In this document: one piece after another, positions 1-64,000 of the stretch
Layout of the letters: each line of letters opens with the position of its first letter
How positions within the stretch are numbered: the stretch's first letter is position 1
Notes under the pieces: model-generated
What the model was told of the DNA's origin: nothing
The model's database searches: none
Seen by the model: the letters and a program-made list of their open reading frames with translations, nothing else
Assembly: GCF_020731145.1 (NCBI RefSeq)
Contig: NZ_JAJFZN010000001.1
Location: 62,001-126,000, forward strand
Source: Sneathiella sp. HT1-7
GTDB taxonomy: Bacteria; Pseudomonadota; Alphaproteobacteria; Sneathiellales; Sneathiellaceae
Length of the DNA stretch: 64,000 bases
Direction of reading: 5' to 3'
Made by a program: the position numbers and the translations under genes

Positions 1-593
1 GTCGGCTGCCCGGCAAACTGCTTCAAGAGAAGGAAAGACGCGACCAAAACTACCGCAAGGCCAGCCGCCATAAAAATCAATGCCCCTTCAAAACCGATAG
101 ACGTCAACAATGCACCACCGAGGAAGAAGCCTGCGCCCTTCAAGGCATTTTTTGAACCTGTCAGCGCCGCCACCCACTTAAACAGCCGGGAGGTGCCACC
201 TTCAGGCAACAATATCTTGATGGAGGATTTGGCGCTCATCTTGGTGAGATCTTTGGCGACTCCCGACAGTCCCTGAGACAGGAAGACATAGAGCACCGAC
301 ATTTCTCTGGACCAACTCGGATCAAGCTGGGAGAGCATAAAAAGTGCCGCAATTTGCAGCCATAGGCCCGCGTATAAAGTAAAGCGCAAGCCAAGCCTTG
401 CCGCAATCCAGCCCCCTACCAGATTAGTAACAACCCCGAAAAATTCATACAGAACGAATAATGCCGCGAGTTCAATGGGCGTGTAACCCAGACTATGAAA
501 ATGCAGAAGGACGATCATCCGAAGCGCGCCATCGGTCAGGGTTAACCCCCAATAGGCGCTTGTAACTACGGCATAATCGCGCCACGCAGTCAT
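1..593 (-). CDS. arsJ: ArsJ organoarsenical efflux MFS transporter (partial, C-terminus outside window)
   Basis: Reading the minus strand from an ATG at 593 gives about 197 residues that run off the left edge. The text contains the family hallmarks [14 protein letters not shown] near the start, [30 protein letters not shown] and [10 protein letters not shown], with several hydrophobic membrane spans. ArsJ is a major-facilitator permease known to export 1-arseno-3-phosphoglycerate, which breaks down to arsenate outside the cell. The start codon overlaps the stop of the upstream GAPDH gene in an ATGA (590-593), so the two are translationally coupled. That pairing is the known arsJ signature. 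The C-terminal half cannot be judged from this window. Confidence 0.93.
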
Positions 594-1621
594 CGGATTT
601 CCTTCGCGACCTTAGCCGCCAATTCCCGCATTCGCCAGACATAACCGGTTTCATTGTCATACCAGGAGAGGATTTTGACCTGAGTTTCATCAACAACCAT
701 CGTCGATGGCGCATCAACAATTGAAGAACGACGATCATTGACGAAATCAGCGGAAACGAGCGGGCGCGTTTCATAGCCGAGAATGCCCTCAAGTTCCGCC
801 TCGCTCGCGGCTTTGAAGAAGCTGTTTACTTCTTCCACCGTTGTTGGGCGGGCGACTTCCAATACGCAGTCCGTGATCGACGCATTCAGCAGCGGAACCC
901 TTACCGCGACGCCATTCAGTTTACCTGCAAGCTCCGGATATATCATGGCAATCGCCGTCGCCGAGCCGGTTGATGTAGGAATAAGAGAGTTCAACGCGGA
1001 CCTTGCCCGACGTAAATCCTTATGCGGTGCATCAACAATGATCTGCGTATTAGTGACATCATGAATTGTCGTGATCAGGCCGTGCCGAATGCCGATATTT
1101 TCCTGTATCACTTTAATCAGCGGTGCCAGACAATTCGTGGTGCAGGACGCGTTGGTCAGAATATGATGCGCAGTCGGATCATAGAGATGATCGTTAACGC
1201 CCATCACGATATTTATGTCCGCGTCCTTGACTGGGGCAGCGACGATTACTTTCTTTACACTTCCGGAAAGATAGAGCTGCAACACATCCCGTTTTTTAAA
1301 CTTGCCGGTGCATTCAATAACGATATCAACATCTCGCTCTGCCCAGGGAATCTCGGCCGGATCAGCATGGTCGGAAAATGTCATCGAGAAATCACCGGCT
1401 TTCAGATACGGTTTTTCCCAGAGAACTGGAATGTCGAGATGCCCATGAACACTATCAAACTCGAGCAAATGAGCCGCAGTTTCCGGGCCACCCTTTACTT
1501 CATTGATATGGACAACATCAAAAGCCGGGCCGCTTTCCCTCTCCTTAGCATGTTCCAATGCCGCGCGCAGGAACAACCGCCCCATGCGACCAAACCCGTT
1601 TATCCCAATCCGGACTGCCAT
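590..1621 (-). CDS. ArsJ-associated glyceraldehyde-3-phosphate dehydrogenase
   Basis: This 343-residue protein is a full-length GAPDH. The NAD-binding start reads INGFGRMGR, the catalytic cysteine sits in [11 protein letters not shown], and the C-terminal WYDNETGY motif is present. In arsJ operons this enzyme is known to make 1-arseno-3-phosphoglycerate from glyceraldehyde-3-phosphate, NAD and arsenate, which ArsJ then exports. Context, rather than any single residue, assigns it to arsenic instead of glycolysis: it overlaps arsJ by four bases. The start ATG at 1621 is preceded by a GGTGG-type ribosome site. No ArsR regulator is next to it; the neighbour is a divergent cation exporter 170 bp away. 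A TTGACA-like -35 candidate lies at 1718-1723 (minus strand), but I see no good -10. Confidence 0.92.
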
Positions 1622-1791
1622 TTATTCCACCACTTATGCATACAGATTTGTCCACGCCGCATTTTACTGCGACTGGTGAACTCGCGTCACCCTAGTTTTC
1701 GGATATTACATCTTTATGTCAAAATTCTATGGACAACCAATGTGCCGCCCCTGTCTAATTAGCGGAATTCCTCTCGAAACCGGTCTATTTT

Positions 1792-2730
1792 ATGGCATCA
1801 TCACATTCACATACCGACAGCAAAGCACATAGTCATTCGCATGATCATGCACCGAAAGTAACGGAAGATAGCGAGCGGCGTATTTTCTGGGTTATGTGCC
1901 TAACTGGCGGGTACATGATATTGCAAGCGCTGGGCGGTTTGTTCTCCGGCTCCCTCGCCCTGCTTGCTGATTCCGGGCATATGCTCTCCGATACAGCAGC
2001 GCTTGGCCTCGCGTGGTTTGCCTTTCGCCTGGCTTCCAAACCAGCGGACAGTAAACGTTCCTACGGGTATCACCGCTTTCAGATTCTGGCGGCCTTCACC
2101 AATGGCCTAACCCTTTTCTTCATTGCCGGATGGATCATTTTTGAGGCAGTTGAACGCCTGATGTATCCCGGAGAGGTCATCGGCGGCATGATGCTTGTCA
2201 TCGCATGCGGCGGACTGGTGATCAATATCGTTGGTTTCTATCTGCTCCATCGTGGCGACCGCCATAATGTAAATATGCAGGGCGCCTTGCTGCATGTGAT
2301 GGGGGATTTGTTGGGCTCTGTCGCCGCCATTGTCGCGGCTATCATCATCCTTATGTTCGGATGGATGGCCGCGGACCCCATCCTGTCGATACTGGTTGCG
2401 GTCATTATCCTGAAAAGTGCCTACAGCCTTGTTCGACGGTCCGGCCATATCTTGCTGGAAGGCACACCAGAGAATCTGGACATGATGCTGATTCGGGAAA
2501 AACTGGTCGCGTATATGCCAGAAATCATCGACGTCCACCATATGCATGCCTGGTCCCTTACTGCAGAAAAGCCAATTGTGACTATGCATATTCAAGTTAA
2601 GCCGTCAGCGGATATAAAATCTACGCTACACGCAATCAACGCGTTTTTGCTTTCCGAATTTGAAATTGACCACGCGACATTGCAGCTTGAACATGGCAAT
2701 TGCAGCACCGACGAAATTCTGGAAAAATAG
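1792..2730 (+). CDS. Cation diffusion facilitator (CzcD/ZitB-type zinc exporter)
   Basis: The 312-residue protein has a His-rich cytoplasmic N-terminus (repeated HSH and HDH within the first 20 residues), six predicted membrane helices and a C-terminal cytoplasmic domain. The transport-site motif LADSGHMLSD is in TM2 and HVMGDLLGS in TM5, giving the His/Asp pairs typical of zinc-selective CDF proteins. It likely exports Zn2+ (possibly Co2+ or Cd2+) from the cytoplasm using the proton gradient. It is divergent from the arsenate genes, so the locus looks like a small metal/metalloid resistance patch. Substrate is inferred from the family. Confidence 0.93.
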   Translation: MASSHSHTDSKAHSHSHDHAPKVTEDSERRIFWVMCLTGGYMILQALGGLFSGSLALLADSGHMLSDTAALGLAWFAFRLASKPADSKRSYGYHRFQILAAFTNGLTLFFIAGWIIFEAVERLMYPGEVIGGMMLVIACGGLVINIVGFYLLHRGDRHNVNMQGALLHVMGDLLGSVAAIVAAIIILMFGWMAADPILSILVAVIILKSAYSLVRRSGHILLEGTPENLDMMLIREKLVAYMPEIIDVHHMHAWSLTAEKPIVTMHIQVKPSADIKSTLHAINAFLLSEFEIDHATLQLEHGNCSTDEILEK

Positions 2731-2732
2731 CT

Positions 2733-3140
2733 TTACTGCCAGAGTGGTCGCGCCGCGCTGGCAATGCCTTTTGCTTCTCCCCATGGGCCCGTGCTCATTA
2801 CGGAAAGCCAGCGCATGGGTGCCGGGCTCACAATTCGAACTTCAACCATACTGCCGCGTGTGACTTGTGCGCTCAATCGGGTACTCAGGTTTGATTTTTC
2901 AAGGCTACACCGAATTGCAGCGCCCGGAAGCCAGAATTTTGCGGGCACTTTGCCTTGAATACGATATCGTTTTTCAGGCTTTCCTATAGTCGAAATCCGG
3001 CAATCCCCGGCAAAGGCTGCGCCTAGATCCCCCGAAACTTCCAATGTAATCAAGTCCTGTTTACCCGCAACGACAGGCATGCCCGAAAACTGGGCAAGCA
3101 TCAGCATTACCGCAATCCCTAATTTATGTCTTGTCCGCAT
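2733..3140 (-). CDS. Small secreted protein of unknown function
   Basis: From the ATG at 3140 this gives 135 residues: a basic start (MRTRHKLG), a hydrophobic stretch and a probable signal-peptidase site near PVVAG, then a mature part of about 110 residues with two cysteines (DCRIS and IRCSLE) that could form a disulfide. A longer reading from 3197 is possible but runs into the terminator hairpin at 3171-3204, so I chose the start that gives a clean signal peptide. No strong ribosome site is visible. It ends 2 bp from the convergent cation exporter stop. I do not recognise the family. Confidence 0.6.
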   Translation of the reverse strand: MRTRHKLGIAVMLMLAQFSGMPVVAGKQDLITLEVSGDLGAAFAGDCRISTIGKPEKRYRIQGKVPAKFWLPGAAIRCSLEKSNLSTRLSAQVTRGSMVEVRIVSPAPMRWLSVMSTGPWGEAKGIASAARPLWQ

Positions 3141-3170
3141 GGTGACATCATAAAAAAGCATGGTTAACAA

Positions 3171-3204
3171 AACAAAAACCCGATTGCGGGAAAGCAACCG
3201 GGTT
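3171..3204 (-). terminator. Rho-independent terminator after DUF3126
   Basis: AACCCG (3177-3182) pairs with CGGGTT (3199-3204), extended by TTGC/GCAA across one mismatch. On the minus strand the stem is followed by a T-rich run (A-rich at 3171-3178 on the plus strand). It lies just downstream of the DUF3126 stop and should end the cold-shock/DUF3126 transcript. Confidence 0.8.
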
Positions 3205-3229
3205 CAAAATCGACTGATACTCGATTTCG

Positions 3230-3448
3230 TTAAGAAGTCGACGGCAAATCCATATCAAGTATGGTCATATGAAAAGCGAATGACACTTCGCCTTCATCCT
3301 CATCCCGATAGACAACCCCGATAAATTCATCACCGAGCAGAACCTCAGCCGTTCCATCGGATGGCCGACGCTCTTTGACATTGAACTCTTCATTGCCAAA
3401 TTTTTCCCGCAGGTAGCGCTGCACCTTTAATGTTTCCGTTCTCGTCAT
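3230..3448 (-). CDS. DUF3126 family protein
   Basis: This 72-residue protein matches the small alphaproteobacterial DUF3126 family: an N-terminal helix with LKVQRYLREKFGN, a middle AEVLLGDEFIGVVYRDEDEG and a C-terminal LDMDLP. The function of the family is not known. It lies 16 bp downstream of the double cold-shock gene on the same strand, with a terminator right after its stop, so the two probably share a transcript. The size fits the family. Confidence 0.85.
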   Translation of the reverse strand: MTRTETLKVQRYLREKFGNEEFNVKERRPSDGTAEVLLGDEFIGVVYRDEDEGEVSFAFHMTILDMDLPSTS

Positions 3449-3464
3449 TATGGCCCCGCGTTTC

Positions 3465-3947
3465 TTATAGAATTTCGAGTGAGTCTGCGATCGGTCCTTT
3501 TACGCCCATGCGGACAACACATTTAACCTTGGTATCCAGACCTATATCTTCAAGGTTGATGTCAGAACGCTCCAGCATATTAATGTGGATAAAGACATCC
3601 TCTCCACCACCATCCGGCGTCACAAACCCGTATTTATGTTCGGGAACAAAGGTAGTCACAACACCCGTCACCTCGATATCATTACCGACGACAACCTCTT
3701 CTTCCTCTTCCGGCTCATGAATTGCGACAACCTGCTGGCCGCGATCCCCATCTGCAAGGTCACAATTAATCTGCATACCTTCCCGGAGTTCAGTATAGGA
3801 AGTGTTTTGCAGAACCGAAATATGGACAAAGGCATCTGGAGACCCATCGGCGGGCGAGACAAAACCAAATCCCTTGGCTTCATCGAAAAATTTTACAGTC
3901 GCCGATATATTCTTACGGACGGGCTTGGACGGCTTACGATCATTCAT
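3465..3947 (-). CDS. Cold-shock protein with two tandem cold-shock domains
   Basis: The 160-residue protein carries two CSD OB-folds. The first (about residues 14-75) has KGFGFVSP and DAFVHIS; the second (about 90-157) has KYGFVTP and DVFIHI. These are the RNP1 and RNP2 nucleic-acid-binding motifs. The domains are joined by an acidic EPEEEEEVVV linker. Such double-CSD proteins are common in alphaproteobacteria and bind single-stranded RNA or DNA, probably as RNA chaperones. An AAGGA ribosome site precedes the ATG closely. The 145 bp upstream (3948-4092) are AT-rich with no clear motif. It is followed by DUF3126 and a terminator. Confidence 0.9.
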   Translation of the reverse strand: MNDRKPSKPVRKNISATVKFFDEAKGFGFVSPADGSPDAFVHISVLQNTSYTELREGMQINCDLADGDRGQQVVAIHEPEEEEEVVVGNDIEVTGVVTTFVPEHKYGFVTPDGGGEDVFIHINMLERSDINLEDIGLDTKVKCVVRMGVKGPIADSLEIL

Positions 3948-4092
3948 CCTTAAAGGACCTCATTATTTATAACAAACGGTGCAATACCCAATATAGGGGC
4001 AAAGCTCAAATATTTCCGTGATTTTGTATCAGATCAGAACGCGGCTGTCTGTAGCCTTATTTAATCCGCCGTTCCTAACAGTTTCGCAGTTT

Positions 4093-4854
4093 TCAGATTT
4101 TATTGAATTTGGCCGCGCAGCGGGAGATGCTATGCTGGATTAACCGGACAATTTCTGGGCGGGTTCCGATCGCCCCCGCATAGTGAGCCGGCAGCTTGCT
4201 TCCCGTTTCCCGCTGCCATTCGGCAATCGCGCCGGGCACATCCTCCATCGCGTGCGGCCCGTCCGCTGCGAACAAACCTACAAGGACTAGCGGCGGTCCG
4301 TTCTCAGGTTGATTCTTTAGCCATTGACCGAGGAACGGCGCTTCATTCAGGAAGGCAACAGAAACCCTGGCAAATTCTTGCCTGCTTTCAACCGTCCTCT
4401 GCTGCAGATAGGTCGCCTCGGCAGAGGCACGCGATTTTTCTGAACCGTGGGCGACAAGGACGAGATGAATGTCCACCGGAGCATATCCCTTATCAGCACA
4501 AACTTCCTGTGCCATGGCGGATATTATTCCGGCCAATTCAGGATCAATTCCGAGGGCATCACATTGATACAGCTGGCGATCTGTGCAAATACGCTGCCCC
4601 TCCGTCAACTCAAATAGTTCCGGAATGCGTCGCGCAACAAAATATCCGTTGCTCATAAAGAATGGTAACAGAAAAACTTCTCCGCCCGGCAAATTGGGGG
4701 ATGTGTGATTACCAGCAAGGAAACAAACCCCCACCTGTCCATAGCGATTGCTTTGCTGCAATGTCAACGCATGCTGCTTGGCAGCCTCCTGTGCGTCAAC
4801 CGACACACTGGAACCATGGGCAACTATAAGGACTGACGGACGCGTAGGTGGCAT
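4093..4854 (-). CDS. CbiX/SirB-type sirohydrochlorin chelatase-like protein
   Basis: From the ATG at 4854 this gives 253 residues in two repeated CbiX-type halves, each opening with an AHGS motif (VLIVAHGSS near residue 10 and VLVAHGSEKS near 138). The C-terminal half contains GLFAADGPHAMEDVPGAI, a typical CbiX-family segment. Such proteins insert Co2+ or Fe2+ into sirohydrochlorin for cobalamin or siroheme. A TTG two codons upstream is an alternative start. No cobalamin or siroheme gene is adjacent, so the metal and pathway are not settled by context. Confidence 0.82.
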   Translation of the reverse strand: MPPTRPSVLIVAHGSSVSVDAQEAAKQHALTLQQSNRYGQVGVCFLAGNHTSPNLPGGEVFLLPFFMSNGYFVARRIPELFELTEGQRICTDRQLYQCDALGIDPELAGIISAMAQEVCADKGYAPVDIHLVLVAHGSEKSRASAEATYLQQRTVESRQEFARVSVAFLNEAPFLGQWLKNQPENGPPLVLVGLFAADGPHAMEDVPGAIAEWQRETGSKLPAHYAGAIGTRPEIVRLIQHSISRCAAKFNKI

Positions 4855-4969
4855 TGGCAAATCTTGTTAAAGACCAAGGTGGTGCGGCTAAATTTCATCA
4901 TAGCATTGTGTTTACAATTTTTCGGCCAAAACTGGAAAAAAAATCACCTCGTTTTCTCTTTACGTCGCT

Positions 4970-4990
4970 ATCTAACCTAGGTATTTAGAT
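4970..4990. promoter_or_regulatory. Inverted repeat upstream of the TRAP cluster, possible operator
   Basis: ATCTAA (4970-4975) and TTAGAT (4985-4990) form a 6-bp inverted repeat around a CCTAGGTAT core, 113 bp before the dctP start. The 240-bp gap it lies in is the only long non-coding stretch ahead of the TRAP/CoA cluster. A regulator site is plausible but unproven; no regulator gene is adjacent. Confidence 0.35.
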
Positions 4991-5102
4991 TTTAGTGGCC
5001 CGCAAGTGTTGAAGTATGCGATAATGCTTTTCATCAGTGGCAAAAAGTAAAATCAAAGCCATGGGTTAAGAATAATTGGTTCCGAATGGGAGGAAGATAA
5101 AA

Positions 5103-6149
5103 ATGTTCAAACGTACAGTTATGTCGATTGCGGCGTTCTCCGCTGCATCGATGATGGCGTTCAGTGTGTCTGCTGCTGACGTCGTAGATGGACCTAACGT
5201 TAATTGGAATGTATCTACGTGGGGCAAACAAAGAGCCTTTACGGCAAGCGTAGAAGCGATCAGAGACTATGTCGCTGAACGCACAGGCGGTAAATTCAAG
5301 ATCAAGATACATTATGGTGAGGCCCTCTCCAAGGCGAGAGAAAACCTGGACGGCATTAAACTTGGCGCCTTTCAGATGGCAATGTTTTGCTCTGCCTACC
5401 ATCCGGCTAAGCACCCGACACTGTCGGGACTAGACCTTCCCTTCTTGCCGTTTCCTAACCTGAAAGTTCAAACGGCAGTGCATGAAACCTATTATGCTGA
5501 CCCTGCAGTCGCAAAAGATTTGGCCCGCTGGGACGCAAAGCTGCTGATGAGTTCACTATTACCGCAGTATGAATTTACGGGTGTCGGCAAGCCTCCGGTC
5601 ACGCTGGAAGACTGGAACGGCATGCGCGTTCGTGCTTTGGGCGGCATTGGTGAAGCAATGAAGAAAATTGGTGCCGTTCCAACTACTGTGCCTGCACCGG
5701 AAGTTTACACATCACTGGAACGCGGTACGATTGAAGCTGCATCCTTCCCGTTCACCTATGCTCATGTGGCCTACCGCCTGACAGATATCGGTGAATGGTA
5801 TACTGCGAACATGTCTCCTGGCGCGAATAACTGCCCGGTTGTTGTCAACATTCCGGCGTATGAAAAGCTTCCGCCTGAGTATCAACAGCTTCTCCAGGAT
5901 GCCAAACCTTCTGCATATGAAGCCCTTTATGCTGCGTATGATGCCGCGGACAAGAAAAATTTTCCGATTATGAAGGAAAAAGGCATGACAGCGATCACCT
6001 TCTCTGATGAAGAGATCGCCAAGTTCCGTGCTGTTGGCGCAAAGCCAGTCTGGGACGAATGGATCGCAAAAATGAATGCCGATGGATATCCCGGCGATCA
6101 ACTTTTTGAATTGATCATGACGACTTCAAAAGAAGCCTCCAGTAACTAA
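5103..6149 (+). CDS. dctP: TRAP transporter substrate-binding protein (DctP family)
   Basis: The 348-residue protein starts at the ATG preceded by GGGAGGAAG. It has a signal peptide of about 24 residues (MFKRTVMSIAAFSAASMMAF followed by SVSA) and a periplasmic DctP fold. The segment NGMRVRALGGIGEAMKKIGA holds the conserved arginine that in TRAP binding proteins usually clamps the substrate carboxylate. It captures an organic acid in the periplasm and delivers it to DctQM. It is the first gene of the cluster, and a strong hairpin follows its stop, a layout that yields more binding protein than membrane subunits. The ligand cannot be named from sequence. Confidence 0.94.
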   Translation: MFKRTVMSIAAFSAASMMAFSVSAADVVDGPNVNWNVSTWGKQRAFTASVEAIRDYVAERTGGKFKIKIHYGEALSKARENLDGIKLGAFQMAMFCSAYHPAKHPTLSGLDLPFLPFPNLKVQTAVHETYYADPAVAKDLARWDAKLLMSSLLPQYEFTGVGKPPVTLEDWNGMRVRALGGIGEAMKKIGAVPTTVPAPEVYTSLERGTIEAASFPFTYAHVAYRLTDIGEWYTANMSPGANNCPVVVNIPAYEKLPPEYQQLLQDAKPSAYEALYAAYDAADKKNFPIMKEKGMTAITFSDEEIAKFRAVGAKPVWDEWIAKMNADGYPGDQLFELIMTTSKEASSN

Positions 6150-6159
6150 ACTTTGAATT

Positions 6160-6186
6160 GAGGGCCTGGCTTGCCGGGCCCTCTTT
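6160..6186 (+). terminator. Intercistronic hairpin between dctP and dctQ (attenuator)
   Basis: GAGGGCCTGG (6160-6169) pairs with CCGGGCCCTC (6174-6183) through ten base pairs, one a G-T wobble, across a four-base loop, followed by TTT. The short T-run suggests partial termination or 3'-end protection of dctP mRNA. It is probably a mechanism for making binding protein in excess over the permease. Confidence 0.7.
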
Positions 6187-6203
6187 CAACATAAGAAAAA
6201 CTC

Positions 6204-6872
6204 ATGACATCATCAAATCCCCCTAAGGGTTCGGCGTCCGGATCGGCTTTTGCCGCATTTGACCGTGGCTTTTCCAAACTCGAAAATTTCCTGAACGGAA
6301 TTTCCGCTCTTGCAATATTTTTTGTGATGCTGATTGGTGTCACTCAGGTATTCAGCCGGAAGCTTCTCAATTTGCCGATTCCCGGTTATATCGACTTTAT
6401 CGAACAAAGCATGGTTGTTTTTGCGTTTTTCGGAATTGCCTATTGCCAGAGGCTTGGGGGACATGTGCGCATGGACCTCTTTATGGCAAAATTTAGCGGG
6501 CGGCCATTGTATTTCCTTGAAGCATTAGCAACGCTGGTTGGACTTGTTGTTATCACCATCTTGATTGACACCAGCTGGCTGCATTTTTTGAGGGCTTACG
6601 AGCTTGGGGATTCAACGATTGATATCGGAATACCTATCTGGCCTGCGAAAATTGCCATCCCGCTTGCGTTTATGGTTCTCTGGGTGCGATTTGCGCTTCA
6701 GTTCATTGGTTTCATCCGGCTGACTATTTACCCATCTGCGGAGATTATTGCCGTACCCGTGATCGAAGACGTTATTACGACGGCCCGGCACGAGATTGAA
6801 GATGCGCTCGGCGAAGACGCCGCAAAAGAAGCAAAATTCGACGAAACCTATATTAAAAAGGGTAAAAAATAA
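6204..6872 (+). CDS. dctQ: TRAP transporter small membrane subunit (DctQ family)
   Basis: The 222-residue protein has the four membrane helices of DctQ between about residues 30 and 180, with the family segment FFGIAYCQRLGGHVRMDLF. It pairs with DctM to form the sodium-driven permease. It has a charged tail of about 40 residues (ending EAKFDETYIKKGKK) beyond the last helix, longer than in a minimal DctQ. The stop overlaps the dctM start by one base (TAATG), so translation is coupled. The start at 6204 follows the dctP/dctQ hairpin by 17 bases, with no obvious ribosome site. Confidence 0.9.
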   Translation: MTSSNPPKGSASGSAFAAFDRGFSKLENFLNGISALAIFFVMLIGVTQVFSRKLLNLPIPGYIDFIEQSMVVFAFFGIAYCQRLGGHVRMDLFMAKFSGRPLYFLEALATLVGLVVITILIDTSWLHFLRAYELGDSTIDIGIPIWPAKIAIPLAFMVLWVRFALQFIGFIRLTIYPSAEIIAVPVIEDVITTARHEIEDALGEDAAKEAKFDETYIKKGKK

Positions 6873-8179
6873 TGGAGATGGATCCTCTCCTTTCCGGCAT
6901 AATCGGCATGGGCGCGCTGATCGTTATGGTATTTTTGGGTGTTCGGGTCTACATCGCCGCGACGGTTGTTGGCATGTTAGGCATTGTGTCCATTATTGGT
7001 TGGAGTGCCGGCACCGGTATCGTTGGAACAATCCCGCACTCGAAATCCACCCTATATTCCCTGAGCGTGCTGCCGATGTTCATCCTCATTGGCTTCCTCG
7101 CGTTTCATGCCGGAATAACGACAGCCGCTTTTGATGCCGCGAAAAAATGGATAGGGTGGGTCCCAGGTGGCCTCGCTGTTGCGACTGTATTTTCGGCGGC
7201 GGGGTTCGCGGCTGTTTCGGGCGCAAGCACGGCCACAGCAGCGGTTTTCAGTCGGGTAGCTATTCCCGAAATGTTAGAAAATGGTTACGATCGGAGATTG
7301 GCCGCAGGCGTTGTCGCCGCGGGTGGAACACTCGCCTCCCTGATCCCGCCGAGTGCCATTCTGGTAATCTATGCCATTATTGTCGAACAATCCGTTGGCG
7401 CGCTCCTGCTGGCAGGCTTTATACCGGGAATAGTCTCTGCGCTTATCTATGCGCTTATTATTATGTTCCGGGCGACCATAAATCCGAAACTAGGCCCACC
7501 CGTTCGTGGCTTCACGATGGGTGAGAAGATGAAGTCCTTACCCGGCACGCTTCCAATCGTCGCCGTTATTGGCATTATTTTCAGTGCTATTTACGGTGGC
7601 TGGGCGACGCCAACTGAGGCGGGCGCACTCGGTGCCTTTGTCGTCCTCATCATGGCCTTTTTCCATGGGATGCGAACGAAAGAGTTGAAGGACGCATTGT
7701 TCGAAACTGCCAAGCTTACTGTGATGATCTTCTCGATCATCTGGGGTGTGCTGGTTTTTGTCCGGTTCCTCGGATTTTCGGGTCTGCCCGAAGCCTTCGC
7801 AGAATGGATCCTTGGCCTGCCCTTGCCCCCGACTGTCATCATTATCCTGATTTTGTGCGGCTATGCTATCCTCGGCATGTTCATGGACGCAATCGGGATG
7901 TTGCTCTTGACGCTTCCCGTTGTTTATCCAGCGGTTATCGGGCTTGGGTATGATCCAATCTGGTTTGGTATCATTGTTGTGAAGATGGTAGAAATCTGCC
8001 TGATTACCCCACCCATCGGCCTCAATTGTTATGTGGTGAATGGGGTCAGACCGGATATACCATTATCGGATGTCTTCCGCGGGATCGGTCCGTTCTTTAT
8101 CGCTGATGTGTTGACCATCGCCTTGTTCATTGCCTTCCCGGCATTGATTGTCTGGTTGCCGCAAACCATGCTAAACTGA
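6872..8179 (+). CDS. dctM: TRAP transporter large membrane subunit (DctM family)
   Basis: The 435-residue hydrophobic protein has the usual DctM length and about 12 membrane segments. Family segments include SGASTATAAVFSRVAIPEML, ASLIPPSAILVIYAII, YGGWATPTEAGALGAF and LITPPIGLNCYVVNGV. It is the channel subunit that moves the organic acid inward with Na+. Its start overlaps the dctQ stop by one base. The transporter is therefore complete (P, Q and M), and it is followed by three CoA-metabolism genes in the same direction. Confidence 0.95.
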   Translation: MEMDPLLSGIIGMGALIVMVFLGVRVYIAATVVGMLGIVSIIGWSAGTGIVGTIPHSKSTLYSLSVLPMFILIGFLAFHAGITTAAFDAAKKWIGWVPGGLAVATVFSAAGFAAVSGASTATAAVFSRVAIPEMLENGYDRRLAAGVVAAGGTLASLIPPSAILVIYAIIVEQSVGALLLAGFIPGIVSALIYALIIMFRATINPKLGPPVRGFTMGEKMKSLPGTLPIVAVIGIIFSAIYGGWATPTEAGALGAFVVLIMAFFHGMRTKELKDALFETAKLTVMIFSIIWGVLVFVRFLGFSGLPEAFAEWILGLPLPPTVIIILILCGYAILGMFMDAIGMLLLTLPVVYPAVIGLGYDPIWFGIIVVKMVEICLITPPIGLNCYVVNGVRPDIPLSDVFRGIGPFFIADVLTIALFIAFPALIVWLPQTMLN

Positions 8180-8235
8180 TTTAAACTACATCTTCCGGCC
8201 TCCTGCCAAAATCAAAAATAAAAAGGAGTAGGTAA

Positions 8236-9402
8236 ATGGATTTTACGCTCACCGAAGAACAGCATGCTATTGTCGAAAATGTCGAGGCGCTTTGTGCGCG
8301 CTTCGACGATAGTTACTGGCTAGAGAAAGATCGCACTGGCGATTTCCCGTTTGATTTTCATACGGCAATGGCAGAGGCCGGATGGCTTGGTATTACTATG
8401 CCCGAGGAATTTGGCGGCGCCGGGCTCGGCGTTGTCGAAGCTGCACTGATGATGCATACGGTGGCAAAATCCTCTGGCGGGATGTCTGCGGCTTCGGCCA
8501 TTCACATCAATATTTTCGGACCTCACCCGATCGTTGTTTTCGGCAGCGAAGATCAGAAAAACCGTTGGCTCCCTCCGCTTATCAAGGGCGAGGTCAAGAC
8601 ATGCTTTGGGGTGACAGAACCCAACGCCGGCCTAAACACGACGGCCCTTGAAACACGGGCTGAGAAAACGGCGGACGGCTATCTTGTGAACGGTCGAAAG
8701 ATTTGGACAACCACGGGACAAGAAGCAGACAAGATGTTGCTTCTGGCCCGCACGACACCAAAAGAAAACTGCAAGAAAGCAACTGACGGACTGTCCATCT
8801 TTTACACAGACATGAACCGTGACTATATGGATGTTCGTGTTATTGACAAAATGGGCCGCAAAGCTGTTGATTCCAACGAAGTTTTTATAGACAACTTACC
8901 GGTGCCAAAGGAAGATCTGATCGGAGAGGAAGGTAAGGGGTTTTATTACCTCCTGCACAGCCTAAACCCGGAGCGCGTTCTTGTCGGCATGGAAGCCATC
9001 GGTCTTGGCATGAATGCACTCGGCCGGGCGGCACAATACGCCCGTGAAAGAGAAGTATTCGGTCGCCCGATTGGTAAGAATCAGGCAATCCAACATCCGC
9101 TCGCTGAAAATTGGATGGAGTTAGAGGCCGCCTACCTAATGGCAATGAAAGCCGCGTCAAACTACGATGCGGGGCTTGAAGCAGGCGTTTTTGCCAATGC
9201 CGCCAAATATCTTGGCGCGGAAGCAGGCTTCAAAGCATGTACTCAGGCGGTCATGACCCATGGTGGCATGGGCTATGCCAAGGAGTTCACCGTTGAGCGA
9301 CTGATGCGCGAAGTCATGATCTGCCGGATTGCCCCTGTCAGCCCACAGCTGGTACTCTGTTACGTTGCTGAAAAGGCGCTCGGATTACCGAAATCCTATT
9401 GA
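8236..9402 (+). CDS. Acyl-CoA dehydrogenase with the catalytic Glu apparently on helix G
   Basis: The 388-residue protein is a full acyl-CoA dehydrogenase: helical N-domain, FAD-binding middle with CFGVTEPNAGLN, and C-domain with a GGMGYAKEF segment. It starts after AAAAAGGAG. The Glu that serves as base in medium-chain enzymes is replaced: the segment reads RIAPVSPQ (364-371) with Pro367 at that place. Instead Glu246 in LNPERVLVG aligns with the helix-G base known in isovaleryl-CoA and long-chain dehydrogenases. It would desaturate the CoA ester of the imported acid at the alpha-beta bond, passing electrons to ETF. The substrate is unknown; a branched or bulky acyl group would fit. Confidence 0.9.
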   Translation: MDFTLTEEQHAIVENVEALCARFDDSYWLEKDRTGDFPFDFHTAMAEAGWLGITMPEEFGGAGLGVVEAALMMHTVAKSSGGMSAASAIHINIFGPHPIVVFGSEDQKNRWLPPLIKGEVKTCFGVTEPNAGLNTTALETRAEKTADGYLVNGRKIWTTTGQEADKMLLLARTTPKENCKKATDGLSIFYTDMNRDYMDVRVIDKMGRKAVDSNEVFIDNLPVPKEDLIGEEGKGFYYLLHSLNPERVLVGMEAIGLGMNALGRAAQYAREREVFGRPIGKNQAIQHPLAENWMELEAAYLMAMKAASNYDAGLEAGVFANAAKYLGAEAGFKACTQAVMTHGGMGYAKEFTVERLMREVMICRIAPVSPQLVLCYVAEKALGLPKSY

Positions 9403-9434
9403 TAAAAACATTTTCCCTCGGACACAGGTGAGAA

Positions 9435-10643
9435 ATGAGCAAAGCTAATAATGGGCCTCTAACAGGCATAAGAGTTGCCGACCTTACGTCTGTTCTACTC
9501 GGGCCATATGCGACGCAAACCCTCGGCGATATGGGCGCGGACGTGATCAAGATCGAGGGACCCGAGGGTGATACGACCCGCGATCTCGGACCACGCCGCT
9601 CTCCTGGTATGGCAGCCATATATCTGAACGCCAACCGTAACAAGCGGGCATTGGGCATTGATTTGAAATCAGAGGAAGGCTACGCCGCCCTTCTCAAGCT
9701 GCTCGGAACTGTCGATGTTTTTCTGCACAACATGCGACCTTCCGCAATCAAGCGGCTGCGCCTTACTTATGACGATGTGAAAGCGGTCAATCCAAACATT
9801 GTCTATTGCGGTGCCTACGGGTTTGGACAGGACGGGCCCTATGCGAACAAGCCGGCCTATGACGACATGATCCAGGGTGTCAGCGGACTTGCGGCTACCC
9901 AATCAAAACTGATGGGACGGCCAGGATATATGCCAACAGTGATTGCCGATAAGGCGACGGCACTGACGGCTGTTTATGCGGTGACCATGGCGTTGTTTCA
10001 TCGCGAACGCACGGGCGAAGGACAGGAAGTTAAAATTCCGATGTTTGAGACGATGGTGCAATTCCATATGCTGGAACATCTTTACGGTGGGAATTTCGAT
10101 CCGCCGATAGGGTCTGTTGGTTATCCGCGCGCTATCTCCCCAAACCGCCATCCCTATAAAACCAAAGACGGAATGATCGGCGTTCTTCCGTATGTTGATA
10201 AACAATGGAAGGCGTTCTTTGAAATGGCTGGCCGTCCGGAATTGATGGAGGATCCCCGTTTTTGCAATATTGAAGCCCGGCTCGACAATATCGATGCGGC
10301 CTATGAAGTACTGAGCGAGATCATCGAGACCCGCACATCCGAAGAATGGCTTAAAGATCTGGATGCCGCAAGCATCCCGGCGGTACCAATCAACGACCCG
10401 GAAGATCTTCTTGAGGATGAACATCTTCAGGCGGTGAATTTCTGGAAAACAATGGATCATCCATCGGAAGGGAAACTGGTATATCCGGGAATTCACACAG
10501 AATTTTCAGCATCCCCCGGGGAAGTTCGACGACACGCCCCACGTCATGGGGAGCATAACCGGGAAATCCTGCAGGAAATTGGTATGTCGGAAGGAGAAAT
10601 TGACAGACTTATATCCTCCGGTATTCTTTGTTCAAAAACCTAA
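9435..10643 (+). CDS. CaiB/BaiF family (class III) CoA-transferase
   Basis: This 402-residue protein is a family III CoA-transferase. Visible features are the N-terminal GIRVADLTSVLLGPYATQTL and GADVIKIEGP, the NRNKRALGIDLK segment, and VIADKATAL, where Asp172 corresponds to the catalytic Asp169 of formyl-CoA transferase. It probably moves CoA from a product acyl-CoA to the incoming acid, sparing ATP. It sits 32 bp after the dehydrogenase and 36 bp before an acyl-CoA synthetase, so the cluster has two ways to make the CoA ester. Which acids it uses cannot be read from the sequence. Confidence 0.93.
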   Translation: MSKANNGPLTGIRVADLTSVLLGPYATQTLGDMGADVIKIEGPEGDTTRDLGPRRSPGMAAIYLNANRNKRALGIDLKSEEGYAALLKLLGTVDVFLHNMRPSAIKRLRLTYDDVKAVNPNIVYCGAYGFGQDGPYANKPAYDDMIQGVSGLAATQSKLMGRPGYMPTVIADKATALTAVYAVTMALFHRERTGEGQEVKIPMFETMVQFHMLEHLYGGNFDPPIGSVGYPRAISPNRHPYKTKDGMIGVLPYVDKQWKAFFEMAGRPELMEDPRFCNIEARLDNIDAAYEVLSEIIETRTSEEWLKDLDAASIPAVPINDPEDLLEDEHLQAVNFWKTMDHPSEGKLVYPGIHTEFSASPGEVRRHAPRHGEHNREILQEIGMSEGEIDRLISSGILCSKT

Positions 10644-10679
10644 TATACGGCCCATAATAACTAGAAAAAGAAACTGGCT

Positions 10680-12221
10680 ATGCATATACGTGAGTTCGCA
10701 AAGACAATGCCGGAAAAACCTGCCATTATAATGGCAGGCAGCGGTGAAACGGTCAGCTATAAACAACTCAACGAACGGTCCAATCAGGGGGCTCAGTATT
10801 TTCGCAATATGGGCCTGAAAATTGGCGACCATATCGCCCTTCTTTTAGAAAATACCCCTAGATTCTATGAAATTTGCTGGGCGGCGCATCGCGCAGGACT
10901 TTATTATACAGCCATCAGTTCCCGGCTTACGGCGGAAGAGGCGGCCTATATTATCAATGATTGCGGCGCCCAGATTTTTATCACCTCGAACTACAAATCG
11001 GAACTTGCCGCTCAGCTACTTGAACGAATGCCGAATGTCGAAGAGCGGCTAATGATTGACGGTACTATTCCCGGATATCAGTCTTTTGAAGAGGCGATCA
11101 GCGGCTACTCTACAGCTCCTCTTCCTGATGAATGCGAAGGCTCCGATATGCTTTATTCATCTGGCACTACGGGCCGACCGAAGGGAATCAAACCAACGGA
11201 AATCGGCAACCCAATCGGAGAGGATGATAACCTTACTGGCCTGCTAAAAAATCAGTATAACGTTACAGATAATACAATCTACCTTTCCCCGGCGCCGCTC
11301 TATCACGCTGCGCCGTTGCGGTATAACATGCGCACGCAACGCTTCGGTGCCACCTGCATCATCATGGAACATTTTGATGCGGAAGAATATCTTCGCCTTG
11401 TAGAAAAATACAAGGTGACTCATTCCCAGCTTGTACCAACCATGTTCGTCCGGATGCTGAAACTGCCGGAAGAAGTGCGGAAGAAATATGACGTCAGTAG
11501 CCTGCAGGTCGCCATTCATGCTGCCGCACCCTGCCCCGAAAAAGTTAAGCATCAGATGATGGACTGGTGGGGTCCGATTTTATATGAATATTACGCAGGT
11601 ACTGAAGGGAACGGATATTGCGCCGTTACTCCTGAGGAATGGCTTTTACACCCAGGAACAGTTGGCAGGGCCTTGACCGGCATTGTGCATATTGTCGATG
11701 AAGAAGGTAATGAGCTCCCCGCCGGGAAGACCGGAGCCATCTATTTTTCGGATGGGCGTGAGTTTACCTATCATAATGATCCAGAACGAACAGCGGAGAG
11801 CTTCAACGATAAGGGATGGAGTACGCTCGGGGATGTTGGGTATCTAGATGAAGACGGCTTCCTCTATCTCACTGACCGGCAGACCTACATGATCATTTCC
11901 GGCGGCGTGAATATCTACCCGCAGGAAATTGAAGATTTGCTCCTGACCCACCCAAAGGTATATGACGCGGCAGTGATTGGCGTACCAAACGAGGATTTTG
12001 GTGAAGAAGTCAAAGCCGTTATTCAGCCTGTAGATATTAAACTCGCGGGCGACGATCTAGAGGCCGAGTTGATAGAGTTCTGCCGTACGAACATCAGCCA
12101 TGTTAAATGTCCAAGGTCTGTTGACTTTGAAGCGGAACTTCCCCGCCATCCGACGGGGAAGCTTTATAAAAGGCTTCTCAAAGACAAATATTGGGGCGAG
12201 AAGAAATCCCGGATTGTCTGA
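10680..12221 (+). CDS. AMP-forming acyl-CoA synthetase
   Basis: The 513-residue enzyme belongs to the ANL adenylating superfamily. It has the P-loop MLYSSGTTGRPKGIK near residue 160, YYAGTEGNGY as the adenine motif, LGDVGYLDEDGFLYLTDR, the hinge ISGGVNIYPQEIEDLL, and the C-terminal catalytic lysine in HPTGKLYKR. It activates a carboxylic acid with ATP and CoA through an acyl-adenylate. As the last gene of the TRAP/CoA cluster it likely activates the imported acid before dehydrogenation. It stops 2 bp from the convergent ribH stop, and no terminator hairpin is visible. Confidence 0.92.
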   Translation: MHIREFAKTMPEKPAIIMAGSGETVSYKQLNERSNQGAQYFRNMGLKIGDHIALLLENTPRFYEICWAAHRAGLYYTAISSRLTAEEAAYIINDCGAQIFITSNYKSELAAQLLERMPNVEERLMIDGTIPGYQSFEEAISGYSTAPLPDECEGSDMLYSSGTTGRPKGIKPTEIGNPIGEDDNLTGLLKNQYNVTDNTIYLSPAPLYHAAPLRYNMRTQRFGATCIIMEHFDAEEYLRLVEKYKVTHSQLVPTMFVRMLKLPEEVRKKYDVSSLQVAIHAAAPCPEKVKHQMMDWWGPILYEYYAGTEGNGYCAVTPEEWLLHPGTVGRALTGIVHIVDEEGNELPAGKTGAIYFSDGREFTYHNDPERTAESFNDKGWSTLGDVGYLDEDGFLYLTDRQTYMIISGGVNIYPQEIEDLLLTHPKVYDAAVIGVPNEDFGEEVKAVIQPVDIKLAGDDLEAELIEFCRTNISHVKCPRSVDFEAELPRHPTGKLYKRLLKDKYWGEKKSRIV

Positions 12222-12223
12222 TC

Positions 12224-12736
12224 CTATGACGCGAGCTTGAGCTCTTTCAGGCCGCGCATATTTTCAAGTGTCTGGTGGCAGGCTCTAGCCGCCTCCTGAC
12301 CCTTGAGCACAAAATGTTCCTTGAAGAAGCTCATATGCGCCTCCGTCTCCTGAAAATGATGTGGTGTCAGGACGACCGATAAAACCGGGATGTCGCTGTC
12401 AAGCTGGACCCGCATCATACCATCGAGCACGGTCCGAGAAACGAAGTCATGTCGGTAAATTCCTCCATCCACGATTAGTCCTGTCGCCATGATCAAATCA
12501 TAACGCCCGGTTTCCGAAAGCTTTTGCGCCATCAATGGAATTTCCAGACTGCCCGGAACATCATTGATATCGAAAGAATCAGCGTCATATCCAAAGCCGC
12601 GCAGTTCAGCGATGAAAGACTTACTCGCTTGATGGACGATATCGGCATGCCAATTCGCCTGAATGATGGCAATGCGGCTATGGCTTTTGTGGATGCTGGG
12701 GGTTTTATTGTCAGATGTCGTGTTTTTGATTTTCAT
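12224..12736 (-). CDS. ribH: 6,7-dimethyl-8-ribityllumazine synthase, type II (RibH2)
   Basis: From the ATG at 12736 this gives 170 residues matching the RibH2 group: [13 protein letters not shown], a VPGSLEIPL segment, [11 protein letters not shown] with the catalytic His region, and [17 protein letters not shown]. It condenses ribityl-amino-uracil with dihydroxybutanone phosphate in riboflavin synthesis. A longer reading to 12952 is an artefact because its first 72 codons are the FMN riboswitch. The gene stands alone, apart from other rib genes, like the riboswitch-controlled ribH2 known from Brucella-type genomes. Confidence 0.95.
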
Positions 12737-12742
12737 TTTTGG

Positions 12743-12776
12743 GCCTTGTTTATTCAAGTTGACAAAAACCCAAGGC
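12743..12776 (-). promoter_or_regulatory. Possible sequestering hairpin of the ribH leader
   Basis: On the minus strand GCCTTG (12776-12771) can pair with CAAGGC (12748-12743), which lies six bases before the ribH ATG and contains the only AAGG that could act as ribosome site. Pairing would hide it. This is the likely expression platform of the riboswitch, acting on translation; it is inferred from complementarity only. Confidence 0.4.
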
Positions 12777-12825
12777 AAATAGGTTAAAGGCATGCACAGA
12801 CCTGCATGGCCTGACCACCCTTTAT

Positions 12826-12966
12826 CCTGTTCTCTTCCATCCGGACTATCACCGTCGGCTTCGGATTTACACCGAATCTGCTGACCCCGCCGAAGCGGGC
12901 GCTCGCGGGCTTGAACAGAAACCTGTTCTTTACCGCCGGTAGGGACTTTCACCCTGCCCTGAGAAC
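12826..12966 (-). ncRNA. FMN riboswitch (RFN element)
   Basis: The minus strand carries the full conserved RFN core: GTTCTCAGGGCAGGG at the 5' side, GAAAGTCCCTACCGGCGGT, the GCCCGCGAGCG arm, GTCAGCAGATTCGGTG, AAATCCGAAGCCGACGGTGA and AGTCCGGATGGAAGAGAAC closing the P1 stem. It binds FMN and shuts off the downstream gene. It lies 89 bp upstream of the ribH start. Confidence 0.97.
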
Positions 12967-13000
12967 ATTCCCTCTATATGAGGAGGAAATATCACTGTTT

Positions 13001-13028
13001 ATAGTAGGGATATTTTCCCGATTTGCAA
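13001..13028 (-). promoter_or_regulatory. Candidate promoter of the ribH riboswitch transcript
   Basis: On the minus strand TTGCAA (13028-13023) and TACTAT (13006-13001) are spaced by 16 bp, about 35 bp upstream of the riboswitch. A TATAAA overlapping the second box is an alternative -10 with 19-bp spacing. It is a reasonable sigma-70 type promoter but unproven. Confidence 0.4.
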
Positions 13029-13088
13029 GAAGTCGCATATGTATTACTTTGGCGTCCCTTCACTTTTTTGTTGAAACAAGAGGCACTG

Positions 13089-13436
13089 TTGGACGAAAAA
13101 TCATTTACGGCATTATTGAAAGACGTCGTTCGCTACAATCAGTTGGAGCGCTACTTCAAAACCACCTCCGGCCCGATTGAGGACGTCGATAGCCATTACG
13201 ACCTGATGCCCGATATTGACGCGATCAAGCGCGATCAGGCCGACAGCGGTGGTCTCAAGTTATCTCATGCACAACGACGAATGCTGATGACACTTGTCGC
13301 ATTGTGGGAAGGCGCGACAGCTGATCAGCTATTCGAAGAAAGTCTGGGTAGCCTCTCCCGGATTATCCAGTCTATGGATCGGAATAACCGCGAATTTTTG
13401 GCCGAACTAATCCTCGCCTACCCTGGATGGGGCTGA
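13089..13436 (+). CDS. Hypothetical protein, unrecognised
   Basis: The frame is open from 13023, but that start overlaps the candidate promoter of the divergent riboswitch. The TTG at 13089 has AAGAGG just upstream, giving 115 residues. The protein is soluble, helical and charged (for example VDSHYDLMPDIDAIKRDQAD and LSRIIQSMDRNNREFLAEL), with no signal peptide or membrane segment. I do not recognise a family. It lies 97 bp upstream of dgt in the same direction. The coding call rests on an open frame with protein-like composition; the start is uncertain. Confidence 0.6.
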   Translation: MDEKSFTALLKDVVRYNQLERYFKTTSGPIEDVDSHYDLMPDIDAIKRDQADSGGLKLSHAQRRMLMTLVALWEGATADQLFEESLGSLSRIIQSMDRNNREFLAELILAYPGWG

Positions 13437-13533
13437 AAAATTCACGTCGCGCCCAAGATGTGGACAGTTGATTTTATGCCCCTCTATAAAAATATTCATT
13501 CTATAGTAAGTAGTTATGAAGTAGCTTGACCCT

Positions 13534-14868
13534 ATGATGGACTGGAACAAACTTCTTTCGACTCGGCGCTATGGGCAGGATCATAACGATCCCGTCATCG
13601 CCTCGCGCAGCCCGTTTCACAAAGATCAGGACCGCATTGTATTTTCCTCCGCCTTTCGACGGTTGCAGGACAAGACACAGGTTCATACTCTAGCGGAAAG
13701 CGATTATGTGCGGACCCGCCTTACTCATTCCATGGAAGTGGCGTCCGTTGGCCGCTCGCTTGGTGCAAATGCCGGACAGGTCATTATCGACCGTCATTTA
13801 AAAGGCAGTGAATATAGCCCCGCGGATTTCGGTCATATAGTCTCCGCCGCCTGTCTTGCCCATGATATCGGCAACCCGCCTTTTGGGCATTTCGGCGAAG
13901 AGATTATCCGCCACTGGTTCAAGAATGGCCATGGCGCAGCGGAGCGGGCGGAAGGCTTAAGCGAAGACGAGGCTCGCGACCTTGAGCTCTTTGAAGGCAA
14001 TGCGCAAGGGTTTCGCATTCTGACGAAATTGCAGAACTGGCGAAATGCCGGCGGTTTGCGGCTGACCTATGCCACTCTCGGCACATTCATGAAATATCCT
14101 CGGACCTCCATTGTCTCTGCTCCGTCCCCGGCAGACAGCGGCGGCAAAAAATTTGGGGTAATGCAGTCCGAACTGAGAGCATTTCACGAAATTGCGGATG
14201 AGCTTGGGCTGCTTCAGCGGGGAAATGATGACTACTGGTGCCGGCACCCCCTCGCCTACCTGGTCGAAGCGGCAGATGATATCTGCTACAGCGTCGTCGA
14301 CATCGAGGATGGGTATAAACTTGGCCGCCTTGGCTATGGTGAGACCGAAGATTTGATGCTGCGCATTCTTGGCGACAAACCAAAGCGCTATGCGGAAGTC
14401 GATGATCCATCGGAGCGAATTTCCTATCTTCGCGCAAAATGTATCGGCCGCCTGATTGGAGAAGTCTCCGACATCTTCAAGGATTGTGAAGGAGAAATTC
14501 TCGCCGGAAACTTCAAAGGAGACCTCTTGCATCATTCGCGGCGGGCAAAACTCTTCGATGAAATATACGCGCTCTGTCAGCGTGAGATCTACCGCCATCC
14601 GGAGCGTATTCAGGCCGAATTGAGCGGCTCAGAAATACTTACGACCCTGCTGGATGCGTTTTATGACGCCAACCTCGATTGGGAAAGATTTAATCGTGAC
14701 GGCACGGCTATGAACCCAAGATCCTCCGTCCTGATGACCCTTTTTCCGGACGGCAATGAGAACCCAGGCAAACGTTATGACTGGCTTCTCGGCATTACTG
14801 ATTTCGTCTCGGGCATGACCGATTCTTTCGCGGTACGACAGTTCCGCGAGATCAGAGGGATTGTTTAA
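13534..14868 (+). CDS. dgt: Deoxyguanosinetriphosphate triphosphohydrolase (dGTPase)
   Basis: The 444-residue protein shows the dGTPase N-terminus (SPFHKDQDRIVFSSAFRRLQDK, with TQVH next) and the HD-domain metal site: His in RLTHSMEV, His-Asp in CLAHDIGNPPFGH, and a further Asp in AADDICYSVVD. It hydrolyses dGTP (often other dNTPs) to the nucleoside and triphosphate, helping to set dNTP pools. Two adjacent ATGs (13534, 13537) are possible starts. The length fits the longer dGTPase subgroup. The 97 bp upstream are AT-rich and could hold a promoter. Confidence 0.94.
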   Translation: MMDWNKLLSTRRYGQDHNDPVIASRSPFHKDQDRIVFSSAFRRLQDKTQVHTLAESDYVRTRLTHSMEVASVGRSLGANAGQVIIDRHLKGSEYSPADFGHIVSAACLAHDIGNPPFGHFGEEIIRHWFKNGHGAAERAEGLSEDEARDLELFEGNAQGFRILTKLQNWRNAGGLRLTYATLGTFMKYPRTSIVSAPSPADSGGKKFGVMQSELRAFHEIADELGLLQRGNDDYWCRHPLAYLVEAADDICYSVVDIEDGYKLGRLGYGETEDLMLRILGDKPKRYAEVDDPSERISYLRAKCIGRLIGEVSDIFKDCEGEILAGNFKGDLLHHSRRAKLFDEIYALCQREIYRHPERIQAELSGSEILTTLLDAFYDANLDWERFNRDGTAMNPRSSVLMTLFPDGNENPGKRYDWLLGITDFVSGMTDSFAVRQFREIRGIV

Positions 14869-14951
14869 TCCCGCTTTCCTAGAGTTTTTAGCAGCTGGTA
14901 ACCCCCTATTAACCTAAATCTCCTAGAATTATTTTTTTAGATTTCAGGCTG

Positions 14952-16073
14952 ATGACATCCATGTTGGTTGATTCTACCCTTTATGGCGACCATATCGCCG
15001 CAATGTTTGCCAAAATGCCGACGCCGATGCGTATAAATACCGCACGCACGGCGGCAGAAGGATTTGTTGCGCGGGAATTGACCGATGATGACCTGGAACT
15101 AACAGAAGCTATCATCAATTATTTTGTGAATGATATCGATACGGCCGTGCGGCATGCAATTGCCGATGCCGTCAAGGAATGTGAGTTCCTGTCTAAGGAA
15201 ATGGCGATGAAGCTCGCTCTGGACGTAGACGAAATATCCTCCCCTATCGTCACTCATTCACCGATCCTTTCAGATGAGGATCTGTGGACGATCCTACAAA
15301 CCGCCAGCAACAGCATTCAAACTACTATTGCTTCGCGGCCGCACCTTGGTGTGAAATCAACGGCCTGTATCGCCGAAATCGGATGTTATTCGGCCATCAA
15401 AGCCTGCTTGAGAAATGAAACGGCGATTATCGGAAAGACGGCCTATGATCATATCCTTGGTCGTTTTGGCGATATAGACCCCATACAAGCCCTTTTGGTT
15501 CATCGTCCCTTCCTCCCCGAGCAGATTGTTTCTCGGTTGTTCGATTTTATTTCTGAAGAATATAAGCAAATTCTCATCGAGAGAAATCCGGTAGAGAACA
15601 ACACTTCCGTCCAAAAAATTCTCAACGCCCGCGAAAAAGCACTTGCCAAGAGTCTGGATCGGAGAATGACCGATCACGAACAGAAAAAGAAATCACTCGC
15701 GCTTGAACGGGAGGGGCGCCTGACGGCGACACTGATGTTGCGCTTGCTCATCAACGGCAATCACGCATTTTTTGCCGCCGCACTTGGTCATGCCTCTGGT
15801 ATTTCAAAGAAGCGTGTCGTATCGCTGACGTCTGGGCGGGGTTATCTCGGCTTTCAGCGCCTCTATGACCGCGCTGAGTTGCCGCCTTATCTCTACACAG
15901 CCTTTAAAACAGCGATGGAAGAGCATCGTAAAGCAACCCATTATCATCCGCGCGCCGATCTAGATAATTTTCGCCAACGTATGATCGATCGGATAGCGGA
16001 AACTTACGGGTGGGAAGATGGCATGTCTCTCGAAGGGTTGATGGAAAAACTGCTTCCCAAACGCCTCCATTGA
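14952..16073 (+). CDS. DUF2336 domain-containing protein
   Basis: The 373-residue protein matches DUF2336, a helical HEAT-like alphaproteobacterial family. Typical segments are LSDEDLWTILQTASNSIQTT, IASRPHLGVKSTACIAEIG and the following short helical repeats; the C-terminal half has the family's basic helical end (LLPKRLH at the terminus). No catalytic motif or signal peptide is seen, and the molecular role is unknown. Members are often found in genomes with complex signalling or motility, but nothing in the neighbourhood here supports that. It is flanked by dgt and an isomerase on the same strand. Confidence 0.85.
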   Translation: MTSMLVDSTLYGDHIAAMFAKMPTPMRINTARTAAEGFVARELTDDDLELTEAIINYFVNDIDTAVRHAIADAVKECEFLSKEMAMKLALDVDEISSPIVTHSPILSDEDLWTILQTASNSIQTTIASRPHLGVKSTACIAEIGCYSAIKACLRNETAIIGKTAYDHILGRFGDIDPIQALLVHRPFLPEQIVSRLFDFISEEYKQILIERNPVENNTSVQKILNAREKALAKSLDRRMTDHEQKKKSLALEREGRLTATLMLRLLINGNHAFFAAALGHASGISKKRVVSLTSGRGYLGFQRLYDRAELPPYLYTAFKTAMEEHRKATHYHPRADLDNFRQRMIDRIAETYGWEDGMSLEGLMEKLLPKRLH

Positions 16074-16119
16074 CCTTTAAACTCTAGGCAATTCAAATAA
16101 CAAAAATCGGAATTGCCTC

Positions 16120-16716
16120 GTGACAAAATCCATCGACTATTATCTGACGCTTGTATCGCCCTGGGCTTTTCTTGGCCATGATCGCTTCCTTAAGATGGCG
16201 AAGCAAAATGACGCCAAGATTAACGTTATTCCCGTCAACTACGGAACTATATTCGCCGCAACAGGCGGGTTGCCGCTCGGCAAGCGAAGTGAACAACGGA
16301 AAAGTTATCGCCTGATGGAACTCGCCAGATGGCGAGAGGAACATAACGTCCCAATCAATATCCACCCGAAGTTTTTCCCCGCCTCGGACCTGATCGCAGC
16401 GTTGATGGTCACTACTGTGGCGATGCGCGGCGGAGACGCAATCGGCCTCACCGGGATGTTTCAGCGATTAGTCTGGATTGAGGAGGGCAATATTGCAGAT
16501 GAAGCTACAGCGGTTGAAGTGGCTAATCGGGCAGGCCTCAATGGCGCTGAGTTGCTGAAAGAAAGCCAGGCTCCTGAAATCAAAGCACTCTATGATAAGA
16601 ACACGGATGACGCGATCGCAAGGGGCGTGTTCGGAGCTCCGACATATATCATTGGAGATGAGCTGTTCTGGGGTCAGGATCGGCTTCAGTTTGTAGAGAA
16701 AGCCCTCAAGAAATAA
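16120..16716 (+). CDS. 2-hydroxychromene-2-carboxylate isomerase family protein (DsbA fold)
   Basis: The 198-residue protein starts at a GTG. It has the kappa-GST/DsbA-like fold of HCCA isomerases: YYLTLVSPWAFLGHDRF with the active-site serine, an inserted helical domain with WREEHNVPINIHPKFFP, and the C-terminal RGVFGAPTYIIGDELFWGQDRL. The founding enzyme is glutathione-dependent and acts in naphthalene breakdown. Genomic copies like this one usually have no assigned substrate. An HSL-type esterase follows 22 bp later and may share its transcript. Confidence 0.9.
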   Translation: MTKSIDYYLTLVSPWAFLGHDRFLKMAKQNDAKINVIPVNYGTIFAATGGLPLGKRSEQRKSYRLMELARWREEHNVPINIHPKFFPASDLIAALMVTTVAMRGGDAIGLTGMFQRLVWIEEGNIADEATAVEVANRAGLNGAELLKESQAPEIKALYDKNTDDAIARGVFGAPTYIIGDELFWGQDRLQFVEKALKK

Positions 16717-16738
16717 GTATAGAAAAAGGAGACAGGGA

Positions 16739-17677
16739 ATGGCTTTAGATCCACAGGCAAAATGGGTGCTTGATATTGCTGAAGAGAAGGGATTGCCGTC
16801 ACTTGATCAATTAACCCCAACCGAAGCTAAGGCCGCCTATGAAGAAAGAGCACTGACGTTAACTTTCAAGGATGTAGATATTGGCAAGGCAATCGATCTC
16901 GACATTCCTGGACCAATTGGCGATGTCCCCATTCGTATCTACCAGCCGGTCGGGATGACAAACTCATTGCCCGTTCTTGTGTATTATCACGGCGGTGGAT
17001 GGGTCATCGGCAGTCGCGATACCCATGACAGCCTGTGCCGCCTGATTGCGAACTCCGGCCCCTTTGTTGTTGTGTCCGTGGATTATCGCATGGGTCCGGA
17101 GCACCCATTCCCGGCAGCTGTCCAAGATTCCGTTGCGGCTCTCAATTGGACAGCAGAAAATATCGCAGAGTATAATGGCAACCCGGATAAAATTGCGGTA
17201 GGTGGCGATAGCGCGGGCGGGAATCTCTCGGCCGTCGTCTGCTTGGCCGCACTTAAAGAAAATTCCTATCTGCCGAAGTTCCAATGGCTGATCTATCCGG
17301 CGACCGATATGGAAATGACTACCCCGTCCCATGAAAAATTTGCGGAAGGATATTTTCTGACGCGTTCAATGATGGAATATTTCCAGGGCCATTATCTAAA
17401 AAACGACGCAGATAAAAAGGATTGGCGGGCGTCACCGTTACGCGCAGAAAGCCTCAAAGGCCTTCCACCTGCCCTGATTCAGACCGCCGGATTCGATCCC
17501 CTGCAGGATGAGGCAATCGCCTATGCGGAACGCATGAACAAAGAAGGTTGCGAAGCCAAGCATACCCATTATGAAGGCATGGTGCATGGCTTCATAAATC
17601 TCGGGAGTGTGGTCGATAAATCCACAGAATGCGTCAATGAAGGAGTCGCGGCACTTCGCGAAGCCTTTTCTAAATAA
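16739..17677 (+). CDS. Alpha/beta hydrolase of the HSL (family IV) esterase group
   Basis: The 312-residue protein carries the oxyanion motif YYHGGGWVIGS and the nucleophile elbow GDSAGGNLS. The rest of the triad is Asp in GFDPLQDEAIAY and His in MVHGFINL near the C-terminus. It is an esterase of the hormone-sensitive-lipase group that cleaves short-chain carboxylic esters in the cytoplasm; no signal peptide is seen. AAAGGAGACAGG just upstream is a strong ribosome site. A terminator follows its stop. Confidence 0.94.
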   Translation: MALDPQAKWVLDIAEEKGLPSLDQLTPTEAKAAYEERALTLTFKDVDIGKAIDLDIPGPIGDVPIRIYQPVGMTNSLPVLVYYHGGGWVIGSRDTHDSLCRLIANSGPFVVVSVDYRMGPEHPFPAAVQDSVAALNWTAENIAEYNGNPDKIAVGGDSAGGNLSAVVCLAALKENSYLPKFQWLIYPATDMEMTTPSHEKFAEGYFLTRSMMEYFQGHYLKNDADKKDWRASPLRAESLKGLPPALIQTAGFDPLQDEAIAYAERMNKEGCEAKHTHYEGMVHGFINLGSVVDKSTECVNEGVAALREAFSK

Positions 17678-17697
17678 CCACGCCACAGCGCATAAAG

Positions 17698-17722
17698 AAA
17701 GGGGCCAATAGGCCCCTTTTTT
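17698..17722. terminator. Bidirectional terminator between esterase and iron-binding protein genes
   Basis: AAAGGGGCC (17698-17706), loop AATA, GGCCCCTTT (17711-17719) plus three further Ts. The A- and T-rich flanks allow termination in both directions, which fits the convergent genes on either side. Confidence 0.9.
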
Positions 17723-17740
17723 ATTCGTATCGACTAAATT

Positions 17741-18766
17741 TTAGCGCCAGCCAACGCGGTCGAAAATCTTGACGGCTTCTGTCTGAGCGTCCGCGACTTT
17801 ATCAAGACCAACTTCGTCCGCCTTGAATTCGCCCCAGCTTTCAACTGTTTCATCCAGCTCTACGCCGGATTTAACCGGAAATTCATAGTTGGTGGAGGCA
17901 TAGAATTCCTGAGCCTTTGTATCGGAAAGATATTCGATCAACTTAACCGCAGCTTCCTTGTTTTTCGCCGACTTTGTAACACCCGCGCCGGAAATATTGA
18001 AATGCGCACCGCGCCCGTCTTGGTTCGGCCAGAACATAGCTACCTTTTTAGTGGCATCCAGCTGAACCGCATCATCAGAATTCTGCATGGCACCATAGTA
18101 ATAAGTGTTTGCAATCGCGATGTCACATTCGCCAGCTGCAACCGCTTTAATCTGGTCACGATCACCACCCTGAGGTTTGCGAGCGAGATTGTCCTTAATG
18201 CCCTGAGCCCATTTTTCTGCAGCTTCCGCTCCGTTATGAACGACGAGTGAGGCCAACAGTGATTGGTTATAGGCATTGCTGGAAGAACGGACGCAAATAC
18301 GGCCCTTCCATTTCGGGTCAGCCAGATCCTCATATGTCGAAAGCTCAGACGGTTTCACACGATCTTTCGAATAGAAAATGACGCGGCTTCTTGCTGACAG
18401 CCCAAACCATTCTCCGGCCGGATCGCGATAGTGAGCCGGAATATTTGCATCCAATTTTTCTGACTCAATTGGCTGCAACACGCCTGCAGCCTTATGTGCT
18501 GCAATACGGCTGATATCAACGGTCAGAACGGCATCAGCGGGACTGTTCATTCCCTCAGACTTCAACCGCTCCAGCATGCCTTTTTTGGCAAACACAACAT
18601 TTACCTTGATGTTATTGTCCTTCTCAAACTCGTCAAGAATCGGACGGATCAGGCTTTCCTGCCGTGTGGAATATAGATTTACCTCTTCCGCCGAGAGCGC
18701 AGGCGTCGCCATGGAAGTCATAGCAACGGCCGCCAAGGCAAGGGAGGCAGTATATTTCAAGCGCAT
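17741..18766 (-). CDS. Fe(3+) ABC transporter substrate-binding protein (FutA/FbpA type)
   Basis: The 341-residue protein has a signal peptide (basic start, hydrophobic stretch, cleavage near PALSA), then EEVNLYSTRQESLIRPIL, typical of iron-binding proteins of the FutA/FbpA group. The tyrosine run IANTYYYGAM corresponds to the iron ligands of this family. It captures ferric iron in the periplasm for an ABC importer. No permease or ATPase gene is beside it, so they must be elsewhere or the gene is an orphan. A Fur-box-like sequence lies 15 bp upstream. Confidence 0.92.
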   Translation of the reverse strand: MRLKYTASLALAAVAMTSMATPALSAEEVNLYSTRQESLIRPILDEFEKDNNIKVNVVFAKKGMLERLKSEGMNSPADAVLTVDISRIAAHKAAGVLQPIESEKLDANIPAHYRDPAGEWFGLSARSRVIFYSKDRVKPSELSTYEDLADPKWKGRICVRSSSNAYNQSLLASLVVHNGAEAAEKWAQGIKDNLARKPQGGDRDQIKAVAAGECDIAIANTYYYGAMQNSDDAVQLDATKKVAMFWPNQDGRGAHFNISGAGVTKSAKNKEAAVKLIEYLSDTKAQEFYASTNYEFPVKSGVELDETVESWGEFKADEVGLDKVADAQTEAVKIFDRVGWR

Positions 18767-18780
18767 TTTAGATCCTCATC

Positions 18781-18799
18781 GATAATGAATATTATTCTC
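18781..18799. promoter_or_regulatory. Fur-box-like operator upstream of the iron-binding protein gene
   Basis: GATAATGAATATTATTCTC matches 15 of 19 positions of the classic Fur box. It ends 15 bp before the start codon of the iron-binding protein gene, so a bound repressor would block transcription or initiation. Alphaproteobacteria also use Irr and RirA; which regulator binds is open. Confidence 0.6.
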
Positions 18800-18873
18800 A
18801 ATTAGCAGGGAGTCTTAAACCGGAAATGCAGCAATTGCAAGTCATTCTGACTTTCAATATTATATAATATGCG

Positions 18874-18902
18874 AAAAAATACGGAGGCAAAATTGCCTCC
18901 GT
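18874..18902 (-). terminator. Terminator after the omega-aminotransferase gene
   Basis: ACGGAGGCAA (18881-18890) and TTGCCTCCGT (18893-18902) form a perfect ten-base stem. On the minus strand it is followed by ATTTTTT. It ends the aminotransferase transcript and insulates the iron gene's promoter region. Confidence 0.88.
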
Positions 18903-18957
18903 CCAGTACTCATAAATATAAAACCCGATGCGATCGAAAGGAAGGATGGCTAATTCC

Positions 18958-20286
18958 TCAGGCCACCTCTTTCAACACAGTACGTAACGTGTCAAAGATT
19001 TGATCGATATGGCTTTTTTCAACAATTAGCGGCGGCGAAAGTGCGATAATGTCCCCCGTCGTGCGTATCATCAGACCCTTTTCATAACATTTGATGAAGG
19101 CTTCATATGCCCGCGCCGTGGGCTTATCGGGAATGGGCTCCAATTCGATCGCGCCGATTAGTCCGAGATTGCGCAAATCAATGACATTGGGAACACCCTT
19201 AAGTGAGTGCAGGGCATCTTCCCAATAGGATGCAATCTCGTTCGCCCGTTCAAAAAGGTTGTCCTCCTTATAACAGTCAAGTGTTGCGAGGGCGGCGGCG
19301 GCGGCAACCGGGTGACCGGAATAGGTATAGCCGTGAAACAGCTCAATCATATTGTCCGGTCCGGTCATAAAGGCATCGTAAATATCTTTTGAACAGACAA
19401 CACCGCCCATCGGGATCGTGCCACTGGTAAGCCCTTTTGCAAGCGTAACCAGGTCGGGTTTAACGCCGAAAAAATCGGTCGCAAAGGGCGCGCCAAGTCG
19501 CCCAAAACCTGTGATCACCTCATCAAAGATCAGCAGGATACCATGCTTGTCGCAAATCTTCCGAAGCCGCTCCAAATATCCTTTTGGCGGCAGGATAACG
19601 CCGGTTGAACCCGCAACCGGCTCAACAATGACAGCCGCGATAGTAGAAGCGTCATGCAGCGTTACCAGCCGCTCAAGCTCATCGGCAAGCTCCGCGCCAT
19701 GCTCGGGCTGGCCGCGGGAAAAGGCATTCTTTTCCGGGAGATGAGTATGCGGAATGTGATCCACGCCTGTCAGCATTGTACCAAACGTCCGTCGGTTTGC
19801 GACAATGCCACCAACGGAAATGCCGCCAAAGCCGGTTCCGTGATATCCTCGCTCCCTTCCGATCAGGCGGGTCCGGGTACCTTCTCCACGTGCGCGGTGA
19901 TATGCCAACGCAATTTTAAGCGCCGTGTCGACTGATTCAGATCCGGAATTCGTGAAGAACATATGATCCAGACCACTTGGGAACATCCCGGTGACGCGCG
20001 CGGCCAGTTCAAAAATTTTCGGATGGCCCATCTGAAATGAGGGCGCATAGTCCAGTTCCGCTATCTGCTGACTGACGGCATTGACGACACGCGGGTCGCC
20101 ATGGCCTGCATTACAGCACCAGAGCCCTGATGTACCATCAAGGATCGATTGCCCCTCGGCATTTTTGTAAAACATCCCCTTGGCACCAACAAGCATGCGA
20201 GGGTTCGATTTGAACTGCCTGTTTGCCGTGAAAGGCATCCAAAAGGCGTCGAGGTTGTTTGGACTTGAAGCGGCGGTATCAGACAT
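18958..20286 (-). CDS. Class III aminotransferase (omega-amino acid:pyruvate type)
   Basis: The chosen ATG at 20286 is preceded by GGGAG and gives 442 residues; the frame stays open to 20343. It is a PLP fold-type I class III aminotransferase with WMPFTANRQFK, DGTSGLWCCNAGHG, FFTNSGSESVDTALKIA, the FDEVITGFGRLG cofactor Asp and the LAKGLTSG catalytic lysine. The closest group is beta-alanine/omega-amino acid:pyruvate transaminases, which use beta-alanine, putrescine-type amines or similar donors. The divergent PuuR-like regulator beside it supports polyamine or omega-amino-acid catabolism. Confidence 0.92.
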   Translation of the reverse strand: MSDTAASSPNNLDAFWMPFTANRQFKSNPRMLVGAKGMFYKNAEGQSILDGTSGLWCCNAGHGDPRVVNAVSQQIAELDYAPSFQMGHPKIFELAARVTGMFPSGLDHMFFTNSGSESVDTALKIALAYHRARGEGTRTRLIGRERGYHGTGFGGISVGGIVANRRTFGTMLTGVDHIPHTHLPEKNAFSRGQPEHGAELADELERLVTLHDASTIAAVIVEPVAGSTGVILPPKGYLERLRKICDKHGILLIFDEVITGFGRLGAPFATDFFGVKPDLVTLAKGLTSGTIPMGGVVCSKDIYDAFMTGPDNMIELFHGYTYSGHPVAAAAALATLDCYKEDNLFERANEIASYWEDALHSLKGVPNVIDLRNLGLIGAIELEPIPDKPTARAYEAFIKCYEKGLMIRTTGDIIALSPPLIVEKSHIDQIFDTLRTVLKEVA

Positions 20287-20401
20287 ATTGAAGCACTCCC
20301 GGATAATAGTTTCATCGACATTATCCGGGTTATTTATTTGCACAAGATGAAAAATAAATCTCTGTTTTCTGAGGATTCATCGTTGTCATGATGATGTTTA
20401 T

Positions 20402-20417
20402 GTTTAAAAATCTAAAC
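20402..20417. promoter_or_regulatory. Palindrome in the aminotransferase/regulator intergenic region
   Basis: GTTTAAAAATCTAAAC has five perfect outer base pairs (GTTTA/TAAAC) and lies between the divergent genes if the regulator starts at 20448. It is a plausible operator for the PuuR-like repressor, but there is only one copy and no binding evidence. Confidence 0.4.
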
Positions 20418-20447
20418 ACTATGGCGAATCATGGGAAAACTATAATG

Positions 20448-20996
20448 ATGGACTTTGATCTTGGCGCACGGTTGCGCAGCCTAAGAGAGCAGCATGGCCT
20501 ATCCCAGCGCGAACTTGCAAAAAGGGCCGGCGTGACCAATGGAACCATTTCCATGATAGAACAGAACCGGACAAGCCCTGCTGTTGGTTCGCTCAAGAAA
20601 GTACTGGACGGTTTTCCGGTCGGCCTTGCTGATTTCTTTGCAAATGACTTTTCATCTCGCCGCAAAATTTTTTATGAACGCGACGAGTTGACGACTATTT
20701 CCGAGGGAAATATCTCTTATCGGCAGGTCGGGCGCGATCTTACCGGGAAAGCTTTGCAGGTTTTACATGAAATCTACTCTCCCGGCGCTGACACGGGACG
20801 AAACATGTTATCCCATCAGGGGGAGGAAGCCGGTGTCATTGTCAAAGGCAGATTAGAGGTAACCGTTGGCGCGGATAAGAAGGTTCTCAAGGCCGGTGAT
20901 GCCTATTACTTCGAAAGCCACCGCCCGCACCGATTCCGCGCGTTAGGTGAAGAAGAAGTCGTCGTCGTCAGCGCCTGCACACCACCGAGCTTTTAA
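20448..20996 (+). CDS. XRE-family regulator with cupin domain (PuuR-like)
   Basis: The protein has an N-terminal helix-turn-helix (LGARLRSLREQHGLSQREL, then AGVTNGTISMIEQNRTSPAV) and a C-terminal cupin (VIVKGRLEVTV, AGDAYYFESHRPHRF). This is the layout of PuuR, the putrescine-utilisation repressor, in which the cupin senses the inducer. The frame opens at 20388 with several early ATGs. I chose 20448 (182 residues) because family members begin just before LGARL and the palindrome at 20402-20417 then lies outside the gene. It is divergent from the omega-aminotransferase and probably controls it. Confidence 0.88.
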   Translation: MDFDLGARLRSLREQHGLSQRELAKRAGVTNGTISMIEQNRTSPAVGSLKKVLDGFPVGLADFFANDFSSRRKIFYERDELTTISEGNISYRQVGRDLTGKALQVLHEIYSPGADTGRNMLSHQGEEAGVIVKGRLEVTVGADKKVLKAGDAYYFESHRPHRFRALGEEEVVVVSACTPPSF

Positions 20997-20998
20997 GA

Positions 20999-22066
20999 TT
21001 AAAGCGGTGTATCAATACCGATAGCTACCTCAATCGAAGCTAAATTGTCCTCCCGCAATTTGCGCGCGAGGCCTTTCGCAATTTCCACTGCAACATAAGG
21101 GCCCCTATAAACCATTGCACTATAGAGCTGCAGAAGTGAGGCCCCTGCCCGGATACGTGCATAGGCATCTTCCGCGCTTTGAATACCACCGACCCCGACA
21201 ATGGGTAACTTACCCCCGGTTGCCTGATACATGTCCTTCAACACAGCAAGGGAGATATGTTTCAGCGGCTGACCACTCAACCCACCTGTTTCAGATTTTT
21301 GCGGACTCCGCAGGCTTTCGGGCCGGGTAATCGTCGTATTGCTGATAACCAACCCGTCGATTTGATGATCGAGCACTGCTGCCGCGATATCCGCCTTGTC
21401 AGCGTCGGTCAGGTCCGGTGCGATTTTAAGGAGAATTGGAAAGAAGGCTGTTCCCTCCGCTACCATGCCTCGCCGTTTTTCACTGATCCTTCCGAGCAAA
21501 TCTTCCAGTTCCGCCCGTCCCTGAAGCGCCCGAAGGCCCGGCGTATTGGGCGAAGAGATATTGACAGTCACATAGTTTGCTCGCGGAGCAAGTTTTTCCA
21601 TGCCCATTACGTAATCCGCGATCCGGTCCCTGCTGTCCTTATTCGCCCCAAGGTTCGCGCCAACAATCAGGGAGGAAGGCTTATTGGCAAAGTTCCGCGC
21701 GGCCTCTTCCAGGCCTTTGTTATTAAATCCGAGCCGATTGATCACCGCCTCGTCGTCTGTAAGGCGAAAAATCCTGGGCTTGGGATTGCCCGGCTGCGGC
21801 TGCGGGGTAATGCTTCCGGCTTCCAAAAAACCAAACCCAAGCCCGGATAGGGCTGTTAGCGCCTCCCCATTCTTATCATATCCCGCCGCGAGTCCGATAG
21901 GATTGGGAAAGTTAAGACCAAAAACCTTGCTTTCGAGGATGGGGTCGACCGTGTTGTCTACGCGTGGCAGCAGTCCATTCTTCAGCGCCCGGATCGACAG
22001 GTTATGCGCCTTCTCAGCCTCAAATGCGAAAAGAAACGGTCGCAGAATTTGATAAAAATTGCCCAA
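20999..22066 (-). CDS. pyrD: Dihydroorotate dehydrogenase (quinone), class 2
   Basis: The 355-residue enzyme is membrane-associated class 2 PyrD. It has the N-terminal helix that docks to the membrane (FYQILRPFLFAFEAEKAH), GLAAGYDKNGEA, FGFLEAGSITPQPQPGNPKP, and the catalytic serine in VNISSPNTPGLR. It oxidises dihydroorotate to orotate in pyrimidine synthesis, passing electrons to ubiquinone. The start is a TTG three bases after the stop of the DUF952 gene, with GGAG inside the end of that gene, so the two are coupled. It ends 2 bp from the convergent PuuR-like gene. Confidence 0.96.
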   Translation of the reverse strand: MGNFYQILRPFLFAFEAEKAHNLSIRALKNGLLPRVDNTVDPILESKVFGLNFPNPIGLAAGYDKNGEALTALSGLGFGFLEAGSITPQPQPGNPKPRIFRLTDDEAVINRLGFNNKGLEEAARNFANKPSSLIVGANLGANKDSRDRIADYVMGMEKLAPRANYVTVNISSPNTPGLRALQGRAELEDLLGRISEKRRGMVAEGTAFFPILLKIAPDLTDADKADIAAAVLDHQIDGLVISNTTITRPESLRSPQKSETGGLSGQPLKHISLAVLKDMYQATGGKLPIVGVGGIQSAEDAYARIRAGASLLQLYSAMVYRGPYVAVEIAKGLARKLREDNLASIEVAIGIDTPL

Positions 22067-22069
22067 CTG

Positions 22070-22411
22070 CTATTCCAGCTCCGGAAAAATATGAAGATTA
22101 TCTGGGCCGAGTGGTAAATCCACGACCTCTTTCACCAGGGCGGGATCAAGCGGACCGTATAGATGCGGAAACATAATTCCACCACGCGCTGATTCCCATT
22201 TCAGATCATCGCCCAGAAGATCGGCATCAATCGATATCAAGAGCAGGTTTCCAGCGCCCGCTCTGTGCTTTGCCGCACTTTCGGCAACAGTCTGCCGCGT
22301 TGAAAAATGAATAAAACCATCCGCTTTATCTGCGGCTGTGCCTTCGTAGACACCGGTTTCCAGTGCCGACTGCCAATCCGCCTTGTCCGCCATATGATAA
22401 ATTACTGTCAT
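22070..22411 (-). CDS. DUF952 family protein
   Basis: This 113-residue protein matches DUF952, with YHMADKADWQ at the start, DGFIHFSTRQTV and FPHLYGPLDPALV near the end. The family resembles a small enzyme fold with conserved His residues, but its function is unknown. It is directly upstream of pyrD with a 3-base gap, an arrangement I recall as recurrent in alphaproteobacteria. Nothing indicates a role in pyrimidine synthesis beyond co-transcription. Confidence 0.88.
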   Translation of the reverse strand: MTVIYHMADKADWQSALETGVYEGTAADKADGFIHFSTRQTVAESAAKHRAGAGNLLLISIDADLLGDDLKWESARGGIMFPHLYGPLDPALVKEVVDLPLGPDNLHIFPELE

Positions 22412-22574
22412 GTCAGCTTTCCATCCTCAGTTCCGCCGCATAACTACAGGATGGCTAAACTTTTGAGAAGCGAAAACAACTATCTGTGATGGAGGTCGCT
22501 AGCACAGCGCTTGCCTATATCGACTTTTATCTGATAGAAATTTTGGACTGCAAGATAATGAAGGTGCTTCAAAC

Positions 22575-23420
22575 ATGGCTGGTGTTTTTTTCTACAATGG
22601 TGACTGGTATGATGAAAGCCCGCGGGTAACCGGCCCGATGGATCATGCTTTCTGGATGTCCTCAACAGTTTTTGACGGCGCACGGTCTTTTCAGGGGATG
22701 GCCCCAGACTTAGATAAACATTGCGCCCGTCTGGCTCGCTCGGCCAGAGCGCTCGGGTTTGAGCCAACCATGGAAACCGAGGAGGTGATCGATCTTTGCA
22801 AGCAGGCTGTTCGCAAGCTGCCCAAGGAATCAGAGCTTTATATCCGCCCGATGTATTTCGCCCGTGATGGATTTATTGATCCGGAGCCGGATAGCGCCGA
22901 ATTTATCCTCGCCGTTTATGATAGCCCTATGCCGGAGGCCGACGGCTTTTCTGCCCATTTTGCGAAGGAACGACGCCCCGCGCGGGACATGGCCCCGACG
23001 GATGCCAAGGCGTCTTGCCTCTATCCGAATTCCGGCCGCGCAGTTGCTGCGGCGCGTAAAGCCGGTTTCGATAACGCGATCCTGATGGATGCAAATGACA
23101 ATGTGGCGGAATTTGCCACCGCGAATATCTGGACTGTTAAAGACGGTGTTGCCTTTACGCCCGCCGCGACAGGATGTTTCCTTGCCGGCATAACGCGGGC
23201 GCGGGTGAAAATTCTGGCGGATGCTGCGGGAATCGAGGTTCAGGAAACTTTCATGTCACGCGAAGATGTTATGACAGCGGATGAAATCTTCAACAGTGGC
23301 AATTTTGGCAAGATCATGCCGGTTACCCGCATCGAGGATCGCGAGCTACAGCCCGGCCCTGTCGCCATGAAGCTGCGTGCAATGTATATGGACTTCGCCC
23401 GCGACAGCCAGCTTTTCTAG
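22575..23420 (+). CDS. Class IV aminotransferase (branched-chain or D-amino acid type)
   Basis: The 281-residue protein is a fold-type IV PLP enzyme. It has FWMSSTVFDGARSFQG, the YIRPMYFARDG segment, the lysine in TDAKASCLYPNS, and NVAEFATANIWTVKDG with the conserved Glu. Annotation would usually be branched-chain amino acid aminotransferase, moving amino groups between Leu/Ile/Val and 2-oxoglutarate. It is shorter than classical IlvE (about 310 residues), so D-amino-acid or other transamination is possible. It is convergent with lysK, 15 bp apart. Confidence 0.88.
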   Translation: MAGVFFYNGDWYDESPRVTGPMDHAFWMSSTVFDGARSFQGMAPDLDKHCARLARSARALGFEPTMETEEVIDLCKQAVRKLPKESELYIRPMYFARDGFIDPEPDSAEFILAVYDSPMPEADGFSAHFAKERRPARDMAPTDAKASCLYPNSGRAVAAARKAGFDNAILMDANDNVAEFATANIWTVKDGVAFTPAATGCFLAGITRARVKILADAAGIEVQETFMSREDVMTADEIFNSGNFGKIMPVTRIEDRELQPGPVAMKLRAMYMDFARDSQLF

Positions 23421-23435
23421 ATAAGGAAGCAGGCG

Positions 23436-25025
23436 CTATGCCGCACCCAAATCCTCCCCCGCCAGAACACGCTCGATAAGTTGAATGGTTTCCTTCACTC
23501 CATAAAGGGCGATGAAGGAACCCATCCGCGGGCCTTGTGATTGCCCGAGCAGGGTTTCATAAAGCGCCTTGAACCAATCGCGCAGGTTTTCAAATTCGTT
23601 TTCATTACCGACATTGAAGACCTCATTTTGGATATCCGCTGCCTCTGCACCGTCGGGCAACTCTTTTAGCAATGCAACGAGCTGTTCCAGAGCCTTACGT
23701 TCTTTCTCCGTCGGCAGTCGGTACTGCTTTGTCGGTTTCACAAAATCATGATAATAAGCGATCGCATAGCCAACGAGCTTATCAAGCTCCGGATTGGTCT
23801 CCGGCGTCGCGCCGTCCACATAGCGAGAGATGAATCCCCACAGCACAGAGGGTTCATGCGCGTTCACGACCGCCGCCAAGTTAAGCAGAATGCCAAAGGT
23901 AATCGGCAGGCCTTCGCTCGGCGGATGTCCTGAATGAATATGCCAAACCGGGTTGGCATATTTTTGTTTCGCTTCCTGCTCTGAATATTTCCCGAGGAAC
24001 GTAAAATACTCATCAACTGCCTTTGGGATCACATCGAAATGCAGCCGCTTTGCCTTCTTCGGATTCTGGTACATGTAAAGTGACAGACTTTCGGGTGACG
24101 CATATTTCAGCCATTCCTCAATGGTGATGCCATTGCCCTTTGACTTTGATATTTTCTTCCCCTCCTGATCGAGGAAAAGTTCGTAGTTAAAGCCTTCCGG
24201 CGGCTTTTTGCCCATAATCCGGACAATCTTGCTGGACAGGGTCACACTGTCGATCAAGTCCTTACCCGCCATTTCATAATCAACGTCAAGAGCATGCCAG
24301 CGCATCGCCCAATCTACCTTCCATTGAAGCTTGCAATGACCGCCAGTGACGGGGACGGATACGTCTTCGCCTGTTTCCGGGTCCTTATAGGTAACGGTTC
24401 CGGCCGCTTCATCCCGCGCAATAACTGGTACCTGTAGAACCTCTCCCGTGCGAGGGCAGATCGGCAGGAAAGGGGAATAAGTTGCACGCCGTTCCGGCCC
24501 CAATGTCGGCAGAATCACATTAATGATCGCGTCATAATGTTTCAGTACGAGCATCAAACTCTCATCGAACTCGCCAGACTTATAGCATTCGGTAGAGGAA
24601 CGGAACTCATACTCAAACCCGAACTGATCGAGAAAAGCCTTCAGGCGAGCATTATTATGTTCGCCAAAACTGTTATGTGTTCCAAATGGATCCGGCACCT
24701 GTGTCAGCGGCTTATTCAGATTGGCCGAGAGCAGTTCCTGGTTCGGAACATTGTCCGGTACTTTACGAAGTCCGTCCATATCGTCAGAAAAGGCGATCAG
24801 CCGCGTCGGAATGTCCGAGAGGATACTAAAGGCGTGTCGCACCATAGACGTCCGCGCCACTTCCCCAAACGTACCTATATGTGGCAGGCCAGACGGACCG
24901 TATCCGGTCTCGAACAACACATAACCTTTTTCCGGTGCTTTCTTCGCATAGCGATCCACAAGTTTTTTTGCCTCGACAAAAGCCCAGGAGTTGCTCGATA
25001 GTGCAATTTCCGCGTCCGATGACAT
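23436..25025 (-). CDS. lysK: Class I lysyl-tRNA synthetase
   Basis: The 529-residue enzyme is the archaeal-type class I LysRS found in alphaproteobacteria and spirochaetes. The HIGH signature appears as LPHIGTFGE near residue 53 and the KMSKS loop as [10 protein letters not shown] near residue 290. It charges tRNA-Lys with lysine. GAGG five bases before the ATG supports the start. The length is normal and nothing looks broken. No class II lysS is in the window. Confidence 0.96.
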
Positions 25026-25131
25026 TATAAACCTCGTTGGAAGAAGGGATCACTAGAAAGCGCGGAATGTAGGCGCACAAACAGGTGCCGTCAACGATCG
25101 CAAGGCAAATTTGCATGCGCAAATGGGAAAA

Positions 25132-27915
25132 ATGGCTAAAAAAAACGACAACAGCCCTGCTTATGGAGATATCAAGCTGCCCGACGCACCCGTTCTTGTG
25201 CTCGGTGGAGATGGTGGATACTGGCTCACGACAGATGGCGAGATGGCAAAAACCACCCTTGACGAGACCGCTGTCCGCGTCGTTAGCCAACCTCCCTTGC
25301 TGGTTCATCGACTAAATATGGCGCAGCGCCTTGGCATTAATCCCTTCCCTGCATATGACCTGCTGGAACTCTTTGCCTTTGCCTTTCCAGCGCGGCAATG
25401 CCTCCCAACAGCAAGAGGGGTCGCTCGTGCTCTCGATTTGGAGATAACAGCCGATACGGAAGAGCAAACACTGACCCTGTTCGAAGCTGCAAATTCTATA
25501 TTAAAATATTTAACCGGTTTAAATGAAAAATATCGAATTGAAGCATCCACAATTGCCATGACAATGGGTCAGGCGGGGTGGAACTGGGCTCCGGCGATTC
25601 TAGCTGCCGTTGGCACACCCGAGAGCCGGGAGCGCTTCGGCGGAATGGATACATGGCGCACCCTTTCGGAGTGGGCAGACTATGCACCTGAGCCTCCGCC
25701 CGATGATATCGCTGTCAGCGAGATCGAGGCGCGGGAGCGGCTCAAGGAAATGTTAGGGGACAATGCGGAAGCAAGGCCGCAGCAGGCAGATTTCAGCGCC
25801 CTCACCTCCCATGCCTTTATTCCGCGTGATCAGGCGGATGCCCCGAACCTCGTTCTCGCGGAAGCTGGGACCGGTACGGGCAAGACACTTGGATATATAG
25901 CACCTGCCAGCCTGTGGGCGGAAAAGAATGGGGCGGCGGTCTGGATTTCCACGTTTACAAAGAACCTGCAGCGGCAGATTGATGGTGAACTCAACCGCCT
26001 TTACCCAATTCCTGCGGAAAAAATGGAAAAGGCCGTCGTCAGGAAGGGCCGGGAAAATTATCTATGCCTTCTGAATTTTGAGGAGGCTCTACAAGGAGGC
26101 GCCGCACCAAAATCTGAACAGATTGTTCAGGGCCTTGTCGCGAGATGGATATCCGCAACCCGCGACGGCGATATGGTGGGTGGCGACTTTCCAAGCTGGC
26201 TGCTGGAGCTGGAAGGTCGGTCTCGTGTCATCCGACTTGCTGACCGGCGGGGGGAATGCATCTATTCCGCCTGTCCGCATTATCGAAAATGCTTTATCGA
26301 AAAATCAAGCCGTAAGGCACGCAAAGCGGACATCGTCATCGCCAATCATGCCCTCGTGATGATAAACGGAGCAACACGCCCGGACGATCCCTATCTTCCC
26401 AAGCGTTATGTATTTGATGAAGGCCATCATTTGTTCGATGCCGCGGACAGTGCCTTTGCCGCGCACTTAACCGGGCAAGAAACAGCGGAGCTGCGACGCT
26501 GGATCGCGGGAAGTGATACAGGTCGGAAAAGCAGGATGCGCGGCCTTGAAAACCGTATCGGGGACTTAATCGGTGATGATGAGAAGGGCGCTGATGCTCT
26601 ACAAAAAGCCATGCGGGCGGCGCGCAGACTGCCGACAGATGGCTGGCTAACCCGTGTGCGCGACGGTGCACCAAGCGGCCCGATGGAGGAATTACTCAGT
26701 TTTGTCCGGACTCAGGTTCTCGCAAGGTGCAGGCAACCGGACAGCCCCTACTCTATCGAATGTACAATTGACGAAATTCTCCCCGGCTTGGCTGACGCGG
26801 CAGAAAAGCTGGACAAGGCCTTGAGCGGTCTGGCCGGTCCAATGACGACACTTGGTAAAATTCTACTAAACCGGCTGGATACGGAAGCCGAAGACCTCGA
26901 TAGCGCCACGCGCCACCGGATTGAAGCTGCCGTGCAGGGCATTACGCGCCGCGTTACGATGAATATTGCACCCTGGCGCGCCATGCTGAAGGAAATAGAA
27001 AACCCAACGCCTGACGGGTTCGTAGATTGGTTCGCGATTGAACGCATCGGCGGGCGCGAGCTCGATCTCGGCTATTACAGGAGCTATGTCGACCCGACAT
27101 TCCCCTTCGCGGAAACCATCCTGAAAAAATCCCATGGCGCCGTCATTACCTCCGCAACCTTGCGCGACAACCATGATGGGGAGGAAAGCTGGCAGTCGGC
27201 GGATATGCGAACCGGCGCGCACCATATGGTGTTGCCGCCGATGCGATCGCATTTCGCCTCCCCTTTTGACTTCGCCAATCAGACACGGGTGATTGTTGTC
27301 ACGGACGTCCGACGGGATCATATGAAGGAAGTATCCGCTGCCTATCGTGAATTATTTCTCGCAAGCGGTGGCGGCGCCTTGGGCCTCTTTACGGCAATCT
27401 GGCGTCTGCGCGCAGTGCATGAAAATATCAAAAAGCCTCTCGCCGCTGCCGGATATGACCTCTATGCCCAACATCAGGATGCGCTGGATACATCAACGCT
27501 CGTCGATATTTTTCGGGAGGAGGAAAACTCAATCCTGCTAGGTACGGATGCCGTTCGCGATGGCGTTGATGTGCCGGGCAGGTCCCTGCGCCTTCTCGTT
27601 TTCGACCGGCTCCCCTGGCCGCGCCCCGATATCAAGCATAAAGCCCGTAAGAAGGCTTTTGGCGGCAGTAAATATGATGACAAGCTGACTCGCCTTAAAC
27701 TAAAGCAGGCTTTTGGCCGATTGCTTAGGCGAGAAAATGACTTCGGCGTCTTCGTGATGCTGGATAGCATGATGCCCTCCCGCCTTGCCTCCGCCTTTCC
27801 ACCGGAAGTCGAGATCCATCGGCTTGGCCTGAAAGACGCCATAGCGCTTACCCGGAATTTTATTTCCGAAAAAGAACAGGCATTGAAAAAAATATCATTG
27901 GATAATCGGGAATGA
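25132..27915 (+). CDS. DinG/XPD-like ATP-dependent DNA helicase
   Basis: From the ATG at 25132 (GGGA just upstream; ATG 25123 and TTG 25111 are alternatives) this gives 927 residues. The Walker A motif LAEAGTGTGKT is near residue 248 and the DEAH-type box YVFDEGHHLF near 427. Between them are cysteines (YLCLLNF, then CIYSACPHYRKC) of the kind that bind a 4Fe-4S cluster in XPD/DinG helicases. Motif VI is at QAFGRLLRRENDFGVF. An extra N-terminal region of about 230 residues precedes the helicase core. It is a superfamily 2 5'-3' helicase, likely in DNA repair or R-loop removal. Confidence 0.92.
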   Translation: MAKKNDNSPAYGDIKLPDAPVLVLGGDGGYWLTTDGEMAKTTLDETAVRVVSQPPLLVHRLNMAQRLGINPFPAYDLLELFAFAFPARQCLPTARGVARALDLEITADTEEQTLTLFEAANSILKYLTGLNEKYRIEASTIAMTMGQAGWNWAPAILAAVGTPESRERFGGMDTWRTLSEWADYAPEPPPDDIAVSEIEARERLKEMLGDNAEARPQQADFSALTSHAFIPRDQADAPNLVLAEAGTGTGKTLGYIAPASLWAEKNGAAVWISTFTKNLQRQIDGELNRLYPIPAEKMEKAVVRKGRENYLCLLNFEEALQGGAAPKSEQIVQGLVARWISATRDGDMVGGDFPSWLLELEGRSRVIRLADRRGECIYSACPHYRKCFIEKSSRKARKADIVIANHALVMINGATRPDDPYLPKRYVFDEGHHLFDAADSAFAAHLTGQETAELRRWIAGSDTGRKSRMRGLENRIGDLIGDDEKGADALQKAMRAARRLPTDGWLTRVRDGAPSGPMEELLSFVRTQVLARCRQPDSPYSIECTIDEILPGLADAAEKLDKALSGLAGPMTTLGKILLNRLDTEAEDLDSATRHRIEAAVQGITRRVTMNIAPWRAMLKEIENPTPDGFVDWFAIERIGGRELDLGYYRSYVDPTFPFAETILKKSHGAVITSATLRDNHDGEESWQSADMRTGAHHMVLPPMRSHFASPFDFANQTRVIVVTDVRRDHMKEVSAAYRELFLASGGGALGLFTAIWRLRAVHENIKKPLAAAGYDLYAQHQDALDTSTLVDIFREEENSILLGTDAVRDGVDVPGRSLRLLVFDRLPWPRPDIKHKARKKAFGGSKYDDKLTRLKLKQAFGRLLRRENDFGVFVMLDSMMPSRLASAFPPEVEIHRLGLKDAIALTRNFISEKEQALKKISLDNRE

Positions 27916-27966
27916 ACCTCATATCCTGTGAGTAATTGTTTCATTTCAGACCGGAGATACTGTCGC

Positions 27967-28377
27967 ATGACGACGCTTAACCTGCATACCGCCCTTATTT
28001 CAACAATGGTAATTGTATCCGCTGCAGACCGTGAAATGACGGACCGGGAACTGTTCACAATCGGTGAGATAGTCCGCACCCTTCCGGTATTTGCCGATTA
28101 CGAGGAAGAACATCTTCCGGATGATGCGACGACTTGCGTCGACATGCTGAACGGAGACCAAAAACTGGACGAAATCATTGGCAAGATCCGGGCTGTTCTG
28201 CCAAAAAAGATTTACGATACGGCCTACGCCCTTGCTTGCGACGTCGCGGTTTCTGATGGCCAGTTGAGCCAGGAAGAACTTCGTATGCTTGAAATGCTAC
28301 GCCATGGACTTGACGTCGATCGCCTCACTGCCGCCGCGATCGAGCGTGGTTCCGCCGTCCGGTACGCCCGCCCCTGA
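27967..28377 (+). CDS. TerB-like (tellurite resistance TerB fold) protein
   Basis: The ATG at 27967 follows GGAG and gives 136 residues of all-helical protein resembling the TerB/DjlA-N fold: VIVSAADREMTDREL and DVAVSDGQLSQEELRML are two matching acidic helix-loop-helix units. TerB-type domains are thought to bind metal or take part in stress-response scaffolds; no ter operon is nearby. It follows the helicase by about 50 bp in the same direction and may be co-transcribed with it. Confidence 0.75.
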   Translation: MTTLNLHTALISTMVIVSAADREMTDRELFTIGEIVRTLPVFADYEEEHLPDDATTCVDMLNGDQKLDEIIGKIRAVLPKKIYDTAYALACDVAVSDGQLSQEELRMLEMLRHGLDVDRLTAAAIERGSAVRYARP

Positions 28378-28450
28378 TATAACTAATATTTGCCAAACGG
28401 CTGACATCCGATAATAATCCTTTTTAATAATAAAAGTGGGAGGGTTATTA

Positions 28451-28996
28451 ATGGGTGGTTTAACAGGGGTTTCTGTCGGGTTTTTAGGGCTCGGCGACGT
28501 TGGTCGGCCAGTATTACGGCGGCTAAAAGCGCGTGGTGCAGATGTCCATGCAACAAGCCGTTCACCAGCTTTGCGCTATAAAATGGCCCGCGATGCGGTC
28601 AATTTGTACAAAGCGCCGAGTGAAGTGAATGACCAGATAAAGGATGGCATCATTTTCCTGATGCTGTCTAAACAGGCACTGATTGACGCTTTTCTCAATG
28701 GGCCAGACGGGTTGCTTTCCAATCTTGCAAGCGGCGCGCTAATAGTTGATCTTGGTCAGACCTCCTCCGAAGCTACGAAAAAATATGCCAAAATGGTGGA
28801 GGAAAAAGGCGCCCATTGGTTGGATGCCCCGGCGATAGGAAGTGAGCAGGACGCGACCGAGGGTCGGCTTAGTATTCGCGTTGGCGGCCGAGCAGAAGAT
28901 TTTGACCGCGCGTGTCCAATTCTGGAGGAAGTCGGCCGCGACATAAAGCATATGGGAGAGATCGGATCGGGTCAGGCGGCTGTGCCTATCAATTAG
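28451..28996 (+). CDS. Truncated 3-hydroxyisobutyrate dehydrogenase-like protein (N-terminal domain only)
   Basis: The ATG at 28451 follows GGGAGG, giving 181 residues. The protein has the NAD-binding GFLGLGDVGRPVLRRL and the rest of the Rossmann domain through DAPAIGSEQDATEGRLSIRVGG. It stops just after IGSGQAA, where the family normally continues with the catalytic lysine helix (KlvNN) and a C-terminal helical domain of over 100 residues. No continuation appears in the other frames before the next gene. It is either a decayed pseudogene or a single-domain relic. Its upstream half is well preserved with a good ribosome site, so it may still be expressed. Confidence 0.7.
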   Translation: MGGLTGVSVGFLGLGDVGRPVLRRLKARGADVHATSRSPALRYKMARDAVNLYKAPSEVNDQIKDGIIFLMLSKQALIDAFLNGPDGLLSNLASGALIVDLGQTSSEATKKYAKMVEEKGAHWLDAPAIGSEQDATEGRLSIRVGGRAEDFDRACPILEEVGRDIKHMGEIGSGQAAVPIN

Positions 28997-29091
28997 CGCG
29001 GCCTCACACAAGATCCGATCACGAAGTTTAGTGGATCTTCACGTTTTCGCTATGCCGATGATTTCAATGGTTATTTCATTTGGAGCGCCCT

Positions 29092-29127
29092 ATTTTGTCA
29101 GAGGAACGAAGGAGACTCTGACAAAAT
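29092..29127 (+). promoter_or_regulatory. Perfect 12-bp inverted repeat with the ribosome binding site in its loop
   Basis: ATTTTGTCAGAG (29092-29103) and CTCTGACAAAAT (29116-29127) are exact inverted repeats, one base before the ATG of the next gene. The 12-base loop contains AAGGAG. No T-run follows, so it is not a classic terminator. It may be an RNA hairpin that presents or controls the ribosome site, or a DNA operator. Confidence 0.6.
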
Positions 29128-29128
29128 C

Positions 29129-29932
29129 ATGCTGGATTACATTGCGAGCCATGAACCGACCATCCGCCTGAGCTTTTTTCTGGGAACGCTCGGGATGATT
29201 GGTATTTGGCAGGTCGTCGCCCCGAAACGCCCACAAACTGTTTCGACCCTGTGGCGATGGCTGAACAATTTCGGCGTGACGTTCCTGAACACCTTTCTAC
29301 TACGGCTGCTATTCCCCATTCTGGCGGTCGGGCTAGCCGCAATTGCCGAAGAAAATGGCTGGGGCCTCCTCAATATCATTGAAATACCGATCGCACTTTC
29401 CATCGTGATTGCGGTTATCCTACAGGATTTGGTGATATACTGGCAGCATGTAATCTTTCATCGCGTCGGCTTTCTCTGGCGATTTCATAAAATGCACCAT
29501 GCAGATGTCGACTATGATGTCTCTACCGGCGCCCGATTTCACCCCGTAGAAATCTTTCTTTCCATGCTGCTCAAGCTGGTGGTTGTCTTCTTGCTGGGTC
29601 CACCCGTTGTGGCAGTAATTATATTCGAAATTCTTTTGAGCTCAGTCGCCATGTTCAATCATGCCAACGCAGGCTTACCGGAAAAAATCGATCAGATAAT
29701 GCGAAAAATTGTTGTCACCCCGGACATGCATCGCGTTCATCATTCGGTGATACGGGGAGAGCATAACAGCAATTACGGCTTCAACCTGCCCTGGTGGGAC
29801 TATCTATTCGGCACTTATCTTCCCCAGCCATCGGCAGGCCATGACAAAATGACCATTGGCCTTAGCGAGTATCAGGAAGAACGCAAACAAAGTATTCTCT
29901 GGATGCTGTCTCTTCCGTTCGTTAAACGATAA
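29129..29932 (+). CDS. Sterol desaturase/fatty acid hydroxylase family membrane protein
   Basis: The 267-residue protein has several membrane helices and the His-box pattern of di-iron membrane oxygenases: WQHVIFHRVGFLWRFHKMHH, MFNHANAGL and HRVHHSVIRGEHNSNYG. The C-terminal WWDYLFGTY is typical of the family. It probably hydroxylates or desaturates a lipid in the inner membrane; the substrate is unknown. Its ribosome site AAGGAG lies in the loop of a perfect inverted repeat ending one base before the ATG. The gene is convergent with the CHAD gene, 6 bp apart. Confidence 0.9.
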   Translation: MLDYIASHEPTIRLSFFLGTLGMIGIWQVVAPKRPQTVSTLWRWLNNFGVTFLNTFLLRLLFPILAVGLAAIAEENGWGLLNIIEIPIALSIVIAVILQDLVIYWQHVIFHRVGFLWRFHKMHHADVDYDVSTGARFHPVEIFLSMLLKLVVVFLLGPPVVAVIIFEILLSSVAMFNHANAGLPEKIDQIMRKIVVTPDMHRVHHSVIRGEHNSNYGFNLPWWDYLFGTYLPQPSAGHDKMTIGLSEYQEERKQSILWMLSLPFVKR

Positions 29933-29938
29933 ACAGCC

Positions 29939-30895
29939 TCAGGTCGCCTTTCGCAAATCCTTTTTATCGACAGTGAAATCCTCAAATTTCCGCCAGAGCT
30001 TCAGAAACTCCTTCAGATTCTGCTCCACTTCTTTACTGGCATCACAATAAACCCGGGCATTGAAGCGCAATGCTTCGGCAAAATACTCGGCGCGTACGGC
30101 AGCGCTCAACTGGCTGAGGATGACCATACCTTCTTTCACATCATTAATATGGCCAAGATAATCCTGCATCTGAACCAGAAGATCATATCCCTCATCAATT
30201 TTTTCCTTGCGAATCAGGGAGGAAAAAAACCGCAAATGATAGCGGGAGCGTTTTATATATTTACGCAAATCATGGAGCTCGTTGGCCGAGAGATTTTCCA
30301 CATCTGCTCCGCGATTTAAAAGTTCAACGCCACCCTCTTCGATCGCATTCAAGGCAAAAGGCGCAACGGGGCTACTCATGATTTTGCGCGCGGACCTGCC
30401 GAGCTTTGTCGCCCAGTTTCCCTGCAGCCATTTGTCAAAGGATTTAGATAGCCGTTCAAAATGGCCGCCGGAGATTTCATGTATTATGATGTCATATTCT
30501 TCGGCGCGAAATTCCTCCCCCAGCATCAGAAGTTCTTTCGACACCTTCCTAAAATCCTTAGTCTTGATTTCAGGCATGAGCGTACTATCCAGAAATACAT
30601 CCATATTCCGGGCATCACCAAGGAGGTTTCCAAAATAACGGTATTCCCGGTTAAATTTCGCTCGAATTTCCTTTGGGATGATGGCGCGAAAAATATACAG
30701 CGCTACGCGCATGCGGCGCACCCCGATGCGAATTTGCATCAACGCCAACGGATCTCCCTCGTCCTTGAACTGTCGAAAATTTTCCTTCAGATGATGGGCG
30801 CACCCGTGAAAAATCGCTTTCGCCGCTGTCTCGACATCCATACTTTCCGTAAGATCGATATGCGATAATTTATGAACTTTCGACTTGGATGACAT
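29939..30895 (-). CDS. CHAD domain protein
   Basis: From the ATG at 30895 this gives 318 residues. It is a stand-alone CHAD domain: conserved histidine and arginine helices such as HGCAHHLKENFRQF, MQIRIGVRRMRVAL, GDARNMDVFLD and LHDLRKYIKRSRYHLRFF. CHAD proteins bind inorganic polyphosphate through these basic residues and may localise to polyphosphate granules. Here there is no fused CYTH triphosphatase domain and no ppk gene next to it. A GTG one codon upstream is an alternative start. Confidence 0.9.
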   Translation of the reverse strand: MSSKSKVHKLSHIDLTESMDVETAAKAIFHGCAHHLKENFRQFKDEGDPLALMQIRIGVRRMRVALYIFRAIIPKEIRAKFNREYRYFGNLLGDARNMDVFLDSTLMPEIKTKDFRKVSKELLMLGEEFRAEEYDIIIHEISGGHFERLSKSFDKWLQGNWATKLGRSARKIMSSPVAPFALNAIEEGGVELLNRGADVENLSANELHDLRKYIKRSRYHLRFFSSLIRKEKIDEGYDLLVQMQDYLGHINDVKEGMVILSQLSAAVRAEYFAEALRFNARVYCDASKEVEQNLKEFLKLWRKFEDFTVDKKDLRKAT

Positions 30896-30988
30896 CACGA
30901 CTCTTCTGGCTAGTAAGATTTACCCCAACTATAATGCATTTATGCTATTCAAACCATGATACGAAAAGCAACCAAGAGATAAAAACAA

Positions 30989-31819
30989 ATGAAAAAACTG
31001 GAAAACTGGGTTGGCAATCAAATATCTCATGAAGAAATCATACATCAACAGTCACTGAACGGCTTTGCGGCCCTTATGGATGAAGGCGACCCCGCCTCCG
31101 ACATTGTTCCTCCAGGGGGACACTGGATGTATTTTTTACCGACTGACAGACAATCCCGAATCGGCCCTGACGGGCATCCAATCAAGGGGGATTTTTTGCC
31201 CCCTGTGGAACTGCCACGACGGATGTGGGCGGGCGGAAGGCTCGAATTTCATGCCCCGCTACGTGCTGGCGACAAAGCCAAAAAGATTTCGACGATCAAG
31301 AGCGTCGTGGAAAAGCAGGGACGAACAGGTGCGCTGGTTTTTGTCACAGTCGAACATCAAGTGATGAATCAAGCCGGATTATGCCTGACAGAAGAGCATG
31401 ATATCGTTTTCCGCGAAGCTGCAGGCGTGGCCAGCAGCGGCAAAAAGGACATGCAAGGCGCCCCTGATGACGGCGTTTGGGAAGAAACGGTGAAACCTGA
31501 TTCCGTTATGCTATTCCGTTATTCCGCCCTTACCTTCAACGGACATCGCATTCATTATGATCGTGAGTATTGCCTTGAGAAGGAAGGATATCCGGGCCTT
31601 GTCGTGCACGGGCCTCTTCTGGGTACTTTGTTAATGCGTCTTGCGGTCAACAAAATGGATGGGCGACCGCTTCGGAAATTCAGCTTTCGCAACTTCAATC
31701 CGATTTTCGACATCGCCTCTTTCACACTGGATGGAAAGCCTGAGAATAATGACGCGTGCAGCGTTTGGGTCCAGGGACCCACGGGTGAACTTGCCGTCAA
31801 AGCAACCGCAGAATTCTAA
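30989..31819 (+). CDS. Hot-dog acyl-CoA hydratase/dehydratase (FAS1-like, mesaconyl-C4-CoA hydratase group)
   Basis: The 276-residue protein is a double hot-dog fold of the HTD2/mesaconyl-C4-CoA hydratase type. The N-terminal half has LPTDRQSRIGPDGHPIKGDF, PRRMWAGGRLEFH and EKQGRTGALVFVTVEH; the C-terminal half has RYSALTFNGHRIHYDREYC with the MaoC-type catalytic Asn/His/Asp region and GLVVHGPLLGTLLM. Related enzymes hydrate unsaturated branched dicarboxyl-CoA esters. It stands alone between the CHAD gene and a terminator, so its pathway is not shown by neighbours. Confidence 0.86.
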   Translation: MKKLENWVGNQISHEEIIHQQSLNGFAALMDEGDPASDIVPPGGHWMYFLPTDRQSRIGPDGHPIKGDFLPPVELPRRMWAGGRLEFHAPLRAGDKAKKISTIKSVVEKQGRTGALVFVTVEHQVMNQAGLCLTEEHDIVFREAAGVASSGKKDMQGAPDDGVWEETVKPDSVMLFRYSALTFNGHRIHYDREYCLEKEGYPGLVVHGPLLGTLLMRLAVNKMDGRPLRKFSFRNFNPIFDIASFTLDGKPENNDACSVWVQGPTGELAVKATAEF

Positions 31820-31821
31820 AA

Positions 31822-31850
31822 AAAAGGGGCCGTACAAGCGGCCCCTTTTC
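31822..31850. terminator. Bidirectional terminator between hydratase and PCu(A)C genes
   Basis: AAGGGGCCG and CGGCCCCTT pair in a nine-base stem around a TACAAG loop, with A- and T-rich flanks on both sides. It separates two convergent genes. Confidence 0.9.
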
Positions 31851-31870
31851 ATTGAATCTGTAATTACAAA

Positions 31871-32377
31871 CTAGTCTTGTTTGTGCTTATGGTCATGCAT
31901 TTTCATGTCCATTGCACCTGCGTCCTTCACATGAACGGTAACCGTAATCTGCCCGGCGCGCGCAAAATTGAGCGTCACTGGAAATTCTGATCCCTTGTGA
32001 AGTGGCTTTTTCAGGCCCATGAGCATGACGTGGAAACTGCCCGGTTTCAACATTACTGTCTCCCCTGCGGGAATAAGCAATTCGTCCATCCGCACCATGC
32101 TCATAACACCGTCTTTCATGATGCTATTATGAATTTCCACCCGATCAGCAATGGGGCTCTCTGCGGCAACAAGACGATCTGCCTCGCCTTCCATGTTATG
32201 CAAGGTCATAAAGGCACCGCCGACCGCAGCATTCGCAGGACGTGCCCGCGACCAGGCGTCTTTCACAGCCATTCCATTCTTCTCGGATGCGTGGGAGGCA
32301 AACAGGTCAGATTCCGCGTTCACGATCAAAACCCCAACCAAGAGAATAAAGGGGAGATATTTAAGGTATTTCATCAT
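31871..32377 (-). CDS. PCu(A)C-type periplasmic copper chaperone
   Basis: The 168-residue protein has an N-terminal hydrophobic signal/anchor and the PCu(A)C copper site: His in RVEIHNSIM, Met in GVMSM, and His/Met in PGSFHVMLMGL. It ends in a His/Met-rich tail (MDMKMHDHKHK) that can bind extra copper. It delivers Cu(I) to the CuA centre of cytochrome c oxidase, acting with Sco. The sco gene lies 14 bp upstream on the same strand, so they form an operon ended by the terminator at 31822-31850. Confidence 0.94.
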   Translation of the reverse strand: MMKYLKYLPFILLVGVLIVNAESDLFASHASEKNGMAVKDAWSRARPANAAVGGAFMTLHNMEGEADRLVAAESPIADRVEIHNSIMKDGVMSMVRMDELLIPAGETVMLKPGSFHVMLMGLKKPLHKGSEFPVTLNFARAGQITVTVHVKDAGAMDMKMHDHKHKQD

Positions 32378-32391
32378 TTTTCCTTATCCGT

Positions 32392-33006
32392 TTATAGCTG
32401 CTCTCGTATTTTCGACGCCATTTCCTCGGCTGGCACGCCATAAGAGAAAACCGTGATCAAATCACCGTCACGCCCCATCAAGTATGTGAAGGAGGTATGG
32501 TCCACGAGATAAAAGTCCGGGTCGTCTTCATTCTGTTTCTGCGAATAGACGCGATACTTTTTCTTTATATCACTAATTGCATCTTCACTGCCGGTAAGCC
32601 CGACAATTGCAGGATGGAAGGCGGCGACAAACTCTGCCATGATTTCAGGTGTATCCCGCTCTGGATCGACAGTGACAAATACAGGCACCACTTCTTCAGC
32701 ATCATCGCCAAGTTCCTGCAGGACGAGAGAAATTGTCTGCATCTCCGTCGGGCATACGTCAGGACAATTGGTAAACCCAAAAAACATTAAGAGAAGTTTA
32801 CCTTTGAAATCTGCATCGGTAACCGTCTCCCCCTTATGATTGATAAGGGAAAAAGGCCCGCCGATCTGCGGCACACCTGCCAGAACTGAAGAACCTTCAG
32901 ACTTTCCCTGGCCAATACCAGGCAAATTGCCAGACATCCAAAGCCCAATGACAGCGGCACTGGCCAACAGAAAAATGGCAATAAAGAATGCAAATATCTT
33001 GTTCAT
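32392..33006 (-). CDS. SCO1/SenC/PrrC family copper chaperone
   Basis: The 204-residue protein has an N-terminal membrane anchor, a thioredoxin-like fold, and the copper/redox site FTNCPDVCPTEM with the distal His in LVDHTSFTYLM. Sco proteins reduce and metallate the CuA centre of cytochrome c oxidase in the periplasm. It is the first gene of a two-gene unit with PCu(A)C. The 230-bp gap to the next divergent operon (33007-33237) is AT-rich and holds a small perfect hairpin (33052-33067) but no clear promoter. Confidence 0.94.
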   Translation of the reverse strand: MNKIFAFFIAIFLLASAAVIGLWMSGNLPGIGQGKSEGSSVLAGVPQIGGPFSLINHKGETVTDADFKGKLLLMFFGFTNCPDVCPTEMQTISLVLQELGDDAEEVVPVFVTVDPERDTPEIMAEFVAAFHPAIVGLTGSEDAISDIKKKYRVYSQKQNEDDPDFYLVDHTSFTYLMGRDGDLITVFSYGVPAEEMASKIREQL

Positions 33007-33237
33007 CTAAAAAACGAGCTCGAAGTTACCAACTAAACATAAATTTCCGAACGACCTGCATAGGTCGCCTGCATTGTTACGACAAGCTAAAATTGTATAC
33101 TGCGTCATTCTATCGCATAGCATACAATAAGCATCCGGATCAGAGATTGACCCCTCAACTTTCTGCAGATAACTTGTTTTTACGCATTTAAATTTATTCT
33201 CTGCTCTCACGCGTAATGTTTGGCACCAAGTAATTAT

Positions 33238-34188
33238 ATGAGCATTTTTATTGCGAAGCGAGTTTTGACGTTGTTTGTGACCCTTATCGGCGCATCAATC
33301 GTTATTTTCCTCGTCATGGAAATCCTGCCGGGCGATCCAGCGCTGGTGATATTGGGCGTCGATGCGTCTGATGAGGCTGTTAACGCGCTCACAAAGGAAC
33401 TCGGTCTCGATCGACCTCCACTGGTGCGTTACTGGGACTGGGTGACCGGAATATTGCAGGGGGAGCTGGGCAAAAGCTACGCCTATAAGGTCCCTGTCTG
33501 GGAACTCGTAGAGGGCGCGCTTCTCATCACCATTCCCCTTGCGATTATGTCGATCTTACTCAGCATCGTTCTCGCGCTTTCCATCGGCCTTTATGCGGCG
33601 GCCAATCATAACAAAGCAGGAGACGTCACCTTGATGGGGATAAGCCAGCTTGGCATTTCTATCCCGAATTTCTGGCTTGCCATCCTTCTGATCATGCTCT
33701 TCGCGATAAATTTACGGTGGCTTCCTGCTGGTGGCTTTCCGGGCTGGGATGAAGGCCTGTGGGCATGCCTGAGAGCATTGCTGCTTCCTTCTCTCGCTCT
33801 TGCAACGGTTGTCGGTGCCATATTGGCCCGAATCACACGCTCTTCTGTGCTTGAGGTATTTCGCGAAGATTATGTTCGCACAGCGCGCGCCAAAGGCCTG
33901 AGTAAGCAGGCGACCCTTTGGCGGCATGTCCTGCGAAATGCGTTGATCCCCGTCCTGACTGTCACCGGCATTCAATTCTCCGCGCTTCTGACAGGTACGG
34001 TTGTTGTTGAAAATGTATTCCACATACCAGGACTTGGCTCGCTTGTCTTGAAGGCCATCAACAACCGCGATACAATCGTCGTCGAAAATGTCGTGTTGCT
34101 GCTTGCCACTATGATCATTGTCGTGAATTTCGTCGTTGATATTCTCTATGCGGTTATCGATCCACGACTCAAGGCGCATGACATATGA
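33238..34188 (+). CDS. Peptide/nickel-type ABC transporter permease 1 (DppB-like)
   Basis: The ATG at 33238 gives 316 residues; a TTG at 33220 is the only longer start and gives a poorer N-terminus. It has six membrane helices, the N-terminal FIAKRVLTLFVTLIGASIVI typical of DppB, the GDPALVILG segment, and the EAA-type coupling loop YVRTARAKGLSKQATLWRHV. It forms one half of the membrane channel for peptides, nickel or similar solutes. The stop overlaps the next gene in an ATGA (34185-34188). Confidence 0.92.
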   Translation: MSIFIAKRVLTLFVTLIGASIVIFLVMEILPGDPALVILGVDASDEAVNALTKELGLDRPPLVRYWDWVTGILQGELGKSYAYKVPVWELVEGALLITIPLAIMSILLSIVLALSIGLYAAANHNKAGDVTLMGISQLGISIPNFWLAILLIMLFAINLRWLPAGGFPGWDEGLWACLRALLLPSLALATVVGAILARITRSSVLEVFREDYVRTARAKGLSKQATLWRHVLRNALIPVLTVTGIQFSALLTGTVVVENVFHIPGLGSLVLKAINNRDTIVVENVVLLLATMIIVVNFVVDILYAVIDPRLKAHDI

Positions 34189-35036
34189 GTGAAGATCGAT
34201 CCCTTTCCTTCGTGAACCGATGCCGCCGCAGCCGCAGCTTTGTGGTTGGGGGCGTCATGACCGCGTTCCTGCTGATGTGCGCAATCGTCTCTCTTTTCTG
34301 GACACCGGGTTCCGCCTACGACATCACAATCGCCAATCGCTTTTTACCGCCTTCCGGCGCTCATTGGCTGGGGACAGATCAATTCGGACGCGACATCGCA
34401 TCAATGTTGATGACGGGAACGCAAAACTCGATCGTTGTCGCCGTTGTCGCTGTCTCAATTGGCCTTTTTATCGGTGTCGGTCTCGGCCTGCTCGCCGCGG
34501 CAAAACGCGGCTGGACGGAAGAGATCATCATGCGGTTTTCGGATTTTTCCTTCGCGTTTCCCGCGATCCTCTCCGCAATTATGCTTACAGCCATCCTCGG
34601 TCCTGGCGGGGTGAATTCAATTCTCGCCATCGGGCTCTATAATATCCCGGTATTTGCGAGGTTGACCCGGGGATCGGCCAACTCCATATGGGCACGAGAA
34701 TTCGTGATGGCCGCCCGCGCGTCCGGCAAGGGCCGATTTCGCATCACGTTCGAGCATATCTTGCCCAATATTCTATCCATCATCATTGTGCAGGCGACAA
34801 TCCTTTTTGCCATCGCCATCCTGGCAGAGGCGGCGCTTTCATACCTTGGTCTTGGCACCCAGCCGCCAGAGCCGTCCTGGGGGAGGATGTTGAATGAGGC
34901 ACAAACCCTGATGTTCCTGGACCCGATGCAAGCCATTTATCCGGGGTTTGCCATTGCAATTGCGGTGTTCGGTCTGAACCTGCTTGGTGATGGATTGCGC
35001 GATGTACTGGACCCCCGACTGTCGAGGAAGCGTTAA
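34185..35036 (+). CDS. Peptide/nickel-type ABC transporter permease 2 (DppC-like)
   Basis: The 283-residue partner permease has the N-terminal cytoplasmic RCRRSRSFVVGG, the HWLGTDQFGRDIASMLMTG signature of the DppC family, and the coupling loop FVMAARASGKGRFRITFEHI. It pairs with the preceding permease. It overlaps that gene by four bases and is followed directly by the first ATPase, whose ATG begins one base after this stop. All four genes are translationally linked. Confidence 0.93.
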   Translation: MSEDRSLSFVNRCRRSRSFVVGGVMTAFLLMCAIVSLFWTPGSAYDITIANRFLPPSGAHWLGTDQFGRDIASMLMTGTQNSIVVAVVAVSIGLFIGVGLGLLAAAKRGWTEEIIMRFSDFSFAFPAILSAIMLTAILGPGGVNSILAIGLYNIPVFARLTRGSANSIWAREFVMAARASGKGRFRITFEHILPNILSIIIVQATILFAIAILAEAALSYLGLGTQPPEPSWGRMLNEAQTLMFLDPMQAIYPGFAIAIAVFGLNLLGDGLRDVLDPRLSRKR

Positions 35037-36032
35037 ATGAGTTTACTTGACGTCAAAGACCTGTCCGTCATTCTATCAACCAGTGAAGGACCCGCCCGTG
35101 CGGTGCGTAATCTCAATTTCCGCCTGAACAGGGGAGAGACACTCGGTATTGTAGGTGAAAGCGGTTGCGGTAAATCCATGGCAGCACTTGCGCTAATGGG
35201 GCTGCTCCCAGAACAAAGTGAAACGGTTGGGGAAATCACGTTCGACGGGCAGAATCTGCTGGATAAAACCGATGCCGAAATGTGCCAGATCCGCGGCAAC
35301 CGGCTCGCGATGATTTTTCAGGAGCCGATGACATCCCTCAACCCGGTTCATACGGTTGGCCACCAGATAATGGAGCCTTTGCGCCTGCATCGAAATATGT
35401 CGGATAACCAGGCCAAGTCCGAAACTATCCGTCTTTTAGACCGGGTTGGCATTCCCAATCCAAAGGAGCGCGTCGATAACTATCCGCATCAACTCTCCGG
35501 AGGACAGCGGCAGCGGGTGATGATTGCTATCGCGCTATCCTGCCAGCCTGATATCCTGATTGCGGATGAGCCCACAACGGCACTGGACGTTACGATTCAG
35601 GACCAGATTTTGGAGTTGATCCACACTCTTGTCCGCGAAGAAGGTATGGCGCTTATTCTTATTTCCCATGATCTGGGCGTCATTTCAGAGAATACGGATA
35701 ATATTCTAGTGATGTACGGCGGCTCCGCAGTGGAAACAGGCGGGACAGAACAGATATTTGACGAATTGATCCATCCCTATACGCAAGGACTTTTCGCGGC
35801 GATGCCAAAGCTCGGCAGGGCGCGCAGCGGACGTTTAGTGACAATCCCCGGAACTGTCCCCGACCTGATCAGCCTGCCGTCTGGCTGTACCTTCACCGAC
35901 AGATGCCCCCTTGCAACAGATATGTGCCGCAATACGCCGCCGCCCGCCATTGAGGTGACCGCAAATCACTTTGCCTCCTGCCATCATATCGACGCAGCCC
36001 GCAACCGCAAGACGGAGGAACTCTTTTCATGA
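35037..36032 (+). CDS. Peptide/nickel-type ABC transporter ATPase 1 (DppD-like)
   Basis: The 331-residue ATPase has Walker A GESGCGKS, the LSGGQRQR signature and Walker [10 protein letters not shown]. The C-terminal oligopeptide-type extension carries the Cys cluster [15 protein letters not shown] plus CHHID, a region reported to hold an iron-sulfur cluster in some DppD proteins. It powers uptake from the cytoplasmic face. It overlaps the second ATPase by four bases (ATGA at 36029-36032). Confidence 0.94.
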
Positions 36033-37033
36033 CAACAGAGAACCTTCCTGTTCCGGTTTTGGAAGTCCATGATCTTGTGCGCCATTACCGTCTCCCACGC
36101 GAGAGTCTGTTTGCCGAGCCCGGCCATGTCTTTGCGCTAAATGGCGTTACCTTTGAAATTCATAAGGGCAAAAGCTTCGGTATTGTCGGGGAAAGCGGCT
36201 GCGGAAAGTCTACGCTCGCGCGCAATGTCATGGCGCTTGAGCCTACCGATGCCGGATCGGTCAAGATATTGGGCAAAGAAGTTGTCGGTCTCAGCTTCGA
36301 TCAACTTCGACCCCTACGCCAGCATTTCCAGATGGTTTTTCAGGATCCCTACGGCTCCCTCGATCCGCACCATAATGTCGGCCGCATTGTCGCCGAGCCT
36401 CTGGCTGCCCTCGGCGCAATCTCAAAGACAGAGCGCGAAAACCGGGTTCGAGATGTATTGCAGTCTGTTGGACTGAAACCACAGGACATTTCAAAATACC
36501 CGCACGAATTCTCGGGTGGGCAACGTCAGCGCATAGCCATCGCCCGCGCCCTGATTACCCATCCTGAACTGATTGTCGCGGACGAACCTGTCTCCGCCCT
36601 TGATGTGTCCGTTCAGGCGCAAGTTCTCAACCTTTTGAAAGACCTGCAGGATGAGTTTGGCGTCACCTATATGTTCATCAGCCATGATCTCGCTGTTGTT
36701 GAATATCTCTGCGACGAGGTCGCGGTGATGTATCTCGGAGAAATTGTTGAAAAAGGCCAGACGGAGGATTTATTCAGTTCACCGGCCCATCCCTATACCC
36801 GCATCCTTCTCGATGCTGTGCCAAAGCCAGGGGCTGGCAAAAAACGCGAACGCATCAAACTACAAGGAAATGTAACCGGCCAAACTGAGCGACGTATTGG
36901 CTGCGCCTTTCAGGATCGCTGTCCCATGGCCAAGGATGTATGCAGAGAGGTGAAGCCGCCGCTCAGCCCTGTCGCTCCCGACCATCTCGCGGCCTGTCAT
37001 TTTTCTGACAGTGTGATGAAAGACGGCTTATAA
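36029..37033 (+). CDS. Peptide/nickel-type ABC transporter ATPase 2 (DppF-like)
   Basis: The 334-residue ATPase has Walker [29 protein letters not shown] and the DEPVSALDVS Walker B region, plus the C-terminal GCAFQDRCPMAKDVC and ACHFS cysteines. It forms the ATPase heterodimer with the preceding subunit. This closes a four-gene unit that lacks a substrate-binding protein; the downstream gene is an unrelated convergent cupin, 9 bp away. The substrate is therefore undefined. Confidence 0.94.
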   Translation: MTTENLPVPVLEVHDLVRHYRLPRESLFAEPGHVFALNGVTFEIHKGKSFGIVGESGCGKSTLARNVMALEPTDAGSVKILGKEVVGLSFDQLRPLRQHFQMVFQDPYGSLDPHHNVGRIVAEPLAALGAISKTERENRVRDVLQSVGLKPQDISKYPHEFSGGQRQRIAIARALITHPELIVADEPVSALDVSVQAQVLNLLKDLQDEFGVTYMFISHDLAVVEYLCDEVAVMYLGEIVEKGQTEDLFSSPAHPYTRILLDAVPKPGAGKKRERIKLQGNVTGQTERRIGCAFQDRCPMAKDVCREVKPPLSPVAPDHLAACHFSDSVMKDGL

Positions 37034-37042
37034 AGGTCCGTT

Positions 37043-37528
37043 CTAATAAGGCGATCCATCCTTATGTGTAAATTGCCATTGCCCATCCGGCCCGAGCATC
37101 GCCTTTAAATCATCCTTAGGATAGCTGCCCTCATCACCCGCGACACGGTCCCCGACCTCAAGATAAAGGACATCGGTTTCTGTGCGGTTCACCAACTGAT
37201 GCGCAGCGCCTTGAGCCGGGAACCCCGCGCAATCACCGGGCCGCATAGCGACTTCGTCAGTCTCGGTCACCAGTGTTGGCGTGCCATCTAGGATATAAAT
37301 GAATTCATCCTGCTTGCTGTGGCGATGGAGCAAAGCAGACTCCCCTCCCGGAGAGAGGCGGGTAAGATTAACGCCAAAATTGTTTATGCCGAAGACATCA
37401 CCAAGTTGGCGCTTTTCCCGCTGACTCATGCGGCTGAAAAAGGGTTCCGGGTAATTTGACGGTTTTGTACGCGGCGCAACATCAAGTGCCCTCATAACGA
37501 TATTTTCGTTCGGGTTTTCCTTACCCAT
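37043..37528 (-). CDS. Cupin domain protein
   Basis: The ATG at 37528, preceded by AGGAGT, gives 161 residues. It is a single cupin with ALLHRHSKQDEFIYILDGTPTLV (metal His/His/Glu motif 1) and GDCAGFPAQGAAHQLVNRT (motif 2). The fold resembles proteins annotated as mannose-6-phosphate-isomerase-like cupins; no substrate is clear. It is 28 bp downstream of msrB on the same strand and may be co-transcribed. Confidence 0.85.
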   Translation of the reverse strand: MGKENPNENIVMRALDVAPRTKPSNYPEPFFSRMSQREKRQLGDVFGINNFGVNLTRLSPGGESALLHRHSKQDEFIYILDGTPTLVTETDEVAMRPGDCAGFPAQGAAHQLVNRTETDVLYLEVGDRVAGDEGSYPKDDLKAMLGPDGQWQFTHKDGSPY

Positions 37529-37556
37529 CGAACATACTCCTACATAAGGCCTAATT

Positions 37557-37955
37557 CTATTCTTCTTTCTTGAAATCAAGAGCAGCGGAATTCAAACAAT
37601 AACGAAGACCGGTTGGCTCGGGCCCATCCGGGAAAACATGACCAAGATGCCCATCGCATTTATTGCAGACGACTTCTGTCCGGCGCATAAAAAAGCTCCG
37701 ATCCTCAATTTCACCGACATTCGCGGGGTCAATTGGTTCCCAAAAGCTTGGCCAGCCGGTGCCAGATTCAAATTTGGTTGAGGACGCAAACAGCGGCTCA
37801 CCGCAGCAGATGCAATGATAAATGCCCGTCTCTTTATTGTCATGATACCTACCGGTAAAGGCTCGCTCGGTTCCCTTTTTCCGGGCGACGTGAAACTCCT
37901 CGGGCGAGAGTTGAGCCTTCCATTCCGCTTCGCTTTTCGTAATCTTTTCAGTCAT
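37557..37955 (-). CDS. msrB: Peptide-methionine (R)-S-oxide reductase
   Basis: The 132-residue protein is MsrB. It has the zinc-binding CxxC pairs (CICCGEPLF and [12 protein letters not shown]), the [12 protein letters not shown] motif and the catalytic cysteine in [11 protein letters not shown]. It reduces methionine-R-sulfoxide in oxidised proteins with thioredoxin. No signal peptide is seen, so it is cytoplasmic. Length is normal for the family. Confidence 0.96.
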
Positions 37956-38100
37956 TTCGAATGTCCTCTCTTACTTGCCCAATTGACCTGTCTCCGCCCT
38001 CATCACATATGGAAGATATGCCCCCATGACGGAATTCTCAATACTTGACGAATTAATATACATGGCAGAGAATAATCACATAGGTTACGCAGGAGATAAA

Positions 38101-38481
38101 ATGAGCGAGGTTGTAAGCTTCGACGATCACTATTTGGTCCGATCTTCCAAGAACGCGAGATCGGGAACGCAACAACCGAACGTATTTTTTAACCGCAACG
38201 AACTCGGCCAGATATTGCAGGTCTATGGCCGCATGGTCGCCAAGGCAGAATGGCGCGATTATGCCATTGGAGAGACCAAGAACGCCTGTATCTTCGCAAT
38301 TTTTCACAGAACAGCAGACCGCCCTCTTTTCAGGATATATAAGGAACCTCGCCTCGCCGCAAAACAGGGTGCCTATTCCGTCCTCAGCCAGAGCGGCCGC
38401 GTTTTGAAACGTGGCAAAACACTTGCGCAGGTTCTCAGGGTTTTCGACCGTAAACGGTTTCAGACAATAGAAGCGGACTGA
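38101..38481 (+). CDS. DUF2794 family protein
   Basis: The frame opens at 38026, but the ATG at 38101 has AGGAG six bases upstream and gives the usual family length (126 residues). DUF2794 marks visible are VFFNRNELGQILQVYGRMVA, WRDYAIG and KQGAYSVLSQSGRVLKRGKT. The family is nearly restricted to alphaproteobacteria and its role is unknown. It is divergent from msrB. Confidence 0.87.
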   Translation: MSEVVSFDDHYLVRSSKNARSGTQQPNVFFNRNELGQILQVYGRMVAKAEWRDYAIGETKNACIFAIFHRTADRPLFRIYKEPRLAAKQGAYSVLSQSGRVLKRGKTLAQVLRVFDRKRFQTIEAD

Positions 38482-38582
38482 TTTCCTCACGCAAGGGTGA
38501 AGCCACGTGATTTGTAATTTCTGAAAATTCAACGAAATTTTGGTTCGTAACCTAAACCCTATTCAGGAAACGGATCAAGAAT

Positions 38583-39077
38583 ATGAAATTGAATGGCTCC
38601 CTCTTTCTTCCGGGCGTTGCGGCTCTTCTGCTTACACCAATATTTGCCACCTCCGCCTTGGCTGCGGACGAAGAAGTTACGGTTATTAACCTCACCCAAA
38701 CTGCCTGCCAGTTCGTTGAATCGGAAAATGGCGTCGATCACGGCTATACATCAACGGAAAAAGCAGACTGCGAGGAAATTAATGCCAAGACCGGAGCCGC
38801 ACGTCTGGCGAATTCCGACGTGCTAACCCTAAAGCCCGGCAAATATATTTTCCGTGTCAGCAACAAGAACGTACCTTACTCACTCGGTTTTTGGGTTCGC
38901 GAGGAGGATTATAACTGGGCGAACCCACTACATAAACTTAACAAGATAAGTGTTTCCGGCGGCGGCCTGGATACCGGGACTACGCTGAACTATGAAGTCG
39001 AATTGAAGGAAGGGGAGTATCTCTATTCCTGCCCCTTAAACACAACGCCGGACTATAAGCTCGTCGTAAAAAGCTAA
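38583..39077 (+). CDS. Secreted protein of unknown function
   Basis: The 164-residue protein has a signal peptide (hydrophobic stretch, cleavage near ALAADEE), then a beta-rich mature domain with three cysteines: TACQFVE, ADCEEIN and YSCPLNTTPDY. The YSCP segment near the C-terminus, followed by a strand KLVV, recalls the metal-loop region of cupredoxin-like proteins, but the full copper ligand set is not evident. I do not recognise a named family. The convergent Mpo1-like gene ends 2 bp away. Confidence 0.75.
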   Translation: MKLNGSLFLPGVAALLLTPIFATSALAADEEVTVINLTQTACQFVESENGVDHGYTSTEKADCEEINAKTGAARLANSDVLTLKPGKYIFRVSNKNVPYSLGFWVREEDYNWANPLHKLNKISVSGGGLDTGTTLNYEVELKEGEYLYSCPLNTTPDYKLVVKS

Positions 39078-39078
39078 C

Positions 39079-39585
39079 CTAGATAGGGATGTTCAGTTTA
39101 CGGTAGATAAAACCCATCAACCAGGCCGGGCCAATCAGCAGAAACTGAACATCCTTAAAGAAAGAGGGTTTCTTGCCTTCGATCTTGTGGCCGACGAATT
39201 GAAATATCCACGCGATCACAAAAACCCCGACGGCGAACTGCCAGAGCGAGAGCCCGAACAGTGGGGTGCTCATGTAAAGCTGTACCCCCCCGATACAAAG
39301 CAGTGCAAACAACACCATGCCAATCGCCAATGTCCAAGAGAGAACCGCGTAATAAATGATGGTCAACAAAAGCACGATGGTAGCCCAATTGAGGTAAGGT
39401 ACTGCCGCAAAGACGTCCGGCACGGGGATCGCCCAAAAGAGCGCCACGACTGTCCAAGCGATAACAGGCACCGCTATCCAGTGAATAAACTTGTTTGTGC
39501 CATTCTGATGGCTTGCCCCATATTCATTGAGCAGGGAAAATATAAGGCGGTTCCCGCCCTTTTGCGCGATCTGCGGTTTATCCAT
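39079..39585 (-). CDS. DUF962/Mpo1-like membrane protein
   Basis: The 168-residue protein has four membrane segments and the Mpo1-family motifs YGASHQNGTNKFIHWIAVPV and FQFVGHKIEGKKPSFFKDVQ. In yeast, Mpo1 is an Fe2+-dependent dioxygenase that shortens 2-hydroxy fatty acids by one carbon; the conserved histidines seen here are its metal ligands. Bacterial copies are assumed to act on hydroxylated lipids. It lies 28 bp downstream of the TTC38-like gene on the same strand. Confidence 0.88.
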   Translation of the reverse strand: MDKPQIAQKGGNRLIFSLLNEYGASHQNGTNKFIHWIAVPVIAWTVVALFWAIPVPDVFAAVPYLNWATIVLLLTIIYYAVLSWTLAIGMVLFALLCIGGVQLYMSTPLFGLSLWQFAVGVFVIAWIFQFVGHKIEGKKPSFFKDVQFLLIGPAWLMGFIYRKLNIPI

Positions 39586-39613
39586 AGCTCCCTCCCCGAT
39601 GCCACGTTGATTA

Positions 39614-40927
39614 TTAATTGCGACCGTTCACCCTCGCCAGCAAGCGAGCGTCCATGGGGACATCTTGCCGGAATTTTACTCGCGCTTCAAGGATTGGGCG
39701 GGCTTCGTCAAATTTTCCGGCTTCCAGCAAGCTCGTCACCCACGCGAGCTCAAACAGATCACGCTGTGCATGACTGCCACCAATTTCCTGATATCTTGGC
39801 TGCGCCTTTGAGAGCCAGCGCACAGCTTCATCAAACTTACCCTCAGCAATTGCGATAAATCCCCGCGTTGCGGGCAGCGCCACATCCGCCCATGATTTTC
39901 TGGTAACATCCGGGGCATCAATGGCCATTTTTTCCATGCCCGACATGAGGCGGCCCAATGCCTCTGTCTGGCCGCCCCGCGCCAAGGCATAGCCATAATG
40001 CATATCATAGAAAGGCTCGTCGTTCGTTTGTTGACGCTCAGCGACATAACGGCTGACATCTTCCCAGCGATCCCCGACATCGACGCCGAGTTGCTCAAGC
40101 CGCCAAAGGAGAGAAATGGCGTTCACCTGATCAAGACTGTAGGTCTTGTCAACGCCCCAGATTTTTTCGTCATAAAGTTTTAGCGGCGTTTCATAATCCT
40201 CCTGCTCCAGAAAGAACAGAGCCTGATGCCACCAGTTGTGGGTAAACATAAAGCTGTTGCGATCTTCCCATTCATTTGAAAGATCATCCATCCATTTGAT
40301 ACCTTCATCATGGCGCCCCTGTGTCAGCAGGACATGAGCCACGGCATGATGGGCCCAAGGTTCTTTTCGCTGCATCTCGGTCGCGCGGCGGCCATCTTCC
40401 TCCGCAAGATCCAGCATGCTGGACTGCTCCCGCCCAAAGGCACGCATCCCATAGGCATAGGCACAGGACGTATGGCGGTCGATCACTGAATCCGCGACCC
40501 AGAGCAATGTCTCATCGTCACCAATATTGAAATAGGTATTCTGACAGAGCTTGGCCCCGAATAGATCGCCCGGAAAATCCATAACAAGTTGGCGCAACTT
40601 CTTAAGCAGGCTACCCATTCTATTGTCACAAATATCCAAAATACAGGATATAAAAAGCTGCTCGCGCTCCGTCGCCTTGTTCATCCCTGACTGTGCTTGG
40701 GCGTAATATTTCCGCGCGATCGCATGGCCTTCTGGCGTTTCCATAAAGATGCCGAGCAAAGCAGCATATGCTGCGGCAATGGCACAATCCGGATCATTAT
40801 CGGAGGCCTCAAAAATTGGCGCGAAGTCCGTTCCAAAACCGATATAGCTCTCAACAAACTGGTTGATGGCAACCACCGTTTGATCCGATTGGGTTGTAAG
40901 CCTGTTTCCGAACATATCTTCGCGCAT
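39614..40927 (-). CDS. TTC38-like tetratricopeptide repeat protein
   Basis: The 437-residue protein is made of helical repeats and matches the TTC38 family: EPWAHHAVAHVLLTQGRHDE, THNWWHQALFFLEQEDYETP and LLWRLEQLGVDVGDRW. The molecular function of the family is not established. Its ATG lies three bases after the stop of the M81 peptidase gene, and its ribosome site GAGGAG lies in the last codons of that gene, so the two are translationally coupled. A dedicated partnership with the peptidase-like protein is inferred from this. Confidence 0.88.
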   Translation of the reverse strand: MREDMFGNRLTTQSDQTVVAINQFVESYIGFGTDFAPIFEASDNDPDCAIAAAYAALLGIFMETPEGHAIARKYYAQAQSGMNKATEREQLFISCILDICDNRMGSLLKKLRQLVMDFPGDLFGAKLCQNTYFNIGDDETLLWVADSVIDRHTSCAYAYGMRAFGREQSSMLDLAEEDGRRATEMQRKEPWAHHAVAHVLLTQGRHDEGIKWMDDLSNEWEDRNSFMFTHNWWHQALFFLEQEDYETPLKLYDEKIWGVDKTYSLDQVNAISLLWRLEQLGVDVGDRWEDVSRYVAERQQTNDEPFYDMHYGYALARGGQTEALGRLMSGMEKMAIDAPDVTRKSWADVALPATRGFIAIAEGKFDEAVRWLSKAQPRYQEIGGSHAQRDLFELAWVTSLLEAGKFDEARPILEARVKFRQDVPMDARLLARVNGRN

Positions 40928-40930
40928 GGC

Positions 40931-42409
40931 TTACTCCTCGTTTAAAAGATCCAGCGGATAGACTGGGCGGCGGACCTTCTCGTATCGCAGGAGATTATTA
41001 TCTGACGTCGTAACACCCTTGCCATCCAGCGTTAGCGTTGCCTTGCCGATAGGCGCAAAGCCAGCGCGATAGTGAATACGACTTTTCAAAATAAGATATC
41101 GTTTGTATTCCGGTTGTATCCCAACCGACGTAAAGACACCCGTATCCCAAGGTTCATGATGGTTAGAGACAATTACAATTTCCATATTTCCGGTATCCAG
41201 AAGCGCCGTCGGCCCCATAAAAACCTTCACCCCCGTATACATGGGACCGCGCACGATCCATTCCCCGTTGGTCAGTGCTTTGACTGTCCCGGTTACGGTA
41301 AGTGGCTCCCCCGGCTCCCCAATGGAGGGCATATCAGTCCTCCCACCGAGCTTCAGGGTAATTTTATTACCAACGCCTGCCTTTTGCATTTCCTGTACAG
41401 CCGCCGGATCCCAGACAGCGGCGACCGCTACATCTTCAAGGCCCTGCTTCAAGACCTCTTCAATCACCGTCATCACATCCTGCGTCGCGCCAGAGCCGCA
41501 GTTATCCGCGTGGTCAAGCAGGAGAATAGGCCCATCCGTCATTGTCTTGGCTTTGGCGACCTGATCCTCTAAAGGAGTGTGCTTATAGATGAAATCCTCT
41601 TTCAGTTCCCACGCTTTCGCAAGGATACGATCCCGCACTTCGTCCGCCTTCGCTTGATCACCATCAGTCACGATAATGACCGAATTTCCGGCATCGCGCA
41701 TATCGGCAAGCGCAAAGCCTCCGAACGCTGTCGCGGCCAATATGCCCGGCTCTTTCTCCGCTTCCCGGCACATGCGGATCAGAGTTGCCATGGGCTCATC
41801 ATCTGTGCCCTGACACAAGGTTTGACTCAAAAGCGGCGCATTGCCCCAGGACATAACCGGATTGACCTTCCCCTCCATTGCATCAAATAATACTTGGCCA
41901 ATCTGTTTACCCACCTCATACATATCAACATGGGGATAGGTCTTATAGCCGATCAATACCGTGCAATTCTCCACTATCTTGGCTGTCAGATTGCAATGCA
42001 GATCCAGCGTGACGGCAATCGGAAGGTCCGGGTCAATCGCGCGTATTTTTTCAAGCAGCGTGCCTTCCCCATCATCCGTATGTTCCGCGACCATCGCACC
42101 GTGCAAATCCAGCAGAGCTACGTCCACCCCTTCCCGCACCGCATCAAGAATGGGTTCCGCCATATGATTATAGGCATCCTCCGTTACAGGGCCGGAGGGC
42201 ATCGCCTCCGCCGCGACCGGCGTTACGATTTCGGCGCCAGCTGCACGGGCCAGCTCCACATAGGCGCCAAAGGGCATACCTGTCCCCTCGTAGGCCTTTA
42301 GGGCATCCTCGCCGATGTAAGCTCCCCAGTTCTGAAATCTCTTCCAGTCCGCGACAATGGGTGAAAAGGTATTGGTTTCATGTTTCATCATCGCAATAAG
42401 AACGCGCAT
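40931..42409 (-). CDS. mlrC: M81 family metallopeptidase (MlrC-like)
   Basis: The ATG at 42409 gives 492 residues, the usual MlrC length; the frame extends to 42454 without a better start. It shows MKHETNTFSPI with a metal-binding His, LDLHGAMVAEHTDDGEG and VTLDLHCNLT, and the C-terminal MlrC domain with DHADNCGSGATQD. MlrC acts last in microcystin degradation in sphingomonads, but most genomic copies have no known substrate. It is coupled to a TTC38-like gene and no other mlr gene is nearby. Confidence 0.92.
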   Translation of the reverse strand: MRVLIAMMKHETNTFSPIVADWKRFQNWGAYIGEDALKAYEGTGMPFGAYVELARAAGAEIVTPVAAEAMPSGPVTEDAYNHMAEPILDAVREGVDVALLDLHGAMVAEHTDDGEGTLLEKIRAIDPDLPIAVTLDLHCNLTAKIVENCTVLIGYKTYPHVDMYEVGKQIGQVLFDAMEGKVNPVMSWGNAPLLSQTLCQGTDDEPMATLIRMCREAEKEPGILAATAFGGFALADMRDAGNSVIIVTDGDQAKADEVRDRILAKAWELKEDFIYKHTPLEDQVAKAKTMTDGPILLLDHADNCGSGATQDVMTVIEEVLKQGLEDVAVAAVWDPAAVQEMQKAGVGNKITLKLGGRTDMPSIGEPGEPLTVTGTVKALTNGEWIVRGPMYTGVKVFMGPTALLDTGNMEIVIVSNHHEPWDTGVFTSVGIQPEYKRYLILKSRIHYRAGFAPIGKATLTLDGKGVTTSDNNLLRYEKVRRPVYPLDLLNEE

Positions 42410-42486
42410 CAGTCGATTCCTTTCTCGCTGATTTGGAGAGTTGTTTGCAGACAAACAAGTTTATCAGCTTGCATTTTGCGCACAAC

Positions 42487-42514
42487 AAAAAACCCGGCAC
42501 AAGGCCGGGTTTTC
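42487..42514 (-). terminator. Terminator after the Bax-inhibitor-1 gene
   Basis: AAAACCCGGC and GCCGGGTTTT pair in a ten-base stem around a short loop. The minus strand continues with a T-run. It ends the Bax-inhibitor-1 transcript and precedes the mlrC start region. Confidence 0.9.
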
Positions 42515-42535
42515 GTCTTAGCAGTTTTGGCTGCG

Positions 42536-43243
42536 TTAATTTCGATTGCCGAGCAGGCTCAGCAGCATCATGAACAGGTTGAGGAAGTTCAGATACATAG
42601 AGACGGCCCCCATGATCGCGCCCTTTTCCAGCACTTCCTGGCTGTGACCATGATAATATTCGGACTTGATCCGCTGCGTATCGAAGGCTGTCAGACCGGT
42701 AAAGATCAACACACCCAAGACAGAGACAACGAAATGCATCATTGTGGACGCTAGAAAGATATTCACCACGGATGCGATGATAATACCGATCAGCCCCATG
42801 AAGAGGAAGCTGCCCATGCCCGTCAGGTCCCGCTTCGTAACGTAGCCATAAAGGCTGGCCGATCCGAAGGTTGCCGCGGTGATGAAGAAGACCCGTACGA
42901 TGCTTTCAGCTGTATATATCTGGAAAATATAGGAAATCGACACACCGAAGGTCGCCACCATAATCCAGTATAGAATTCTTGTCGTGCTCGCGCTTGTCCG
43001 CGACATAGCGAACAACAGGCCAAGCGGCGCCAGCATTACAACCCACTGCAGCGGTGTACCGAAAACGGCATTGTAAATTGCCGGCGTTGAGGCCGTTAAT
43101 GCTGCAGCAATACCGCTTAAAGCAAGGCCGGACGCCATGTAATTGTAGACCTTCAGCATATAGCTGCGCAGGCCCTCATCAAGAACTGCTTGATCTTGCG
43201 TCCCTGTTCTTGCCGTATTGAACTTAGAAAAGTCTGTTGCCAT
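42536..43243 (-). CDS. Bax inhibitor-1/YccA family membrane protein
   Basis: The 235-residue protein has seven hydrophobic segments and the BI-1 features YNYMASGLALSGIAAALTA, GSASLYGYVTKRDLTGMGSF and the C-terminal YLNFLNLFMMLLSLLG. BI-1 proteins form pH-sensitive Ca2+ leak channels, and YccA also restrains FtsH. The start is supported by AGGGG upstream. A terminator follows. The gene stands alone on its strand, beside an EF-hand gene on the other. Confidence 0.94.
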   Translation of the reverse strand: MATDFSKFNTARTGTQDQAVLDEGLRSYMLKVYNYMASGLALSGIAAALTASTPAIYNAVFGTPLQWVVMLAPLGLLFAMSRTSASTTRILYWIMVATFGVSISYIFQIYTAESIVRVFFITAATFGSASLYGYVTKRDLTGMGSFLFMGLIGIIIASVVNIFLASTMMHFVVSVLGVLIFTGLTAFDTQRIKSEYYHGHSQEVLEKGAIMGAVSMYLNFLNLFMMLLSLLGNRN

Positions 43244-43598
43244 CTATAAATTCCCCTGAAGGTACCTAACTCTGCATTGATATTGTATTTTTCCTTCTGA
43301 TTTTCAAGGAAAATCGACGCTATAATATGGCATTAGCGTTAATTAATAAAGAATGGGGCCATCTCGCCCCAATTTTTATCAATAATGCATTCAAATGAGG
43401 TTGTTTCGCAACATTTTGCCCAGATTATTTCACTAACTGGCCCAATTCACAGCATTTTGCCGCCACATTGGAAGGGCAATCTTCTCCTCAGAACATCGAT
43501 TGACCGATTTTATTGGTTTTCGGCCCTTCGGTTGTTCGGCGGACATGCATCGATAACTTGGTGCCGAACCGTCCAACTCAAATTGAATGGAGATTATT
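43244..43598. other. 355-bp gene-free stretch with a plus-strand terminator
   Basis: No protein gene is convincing here. The stretch holds an 8-bp inverted repeat (TTTTCCTT 43289-43296 with AAGGAAAA 43306-43313), a TATAAT at 43321-43326 on the plus strand, and a terminator hairpin at 43354-43378. The remainder up to the EF-hand gene (43380-43598) shows no motif I can name. A short reading frame at 43385-43687 overlaps the EF-hand gene and is not protein-like. Confidence 0.6.
43354..43378 (+). terminator. Plus-strand terminator with no gene upstream
   Basis: TGGGGC (43354-43359), loop CATCTC, GCCCCA (43366-43371), then AATTTTT on the plus strand. The only upstream gene is on the opposite strand, so this would end either a short non-coding transcript or antisense transcription from the BI-1 gene. 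Confidence 0.7.
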
Positions 43599-43829
43599 AT
43601 GAAAAAACTGCTTATTTCGACTGCCACGATTACGCTTCTTGCAGCAGCACCGACGTTGGCAGCAGCACCAGATTTCAAAACAATTGATACGGATGGGAAT
43701 GGTTCGGTTTCCTTTGAGGAGCTTATCGTTGTCATGCCGGATACCAGCAAAGAACAGTTCGCTTCTGTCGATCTCGACAAAAGCGGTGAACTGTCGATGG
43801 AAGAGTATACTGCGGCGACTAAAAGCTAA
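43599..43829 (+). CDS. Small secreted EF-hand calcium-binding protein
   Basis: The ATG at 43599 follows GGAG and gives 76 residues. A signal peptide (MKKLLISTATITLLAAAPTL, then AAA) is followed by two EF-hand loops, DTDGNGSVSFEE and DLDKSGELSMEE, each with the acidic ligands at positions 1, 3, 5 and 12. The mature protein is little more than the EF-hand pair, so it is probably a periplasmic Ca2+ binder or sensor. A terminator follows its stop. Confidence 0.88.
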   Translation: MKKLLISTATITLLAAAPTLAAAPDFKTIDTDGNGSVSFEELIVVMPDTSKEQFASVDLDKSGELSMEEYTAATKS

Positions 43830-43861
43830 TTTGCTAAACCCGTCGCGGGTTTAATTCATCA

Positions 43862-43910
43862 AATTAAGGCCGTCAGAGGAGCTCCTTTCCTTTGGCGGCC
43901 TTAATTGTTT
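43862..43910. terminator. Terminator between EF-hand and YbbP genes
   Basis: AATTAAGGCCG (43862-43872) pairs with CGGCCTTAATT (43896-43906) around a 23-base loop that itself contains AGGAGCTCCT. It is followed by GTTT. It serves the convergent genes on either side. Confidence 0.75.
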
Positions 43911-43920
43911 CGGCATCCGC

Positions 43921-46467
43921 TCAATCTGACCTCAATGCTGGTGCTACTTTCTCGCCCAGCGCCCGCCATGACCCCAACAGTCCAAACAGCAATGTCACAA
44001 GAACGCTGACCAGGATTGTCGCGAGGATCGTATAGGGCAAACTGATCCATTTTGCTTCCAGAATATCCGTAATGACCATATAAGCTGCGAACCAGCCTGT
44101 CGCGGCCGCGATAACAGATGTGACTAGGCCCAGCAAGGCATATTCAAGTAAGAATGTTATGAATATATCCTTTCTCGTCGCACCGAGAACTTTCAGGATA
44201 ACCGCATCATATACCCGCTTGCGATGCCCGGCGGCAAACGCCCCGGCGAGGACGAGAACACCGGTCACCAATGTGATCGATGAAATCGCCGAGACCGCAG
44301 AAGAAAGCTGCTCCAGTATGCGGCTGACCGTCTGCAGCGCTTCTTTCATCCGAATCACTGAGATATTTGCGAATTTATCTGTTATCGCACTGAAAAGCAG
44401 GTTTTCCGCCTCACCGTCCGCGCGGGCCGTGGCAAGATGGGAATGCGGCGCGCCTTGAAGACTGTTATTATCGAAAACCAACACGAAGTTGATCGCCATT
44501 GTCGTCCAGTCAATCTCCCGCAGATTAGCAATCTCCGCCTTGATCTCCCGGCCCATGACATTGACGGTCAAGCTGTCGCCGATACCAACCCCCATACCTT
44601 GCGCAATCTCGCGATCCATACTGACAAGAGGAGGTCCGCTATAATCCTCAGGCCACCAGCTTCCCGCCACAACAACCGCACCATCCGGTGGCGTCGCTGA
44701 ATACGTGAGCCCGCGATCACCTCGAAGCGCCCAGCGAGCCTCCGGAGCGACTTCGACCTGATCAGCCGGAACACCCGCCACCTCAATAATACGACCGCGC
44801 ATATTGGGAACGTGGTTAACTTCACTGACATCGCTGACTGACTCAGCCGTCGAGACAAAGTCATCTAGCTGATTTGACTGAATATCAATGAAGAAAAATG
44901 CCGGCGCTTTCTCTGGCAATTGTTCCTGCACCTGCCGGGTGAGGTTGCCCTCGATCAATGCTACAGTGACAAAAAGCGTGAGTCCAAGTCCCATGGAAAG
45001 GATAACGCTGTTCGTCGCCGCCCCAGGGCGATAAAGATTTGCGATTGCAAGGCGCAAGGATGGGATGCGGGAGCGAGGAAGCCGCCTTGCCACAAACTGC
45101 ACACCATATCCAACCAGTATCAGGACCGCGAATATGCCGATGATGGCAATCGTAAAGACTAAAGCGAACCAGGTTTCCTGACTGGTGAGAACGGCAAGCC
45201 CAACAAGAAGCGCAAAACAGGTCCCAAGCGTTATTAGGTAAACCGGGCGTGGTCGTTTGTGTACGGACACTACATCCCGGAATAGCGCCGCTGCTGGGGT
45301 TTCCCGTGCGCGCGCCAGAGGCCAGATAGTGAACAGCGTTGCCGTCAGCAAACCATAGGCCGTCGCGAGCAGCAGCGGTCCGGCGTTGATTGTGATTTCC
45401 GGCGGAACCGGCAACGTGCTGGCCAGAAATTGTGCCGCGATAACCGATCCGCCTACGCCGAGCAGGAGCCCGATCAGTGATCCCGCGACAGCGAGAATAA
45501 GCACTTGCAGATAATGAACCCGGAAGATGAAGCTGCTGCTGGCACCAAGGCATTTCAAGGTCGCGATGGTGGTGATCTTCCCCTCAAGATACGCCCGGAC
45601 AGCGTTACCGACGCCAACGCCCCCAACGACCAGTGCCGTAAGCCCGACTAATGTCAAAAAGAGCGCCACCCGATCAACAAAGCGCTTGATACCCGGCGCT
45701 CCGTTGGAAGCATCCCGTATCCGCCATCCGGCATCTGGAAAGGCAGTCTTCACCTCCTCATAAAATTCGGGAACCGTCTTTCCAGGCGCAAGCGCAACTC
45801 GGTAGTGATAACGGATCAGGCTACCCGGCTGAACAAGGCCAGTTTCATTCAATGCTGCGGAAGAAATAATCGTGCGGGGGCCGAGGGCCATACCCTGCGA
45901 CGCTTTGTCAGGTTCCGACAGGATAATGCCGCGCACCTCGAAGTTTAGCTCCCCGATCCGGACTTGACCGCCCAATGGAAGATCAAGGCGGTCACTCAGG
46001 CTTTGTTCAATAAGAACACCATATAGCTCGTCACTTTTTTGGAGAAGAGTATCAGGGGTTTCCGTTCCTGATTCTGGCGTTAGGGTCAACGCCCCGAACA
46101 AAGGATAGGCGTTGTCGATTGCTTTCAATTCAGAAAGAGTCCGGCGATCCGTCGATATATCCCGAACCATTGCACGCAAGGTCTGCACCTCTGAAACCTC
46201 GCCTTGTGCCTCAATCCACTGACGCTCTTCTTGCTCTGCGCTGCGATGGGTCAGGCGGATATCGATATCCCCGCCAAGGATTACCTGGCCATTTGCCCTC
46301 AATCCGGCGGTGATGGAACTTGAAAGGGTGCCCACGCCCGCAATGGCAGCCACCCCCAGGATGAGACAGGCCAGAAAAATGCGAAATCCTTTTAGATTGC
46401 CGCGTAGATCCCGTCTGGCCAGCTTCAAAGCAAGCGCAAGTGATTCCGGGTTTTTTCCTTTATTCAC
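43921..46467 (-). CDS. YbbP-type ABC transporter permease (FtsX family)
   Basis: The gene starts at a GTG (46467) inside the end of the ATPase gene, with GTGAATAA shared, giving 848 residues; a longer reading to 46563 overlaps the ATPase and is rejected. The protein has an N-terminal anchor, a periplasmic MacB-like core, and two FtsX membrane blocks (for example FLTLVGLTALVVGGVGVGNA, and LEYALLGLVTSVIAAATG near the end). This large permease works with YbbA, beside the TesA lipase. It is thought to extract lipids or lipoproteins from the inner membrane, but the substrate is uncertain. Confidence 0.9.
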   Translation of the reverse strand: MNKGKNPESLALALKLARRDLRGNLKGFRIFLACLILGVAAIAGVGTLSSSITAGLRANGQVILGGDIDIRLTHRSAEQEERQWIEAQGEVSEVQTLRAMVRDISTDRRTLSELKAIDNAYPLFGALTLTPESGTETPDTLLQKSDELYGVLIEQSLSDRLDLPLGGQVRIGELNFEVRGIILSEPDKASQGMALGPRTIISSAALNETGLVQPGSLIRYHYRVALAPGKTVPEFYEEVKTAFPDAGWRIRDASNGAPGIKRFVDRVALFLTLVGLTALVVGGVGVGNAVRAYLEGKITTIATLKCLGASSSFIFRVHYLQVLILAVAGSLIGLLLGVGGSVIAAQFLASTLPVPPEITINAGPLLLATAYGLLTATLFTIWPLARARETPAAALFRDVVSVHKRPRPVYLITLGTCFALLVGLAVLTSQETWFALVFTIAIIGIFAVLILVGYGVQFVARRLPRSRIPSLRLAIANLYRPGAATNSVILSMGLGLTLFVTVALIEGNLTRQVQEQLPEKAPAFFFIDIQSNQLDDFVSTAESVSDVSEVNHVPNMRGRIIEVAGVPADQVEVAPEARWALRGDRGLTYSATPPDGAVVVAGSWWPEDYSGPPLVSMDREIAQGMGVGIGDSLTVNVMGREIKAEIANLREIDWTTMAINFVLVFDNNSLQGAPHSHLATARADGEAENLLFSAITDKFANISVIRMKEALQTVSRILEQLSSAVSAISSITLVTGVLVLAGAFAAGHRKRVYDAVILKVLGATRKDIFITFLLEYALLGLVTSVIAAATGWFAAYMVITDILEAKWISLPYTILATILVSVLVTLLFGLLGSWRALGEKVAPALRSD

Positions 46468-47170
46468 CCGCCAATACCTCTTCGCGACCTGTTTCCCGTG
46501 AAACAACACGTCCATCTTCGAGACGGATTTGATGCGTACATTTACGGGCCAGCGCATCGTCATGGGTAATCAGCACCATCGTTGTTCCCTCTTTCTCATG
46601 CAGTTGAAACATCAGATCAACAATGAGTTCTCCAGTCTTCCCATCGAGGTTTCCGGTCGGCTCATCAGCGAGGAGGATTTTTGGATTTGTTGATAATGCC
46701 CGCGCGAGAGCCACGCGTTGTTGCTCCCCACCGGATAGCTGCGCCGGATAATGGGTCGCGCGGTCCGCAAGGCCGACGGCCTCAAGCCGGGAAGTCGCGG
46801 CAGAAAATGCATCCTTGTCACCTGCCAACTCAAGCGGAATGGCTACATTTTCTAATGCCGTCATCGTCGGGATGAGATGAAATGACTGAAAAACAATGCC
46901 TATATTTTCCCGGCGAAACCGTGCCAACGCATCTTCATTCAGATTTTCGAGTGTTTGCCCCGCAATCTCTACTGAGCCGGATGTCGGAAGTTCCAGTCCC
47001 GCCATGATCGACATCAAAGTGGATTTACCTGAACCCGATGGACCGATAATCCCAACAGTCTCCCCTTGTTGTAATGTCAAATCTATACCACGTAAGATAT
47101 TGACGGGGCCGGCATCGGACTTAAGTGTTAGGTGAATGTCTGATAGTTTGATGATGGGTTCTTGAGGCAA
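46460..47170 (-). CDS. YbbA-type ABC transporter ATPase
   Basis: The 236-residue ATPase of the MacB/LolD group has Walker [11 protein letters not shown], signature [15 protein letters not shown] and Walker [10 protein letters not shown]. It starts at TTG (47170) with only a weak TGGAA site. It is divergent from the tesA esterase, 54 bp away, the known tesA-ybbA-ybbP arrangement. It energises the overlapping YbbP permease. Confidence 0.93.
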
Positions 47171-47224
47171 AGTAATTCCAGTGCAAAAGACGACAGATGC
47201 TAATTTATGGGATATGGCAGGTAG

Positions 47225-47845
47225 ATGATGAAATTCAATGTTTTAGCGCTGATTTTTGCGGTTTTTTGCACAACGTCATACGCTCAGGCCGAAGAAACAA
47301 GGCGGATTGTCGCCGTCGGGGATAGCCTGACCGCGGGATATGGCCTGCCGACAGGGGAAGATTTTGTCACACGACTCGAAACCGCACTGCAGGCAAAAGG
47401 CTACAACGTAAAAATAGAGAATGCTGGCGTTTCTGGCGATACCACCGCAGGCGGACTACAGAGGTTAGACTGGGCAATCGGAAATGGTGCCGATTTTATC
47501 ATTCTGGAACTTGGCGCCAATGATGCGCTTCGAGGTATTGAGCCGGAGGAAACACGGCGCAATTTAAGTCAGATTATCGAACTCATTCAAAAGAAAGATA
47601 TTCCCATACTGCTCACAGGTATGAAAGCTCCGCCGAACATGGGATCTGAATATGCCAATGCGTTTGACCAGATTTTTCCCGATCTTGCCCGCAAATATAA
47701 AACCAACTATTACCCTTTTTTTCTGGAAGGCGTTGCTGCCGACCCGGCATTAAATCAAGATGACTATATTCATCCAAACGCTGAAGGCGTAAAAGTTATC
47801 GTCGGCAACATGTTGCCCTATGTGACGGAGTTAATTGATCGTTAG
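47225..47845 (+). CDS. tesA: TesA-type arylesterase/lysophospholipase L1 (SGNH hydrolase)
   Basis: The 206-residue protein has a signal peptide (cleavage near YAQAEE) and the SGNH blocks: AVGDSLTAGYG with the nucleophile Ser, VSGDTTAGG with the Gly, LELGANDALRG with the Asn, and DYIHPNAEG with the catalytic Asp/His. It is a periplasmic thioesterase, lysophospholipase and arylesterase. Two adjacent ATGs (47225, 47228) follow an AGGT site. It is divergent from ybbA/ybbP. Confidence 0.94.
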   Translation: MMKFNVLALIFAVFCTTSYAQAEETRRIVAVGDSLTAGYGLPTGEDFVTRLETALQAKGYNVKIENAGVSGDTTAGGLQRLDWAIGNGADFIILELGANDALRGIEPEETRRNLSQIIELIQKKDIPILLTGMKAPPNMGSEYANAFDQIFPDLARKYKTNYYPFFLEGVAADPALNQDDYIHPNAEGVKVIVGNMLPYVTELIDR

Positions 47846-47881
47846 AGCCATCTTCAGTTTACTGAAATAAGGACAATCTCA

Positions 47882-48430
47882 ATGCGTCTTTTCGTTGCCA
47901 TCGCATTGCCAGAAGAAATCAAGGAGCGCATCGGTGCGTTGCGAGGTGGCATTCCTGATGCTAGATGGATTGCCGCAGAAAATTCTCATGTAACTCTTGC
48001 CTTTATTGGCGAAGTGCAGAGTCCGATGATGATGGATATTTCTTTGGCACTTGGCCGAATAAAATATCCTGCATTTGATATAGATATTGAAGGCGTCGGT
48101 GTTTTTGGAAGCAATAAACGGCCCCGTATTCTTTGGGCCGGTGTACGCCCGACATCTGCGATCAACCTACTCCATCAGAAAATCGTGACCGCGATCGAAT
48201 CTGTCGGCGCAACAGTTGATGACCGGAGATTTCGACCTCATATTACGCTCGCGCGCGTCCACAACTCCCCCTATGAGAGGGTCCGCAATTTCCTGACCGA
48301 CCATGCCTTGTTTAAAACGGAAACCTTGCCGGTGACTAGCTTCACCCTGTTTTCAAGCCACCTTTCCTCCTCGGCCGCGATTTATCAGGAAGAAGTCAGT
48401 TTCGATCTGCTTTCGCCAGTCCCGTCATAA
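47882..48430 (+). CDS. thpR: RNA 2',3'-cyclic phosphodiesterase (ThpR)
   Basis: The 182-residue protein carries the two HxT motifs of the 2H phosphoesterases, SHVTLAFIGE and PHITLARVHN, each with catalytic His and Thr. It opens RNA 2',3'-cyclic phosphates and, in reverse, can form 2'-5' links. AAGGA precedes the ATG. The 3' end overlaps the convergent rsmJ gene by 35 bases. Confidence 0.93.
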   Translation: MRLFVAIALPEEIKERIGALRGGIPDARWIAAENSHVTLAFIGEVQSPMMMDISLALGRIKYPAFDIDIEGVGVFGSNKRPRILWAGVRPTSAINLLHQKIVTAIESVGATVDDRRFRPHITLARVHNSPYERVRNFLTDHALFKTETLPVTSFTLFSSHLSSSAAIYQEEVSFDLLSPVPS

Positions 48431-49013
48431 AGACATCATATCGCGTCGATTTACCAATAATTTGATGGGACGGTTTGGGGAAGTCAGTAATTCCTTTAGC
48501 CCTGCGCGGCCATTTCAGGACGACCCGTTTCGATGCCACCTCAAGGGCAACACGCATGAGTTCCGTGCAATCAGGATCAGTCCCGACTAGATCGCGCAGT
48601 TGCCGCATCTCATTCTTGACCAAGGCGGATTTATCTCTGGGCGGATGCATCGGATCAATGAGTACCGTTTCCGGTTTTAATTCGGGCAGAATATCTCTCG
48701 CATCCGCGTTGATCAGCGTCATGCGACGGATAATCTCCGCATGTGTATCGCTCGCGCCGTGCGCACGCGCCATCGCTTCTTGCAGCAGGCGATGCACCGC
48801 GTCGTTCCGCTCAATCAAAGTAACCTTTGCCCCAAGAGAGGCAAGTAAGAAGGCATCTCTCCCTAGCCCCGCTGTTGCATCGACAATATTGGGTGTAATG
48901 CCCGGCCGAAACCCCAATGCCTTGGGGAGATCTTGCCCGCGACCACCGCCCTTGCGCCGTCGGTAGTCAACGGCGCCAGAAACAAAATCTACTGTTAGGG
49001 GCGTTTCCTTCAT
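48396..49013 (-). CDS. rsmJ: 16S rRNA (guanine1516-N2)-methyltransferase RsmJ
   Basis: The ATG at 49013 gives 205 residues, a normal RsmJ size. The SAM-binding site reads IVDATAGLGRDAFLLASLGA, and the family segment VLIDPMHPPRDKSALVKNEM includes the DPM(H/F)P catalytic loop. It methylates G1516 in the small-subunit rRNA. It lies 13 bp downstream of speE on the same strand and shares its last 35 bases with thpR on the opposite strand. Confidence 0.92.
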   Translation of the reverse strand: MKETPLTVDFVSGAVDYRRRKGGGRGQDLPKALGFRPGITPNIVDATAGLGRDAFLLASLGAKVTLIERNDAVHRLLQEAMARAHGASDTHAEIIRRMTLINADARDILPELKPETVLIDPMHPPRDKSALVKNEMRQLRDLVGTDPDCTELMRVALEVASKRVVLKWPRRAKGITDFPKPSHQIIGKSTRYDVFMTGLAKADRN

Positions 49014-49026
49014 ATGCCTAGTTTTA

Positions 49027-49914
49027 TCAAAATCCGAGATTTTCCCGCCACCAGGTCGGTAGCGCGAAGGCAGCCTTGTGCAATTCCGCATTATAATGCC
49101 GTCCCGTCAGGGAAGCGACTGGATTAGAATAATCATGGCCGTCGTGGCTATAAAGAAAAAAGCCGAACTCCGCCGCCGGATAGAGCTGAACAATAGAACG
49201 ATAACCCGCCACATGTGGAAGCAGCTTGTCCCGCTGCATAATCGAGACGAGATTCTGATCCGTGTCACCGCAAAGTTCCTGAAGGAAATAGGCACGGTCT
49301 TTGCCGACAAAAATACTGTCGCTGTCGAGGACAACTCCGTCTTCCTTGATACAGGCGGAGAAATCCTCGCAAAAACCGCGGGTGAAGACACTGGAGGACG
49401 GTCCGACCGGCTCGCTCAGATCAAGGATGATCAGGTCGAATTTATCTCCTGTTGCCCGTGCGGTGCGCATATAATCTGCGGCATCGCCAATAATCAGCTC
49501 AACTCGCGCATCCTCATAATCGCCGTTAATGGCCAAGTATTCTTTTGAAACCTCAATCACCCGGCGGTCGATTTCCACCATGACAACCCGGTTTACAAAA
49601 TCATGGCGCAAGACCTCGCGCAGGATGCCTCCATCCCCGCCACCGACGATCAGAACGCTCGCCTTTTCCCGCTTGCGACCCAGCAGCGGAACATGTACCG
49701 CCATCTCGTGATACATGAACTCATCCGCGTGTGACGCCTGCACAAGGTCATCCAGCGTAAGGACTCGACCGAAAACCTGATGCTCATAAATCTCGATCTT
49801 TTGAAACGGGCTCTGCTCGGAATGCAGTAGCTCCATATCGAGGGCGTGAGTAAAAGCGATTCCTTCCGTTTCCTCATGCCACCAATTCCGGCTTACCTCG
49901 CTTATTTTTGTCAT
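49027..49914 (-). CDS. speE: Spermidine synthase (polyamine aminopropyltransferase)
   Basis: The 295-residue protein has the SpeE layout: an N-terminal beta domain, the FMYHEMAVHVPLLG substrate motif, the decarboxylated-SAM site VLIVGGGDGGILREVLRH, and VVMVEIDRRVIEVSKEYL. The catalytic loop reads ILDLSEPVGPSSSVF, where the usual DSTDPxGPA has its second Asp replaced by Glu. It transfers an aminopropyl group to putrescine or a related polyamine. The Glu may alter acceptor choice; I cannot tell from sequence alone. Confidence 0.92.
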   Translation of the reverse strand: MTKISEVSRNWWHEETEGIAFTHALDMELLHSEQSPFQKIEIYEHQVFGRVLTLDDLVQASHADEFMYHEMAVHVPLLGRKREKASVLIVGGGDGGILREVLRHDFVNRVVMVEIDRRVIEVSKEYLAINGDYEDARVELIIGDAADYMRTARATGDKFDLIILDLSEPVGPSSSVFTRGFCEDFSACIKEDGVVLDSDSIFVGKDRAYFLQELCGDTDQNLVSIMQRDKLLPHVAGYRSIVQLYPAAEFGFFLYSHDGHDYSNPVASLTGRHYNAELHKAAFALPTWWRENLGF

Positions 49915-49996
49915 CGGTTATCGTCTCACTCTAGACATTCATAGTTTGCATCAACATAGTTATCCGGCGTCATAACCTGTTAACGGGAGAATATCC

Positions 49997-50287
49997 ATGA
50001 CTGTTAGACTAAGCGCGGAAGAAATTGAAGAGGCGTTACGTGCCCTTAATGGCTGGACGGCGGTAGACGGCCGAGAGGCAATCAAGAAATCGTTCAAATT
50101 CTCGAATTTCAATCATGCCTTCGCCTTTATGACCCGCGTCGCGCTCAAAGCCGAAAAGATGGATCATCATCCCGAATGGTTCAATGTCTATAATCGGGTG
50201 GAGGTTACCCTTGCCACTCATGACGTTGATGGCCTGAGCAGCAAGGATATTGAGCTTGCAACCTTTATGAACAAAGTCGCCGAATAA
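49997..50287 (+). CDS. phhB: 4a-hydroxytetrahydrobiopterin dehydratase (PCD/PhhB)
   Basis: The 96-residue protein has the PCD motif [22 protein letters not shown] with the catalytic histidines, a normal size, and a GGGAGA site before its ATG. It recycles the pterin cofactor by dehydrating the 4a-carbinolamine. No phenylalanine hydroxylase gene is nearby; many bacteria keep this enzyme without one, perhaps for molybdopterin or folate-linked pterins. Confidence 0.93.
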
Positions 50288-50289
50288 GA

Positions 50290-51051
50290 TTACTTCGGTG
50301 CCATCCGGATCGCGCCGTCAAGCCGGATAACCTCCCCGTTCAGCATCTGGTTTTCCATGATCTGTCGAGCAAGCTTCGCATATTCCGAAGGATAGCCAAG
50401 ACGGCTCGGAAATGGCACGGAAGCGCCCAACGCCGCCTGTACATCATCAGGCAGGCTTTTAAGGAGCGGTGTCTCAAACAAACCCGGGGCAATCGTGACA
50501 ACCCGGACGCCGATTGAGGCGAGATCGCGCGCGATCGGCAAGGTCATGCCGACGATACCTCCTTTTGACGCGGAATAGGCCGCCTGACCGATCTGACCGT
50601 CAAAGGCCGCGACAGACGCCGTATTGATGCAGACGCCCCTCTCCCCACTTTCCATCGGATCCAGGGCAGCCATATCGGCGCTCGCCCGGCGAAGGCAGTT
50701 AAAGGTACCAACCAGATTAACCGCGATGACTTGCTCGAATTTATCAAGCGGGTGCATACCCTTGCTGGAATAGGTTTTAGCCGCCGGGCCGATACCGGCG
50801 CAATTTACAAGAATGCGGGCTGGTCCATGGGTATTCCGCGCCTTATCGAACGCGGCCTCCACCGATGCGTCGTCAGCTACATTGGTGGTGCAGGCGACGC
50901 CGCCAATTTCCGATGCGACCTTTTCCGCAAGCTCTGTGTTCATATCGAAAATCGCAACTTTGACTCCCGCAGCTGCCAGCATTCGGGCGGTCGCCTCACC
51001 GAGACCTGAGGCACCACCTGTAACAATTGCTGATTTGTCGGAAATATCCAT
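50290..51051 (-). CDS. SDR family oxidoreductase (3-hydroxyacyl-CoA dehydrogenase type II-like)
   Basis: The ATG at 51051 (GGAG upstream) gives 253 residues. It has [15 protein letters not shown] for NAD binding, the [20 protein letters not shown] strand with the active-site Ser, and YSASKGG with Tyr and Lys. The C-terminal [16 protein letters not shown] resembles the HSD10/type II 3-hydroxyacyl-CoA dehydrogenase group, which acts on branched or short 3-hydroxyacyl-CoAs. The exact substrate is open. It ends 2 bp from the convergent phhB stop. Confidence 0.9.
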
Positions 51052-51172
51052 TCTTGTTCTCCAGTATTTTGTGGAATGATCCTGAATTTGATATCTTTCC
51101 ATATACTGCCTGCATCAAATTGTGAAGAACAGCCTTCTTGCAAAGCCACGGAAGCAGCTACATATTACTCAT

Positions 51173-51553
51173 ATGTCTGAACCAAACGATGACGATATCT
51201 CCGCCTTTGATGAGACAAAGCTTGAAAATGACAAGCGCCTTGTCATGCGGGAGTTTGCCCAGAAACTTCGCAGGAATATCGGCAAGGTTCCTTTTGCCGA
51301 TGATGTAACCGCCAGTTTCTATTGCGCCCTAGATGGTAAAAGCCCGGCATTTGTGAAAGCCGTTCTGTTTGGCGCGCTCGCCTACTTTATCATGCCCGCA
51401 GATGTCATTCCTGATTTCATCGCTGGTGTCGGTTTCACGGATGATGCCAGCGTTCTCATGGCGGCAATGGCAACGGTCAAGAAATATGTAAATGAAGAAC
51501 ATCGGGAAAAAGCCCGTGTTTTTCTGGACAAGGAACCCGCCTCTGCGGAGTAA
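51173..51553 (+). CDS. DUF1232 (YkvA family) membrane protein
   Basis: From the ATG at 51173 this gives 126 residues; a GTG at 51122 is an in-frame alternative. The DUF1232 core is FVKAVLFGALAYFIMPADVIPDFIAGVGFTD, written here with the family's P-D-IPDFI signature (about residues 67-95). The protein has one or two membrane segments. The family is of unknown function. It is divergent from the SDR gene. Confidence 0.88.
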   Translation: MSEPNDDDISAFDETKLENDKRLVMREFAQKLRRNIGKVPFADDVTASFYCALDGKSPAFVKAVLFGALAYFIMPADVIPDFIAGVGFTDDASVLMAAMATVKKYVNEEHREKARVFLDKEPASAE

Positions 51554-51681
51554 TTCAGGACCTCCCTGCCAGCTTTGTTAGAAACAGGTGCATTTTAAAA
51601 AAATTGTGCGTAGCAACAAATTTTTTGATATATAGCATTCCCATTCAACGAAACTGACATCCGTTTGATAAGGAACTTGGA

Positions 51682-52398
51682 ATGAGTGACAGGAAGATTT
51701 ATGCCGACGCAACGGCAGCCATGGACGGCATACTGAAGGACGGCATGACGATTATGTCCGGTGGGTTTGGTCTCTGCGGAATGCCGGAAACCTTGATAGA
51801 GGCTGTAAAAGCATCCGGCGTGAAAGGGCTGACTGTCATATCCAACAATGCGGGTGTAGATGGCATCGGCCTGGGTGTCCTTCTGGAAAGCAAGCAGATA
51901 TCGACAATGGTTTCTTCCTATGTTGGGGAAAACAAGATGTTTGCCGAACAGTATCTGAACGGCGATCTGGAAGTTGTTTTCACGCCTCAAGGAACGCTCT
52001 CGGAGCAAATTCGAGCAGGTGGTGCGGGTATCCCCGCCTTTTTCACCAAGACAGGCGTTGGTACGCTGGTTGCGGAAGGTAAGGAAGTCCGCGATTTTGA
52101 CGGCGAGGATTATGTCATGGAACGCGGCCTCACTGCCGACGTTGCTCTGGTTCACGCCTATATGGCGGACAAGGAAGGTAACCTCGTGTTCCGCAAGACG
52201 GCCCGCAACTTCAATCCGATGATGGCGACTGCCGGGCGCGTCACTGTCGCCGAGGTCGAGCATCTGGTGGAGCCTGGCGAGATCGATCCTGATCATATCG
52301 TCGTTCCAGGTGTTTATGTGCAGCGGATTGTCCATGTACCGAACCCTATAAAACATATTGAACAGCGGACCACCCGCCCCCGCAATCAGACTGCCTGA
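51682..52398 (+). CDS. scoA: 3-oxoacid CoA-transferase subunit A
   Basis: The 238-residue protein has the class I CoA-transferase alpha features: DGMTIMSGGFGLCGMPETLI, TPQGTLSEQIRAGGAGIPAFF and HAYMADKEGNLVFRKTARNF. With the next gene it moves CoA between succinyl-CoA and acetoacetate or another 3-oxoacid, allowing ketone body use. AAGGAACTTGG precedes its ATG. The beta subunit starts 24 bp later, so the pair is co-transcribed. Confidence 0.94.
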   Translation: MSDRKIYADATAAMDGILKDGMTIMSGGFGLCGMPETLIEAVKASGVKGLTVISNNAGVDGIGLGVLLESKQISTMVSSYVGENKMFAEQYLNGDLEVVFTPQGTLSEQIRAGGAGIPAFFTKTGVGTLVAEGKEVRDFDGEDYVMERGLTADVALVHAYMADKEGNLVFRKTARNFNPMMATAGRVTVAEVEHLVEPGEIDPDHIVVPGVYVQRIVHVPNPIKHIEQRTTRPRNQTA

Positions 52399-52422
52399 CC
52401 GACAGAGATAGAGGACTTACAC

Positions 52423-53064
52423 ATGGCTTGGACAAGAGAACAAATGGCGCAGCGCGCCGCCCAGGAACTTGAAGACGGCTTCTATGTCAATCTCGGCATC
52501 GGCATTCCGACACTGGTATCCAATTACATTCCTGAGGGCATGGAAATCCAGCTCCAGAGCGAAAACGGCATGCTCGGAATGGGCCCCTTCCCCTATGAGG
52601 GAGAGGAAGACGCAGATCTGATCAATGCGGGCAAGCAGACGGTAACGGAACTGCCGACCACCAGTTATTTTTCAAACGCTGACAGCTTCGCAATGATCCG
52701 CGGCGGACATATCAACCTTTCCATCCTCGGCGCGATGCAAGTTGCCCAAAACGGTGATCTCGCCAACTGGATGATCCCGGGCAAGATGGTCAAGGGCATG
52801 GGAGGCGCGATGGATTTGGTTGCTGGCGTGAAGAAAGTGATCGTGGTTATGGAACACACAGCGAAAGGTGAACCAAAGCTTCTTAAAACCTGTAATCTTC
52901 CATTAACCGGTAAAGGTGTCGTTGACATGATCATTACAGATATGGCGGTTTTCAAGTTTGAAAAAGGCGGCGAAACCGTCATGAAACTGGTACAGCTTGC
53001 CGACGGTGTAACGCTTGATGAGGTTCAGGCCGCGACCGAGGCTGAATTCGACGTCGCCCTTTAG
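52423..53064 (+). CDS. scoB: 3-oxoacid CoA-transferase subunit B
   Basis: The 213-residue beta subunit carries the catalytic glutamate in [12 protein letters not shown], plus [17 protein letters not shown] and [19 protein letters not shown]. It forms the active enzyme with ScoA. A stable hairpin (53050-53073: GACG-CGCCC pairing with GGGCG-CGTC) spans its stop codon and reaches the stop of the convergent exporter gene. It lacks a T-run in either direction, so its role as a terminator is uncertain. Confidence 0.95.
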
Positions 53065-53071
53065 GGCGGCG

Positions 53072-53995
53072 TCAACTCTCCAGTACGGCAGGTTTTTTCT
53101 TGCCGAGTCCGGCCTCACGACGCACGATATAAAGGCTGGAAGCAACGATGATGCACGCACCAATAAGCATGGCGAGCGTCGGAACTTCGGCGAAGATAAA
53201 AAAGCCCAGAAAGCCAGAAAATATAAGCCGGGTATAATCGAACGGTGCGACGGCGGTCGCCTCCCCAACCGAAAAGGCACGGATTGCGCAGAAATTTGCA
53301 CCCGAGCCAAAACAGGCTAGCAAGACCAGTATCGCGATATCCTCAAAACTCGGCTGTATCCAGACGAACATCGCCGGAACCGCAGAGATGATTGACGCGA
53401 AGAGACCGAAGTAGAACATCATCGTCGGCGGTGCTTCAGTTGCACTCAATTTTTTCAAGAATACGGATACCATTGCGACCATCAACGCGCCGAACAGGGC
53501 AACCAAGGAAGCAAATTCAAATTCACCCTGTGACTGAACCATCACCAACACTCCGATGAACCCAACGGCCGTCGCCGTCCAGCGCCGCCAACGTATCATT
53601 TCGCCGAGGAACAAAACCGCCAGCAGGATCAGGAAAAGTGGACGGGTAAAGGTGAGCGCAACGGCATCGGCGAGCGGCAGTTGTGTAATCGCATAAAAAA
53701 TGGAAAGCATGCCGAGAATCCCGACAACCGCCCGGGCAATATGGAGTCTCAGGACCTTTGTTTTAAGGCCGGAGATTCCACGACGGAGCGCAAAGGGAAG
53801 GATAACGATGAACCCAAACAGGGCGCGTAGAAAGGCAATCTGGAAACTGTCCATTCCCTCGCCAAGAAACTTTATTCCGACTCCCATGCAGGAAAAGAAA
53901 AAACCACCCAGCAACATCCAGAGCGCGCCTTGTCCGTTTGCAGGAATTCGGGAAAAAATGGTATGTGCAGAACTGCCTGGGCGGAAGGGCATCAT
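53072..53995 (-). CDS. DMT superfamily (EamA) exporter, second of a tandem pair
   Basis: The 307-residue protein has ten membrane helices in two EamA repeats, for example FYAITQLPLADAVALTFTRP and FSVGEATAVAPFDYTRLIFSG. Such exporters carry amino acids, nucleobases or other metabolites; the substrate is unknown. It overlaps the upstream homologue by four bases (ATGA at 53992-53995) and is translated together with it. The two share the LPLADAVAL and FDxxRLIFS segments and look like paralogues from a duplication. Confidence 0.93.
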   Translation of the reverse strand: MMPFRPGSSAHTIFSRIPANGQGALWMLLGGFFFSCMGVGIKFLGEGMDSFQIAFLRALFGFIVILPFALRRGISGLKTKVLRLHIARAVVGILGMLSIFYAITQLPLADAVALTFTRPLFLILLAVLFLGEMIRWRRWTATAVGFIGVLVMVQSQGEFEFASLVALFGALMVAMVSVFLKKLSATEAPPTMMFYFGLFASIISAVPAMFVWIQPSFEDIAILVLLACFGSGANFCAIRAFSVGEATAVAPFDYTRLIFSGFLGFFIFAEVPTLAMLIGACIIVASSLYIVRREAGLGKKKPAVLES

Positions 53996-54948
53996 TTTGC
54001 CGGCCCGGAACGGTTCTCTGCCTTTGTTTGTGCCAGTATTTCTTTTTTAAGTGCGCTGCTCACCCGGGTTTCCCGAATGGCAATGTAAATTGAAGAGGCA
54101 AAAATTATCGCCGCGCCAATATACGTAAAGAGATCCGGCTCCTGCAGAAAAAAAATGAAACCGATTAACGCCGAGAATATGAGGCGGAAGAAATCAAACG
54201 GCATAACAATCGACACATCAGCGAGCGTGTAGGCTTTTGTAAAAGACAGATGACCGATTGTTGCCAGCAGTCCAATTATCAATATGGCAATCAGTTGCTC
54301 CAATGTTGGAGTTTGCCAAACAAAAATAGCCGGAATTAAAGACATCGGGATAATCAATATCTGGTTCAAGGCGACCATTGCCGCTGTATTTTCCGTTCGC
54401 GACAAAAGCTTCACCATCGTCATCGATCCAGCCATGGTTAGCGCAGAAAAAATGGCGGAATAGGATCCGATGCTTAGTTCGGCCAGCCCGGGCCGAAGAA
54501 TAATCATCGCCCCGATAAATCCGACAATCATAGCGGCACCACGACGAATACCCACAACCTCGCGCAAGACGACAATCGCCAATATTGTGCCGAAGATTGG
54601 AGCCGTAAAATTCAGGGCAACCGCGTCAGCGAGCGGCAAAACACTTACCGCGTAGAACCAACTCAGCATGGACGCGAAACCGAATAAGCTCCGTAATCCA
54701 AAGGCACCAATGCGTGCCGTTTTTAAGACACCGAATCCTGCCTGAAAAAACCAGGGCAGGAAAAAGAGAATGCCCGCCACATTCCGTAGGAAAACTACTT
54801 GGAAAATTGGCATTCCACTATCAGACACATAACGGATAATTCCACCCATCATGGAGAAAAGAAGGCAAGCGATTATCATCAGGCTCACCGCCTGCAAAAT
54901 CGGAGAGAGTTTAAGAAAGGGTCTAATCAGGACACGTAAAAATACCAT
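53992..54948 (-). CDS. DMT superfamily (EamA) exporter, first of a tandem pair
   Basis: The ATG at 54948 gives 318 residues; the frame opens at 54999 but the chosen start avoids an unlikely N-terminus. It has ten membrane helices in two EamA repeats, with FYAVSVLPLADAVALNFTAP and LADVSIVMPFDFFRLIFSAL closely matching the following gene. Either two exporters of related specificity or a heterodimer would fit the coupling. The ligand is unknown. Confidence 0.92.
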   Translation of the reverse strand: MVFLRVLIRPFLKLSPILQAVSLMIIACLLFSMMGGIIRYVSDSGMPIFQVVFLRNVAGILFFLPWFFQAGFGVLKTARIGAFGLRSLFGFASMLSWFYAVSVLPLADAVALNFTAPIFGTILAIVVLREVVGIRRGAAMIVGFIGAMIILRPGLAELSIGSYSAIFSALTMAGSMTMVKLLSRTENTAAMVALNQILIIPMSLIPAIFVWQTPTLEQLIAILIIGLLATIGHLSFTKAYTLADVSIVMPFDFFRLIFSALIGFIFFLQEPDLFTYIGAAIIFASSIYIAIRETRVSSALKKEILAQTKAENRSGPAK

Positions 54949-55024
54949 TCTCACCAGAATAAATCGGCAGCCATAAAAGGCAAAGCACAAATAACGCAAT
55001 ACAGCTGTGCGTTTTAAGCGCCCT

Positions 55025-56269
55025 CTAATCGCGCCTCGACTTGAGCCATAGAAGATTAAGCCCCTGTAACATTTTATACGTGGGGGCGTAGCGCGCCCGA
55101 AAATTGGGCCAGGTCATAGAAATATCGGCCTGAATGTCCCGAAGACTTTTCCGACCATCAATTTGAAGGACAAATTCTGCGGCACCCTCTGGTACGTCAA
55201 ACGTCATCGGTTCCGCATCAAAATGCGCCGTAAGGGTGGATCGCATGGCAAGGGTCCGGGAGAGTGCCTCGGCATTGTCATCCTTCAGGAAGGGTATCAT
55301 TTCAGGATCGAACTTTGCTGGTCCGGCAGCGTCTCCCCCCGTTTTCCTGATGTAGAAAGTATGTGTCTTGATTGTTCCGGAGAGATTCTCAGCCAGTGCG
55401 GCGCGCACCCCATCATCTAGTTTACGAGCCCGCTTTCGAAGCTCGGTATCCTTGAGGTATGTCTCCGGCTCATAGCGTATCGGTTCGATAAAACTTACGA
55501 GATCCAAACCAGCGCCGCCTATAAGTTCCAGAACTTCAGGCACCAGATAACTTCTGTCCCGTGGGTGCAGCAGCAAATCATAGAGCGCAGCATCCTCTCC
55601 CAACTTGTGATCACCGAGCACCTTGTTCTTGTTGAGCCAATTGCCAGACGGAAGATCAATTAGAAGACTTTTGGCGAGCTTTACCTGCCCGTTTACACTT
55701 TCATCCTCCGTCAGGACCCGAAGGGCATTCTGTATCGGATAAACACCTGTCCGCCCAAGCGTCGCGTAAACCATAAGTCCCATGCCTCCGTCATCTGCAA
55801 GGCTGGCTGCAAGCGCCGCAAGTCCTGTTTCGGGTTCTTCCAAATGATGGAGTACACCGCAACAATCGATATAATCAAACAGTGGAAGTTTCAGTGTGGG
55901 GAGATCTAGAAGAGAGCCGGTTATAAACTCAATATTCTCGAGGCCGCGCACTTTCGCCCGTGCCTCGGCCACTTTTCGGCTCGCCGTGGATAGATCGAGA
56001 TAGGTGACATGCCCCGCCTTTCCCCTGTCCGCCAGATGCTGCGCCAGCATAATAGCAGCATCGCCGGTTCCTCCACCCGCCACAAGCACGCGAAAAGACT
56101 GTGAAAAATCGCGTTTTCCGGCGAAAAGGTAATGATTAAGCTCATCAAGATGGCTCGGACTTCCTTCAATCAGCCGCGCCGCCTCGTCTTTCGGATCGCG
56201 AGGAGGATAGGGTAGCGCTTCATACTGACGTTTGACCGCCTTATCGCGCCTGCCCTTCCCCTTCGCCAT
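55025..56269 (-). CDS. Class I SAM-dependent methyltransferase with a C-terminal extension
   Basis: The 414-residue protein has a charged N-terminus, the SAM-binding site FRVLVAGGGTGDAAIMLAQH, and FDYIDCCGVLHHLEEP (motif IV region) in its first half. The second half includes a helical region and a C-terminal winged-helix-like segment, EFVLQIDGRKSLRDIQADIS, recalling PqqD-like or fused specificity domains. It is far longer than a minimal methyltransferase. The target is unknown. It begins 6 bp after the stop of a quinone oxidoreductase gene. Confidence 0.82.
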   Translation of the reverse strand: MAKGKGRRDKAVKRQYEALPYPPRDPKDEAARLIEGSPSHLDELNHYLFAGKRDFSQSFRVLVAGGGTGDAAIMLAQHLADRGKAGHVTYLDLSTASRKVAEARAKVRGLENIEFITGSLLDLPTLKLPLFDYIDCCGVLHHLEEPETGLAALAASLADDGGMGLMVYATLGRTGVYPIQNALRVLTEDESVNGQVKLAKSLLIDLPSGNWLNKNKVLGDHKLGEDAALYDLLLHPRDRSYLVPEVLELIGGAGLDLVSFIEPIRYEPETYLKDTELRKRARKLDDGVRAALAENLSGTIKTHTFYIRKTGGDAAGPAKFDPEMIPFLKDDNAEALSRTLAMRSTLTAHFDAEPMTFDVPEGAAEFVLQIDGRKSLRDIQADISMTWPNFRARYAPTYKMLQGLNLLWLKSRRD

Positions 56270-56275
56270 AAAAGA

Positions 56276-57256
56276 TCAATCCTTAACGGTGATGATGACC
56301 TTGCCAGTGGTCTTGCGTGAAAGCAGTGCTTTCATAGCATCTGCCCCCTGCTCCAACGGGAAATGCATGGAAACATGTGGTTTGATCTTGCCGCTTTCCA
56401 CCATGTCCAACATCGCCTGGAAGTTTGCACGGTTCTGCTCCGGATACCGGCGAGCGAACTCGCCCCAGAAGACACCCACTACCGAACAGCCTTTAAGCAG
56501 AGCGAGGTTGGTTTTAAGCTCCGCAATCCGACCAGAGGCAAATCCGATTACGAGTAAACGACCGTTCCAATTGATGCAACGCATGGACTGGTCAAACGCG
56601 TCGCCGCCAACCGGGTCATAAATTACGTCAGCACCTTTTCCGTCCGTCAGTTCCTTGACGCGGTCACGAATGCTTTCCGTTGAATAGTTGATGACATGCT
56701 CCGCGCCATACTGCTTGACTATATCCATCTTTTCATCGGAACCGACCGTGCCAATCACCGTCGCGCCGAGCGCCTTGCCAAGTTCAACCGCATTTAGTCC
56801 TACGCCTCCGGCTGCACCATGGACCAGCAGGACCTCGCCCGGCTTCAAATCACCCCGGTCGACGAGCGCGTGATAAGTCGTGCCATAAGTGACCGGGAAG
56901 CCAGCGGCTTCATCAAAAGGCATATTGTCGGGAATTTTGTAGGTCCCATTTTCCGGCGCCAACACATATTCCGCAAAGCCGCCCACTCCATGATTAGCCA
57001 TAACCCGATCGCCAACGGCAACCTTTGTGACGCCTTCACCGATTTCCGTTACGATGCCGGATGATTCCATGCCGGGAGAGAAGGGGAAGGGCGGCTTGAC
57101 TTGATATTTGCCCGCAATCATCAGGGTGTCGGGGAAATTCAGACCGACGGAATGCACCTCTATCTTGACCATTCCTTTTTTAACTTCCGGTTCTGGTACA
57201 TCCTCCATTACCAGAATATCCGGATCCCCAAATTCCTTGCAAACAAGAGCTTTCAT
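56276..57256 (-). CDS. Zinc-independent NADPH:quinone oxidoreductase (MDR family)
   Basis: The 326-residue protein has the GroES-like N-domain with KIEVHSVGLNFPDTLMIAGK and PFPFSPGMESSGIVTEIGEG, then the NADPH-binding VHGAAGGVGLNAVELGKALG. The zinc cysteines of alcohol dehydrogenases are absent, as in quinone oxidoreductases. It reduces quinones or alkenals with NADPH. AGGAAA precedes its ATG. It is first in a unit with the methyltransferase, 6 bp downstream. Confidence 0.92.
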   Translation of the reverse strand: MKALVCKEFGDPDILVMEDVPEPEVKKGMVKIEVHSVGLNFPDTLMIAGKYQVKPPFPFSPGMESSGIVTEIGEGVTKVAVGDRVMANHGVGGFAEYVLAPENGTYKIPDNMPFDEAAGFPVTYGTTYHALVDRGDLKPGEVLLVHGAAGGVGLNAVELGKALGATVIGTVGSDEKMDIVKQYGAEHVINYSTESIRDRVKELTDGKGADVIYDPVGGDAFDQSMRCINWNGRLLVIGFASGRIAELKTNLALLKGCSVVGVFWGEFARRYPEQNRANFQAMLDMVESGKIKPHVSMHFPLEQGADAMKALLSRKTTGKVIITVKD

Positions 57257-57342
57257 GATTTTTTCCTAAATGTCATTTTTGTTGTTATTGCGATTGGGAA
57301 ACTTACCCTTCAACAAAAGCTGAGGTCAATCTCCGAGATTTT

Positions 57343-58371
57343 CTAGCCTTCCAGATCGGCCCTGATCTCGCCGACTGTCAGATCATTCCGGTTGCGCAGA
57401 ATGGGGCGAACGAACGGATCAATTGCCCGATGAATGTCATCATCAAGAACCCCGAGTTCGTCAAGAATTGCACCAAGCGCAACCTCCACCGCTCTCGTCG
57501 TTCCATCGGCGGCTTTGATTGCGATGCCAATGCCGTCCTCCGGTAGGGCCGCGAGATAGACGCCTTCCGCACCTACCTTAGCAATAACCCGGCCCTTTGC
57601 CGCGCCGTTAATTGCGGTGCAGAGCCTGTCAGATCCCGCAATCATTTCGGGATATTTCGCAATTGACTTCTGTAAACGGGCACAGGCGGCAGCCCGATCC
57701 GCACTGAGCTTGGACGGATCGGCAAATCTTGCGAATGCAAGCGCAGCCTGCTGCAGTGGAATACCGATCGTGGGAATGGAACAACCGTCAATCCCGATCG
57801 GCGCTTTCGATAGATCTAGATCAGTGAACTCTTCCAGCACGGCGACGATGCGCCGCTGCACCGGATGTTCTCGATTGATGTAGCCTTTTACCTGGTCTTT
57901 CAAATGCACAGCCGTACACAGGAAGCCTGAATGTTTGCCCGAACAGTTATTATGCGCGGGCGATGGTTCCTGGCCCGCGGCGGCAAGTGCCCGCGCCGCC
58001 GGATCATATGTCGGCCAATGCGTGCCGCATTCCAGGTCCTCAATTCCGAGGCCGAGCCGTTCGAGCCAGCCAGTCACCGCCTCGACATGTATAGGTTCCC
58101 CCGTGTGAGAGGCGCAGGCAAGCGAAAGCTCTTTTTCACTTACGTTGAATGCATCCGCTGCCCCGCTTTCAACCAGTGGCAACGCCTGCAGGGGCTTGAT
58201 TGCAGAGCGGAGATAGACCGGACTGTCAACTTTTCCCCAGCATCTCACCATCTTACTCGCCGAATCGCATACGGCAGCAGAGACAAGATGACGGCTCTCC
58301 ACCATCGACCCGCGTGTCACCGACACGGTAAAAGGAAGACTTGCAGAATTATCAGAGGAATGGTTATTCAT
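57343..58371 (-). CDS. ansA: L-asparaginase, Rhizobium etli (class 3) type
   Basis: The ATG at 58371 gives 342 residues. It matches the class 3 asparaginases of the Rhizobium etli AnsA group: VESRHLVSAAVCD, VYLRSAIKPLQALPLVESG, LACASHTGEPIHVEAVTGWL and NNCSGKHSGFLCTA with the Ser-Lys pair. It hydrolyses asparagine to aspartate and ammonia and is unrelated in fold to the E. coli enzymes. No permease is next to it. Confidence 0.93.
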   Translation of the reverse strand: MNNHSSDNSASLPFTVSVTRGSMVESRHLVSAAVCDSASKMVRCWGKVDSPVYLRSAIKPLQALPLVESGAADAFNVSEKELSLACASHTGEPIHVEAVTGWLERLGLGIEDLECGTHWPTYDPAARALAAAGQEPSPAHNNCSGKHSGFLCTAVHLKDQVKGYINREHPVQRRIVAVLEEFTDLDLSKAPIGIDGCSIPTIGIPLQQAALAFARFADPSKLSADRAAACARLQKSIAKYPEMIAGSDRLCTAINGAAKGRVIAKVGAEGVYLAALPEDGIGIAIKAADGTTRAVEVALGAILDELGVLDDDIHRAIDPFVRPILRNRNDLTVGEIRADLEG

Positions 58372-58439
58372 ATTCTGGCCCAAAGTGGTTTTGTAGTTCG
58401 GGGTTTTTATCAGGAAACCGGTCAGGAGAGTAGATAATT

Positions 58440-58979
58440 ATGGCAATTTCCCGGGGATATTTTGGTATCGGGGTAGAGGGGATTAGCAAGCCGATGAATG
58501 CAGGCAACCTTTTCCGCACTGCCCATGCTTTCGGTGCGAGCTTTGTTTTTACTCTCGGTGCTGAATATTCCGTTCGCAAGGCCCGCTCGGACACCTCCGT
58601 CGCGCCAAAGAACATCCCGTGGTATGATTTTGGAAATCTCGATGAAATGCAACTGCCCAAGGGATGCAAGATTGTCGGAGTGGAACTACTCGACGAGGCA
58701 ACAGAACTCCCGAGTTTTTTCCATCCTATCAGCGCCGCCTATGTTCTGGGACGCGAGCGCGGCTCCCTTTCGCCAGCTATGCAGGAAAAATGCGACTACT
58801 TTATCAAAATTCCGACAAATTTCTGTCTGAATGTTGCAACCGCTGGGGCAATTGTTATGTATGACAGAATAGTCACCCATGGACGATTTGCCCAGCGACC
58901 AACCGGTGAGCTTGGAAAGCCGGTACCCCTAGAAACGCATATCCAGGGGGCGCCGATCAAGCGGCGCGAAACGGATTGA
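58440..58979 (+). CDS. SPOUT-family (TrmH-like) RNA methyltransferase
   Basis: The 179-residue protein is a stand-alone SpoU/TrmH catalytic domain: VEGISKPMNAGNLFRTAHAF (motif 1), AAYVLGRERGSLSP (motif 2) and NFCLNVATAGAIVMYDRIV (motif 3, knot). It 2'-O-methylates a ribose in tRNA or rRNA; the site is not evident because there is no N-terminal RNA-binding extension. A purine-rich AGGAGAG precedes the start. It is divergent from the asparaginase. Confidence 0.9.
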   Translation: MAISRGYFGIGVEGISKPMNAGNLFRTAHAFGASFVFTLGAEYSVRKARSDTSVAPKNIPWYDFGNLDEMQLPKGCKIVGVELLDEATELPSFFHPISAAYVLGRERGSLSPAMQEKCDYFIKIPTNFCLNVATAGAIVMYDRIVTHGRFAQRPTGELGKPVPLETHIQGAPIKRRETD

Positions 58980-59082
58980 TGTTAGACATGCAATTGAACA
59001 GGTTGAGTGGATGTTCCAGTTTGAAGAAAAATTGAAGATGCCGAGGGTAGAAAAATCTACGTCAGGCCGCTATTCTTTCGCC

Positions 59083-59601
59083 ATGTATAGATTATCAGCA
59101 AGTTTTCTACTGACCCTAACCCTTCTTCTGTCCCTGCCGGGGACAGTTGCCGCGCAACAGGCAGAGCCCCGTGTTCTTGGCACTTTTACTGATTGGCTTG
59201 CCTATAGTTGGATCGAGAATGACAACAAGGTTTGCTACATGCTTTCTCGGCCGCTTAAATCAACTCCGAAAGGAGTAAAACGTGGTGACATTTATTTAAT
59301 GGTAGCCTATCGGCCAAGCTCAAAGTCCAAGGAAGAAGTCAGCCACGTTGCCGGTTACCCGTTTAAAGATAAATCAACAGTTGAGGCTTTGATCGGTAGC
59401 AACAGGTTTCTGCTCGCGACAAATAACGAGGTTGCCTGGGTTCCGGAGGGCGGCAGTGACGAAAAGTTGATCAGCGCGATGCGTGGCGGATCGAAGATGA
59501 TCGTTAAGGGAACATCAACGCGTGGGACGCTAACTGTCGATACATATTCACTCCAAGGCTTCACCGCCGCTTACAAGCAGATTAGAAAAAGCTGTACTTG
59601 A
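59083..59601 (+). CDS. IalB-like secreted protein
   Basis: Starting at the ATG at 59083 gives 172 residues with a clear signal peptide (MYRLSASFLLTLTLLLSLPG, cleavage near VAAQQAE). The mature part matches the invasion-associated locus B family: FTDWLAYSWIENDNKVCYML, YLMVAYRPS and GTLTVDTYSLQGFTAAYKQI, with two cysteines at the ends of the domain. IalB proteins are outer-membrane or periplasmic and widespread in non-pathogenic alphaproteobacteria. Earlier ATGs at 59011 and 59038 would add residues before the signal; no start has a strong ribosome site. Confidence 0.85.
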   Translation: MYRLSASFLLTLTLLLSLPGTVAAQQAEPRVLGTFTDWLAYSWIENDNKVCYMLSRPLKSTPKGVKRGDIYLMVAYRPSSKSKEEVSHVAGYPFKDKSTVEALIGSNRFLLATNNEVAWVPEGGSDEKLISAMRGGSKMIVKGTSTRGTLTVDTYSLQGFTAAYKQIRKSCT

Positions 59602-59640
59602 TCGACCTGACAAGAGTATAAGCCGCTTTTTTAAGATATA

Positions 59641-60816
59641 GTGGAAACCATGGATCATTTGATTCCCGATGTGGCCGCCGTTGACCGGCAACCGGAACTA
59701 CTCGCCATCCGTCAAAGCCTGATAGGGCTCGACCGGAGCGAAATAGCGGGTGCGCTGGCTGAGGCGGGACTGGATGAGAAAACCTCCCGGATGCGGGCGC
59801 GCCAGCTGTTCCACTGGCTTTACTACCGCGGTGCCAGCACTTTCGAGGACATGACCTCGATCTCGAAAGACATGCGCGGTTGGCTACCTGAAAAATTTAC
59901 AGCGGAACGGCCGGAAATTACGTCCCTTCAGGAATCGACTGACGGCACGCGTAAGTGGCTGGTGAAATTTCCGGATGGCCAGGAAGTAGAATCGGTACAT
60001 ATCCCGGAAGAGGATCGCGGTGCGCTTTGCGTATCAAGTCAGGTCGGCTGTACCCTCACTTGCAGTTTCTGTCATACAGGCACCATGAAGCTTGTGCGAA
60101 ACCTGACTGCAGGCGAGATTATCTCCCAGATGCTCGTCGCGCGTGACACGATCAACGAATGGCCAAGCCCGAAGGGCGAACGTATGATCTCCAACATCGT
60201 TATGATGGGTATGGGCGAGCCGCTTCTGAACTACGATAACGTCGCCAAGGCGCTCAAAATCATCATGGATGGTGAGGGTATTTCGCTTTCCAAGCGGCGG
60301 ATCACTCTTTCGACATCCGGCGTCGTTCCAAAAATCCACCAATGCGGCGAAGAGCTTGGCGTCAATCTCGCCATATCACTTCATGCGGTTAACAATGAGG
60401 TGCGCGACATTCTGGTGCCGATCAACAAGCGCTATCCAATCAAGGAACTATTGCAGGCCTGCAAAGAATATCCGGGCAGCAACAATGCGCGCCGGATCAC
60501 ATTCGAATATGTCATGCTGGACGGCATCAATGACAGCCCGGCTGACGCGCGGGAGCTCGTTCGGTTGCTGAAAGACATTCCCGCGAAGGTCAATCTGATC
60601 CCGTTCAACCCTTGGCCCGGTTCGCGATATGAATGCTCCAGTAATAATGCGATGCATCGTTTTGCGAAAATCGTCAATGACGCGGGTTACTCTTCCCCCA
60701 TTCGCGTACCGCGCGGGCGCGATATCATGGCCGCCTGTGGCCAGCTTAAATCTGCAAGCAAGAAAGCCCCCGCGTCTGTGCGTCGCAAAGAATCTGGCGC
60801 TATTGCTAGCCTATAA
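59641..60816 (+). CDS. rlmN: Dual-specificity 23S rRNA/tRNA (adenine-C2) methyltransferase RlmN
   Basis: The 391-residue radical-SAM enzyme has the [11 protein letters not shown] motif (CxxxCxxC) for the 4Fe-4S cluster near residue 140, [14 protein letters not shown], and the C-terminal [12 protein letters not shown] with the methyl-carrying cysteine. It methylates A2503 of 23S rRNA and A37 of several tRNAs. The frame begins at a GTG (59641); an ATG at 59650 is an alternative. It overlaps the convergent GNAT gene by six bases. Confidence 0.96.
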
Positions 60817-61281
60817 CTCAAGCTGCATGGTGATGCTGGTAGGACGATCGTAGCCTTTATGAGCAGTTGTCCCAGTTTGGCGAAAGCCGCGTCGGTGGAA
60901 GAAATCATGCACTTCCTTAAGTTCAACACGTGACTGCAATTCAATCAGCTTTTTTCCTTCAATGCGAGAAAGGTTAATCGCTGCATTCACAAGCGCAAGA
61001 CCAATACCTGATTGCTGTGCCTTCGGGTCAACCGCAAGCTTACCAAGATACATCCTCTCGCCTATATCTTTCAGAAAACAACAGCCAATCAGCTTGCCTT
61101 CCTCTCGCGCTAAAAGAAGCGCTTCCTCCTCTGATTTTTGAATAATTGTGTCTTCATTTAAAAGGTGCAGAGAGGACGGTGGGTCAATGCGAGTTTCCAT
61201 ATAGGCGAATGCATCAAACAGGAGCGCAAGCAACTCCCGCCATTCGACAAAACCCACTTCCTTAACTGCAACCCTTACCAT
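60811..61281 (-). CDS. GNAT family N-acetyltransferase
   Basis: The 156-residue protein has the GNAT fold: [20 protein letters not shown] (strand 4), [20 protein letters not shown] with the Q-x-x-G-I-G acetyl-CoA pyrophosphate loop, and [20 protein letters not shown] near the end. Substrate is unknown. It lies 36 bp upstream of the benE stop region on the same strand and may be transcribed with benE. Confidence 0.88.
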
Positions 61282-61317
61282 CGCTTAATCCCGTGCTTTC
61301 TCAATATTCGCAATAAT

Positions 61318-62490
61318 TTACACTTTTACACGTCCCGTAAAGTGCTTGCGAAAGAGGTAGGCGCACATACCAATAACAATTCCCCAAAAAGGCGCGCCGA
61401 TGGACAGGAGCGTCATACCCGATGCTGTAACGGCAAAGGTCAGGATCGCCGCATCGCGCTCTACCTCCTCCTTGAGAGCGGATTCAAGACTATTGGCGAT
61501 CGTAGACAGAAGGGCAAGCCCGGCAATCGCCATGACGAGCGCCGCCGGAAAGGCTATGAACAAAGCCGTAATCGCCGCGCCAAATAGCCCGGCAAGAATA
61601 TAGAAAACCGATGCCCAGAGCACAGCAGGATACCGCTTTTCCGGATCAGGATGCACATCAGGGCTCATACAAAGGGCCGCCGTGATTGCCGCAAGATTAA
61701 ACGCATACCCCCCGAATGGAGCCAGCAAAACACCTGTGAAACCTGACCAGCCGATCAGGGGAGATGCCGGCGCATCATAGCCATGCCCCCGGAGAACAGC
61801 GATGCCCGGCACATTCTGTGATGCCATTGTCACTATGAAAAGAGGAATCCCCACACCAATCAATGTGGAGATGTCAAAGCTCGGTACTACAAAGACTGGC
61901 AGCGTGAGGGAGAACTCTGCCTCGACCGGGGATATTTGGCCCCCAAAGAATGCAATCGCAACTCCGGTCAGAAGAGTGAGCGGGATAACGTATCGGGGCA
62001 TAAACTGCTTCGCAACGAGGAAAACGAAAACCATCGCACCAACCATGACAACATCTGCCTCCAGCGCGACAAACGCATCCAGACCAAACCGCAACAGGAC
62101 CGCTGCCAGCAAAGCTGAAGCGAGCGATTGCGGCACAAAAGCCATTATCTTCTGAAAAAGCCCAGTAACCCCGCAAAGCGTGAGCAGGACGGAACTGAAA
62201 AGAAACGCACCAATGGCGTCCCCCATCGGTATGCCGGGCAAACTGGTCGCAAGGAGTGCCGCGCCGGGCGTTGACCAGGCAATCAGGATTGGCTGGCGAT
62301 AAAAGAGGGTGAGTCCGATACTGCTGACGCCCATGCCAATCCCGACCGCCCAGAGCCAAGAACTGATCTGATCCGGTGTCGCGCCTGCCGCATTTGCCGC
62401 CTGAAAGACAATCGCCCCCGCACCGGCATAGCCGACCAGTACGGCGACAAAGCCTGCGGAAATGTAGCTCGGAGAGAAATAGCGGAGCAT
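61318..62490 (-). CDS. BenE family (benzoate/H+ symporter-like) transporter
   Basis: The 390-residue hydrophobic protein has the BenE hallmark segments SAGFVAVLVGYAGAGAIVFQ, LIAWSTPGAALLATSLPGI and APFGGYAFNLAAITAALCMS, with about 12 membrane helices. BenE was described as a benzoate:proton symporter; many homologues lack aromatic genes and their substrate is unknown, as here. It is divergent from an XRE/cupin regulator, and two palindromic operators lie between them. Confidence 0.93.
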   Translation of the reverse strand: MLRYFSPSYISAGFVAVLVGYAGAGAIVFQAANAAGATPDQISSWLWAVGIGMGVSSIGLTLFYRQPILIAWSTPGAALLATSLPGIPMGDAIGAFLFSSVLLTLCGVTGLFQKIMAFVPQSLASALLAAVLLRFGLDAFVALEADVVMVGAMVFVFLVAKQFMPRYVIPLTLLTGVAIAFFGGQISPVEAEFSLTLPVFVVPSFDISTLIGVGIPLFIVTMASQNVPGIAVLRGHGYDAPASPLIGWSGFTGVLLAPFGGYAFNLAAITAALCMSPDVHPDPEKRYPAVLWASVFYILAGLFGAAITALFIAFPAALVMAIAGLALLSTIANSLESALKEEVERDAAILTFAVTASGMTLLSIGAPFWGIVIGMCAYLFRKHFTGRVKV

Positions 62491-62516
62491 TTTGATCTAT
62501 ACCTTCCAACATAGTA

Positions 62517-62530
62517 TGCGTTATAACGCA
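62517..62530. promoter_or_regulatory. Palindromic operator 1 between benE and its regulator
   Basis: TGCGTTATAACGCA is a perfect 14-base palindrome, 27 bp upstream of benE. It includes a TATAAC/GTTATA that could double as a -10 on either strand. It is nearly identical to operator 2, with centres 38 bp apart. Confidence 0.75.
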
Positions 62531-62555
62531 CAAGCAACGCCAAACTAACAGATGT

Positions 62556-62567
62556 GCGTTATAACGC
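62556..62567. promoter_or_regulatory. Palindromic operator 2 between benE and its regulator
   Basis: GCGTTATAACGC is a perfect 12-base palindrome, 22 bp upstream of the regulator ATG, and repeats the core of operator 1. Two copies between divergent genes strongly suggest binding sites for the XRE/cupin regulator, which would control both benE and itself. Confidence 0.75.
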
Positions 62568-62588
62568 TCAAGAAAAAATGGACGCATT

Positions 62589-63155
62589 ATGCAGGAACTG
62601 AAAAATCACCTTTCAACAACCCTCAAGCATCTTCGCAAAAATCGCGGCTGGAGCCTGGATGCTACCGCCGCGGCTACTGGCGTGAGCAAAGCCATGTTGG
62701 GACAAATCGAACGAGGCGAATCGAGCCCGACAACCGCCGTCCTATGGAAGCTGGCGACGGGATTTCAGGTTTCCATCTCTTCCCTGATGGAACCGCTACC
62801 CGAAATCTCGGCGGATACTGTTATTCGAGACGCTGAAGAAATCCGCAATATTCCCGGCGATAAGGGCATGGCCGTTGCCCCGCTTTTCCCGTTTGAACCG
62901 CGCTTCGGCTTTGACCTGATGGAGCTTACCTTCCTTCCCGGATATGAGCGCGTATCAGAGCCGCATGAACCGGGCGTTATCGAACATATTACTGTCATGT
63001 CCGGAAAAATGGAGATTCTGACCGACGATATCTGGCAGAAACTTGAAAAAGGGCAGACAATACGCTTTCGTGGGGACAAGCCTCATGGGTATCGGAATCG
63101 GAACGATGAAAAGGCCGTTACGCTTTCAGTGATCCACTATCCGCATCGTACCTGA
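62589..63155 (+). CDS. XRE-family regulator with cupin domain
   Basis: The 188-residue protein has an N-terminal helix-turn-helix (LKHLRKNRGWSLDATAAATG, VSKAMLGQIERGESSPTTAV) and a C-terminal cupin with PHEPGVIEHITVMSGKMEIL and IRFRGDKPHGYRN. It likely senses a small ligand through the cupin and represses the divergent benE gene and itself through the twin palindromes. No strong ribosome site is visible; the ATG at 62589 gives the usual family N-terminus. Confidence 0.92.
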   Translation: MQELKNHLSTTLKHLRKNRGWSLDATAAATGVSKAMLGQIERGESSPTTAVLWKLATGFQVSISSLMEPLPEISADTVIRDAEEIRNIPGDKGMAVAPLFPFEPRFGFDLMELTFLPGYERVSEPHEPGVIEHITVMSGKMEILTDDIWQKLEKGQTIRFRGDKPHGYRNRNDEKAVTLSVIHYPHRT

Positions 63156-63255
63156 AATATGCGGAAATCTGCCCCTTGCGAAGCCTTTACTTTTCCCCTA
63201 GTTTGCGCGCTGCAAAGTTGCCTGAATAACAGATTCCCTATTGAGGTCCCCAGTT

Positions 63256-64000
63256 ATGTCCCAAGAAATCAAAAAAGTCGTTCTCGCCTATTCCGGCGGT
63301 CTTGATACTTCCGTCATTCTGAAATGGCTTCAGACGACCTACAATTGCGAAGTTGTCACTTTTACGGCTGACTTAGGTCAGGGCGAGGAACTGGAACCGG
63401 CCCGCGCCAAAGCAGAGATGATGGGTATCAAGGAAATCTATGTGGATGATCTGCGCGAAGAATTCGTGCGTGATTTTGTCTTTCCTATGTTCCGCGCAAA
63501 TGCGGTGTATGAAGGTCAGTATCTCCTTGGTACTTCCATCGCACGGCCGCTGATTTCAAAACGGCAGATCGAGATTGCGAAAGAGGTCGGCGCCGATGCC
63601 GTTGCCCATGGCGCAACCGGTAAAGGGAACGACCAGGTCCGGTTCGAGCTTGGCTATTACGCGCTTGATCCCGATATCAAGGTTATTTCCCCCTGGCGGG
63701 AATGGGACCTTAACTCCCGCACCAAACTGATTGACTTCGCCGAAAAGAACCAGATCCCCATCCCGAAGGACAAGCGCGGCGAAGCTCCATTCTCGGTCGA
63801 TGCGAACCTCCTCCATATCTCGGCGGAAGGCAAGGCATTGGAAGACCCATGGGAAGAAGCCGGGGAGTATGTCTATTCGCGCACAGTAGCGCCGGAAGAT
63901 GCGCCGGACATCCCAACCTATATCGAGGTTGAGTATGAAAAAGGCGATCCGGTTGCCGTTGACGGCAAACGGATGAGCCCGGCGGAATTATTAACCGCAC
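63256..64000 (+). CDS. argG: Argininosuccinate synthase (partial, C-terminus outside window)
   Basis: The ATG at 63256 opens 248 codons that run off the right edge. The ATP-pyrophosphatase P-loop [19 protein letters not shown] is at the start, followed by [15 protein letters not shown] and [20 protein letters not shown], both typical of ArgG. It joins citrulline and aspartate in arginine synthesis. The 100 bp before it contain no clear promoter. Confidence 0.96.

What the first reader, a model, noticed from the sequence alone, without database searches (positions are those of the whole stretch)
62491..62588. Twin palindromic operators between benE and an XRE/cupin regulator
TGCGTTATAACGCA and GCGTTATAACGC occur 38 bp apart (centre to centre), each containing a TATAAC that may overlap a -10 on either strand. 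This is a clear, compact regulatory circuit for a transporter whose substrate is unknown. The motif can be used to find other targets of the regulator and hence the substrate.
Basis: partly seen in the sequence, partly recalled or inferred. Interest (0 to 1): 0.5.

Follow-up and report, generated by a model that had tools for sequence, protein, structure and literature searches.

The report
Twin operators of a SutR-type regulator
Two matching palindromes between a BenE-type transporter gene and its regulator gene are very probably the docking sites of that regulator, a switch kept from Alphaproteobacteria to E. coli and Vibrio, and in some other bacteria the same switch faces amino-acid enzymes or tRNA-proofreading genes instead, which hints at what it senses.

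Summary
In detail: two GCGTTATAACGC palindromes lie 38 bp apart at 62518-62529 and 62556-62567, the only exact copies in the 3.83 Mb genome. They look like true operators. The gene pair is orthologous to E. coli ydcO/sutR (48% and 46% identity), which has the same pair of sites with 1-2 mismatches. Of 80 related loci, 79 hold twin sites (reversed motif 0 of 80; shuffles 0 of 1600). A gene-blind scan for the twin pattern finds it beside a SutR-like regulator in 18 of 19 genomes. Regulators with an SKAMLGQIER-type helix have twin sites in 153 of 157 cases, others in 0 of 18. Full operator: TTGTGCGYTATARCGCACAA. The benE -10 probably lies between the sites, not inside them. No second target is visible in the own genome, so that route to the substrate fails. 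Other genomes help: in Legionella relatives the same operator faces DUF2000/YbaK-like/AlaX-like genes, in rhizobia a PLP lyase-like enzyme, and the crystallised Vibrio orthologue (1Y9Q) reportedly held D-methionine. An amino-acid-like effector is my leading inference; binding and repression were not tested.

The parts
62514..62533 (.). Operator site 1 (benE-proximal), GTATGCGTTATAACGCACAA, core 62518-62529
   Evidence: fits the 20-bp consensus TTGTGCGYTATARCGCACAA of 99 BenE-type regions
62552..62571 (.). Operator site 2 (regulator-proximal), ATGTGCGTTATAACGCTCAA, core 62556-62567
   Evidence: same consensus
62566..62571 (-). Predicted -35 of the benE promoter (TTGAGC), the outer flank of site 2
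   Evidence: inference from conserved spacing; window letters checked; the plain sigma-70 scan found no promoter here
62542..62547 (-). Predicted -10 of the benE promoter (TAGTTT, preceded by TGT), between the two sites, 18-bp spacer across site 2
   Evidence: inference
61318..62490 (-). BenE-family transporter, 390 aa, orthologue of E. coli YdcO
   Evidence: PF03594 487 bits, TIGR00843 439 bits over cut-off 203, 48% identity to YdcO over 390 aligned positions
62589..63155 (+). XRE HTH_3 + Cupin_2 regulator, 188 aa, orthologue of E. coli SutR (YdcN)
   Evidence: 46% identity to SutR; best solved relative 1y9q_A, E 1.5e-45
60811..61281 (-). GNAT N-acetyltransferase 36 bp behind benE, likely on the same transcript
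   Evidence: PF00583; a related gene is in 5 of the 80 scanned loci (L034, L035, L036, L039, L040); co-transcription is inferred

Best explanation
This is the divergent control region of a SutR-type local regulatory pair. A homodimer of the XRE/cupin regulator binds each 20-bp palindrome (TTGTGCGYTATARCGCACAA). Site 2 lies across the spacer of the benE promoter and touches its -35; site 1 lies just downstream of the predicted start. With both occupied, RNA polymerase is kept off benE and probably off the regulator's own promoter (autorepression). A small molecule bound in the cupin domain, most likely a neutral or sulfur-containing amino acid or an analogue, releases the regulator, and the BenE-type transporter (with the GNAT behind it here) is made to export, import or neutralise that molecule. 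SHOWN by computation: the sites, their conservation, the link with the recognition helix, a single visible target region in this genome, and the orthology with SutR/YdcO. INFERRED: binding, dimer use, repression, promoter positions, effector identity and direction of transport. The confidence given is for the operator-plus-SutR-type-regulator reading; for the amino-acid effector alone I would say about 0.4.
For: Twin sites in 23 of 23 same-genus loci holding a close orthologue, own locus included, and in 79 of the 80 loci kept by the genome-contig scan, controls 0. Same pair of sites between ydcO and sutR in E. coli K-12. Blind pattern scans: 14 of 398 and 7 of 369 genomes (2 shared, so 19 distinct, own genome included); 18 of 19 lie beside a SutR-like regulator. 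Recognition helix: 153 of 157 against 0 of 18. Conserved promoter-like element between the sites. The chain closest in the PDB, 1y9q, is encoded (100% identity over 173 residues) beside BenE with twin sites, as are 30 of the 30 loci fetched in that search; PMC7901475 reports D-methionine in its cupin pocket, PMC2684688 lists it as a dimer with Zn (one passage). XRE-cupin regulators of Pseudomonas are described as local repressors, and palindromic motifs are reported for PsdR, PauR and ErfA (PMC7901475: section 8 read whole, passages of others). The alternative payloads are amino-acid or tRNA-editing themed. BenA over cut-off in 0 of 24 genus genomes.
Against: No binding or expression data for this organism. 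E. coli SutR is annotated as a dual regulator and 15 gSELEX interactions are curated for it (PMC6094552), more than the single target region seen here. D-methionine in 1Y9Q may be a crystallisation or culture leftover. The amino-acid theme rests on alternative payloads in other lineages, whose regulators may sense other ligands. In P. putida a Cro/CI regulator, PP_3125, represses a benE operon with a fluoride-tolerance phenotype (PMC13104614, abstract and passages), a different substrate idea. The standard promoter scan found nothing. Four regulators with the matching helix lack a recognisable twin (L094, L142, L152, L158), and one of 19 blind hits has no SutR-like gene beside it (L224).
Confidence: 0.85

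Rival explanations
1. The regulator binds both sites but acts as an activator or dual regulator of benE rather than a simple repressor, as the E. coli annotation 'dual regulator' suggests.
For: E. coli SutR is annotated as DNA-binding transcriptional dual regulator; the predicted benE -35/-10 is weak (TTGAGC, TAGTTT), as in activator-dependent promoters.
Against: Site 2 covers the spacer and site 1 the start region of the predicted promoter, a geometry that fits blocking; the XRE-cupin relatives studied in Pseudomonas are described as repressors (PMC7901475).
Confidence: 0.2
2. BenE here takes up benzoate (its family name) and the regulator senses benzoate or another aromatic acid.
For: PF03594 and TIGR00843 matches over cut-off.
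Against: Benzoate dioxygenase BenA reaches its cut-off in 0 of 24 genus genomes, though 7 of 24 have weaker matches and the own genome none at 1e-20; under the same operator BenE is replaced by amino-acid or tRNA-editing genes. Other benzoate routes were not searched.
Confidence: 0.1
3. The transporter relieves fluoride or another inorganic stress, as reported for P. putida BenE-I under PP_3125.
For: PMC13104614 abstract and passages: loss of a Cro/CI regulator raises benE-I and fluoride tolerance.
Against: Whether PP_3125 is of the SutR type was not tested; tRNA-editing and PLP-lyase-like payloads do not suggest fluoride (inference).
Confidence: 0.08
4. The palindromes are chance, bind an unrelated factor, or act as RNA hairpins.
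For: Single 12-bp palindromes are common (18 in the window); 1 of 19 blind hits (L224) has no SutR-like gene beside it.
Against: 79 of 80 against 0 in controls; helix correlation; no Rfam match in 61200-63300; no terminator-like hit in 62400-62700.
Confidence: 0.02

Closest known systems
E. coli K-12 ydcO-sutR (ydcN)
   Same: Same divergent gene pair, 48% and 46% identity, and two copies of the same palindrome between the genes
   Different: Spacing 32 bp instead of 38; sites GCGTTATAGCGT and CCGTTATAACGC carry 2 and 1 mismatches; SutR is credited with sulfur utilisation (title of Yamamoto 2015, not held; seen only as a citation) and with 15 gSELEX interactions, whereas here one target region is visible
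Vibrio cholerae HTH_3 regulator of PDB 1Y9Q
   Same: Closest solved relative; its gene lies beside a divergent BenE with two sites 33 bp apart
Pseudomonas XRE-cupin repressors (PauR, PsdR, ErfA, PA1884 and others; PMC7901475)
   Same: HTH + cupin; local, specialised; palindromic motifs for the three with a motif; amino-acid or small-molecule targets, including a GNAT (PA1885) and an RhtA-like transporter (PA1360)
   Different: The paper says the three consensus sequences are quite different from each other; I did not compare them letter by letter with this one
E. coli PuuR
   Same: XRE-cupin architecture; NCBIfam NF007408 aligns over 172 residues
   Different: 32 bits against a cut-off of 211: not a PuuR

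Membership tests
SutR (YdcN) - BenE (YdcO) divergent pair | HTH_3 plus cupin regulator clearly orthologous to SutR | tested here: met
   46% identity over a 185-position alignment; same large branch of the tree (158 rows), away from 17 operator-less relatives (FastTree)
SutR (YdcN) - BenE (YdcO) divergent pair | BenE-family gene divergently transcribed next to it | tested here: met
   61318-62490 minus; PF03594, 48% identity to YdcO
SutR (YdcN) - BenE (YdcO) divergent pair | Shared operator between the two genes | tested here: met
   as sequence, not as binding
SutR (YdcN) - BenE (YdcO) divergent pair | Control of sulfur-utilisation genes elsewhere in the genome | tested here: inconclusive
   only the two local sites at up to 3 mismatches in the own genome; this tests sites of this sequence, not binding or expression
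XRE-cupin local repressors (Trouillon 2021 sense) | XRE and cupin domains, palindromic site, target next to the regulator gene | tested here: met
XRE-cupin local repressors (Trouillon 2021 sense) | Repression relieved by a small molecule | not testable with these tools
   needs expression and binding assays
Benzoate importer BenE | Sequence family | tested here: met
   TIGR00843 439 bits, cut-off 203
Benzoate importer BenE | Genome can degrade benzoate through benzoate 1,2-dioxygenase | tested here: not met
   TIGR03229 over cut-off in 0 of 24 genus genomes; weaker matches in 7 of 24, none in the own genome at 1e-20
Benzoate importer BenE | Transports benzoate | not testable with these tools
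   needs an uptake assay
PuuR | NCBIfam equivalog score | tested here: not met
   32 bits, cut-off 211

The most novel reading that the evidence does not exclude
The SutR-type operator is a conserved 'amino-acid hazard' switch with exchangeable payloads: one sensor and one twin operator, kept while the output changed from a BenE-type transporter (export or clearance) to free-standing tRNA-editing enzymes plus DUF2000 (Legionellales and small-genome Alphaproteobacteria) or to a PLP ammonia-lyase-like enzyme (rhizobia). If so, many 'benzoate transporters' of this branch, YdcO included, move a sulfur or non-protein amino acid, and the DUF2000/YbaK-like/AlaX-like set clears tRNAs mischarged with it.
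Probability: 0.35. Interest if true: 0.7.

Novelty: new member of a known kind. Interest (0 to 1): 0.48.

Why it matters
It fixes a sharp, testable operator (TTGTGCGYTATARCGCACAA, twice, 34-39 bp apart in 102 of 123 distinct regions) for a widespread regulator known to me mainly from E. coli SutR, and it narrows the question of what SutR senses and YdcO/BenE moves. Because the operator stays while the controlled genes change, the alternative payloads act as a natural experiment on the ligand: they point to an amino acid rather than to benzoate. It also gives DUF2000 (the word is in no paper of the searched library) a context beside tRNA-editing proteins.

Tried and rejected
Other targets in the own genome: none at up to 3 mismatches of the 18-mer; with the 12-mer, 8 further one-mismatch places and 123 places in all at up to 2 mismatches against 339 for the reversed control (the listing is capped), so no signal. 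Extra sites in the genus: G020 C12 (a perfect 18-mer, but inside an ORF), G020 C22 (upstream of a malic-enzyme-like gene; that name is my reading of the sequence, not a scan) and G002 C154; none recurs in other genomes at up to 2 mismatches, so I give them no weight. TATAAC as -10: set aside in favour of the element between the sites. Plain promoter/terminator scan and Rfam: nothing. Neighbour genes as substrate clue: clustering of ORFs in the 80 loci gave, besides regulator, BenE and the tRNA-editing set, nothing in more than 8 loci (the 8-locus cluster overlaps the regulator on the other strand; a LysR-like cluster, my reading, is in 7); the clusters were not scanned for families, so no claim about ben/cat neighbours is made. 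Bacillota relatives (L157, L158): no such operator. L224, one of 7 blind hits, lies by other genes. L094 and L142 have one recognisable site; L152 and L158 none. Papers: the SutR paper itself is not held; ten searches used; I saw no description of this twin operator or of the payload exchange in their listings or in the passages opened. No structure prediction and no fold search was run.

Slips and mends: minus-strand loci were read in the wrong orientation and looked site-less; corrected. In some searches three of 123 regions (L009, L013, L116) were still turned round; one search recounts with the orientation fixed by the regulator gene (promoter element 82 of 99 instead of 79), and its numbers are the ones given. 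L072 was scanned with wrong coordinates (error); its PLP-enzyme label, like that of L159, rests on tblastn.

Full report
WHAT IS THERE. Window 62491-62588 is the 98-bp gap between two divergent genes: benE (62490 to 61318, minus) and an XRE/cupin regulator (62589 to 63155, plus). It holds GCGTTATAACGC at 62518-62529 and at 62556-62567. The window has 18 perfect 12-bp palindromes, as many as shuffles give (mean 18.7), so one palindrome means little; but it has one identical pair within 100 bp, and 60 dinucleotide shuffles had none. In the whole genome (3,830,890 bases) the 12-mer occurs exactly twice, here.

WHO THE GENES ARE. The regulator has HTH_3 and Cupin_2 domains; the transporter matches BenE (PF03594, 487 bits; TIGR00843, 439 bits, cut-off 203). 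The E. coli K-12 stretch with ydcO and sutR has the same divergent arrangement; identities are 48% for BenE/YdcO and 46% for the regulator/SutR. Named relatives place the window in or near Sneathiella (Alphaproteobacteria): the three best rows are Sneathiella records at 82-89% identity.

CONSERVATION. Between ydcO and sutR, E. coli carries GCGTTATAGCGT and CCGTTATAACGC 32 bp apart (record positions 1506092 and 1506124). In the own genus, 24 genomes were examined (own included); 23 have a close orthologue and all 23 have twin sites at no more than one mismatch to RCGYTATARCGY each. The 24th, G005, 66% complete, has only a 35% relative of the regulator, and no site and no BenE. In the 300 bp upstream of the regulator, 80 of 80 have at least one site and 79 of 80 have two at 20-50 bp. 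The reversed consensus gives 3 of 80 and no pair; shuffled upstream regions give 22 of 1600 and no pair. Over all loci gathered by then, after removing identical regions, 123 distinct two-site regions remain: 99 with BenE as nearest recognised divergent gene, 14 with DUF2000, 5 with the YbaK-like gene, 4 with a PLP enzyme, 1 with none of these. Spacing is 25-48 bp, 34-39 in 102 of 123. The consensus of the 99 BenE-type regions extends to 20 bp, TTGTGCGYTATARCGCACAA; the outermost T/A pairs are the weakest (46-92% per column).

SPECIFICITY. A scan with the twin pattern alone, blind to genes, hit 14 of 398 phylum genomes, own included (reversed control: 1 genome), and all 14 lie between a BenE and a SutR-like gene. 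A second scan of 369 genomes with a wider gap hit 7 (control 0 in the listed rows): 5 beside BenE and SutR-like, 1 beside DUF2000, AlaX-like and SutR-like, 1 (L224) beside neither. Two genomes are in both scans, so 18 of 19 distinct genomes agree. Among 175 distinct regulators, those with the helix SKAM[LI]GQ[IV]ER have twin sites in 153 of 157; the other 18 have none. Close orthologues were gathered on purpose, so the 157 are not independent; on the tree the twin-site state changes 4 times. Still, this helix goes with this DNA.

PROMOTER. Between the sites, 82 of 99 BenE-type regions have TGNTA on the benE strand (shuffled mean 6.6, maximum 17, over 200 rounds); in 77 of the 82 it puts a -10 hexamer TANNNN (ending in T in 73 of 77) 17 or 18 bp from the hexamer on the outer flank of site 2, which is TTGTGC, TTGTAC or TTGAGC in 75 of the 77 (which corrects). 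In the window: -35 TTGAGC 62566-62571, 18-bp spacer, TGT, -10 TAGTTT 62542-62547, all minus. So site 2 spans the spacer, and site 1 sits just past the expected start near 62535. The -35 hexamer is part of the operator, so its conservation is not independent evidence of a promoter; the TGNTA element is. The standard sigma-70 scan reports nothing here. The regulator's own promoter I could not place; the same element read on the other strand (TARCA, 66 of 99, shuffled mean 3.8) may serve it.

LOCAL, ONE VISIBLE TARGET. The 18-mer TGTGCGYTATARCGCACA with up to 3 mismatches finds only these two places in the own genome (control 5). In 24 genus genomes at up to 2 mismatches 23 have a match; the places are this locus except two in G020 and one in G002, which do not recur. 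One BenE per genome in 23 of 24, at this locus.

WHAT IT SENSES: PAYLOAD EXCHANGE. Where BenE is missing, the same operator and regulator face other genes. In Legionella, Tatlockia and others: DUF2000 (PF09391), a tRNA_edit/YbaK-like protein (PF04073) and an AlaX-like protein (PF07973), not all three in every locus (the three in a row on a Legionella anisa plasmid; DUF2000 without the others on a L. adelaidensis plasmid). In small-genome Alphaproteobacteria (G774, G808, G992) DUF2000 or the YbaK-like gene comes first. In Sinorhizobium, Rhizobium and Bosea: a PLP enzyme, in the two scanned (L062, L066) nearest to threonine/serine dehydratase models but below their cut-offs. A more distant Bacillota regulator without this operator faces a 'cysteine synthase family' gene. 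One alphaproteobacterial second copy (L152/L191, no recognisable site) precedes a YheO-like regulator, an aminotransferase and an ornithine-cyclodeaminase-family gene. On the regulator tree (FastTree, 175 rows, 55 of 172 inner branches open) the three payload types need 3 changes. The common theme, as I read it, is amino acids and mischarged tRNA.

A STRUCTURE. The best PDB match is 1y9q_A (E 1.5e-45; profile 4.7e-56). Of 196 genomes of one genus, 83 have a match at 1e-35 or better and one encodes that chain at 100% identity; its gene lies 111 bp from a divergent BenE and has two sites 33 bp apart. The 30 best loci, all that were fetched, all have BenE and at least two sites at no more than one mismatch. 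PMC7901475 (section 8 read whole, passages of other sections) states that the Vibrio cholerae structure has D-methionine bound in the cupin pocket; PMC2684688 (one passage) lists it as a dimer with Zn. H126, E132 and H166 of the window protein are invariant in the six-row alignment; calling them metal ligands is my inference. With the name SutR (sulfur utilisation; only citations of Yamamoto 2015 seen), this makes a sulfur or neutral amino acid the leading effector candidate. A leftover from crystallisation is possible.

BENZOATE? Benzoate dioxygenase BenA (TIGR03229) reaches its cut-off in 0 of 24 genus genomes; 7 of 24 have weaker matches, the own genome none at 1e-20. The family name 'benzoate transporter' should not be read as substrate.

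VERDICT. A real and well-conserved twin operator of a SutR-type regulator: a new member, in Sneathiella, of a known kind. I did not see the operator's breadth, its cognate helix or the payload exchange described in the ten paper searches (calls listed under tried and rejected), but the E. coli SutR literature could be seen only in part, and a palindromic ChIP-exo motif for YdcN is reported (PMC8464067, passages only; its letters are in a figure).

Noticed in passing
window 60811-61281: GNAT acetyltransferase 36 bp behind benE on the same strand; a related gene is in 5 of 80 loci. A GNAT is also the single target of the Pseudomonas XRE-cupin regulator PA1884 (PMC7901475).
   Followed up: partly
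L089 1326-2908; L156 3333-4896; L193 6245-7143: DUF2000 recurs with YbaK-like and AlaX-like tRNA-editing genes under the SutR-type operator; the word DUF2000 is in no paper of the library.
   Followed up: partly
L191 2381-5641: A second SutR-like copy in a small-genome alphaproteobacterium (G808) heads a run of YheO-like regulator, aminotransferase and ornithine-cyclodeaminase-family genes, without a recognisable operator.
   Followed up: partly
L160 (Alteromonas macleodii plasmid) 712-4510: Twin operator and regulator kept on a plasmid where the stretch shows no BenE and a Tn3-family transposase gene stands next to them.
   Followed up: no
L188 4791-4808: A perfect 18-bp operator-like palindrome, extended by flanking symmetry, inside an ORF of G020; no explanation.
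   Followed up: partly
L224 1501-1545: Two palindromes of the ACGYTATARCGT kind, arranged nearly as one large inverted repeat, beside an aldehyde-dehydrogenase-like gene (name from reading the sequence), with no SutR-like gene; perhaps another factor.
   Followed up: no
upstream regions of L015, L017, L018, L063 and L137: Three operator copies instead of two, at steps of 25-40 bp.
   Followed up: no
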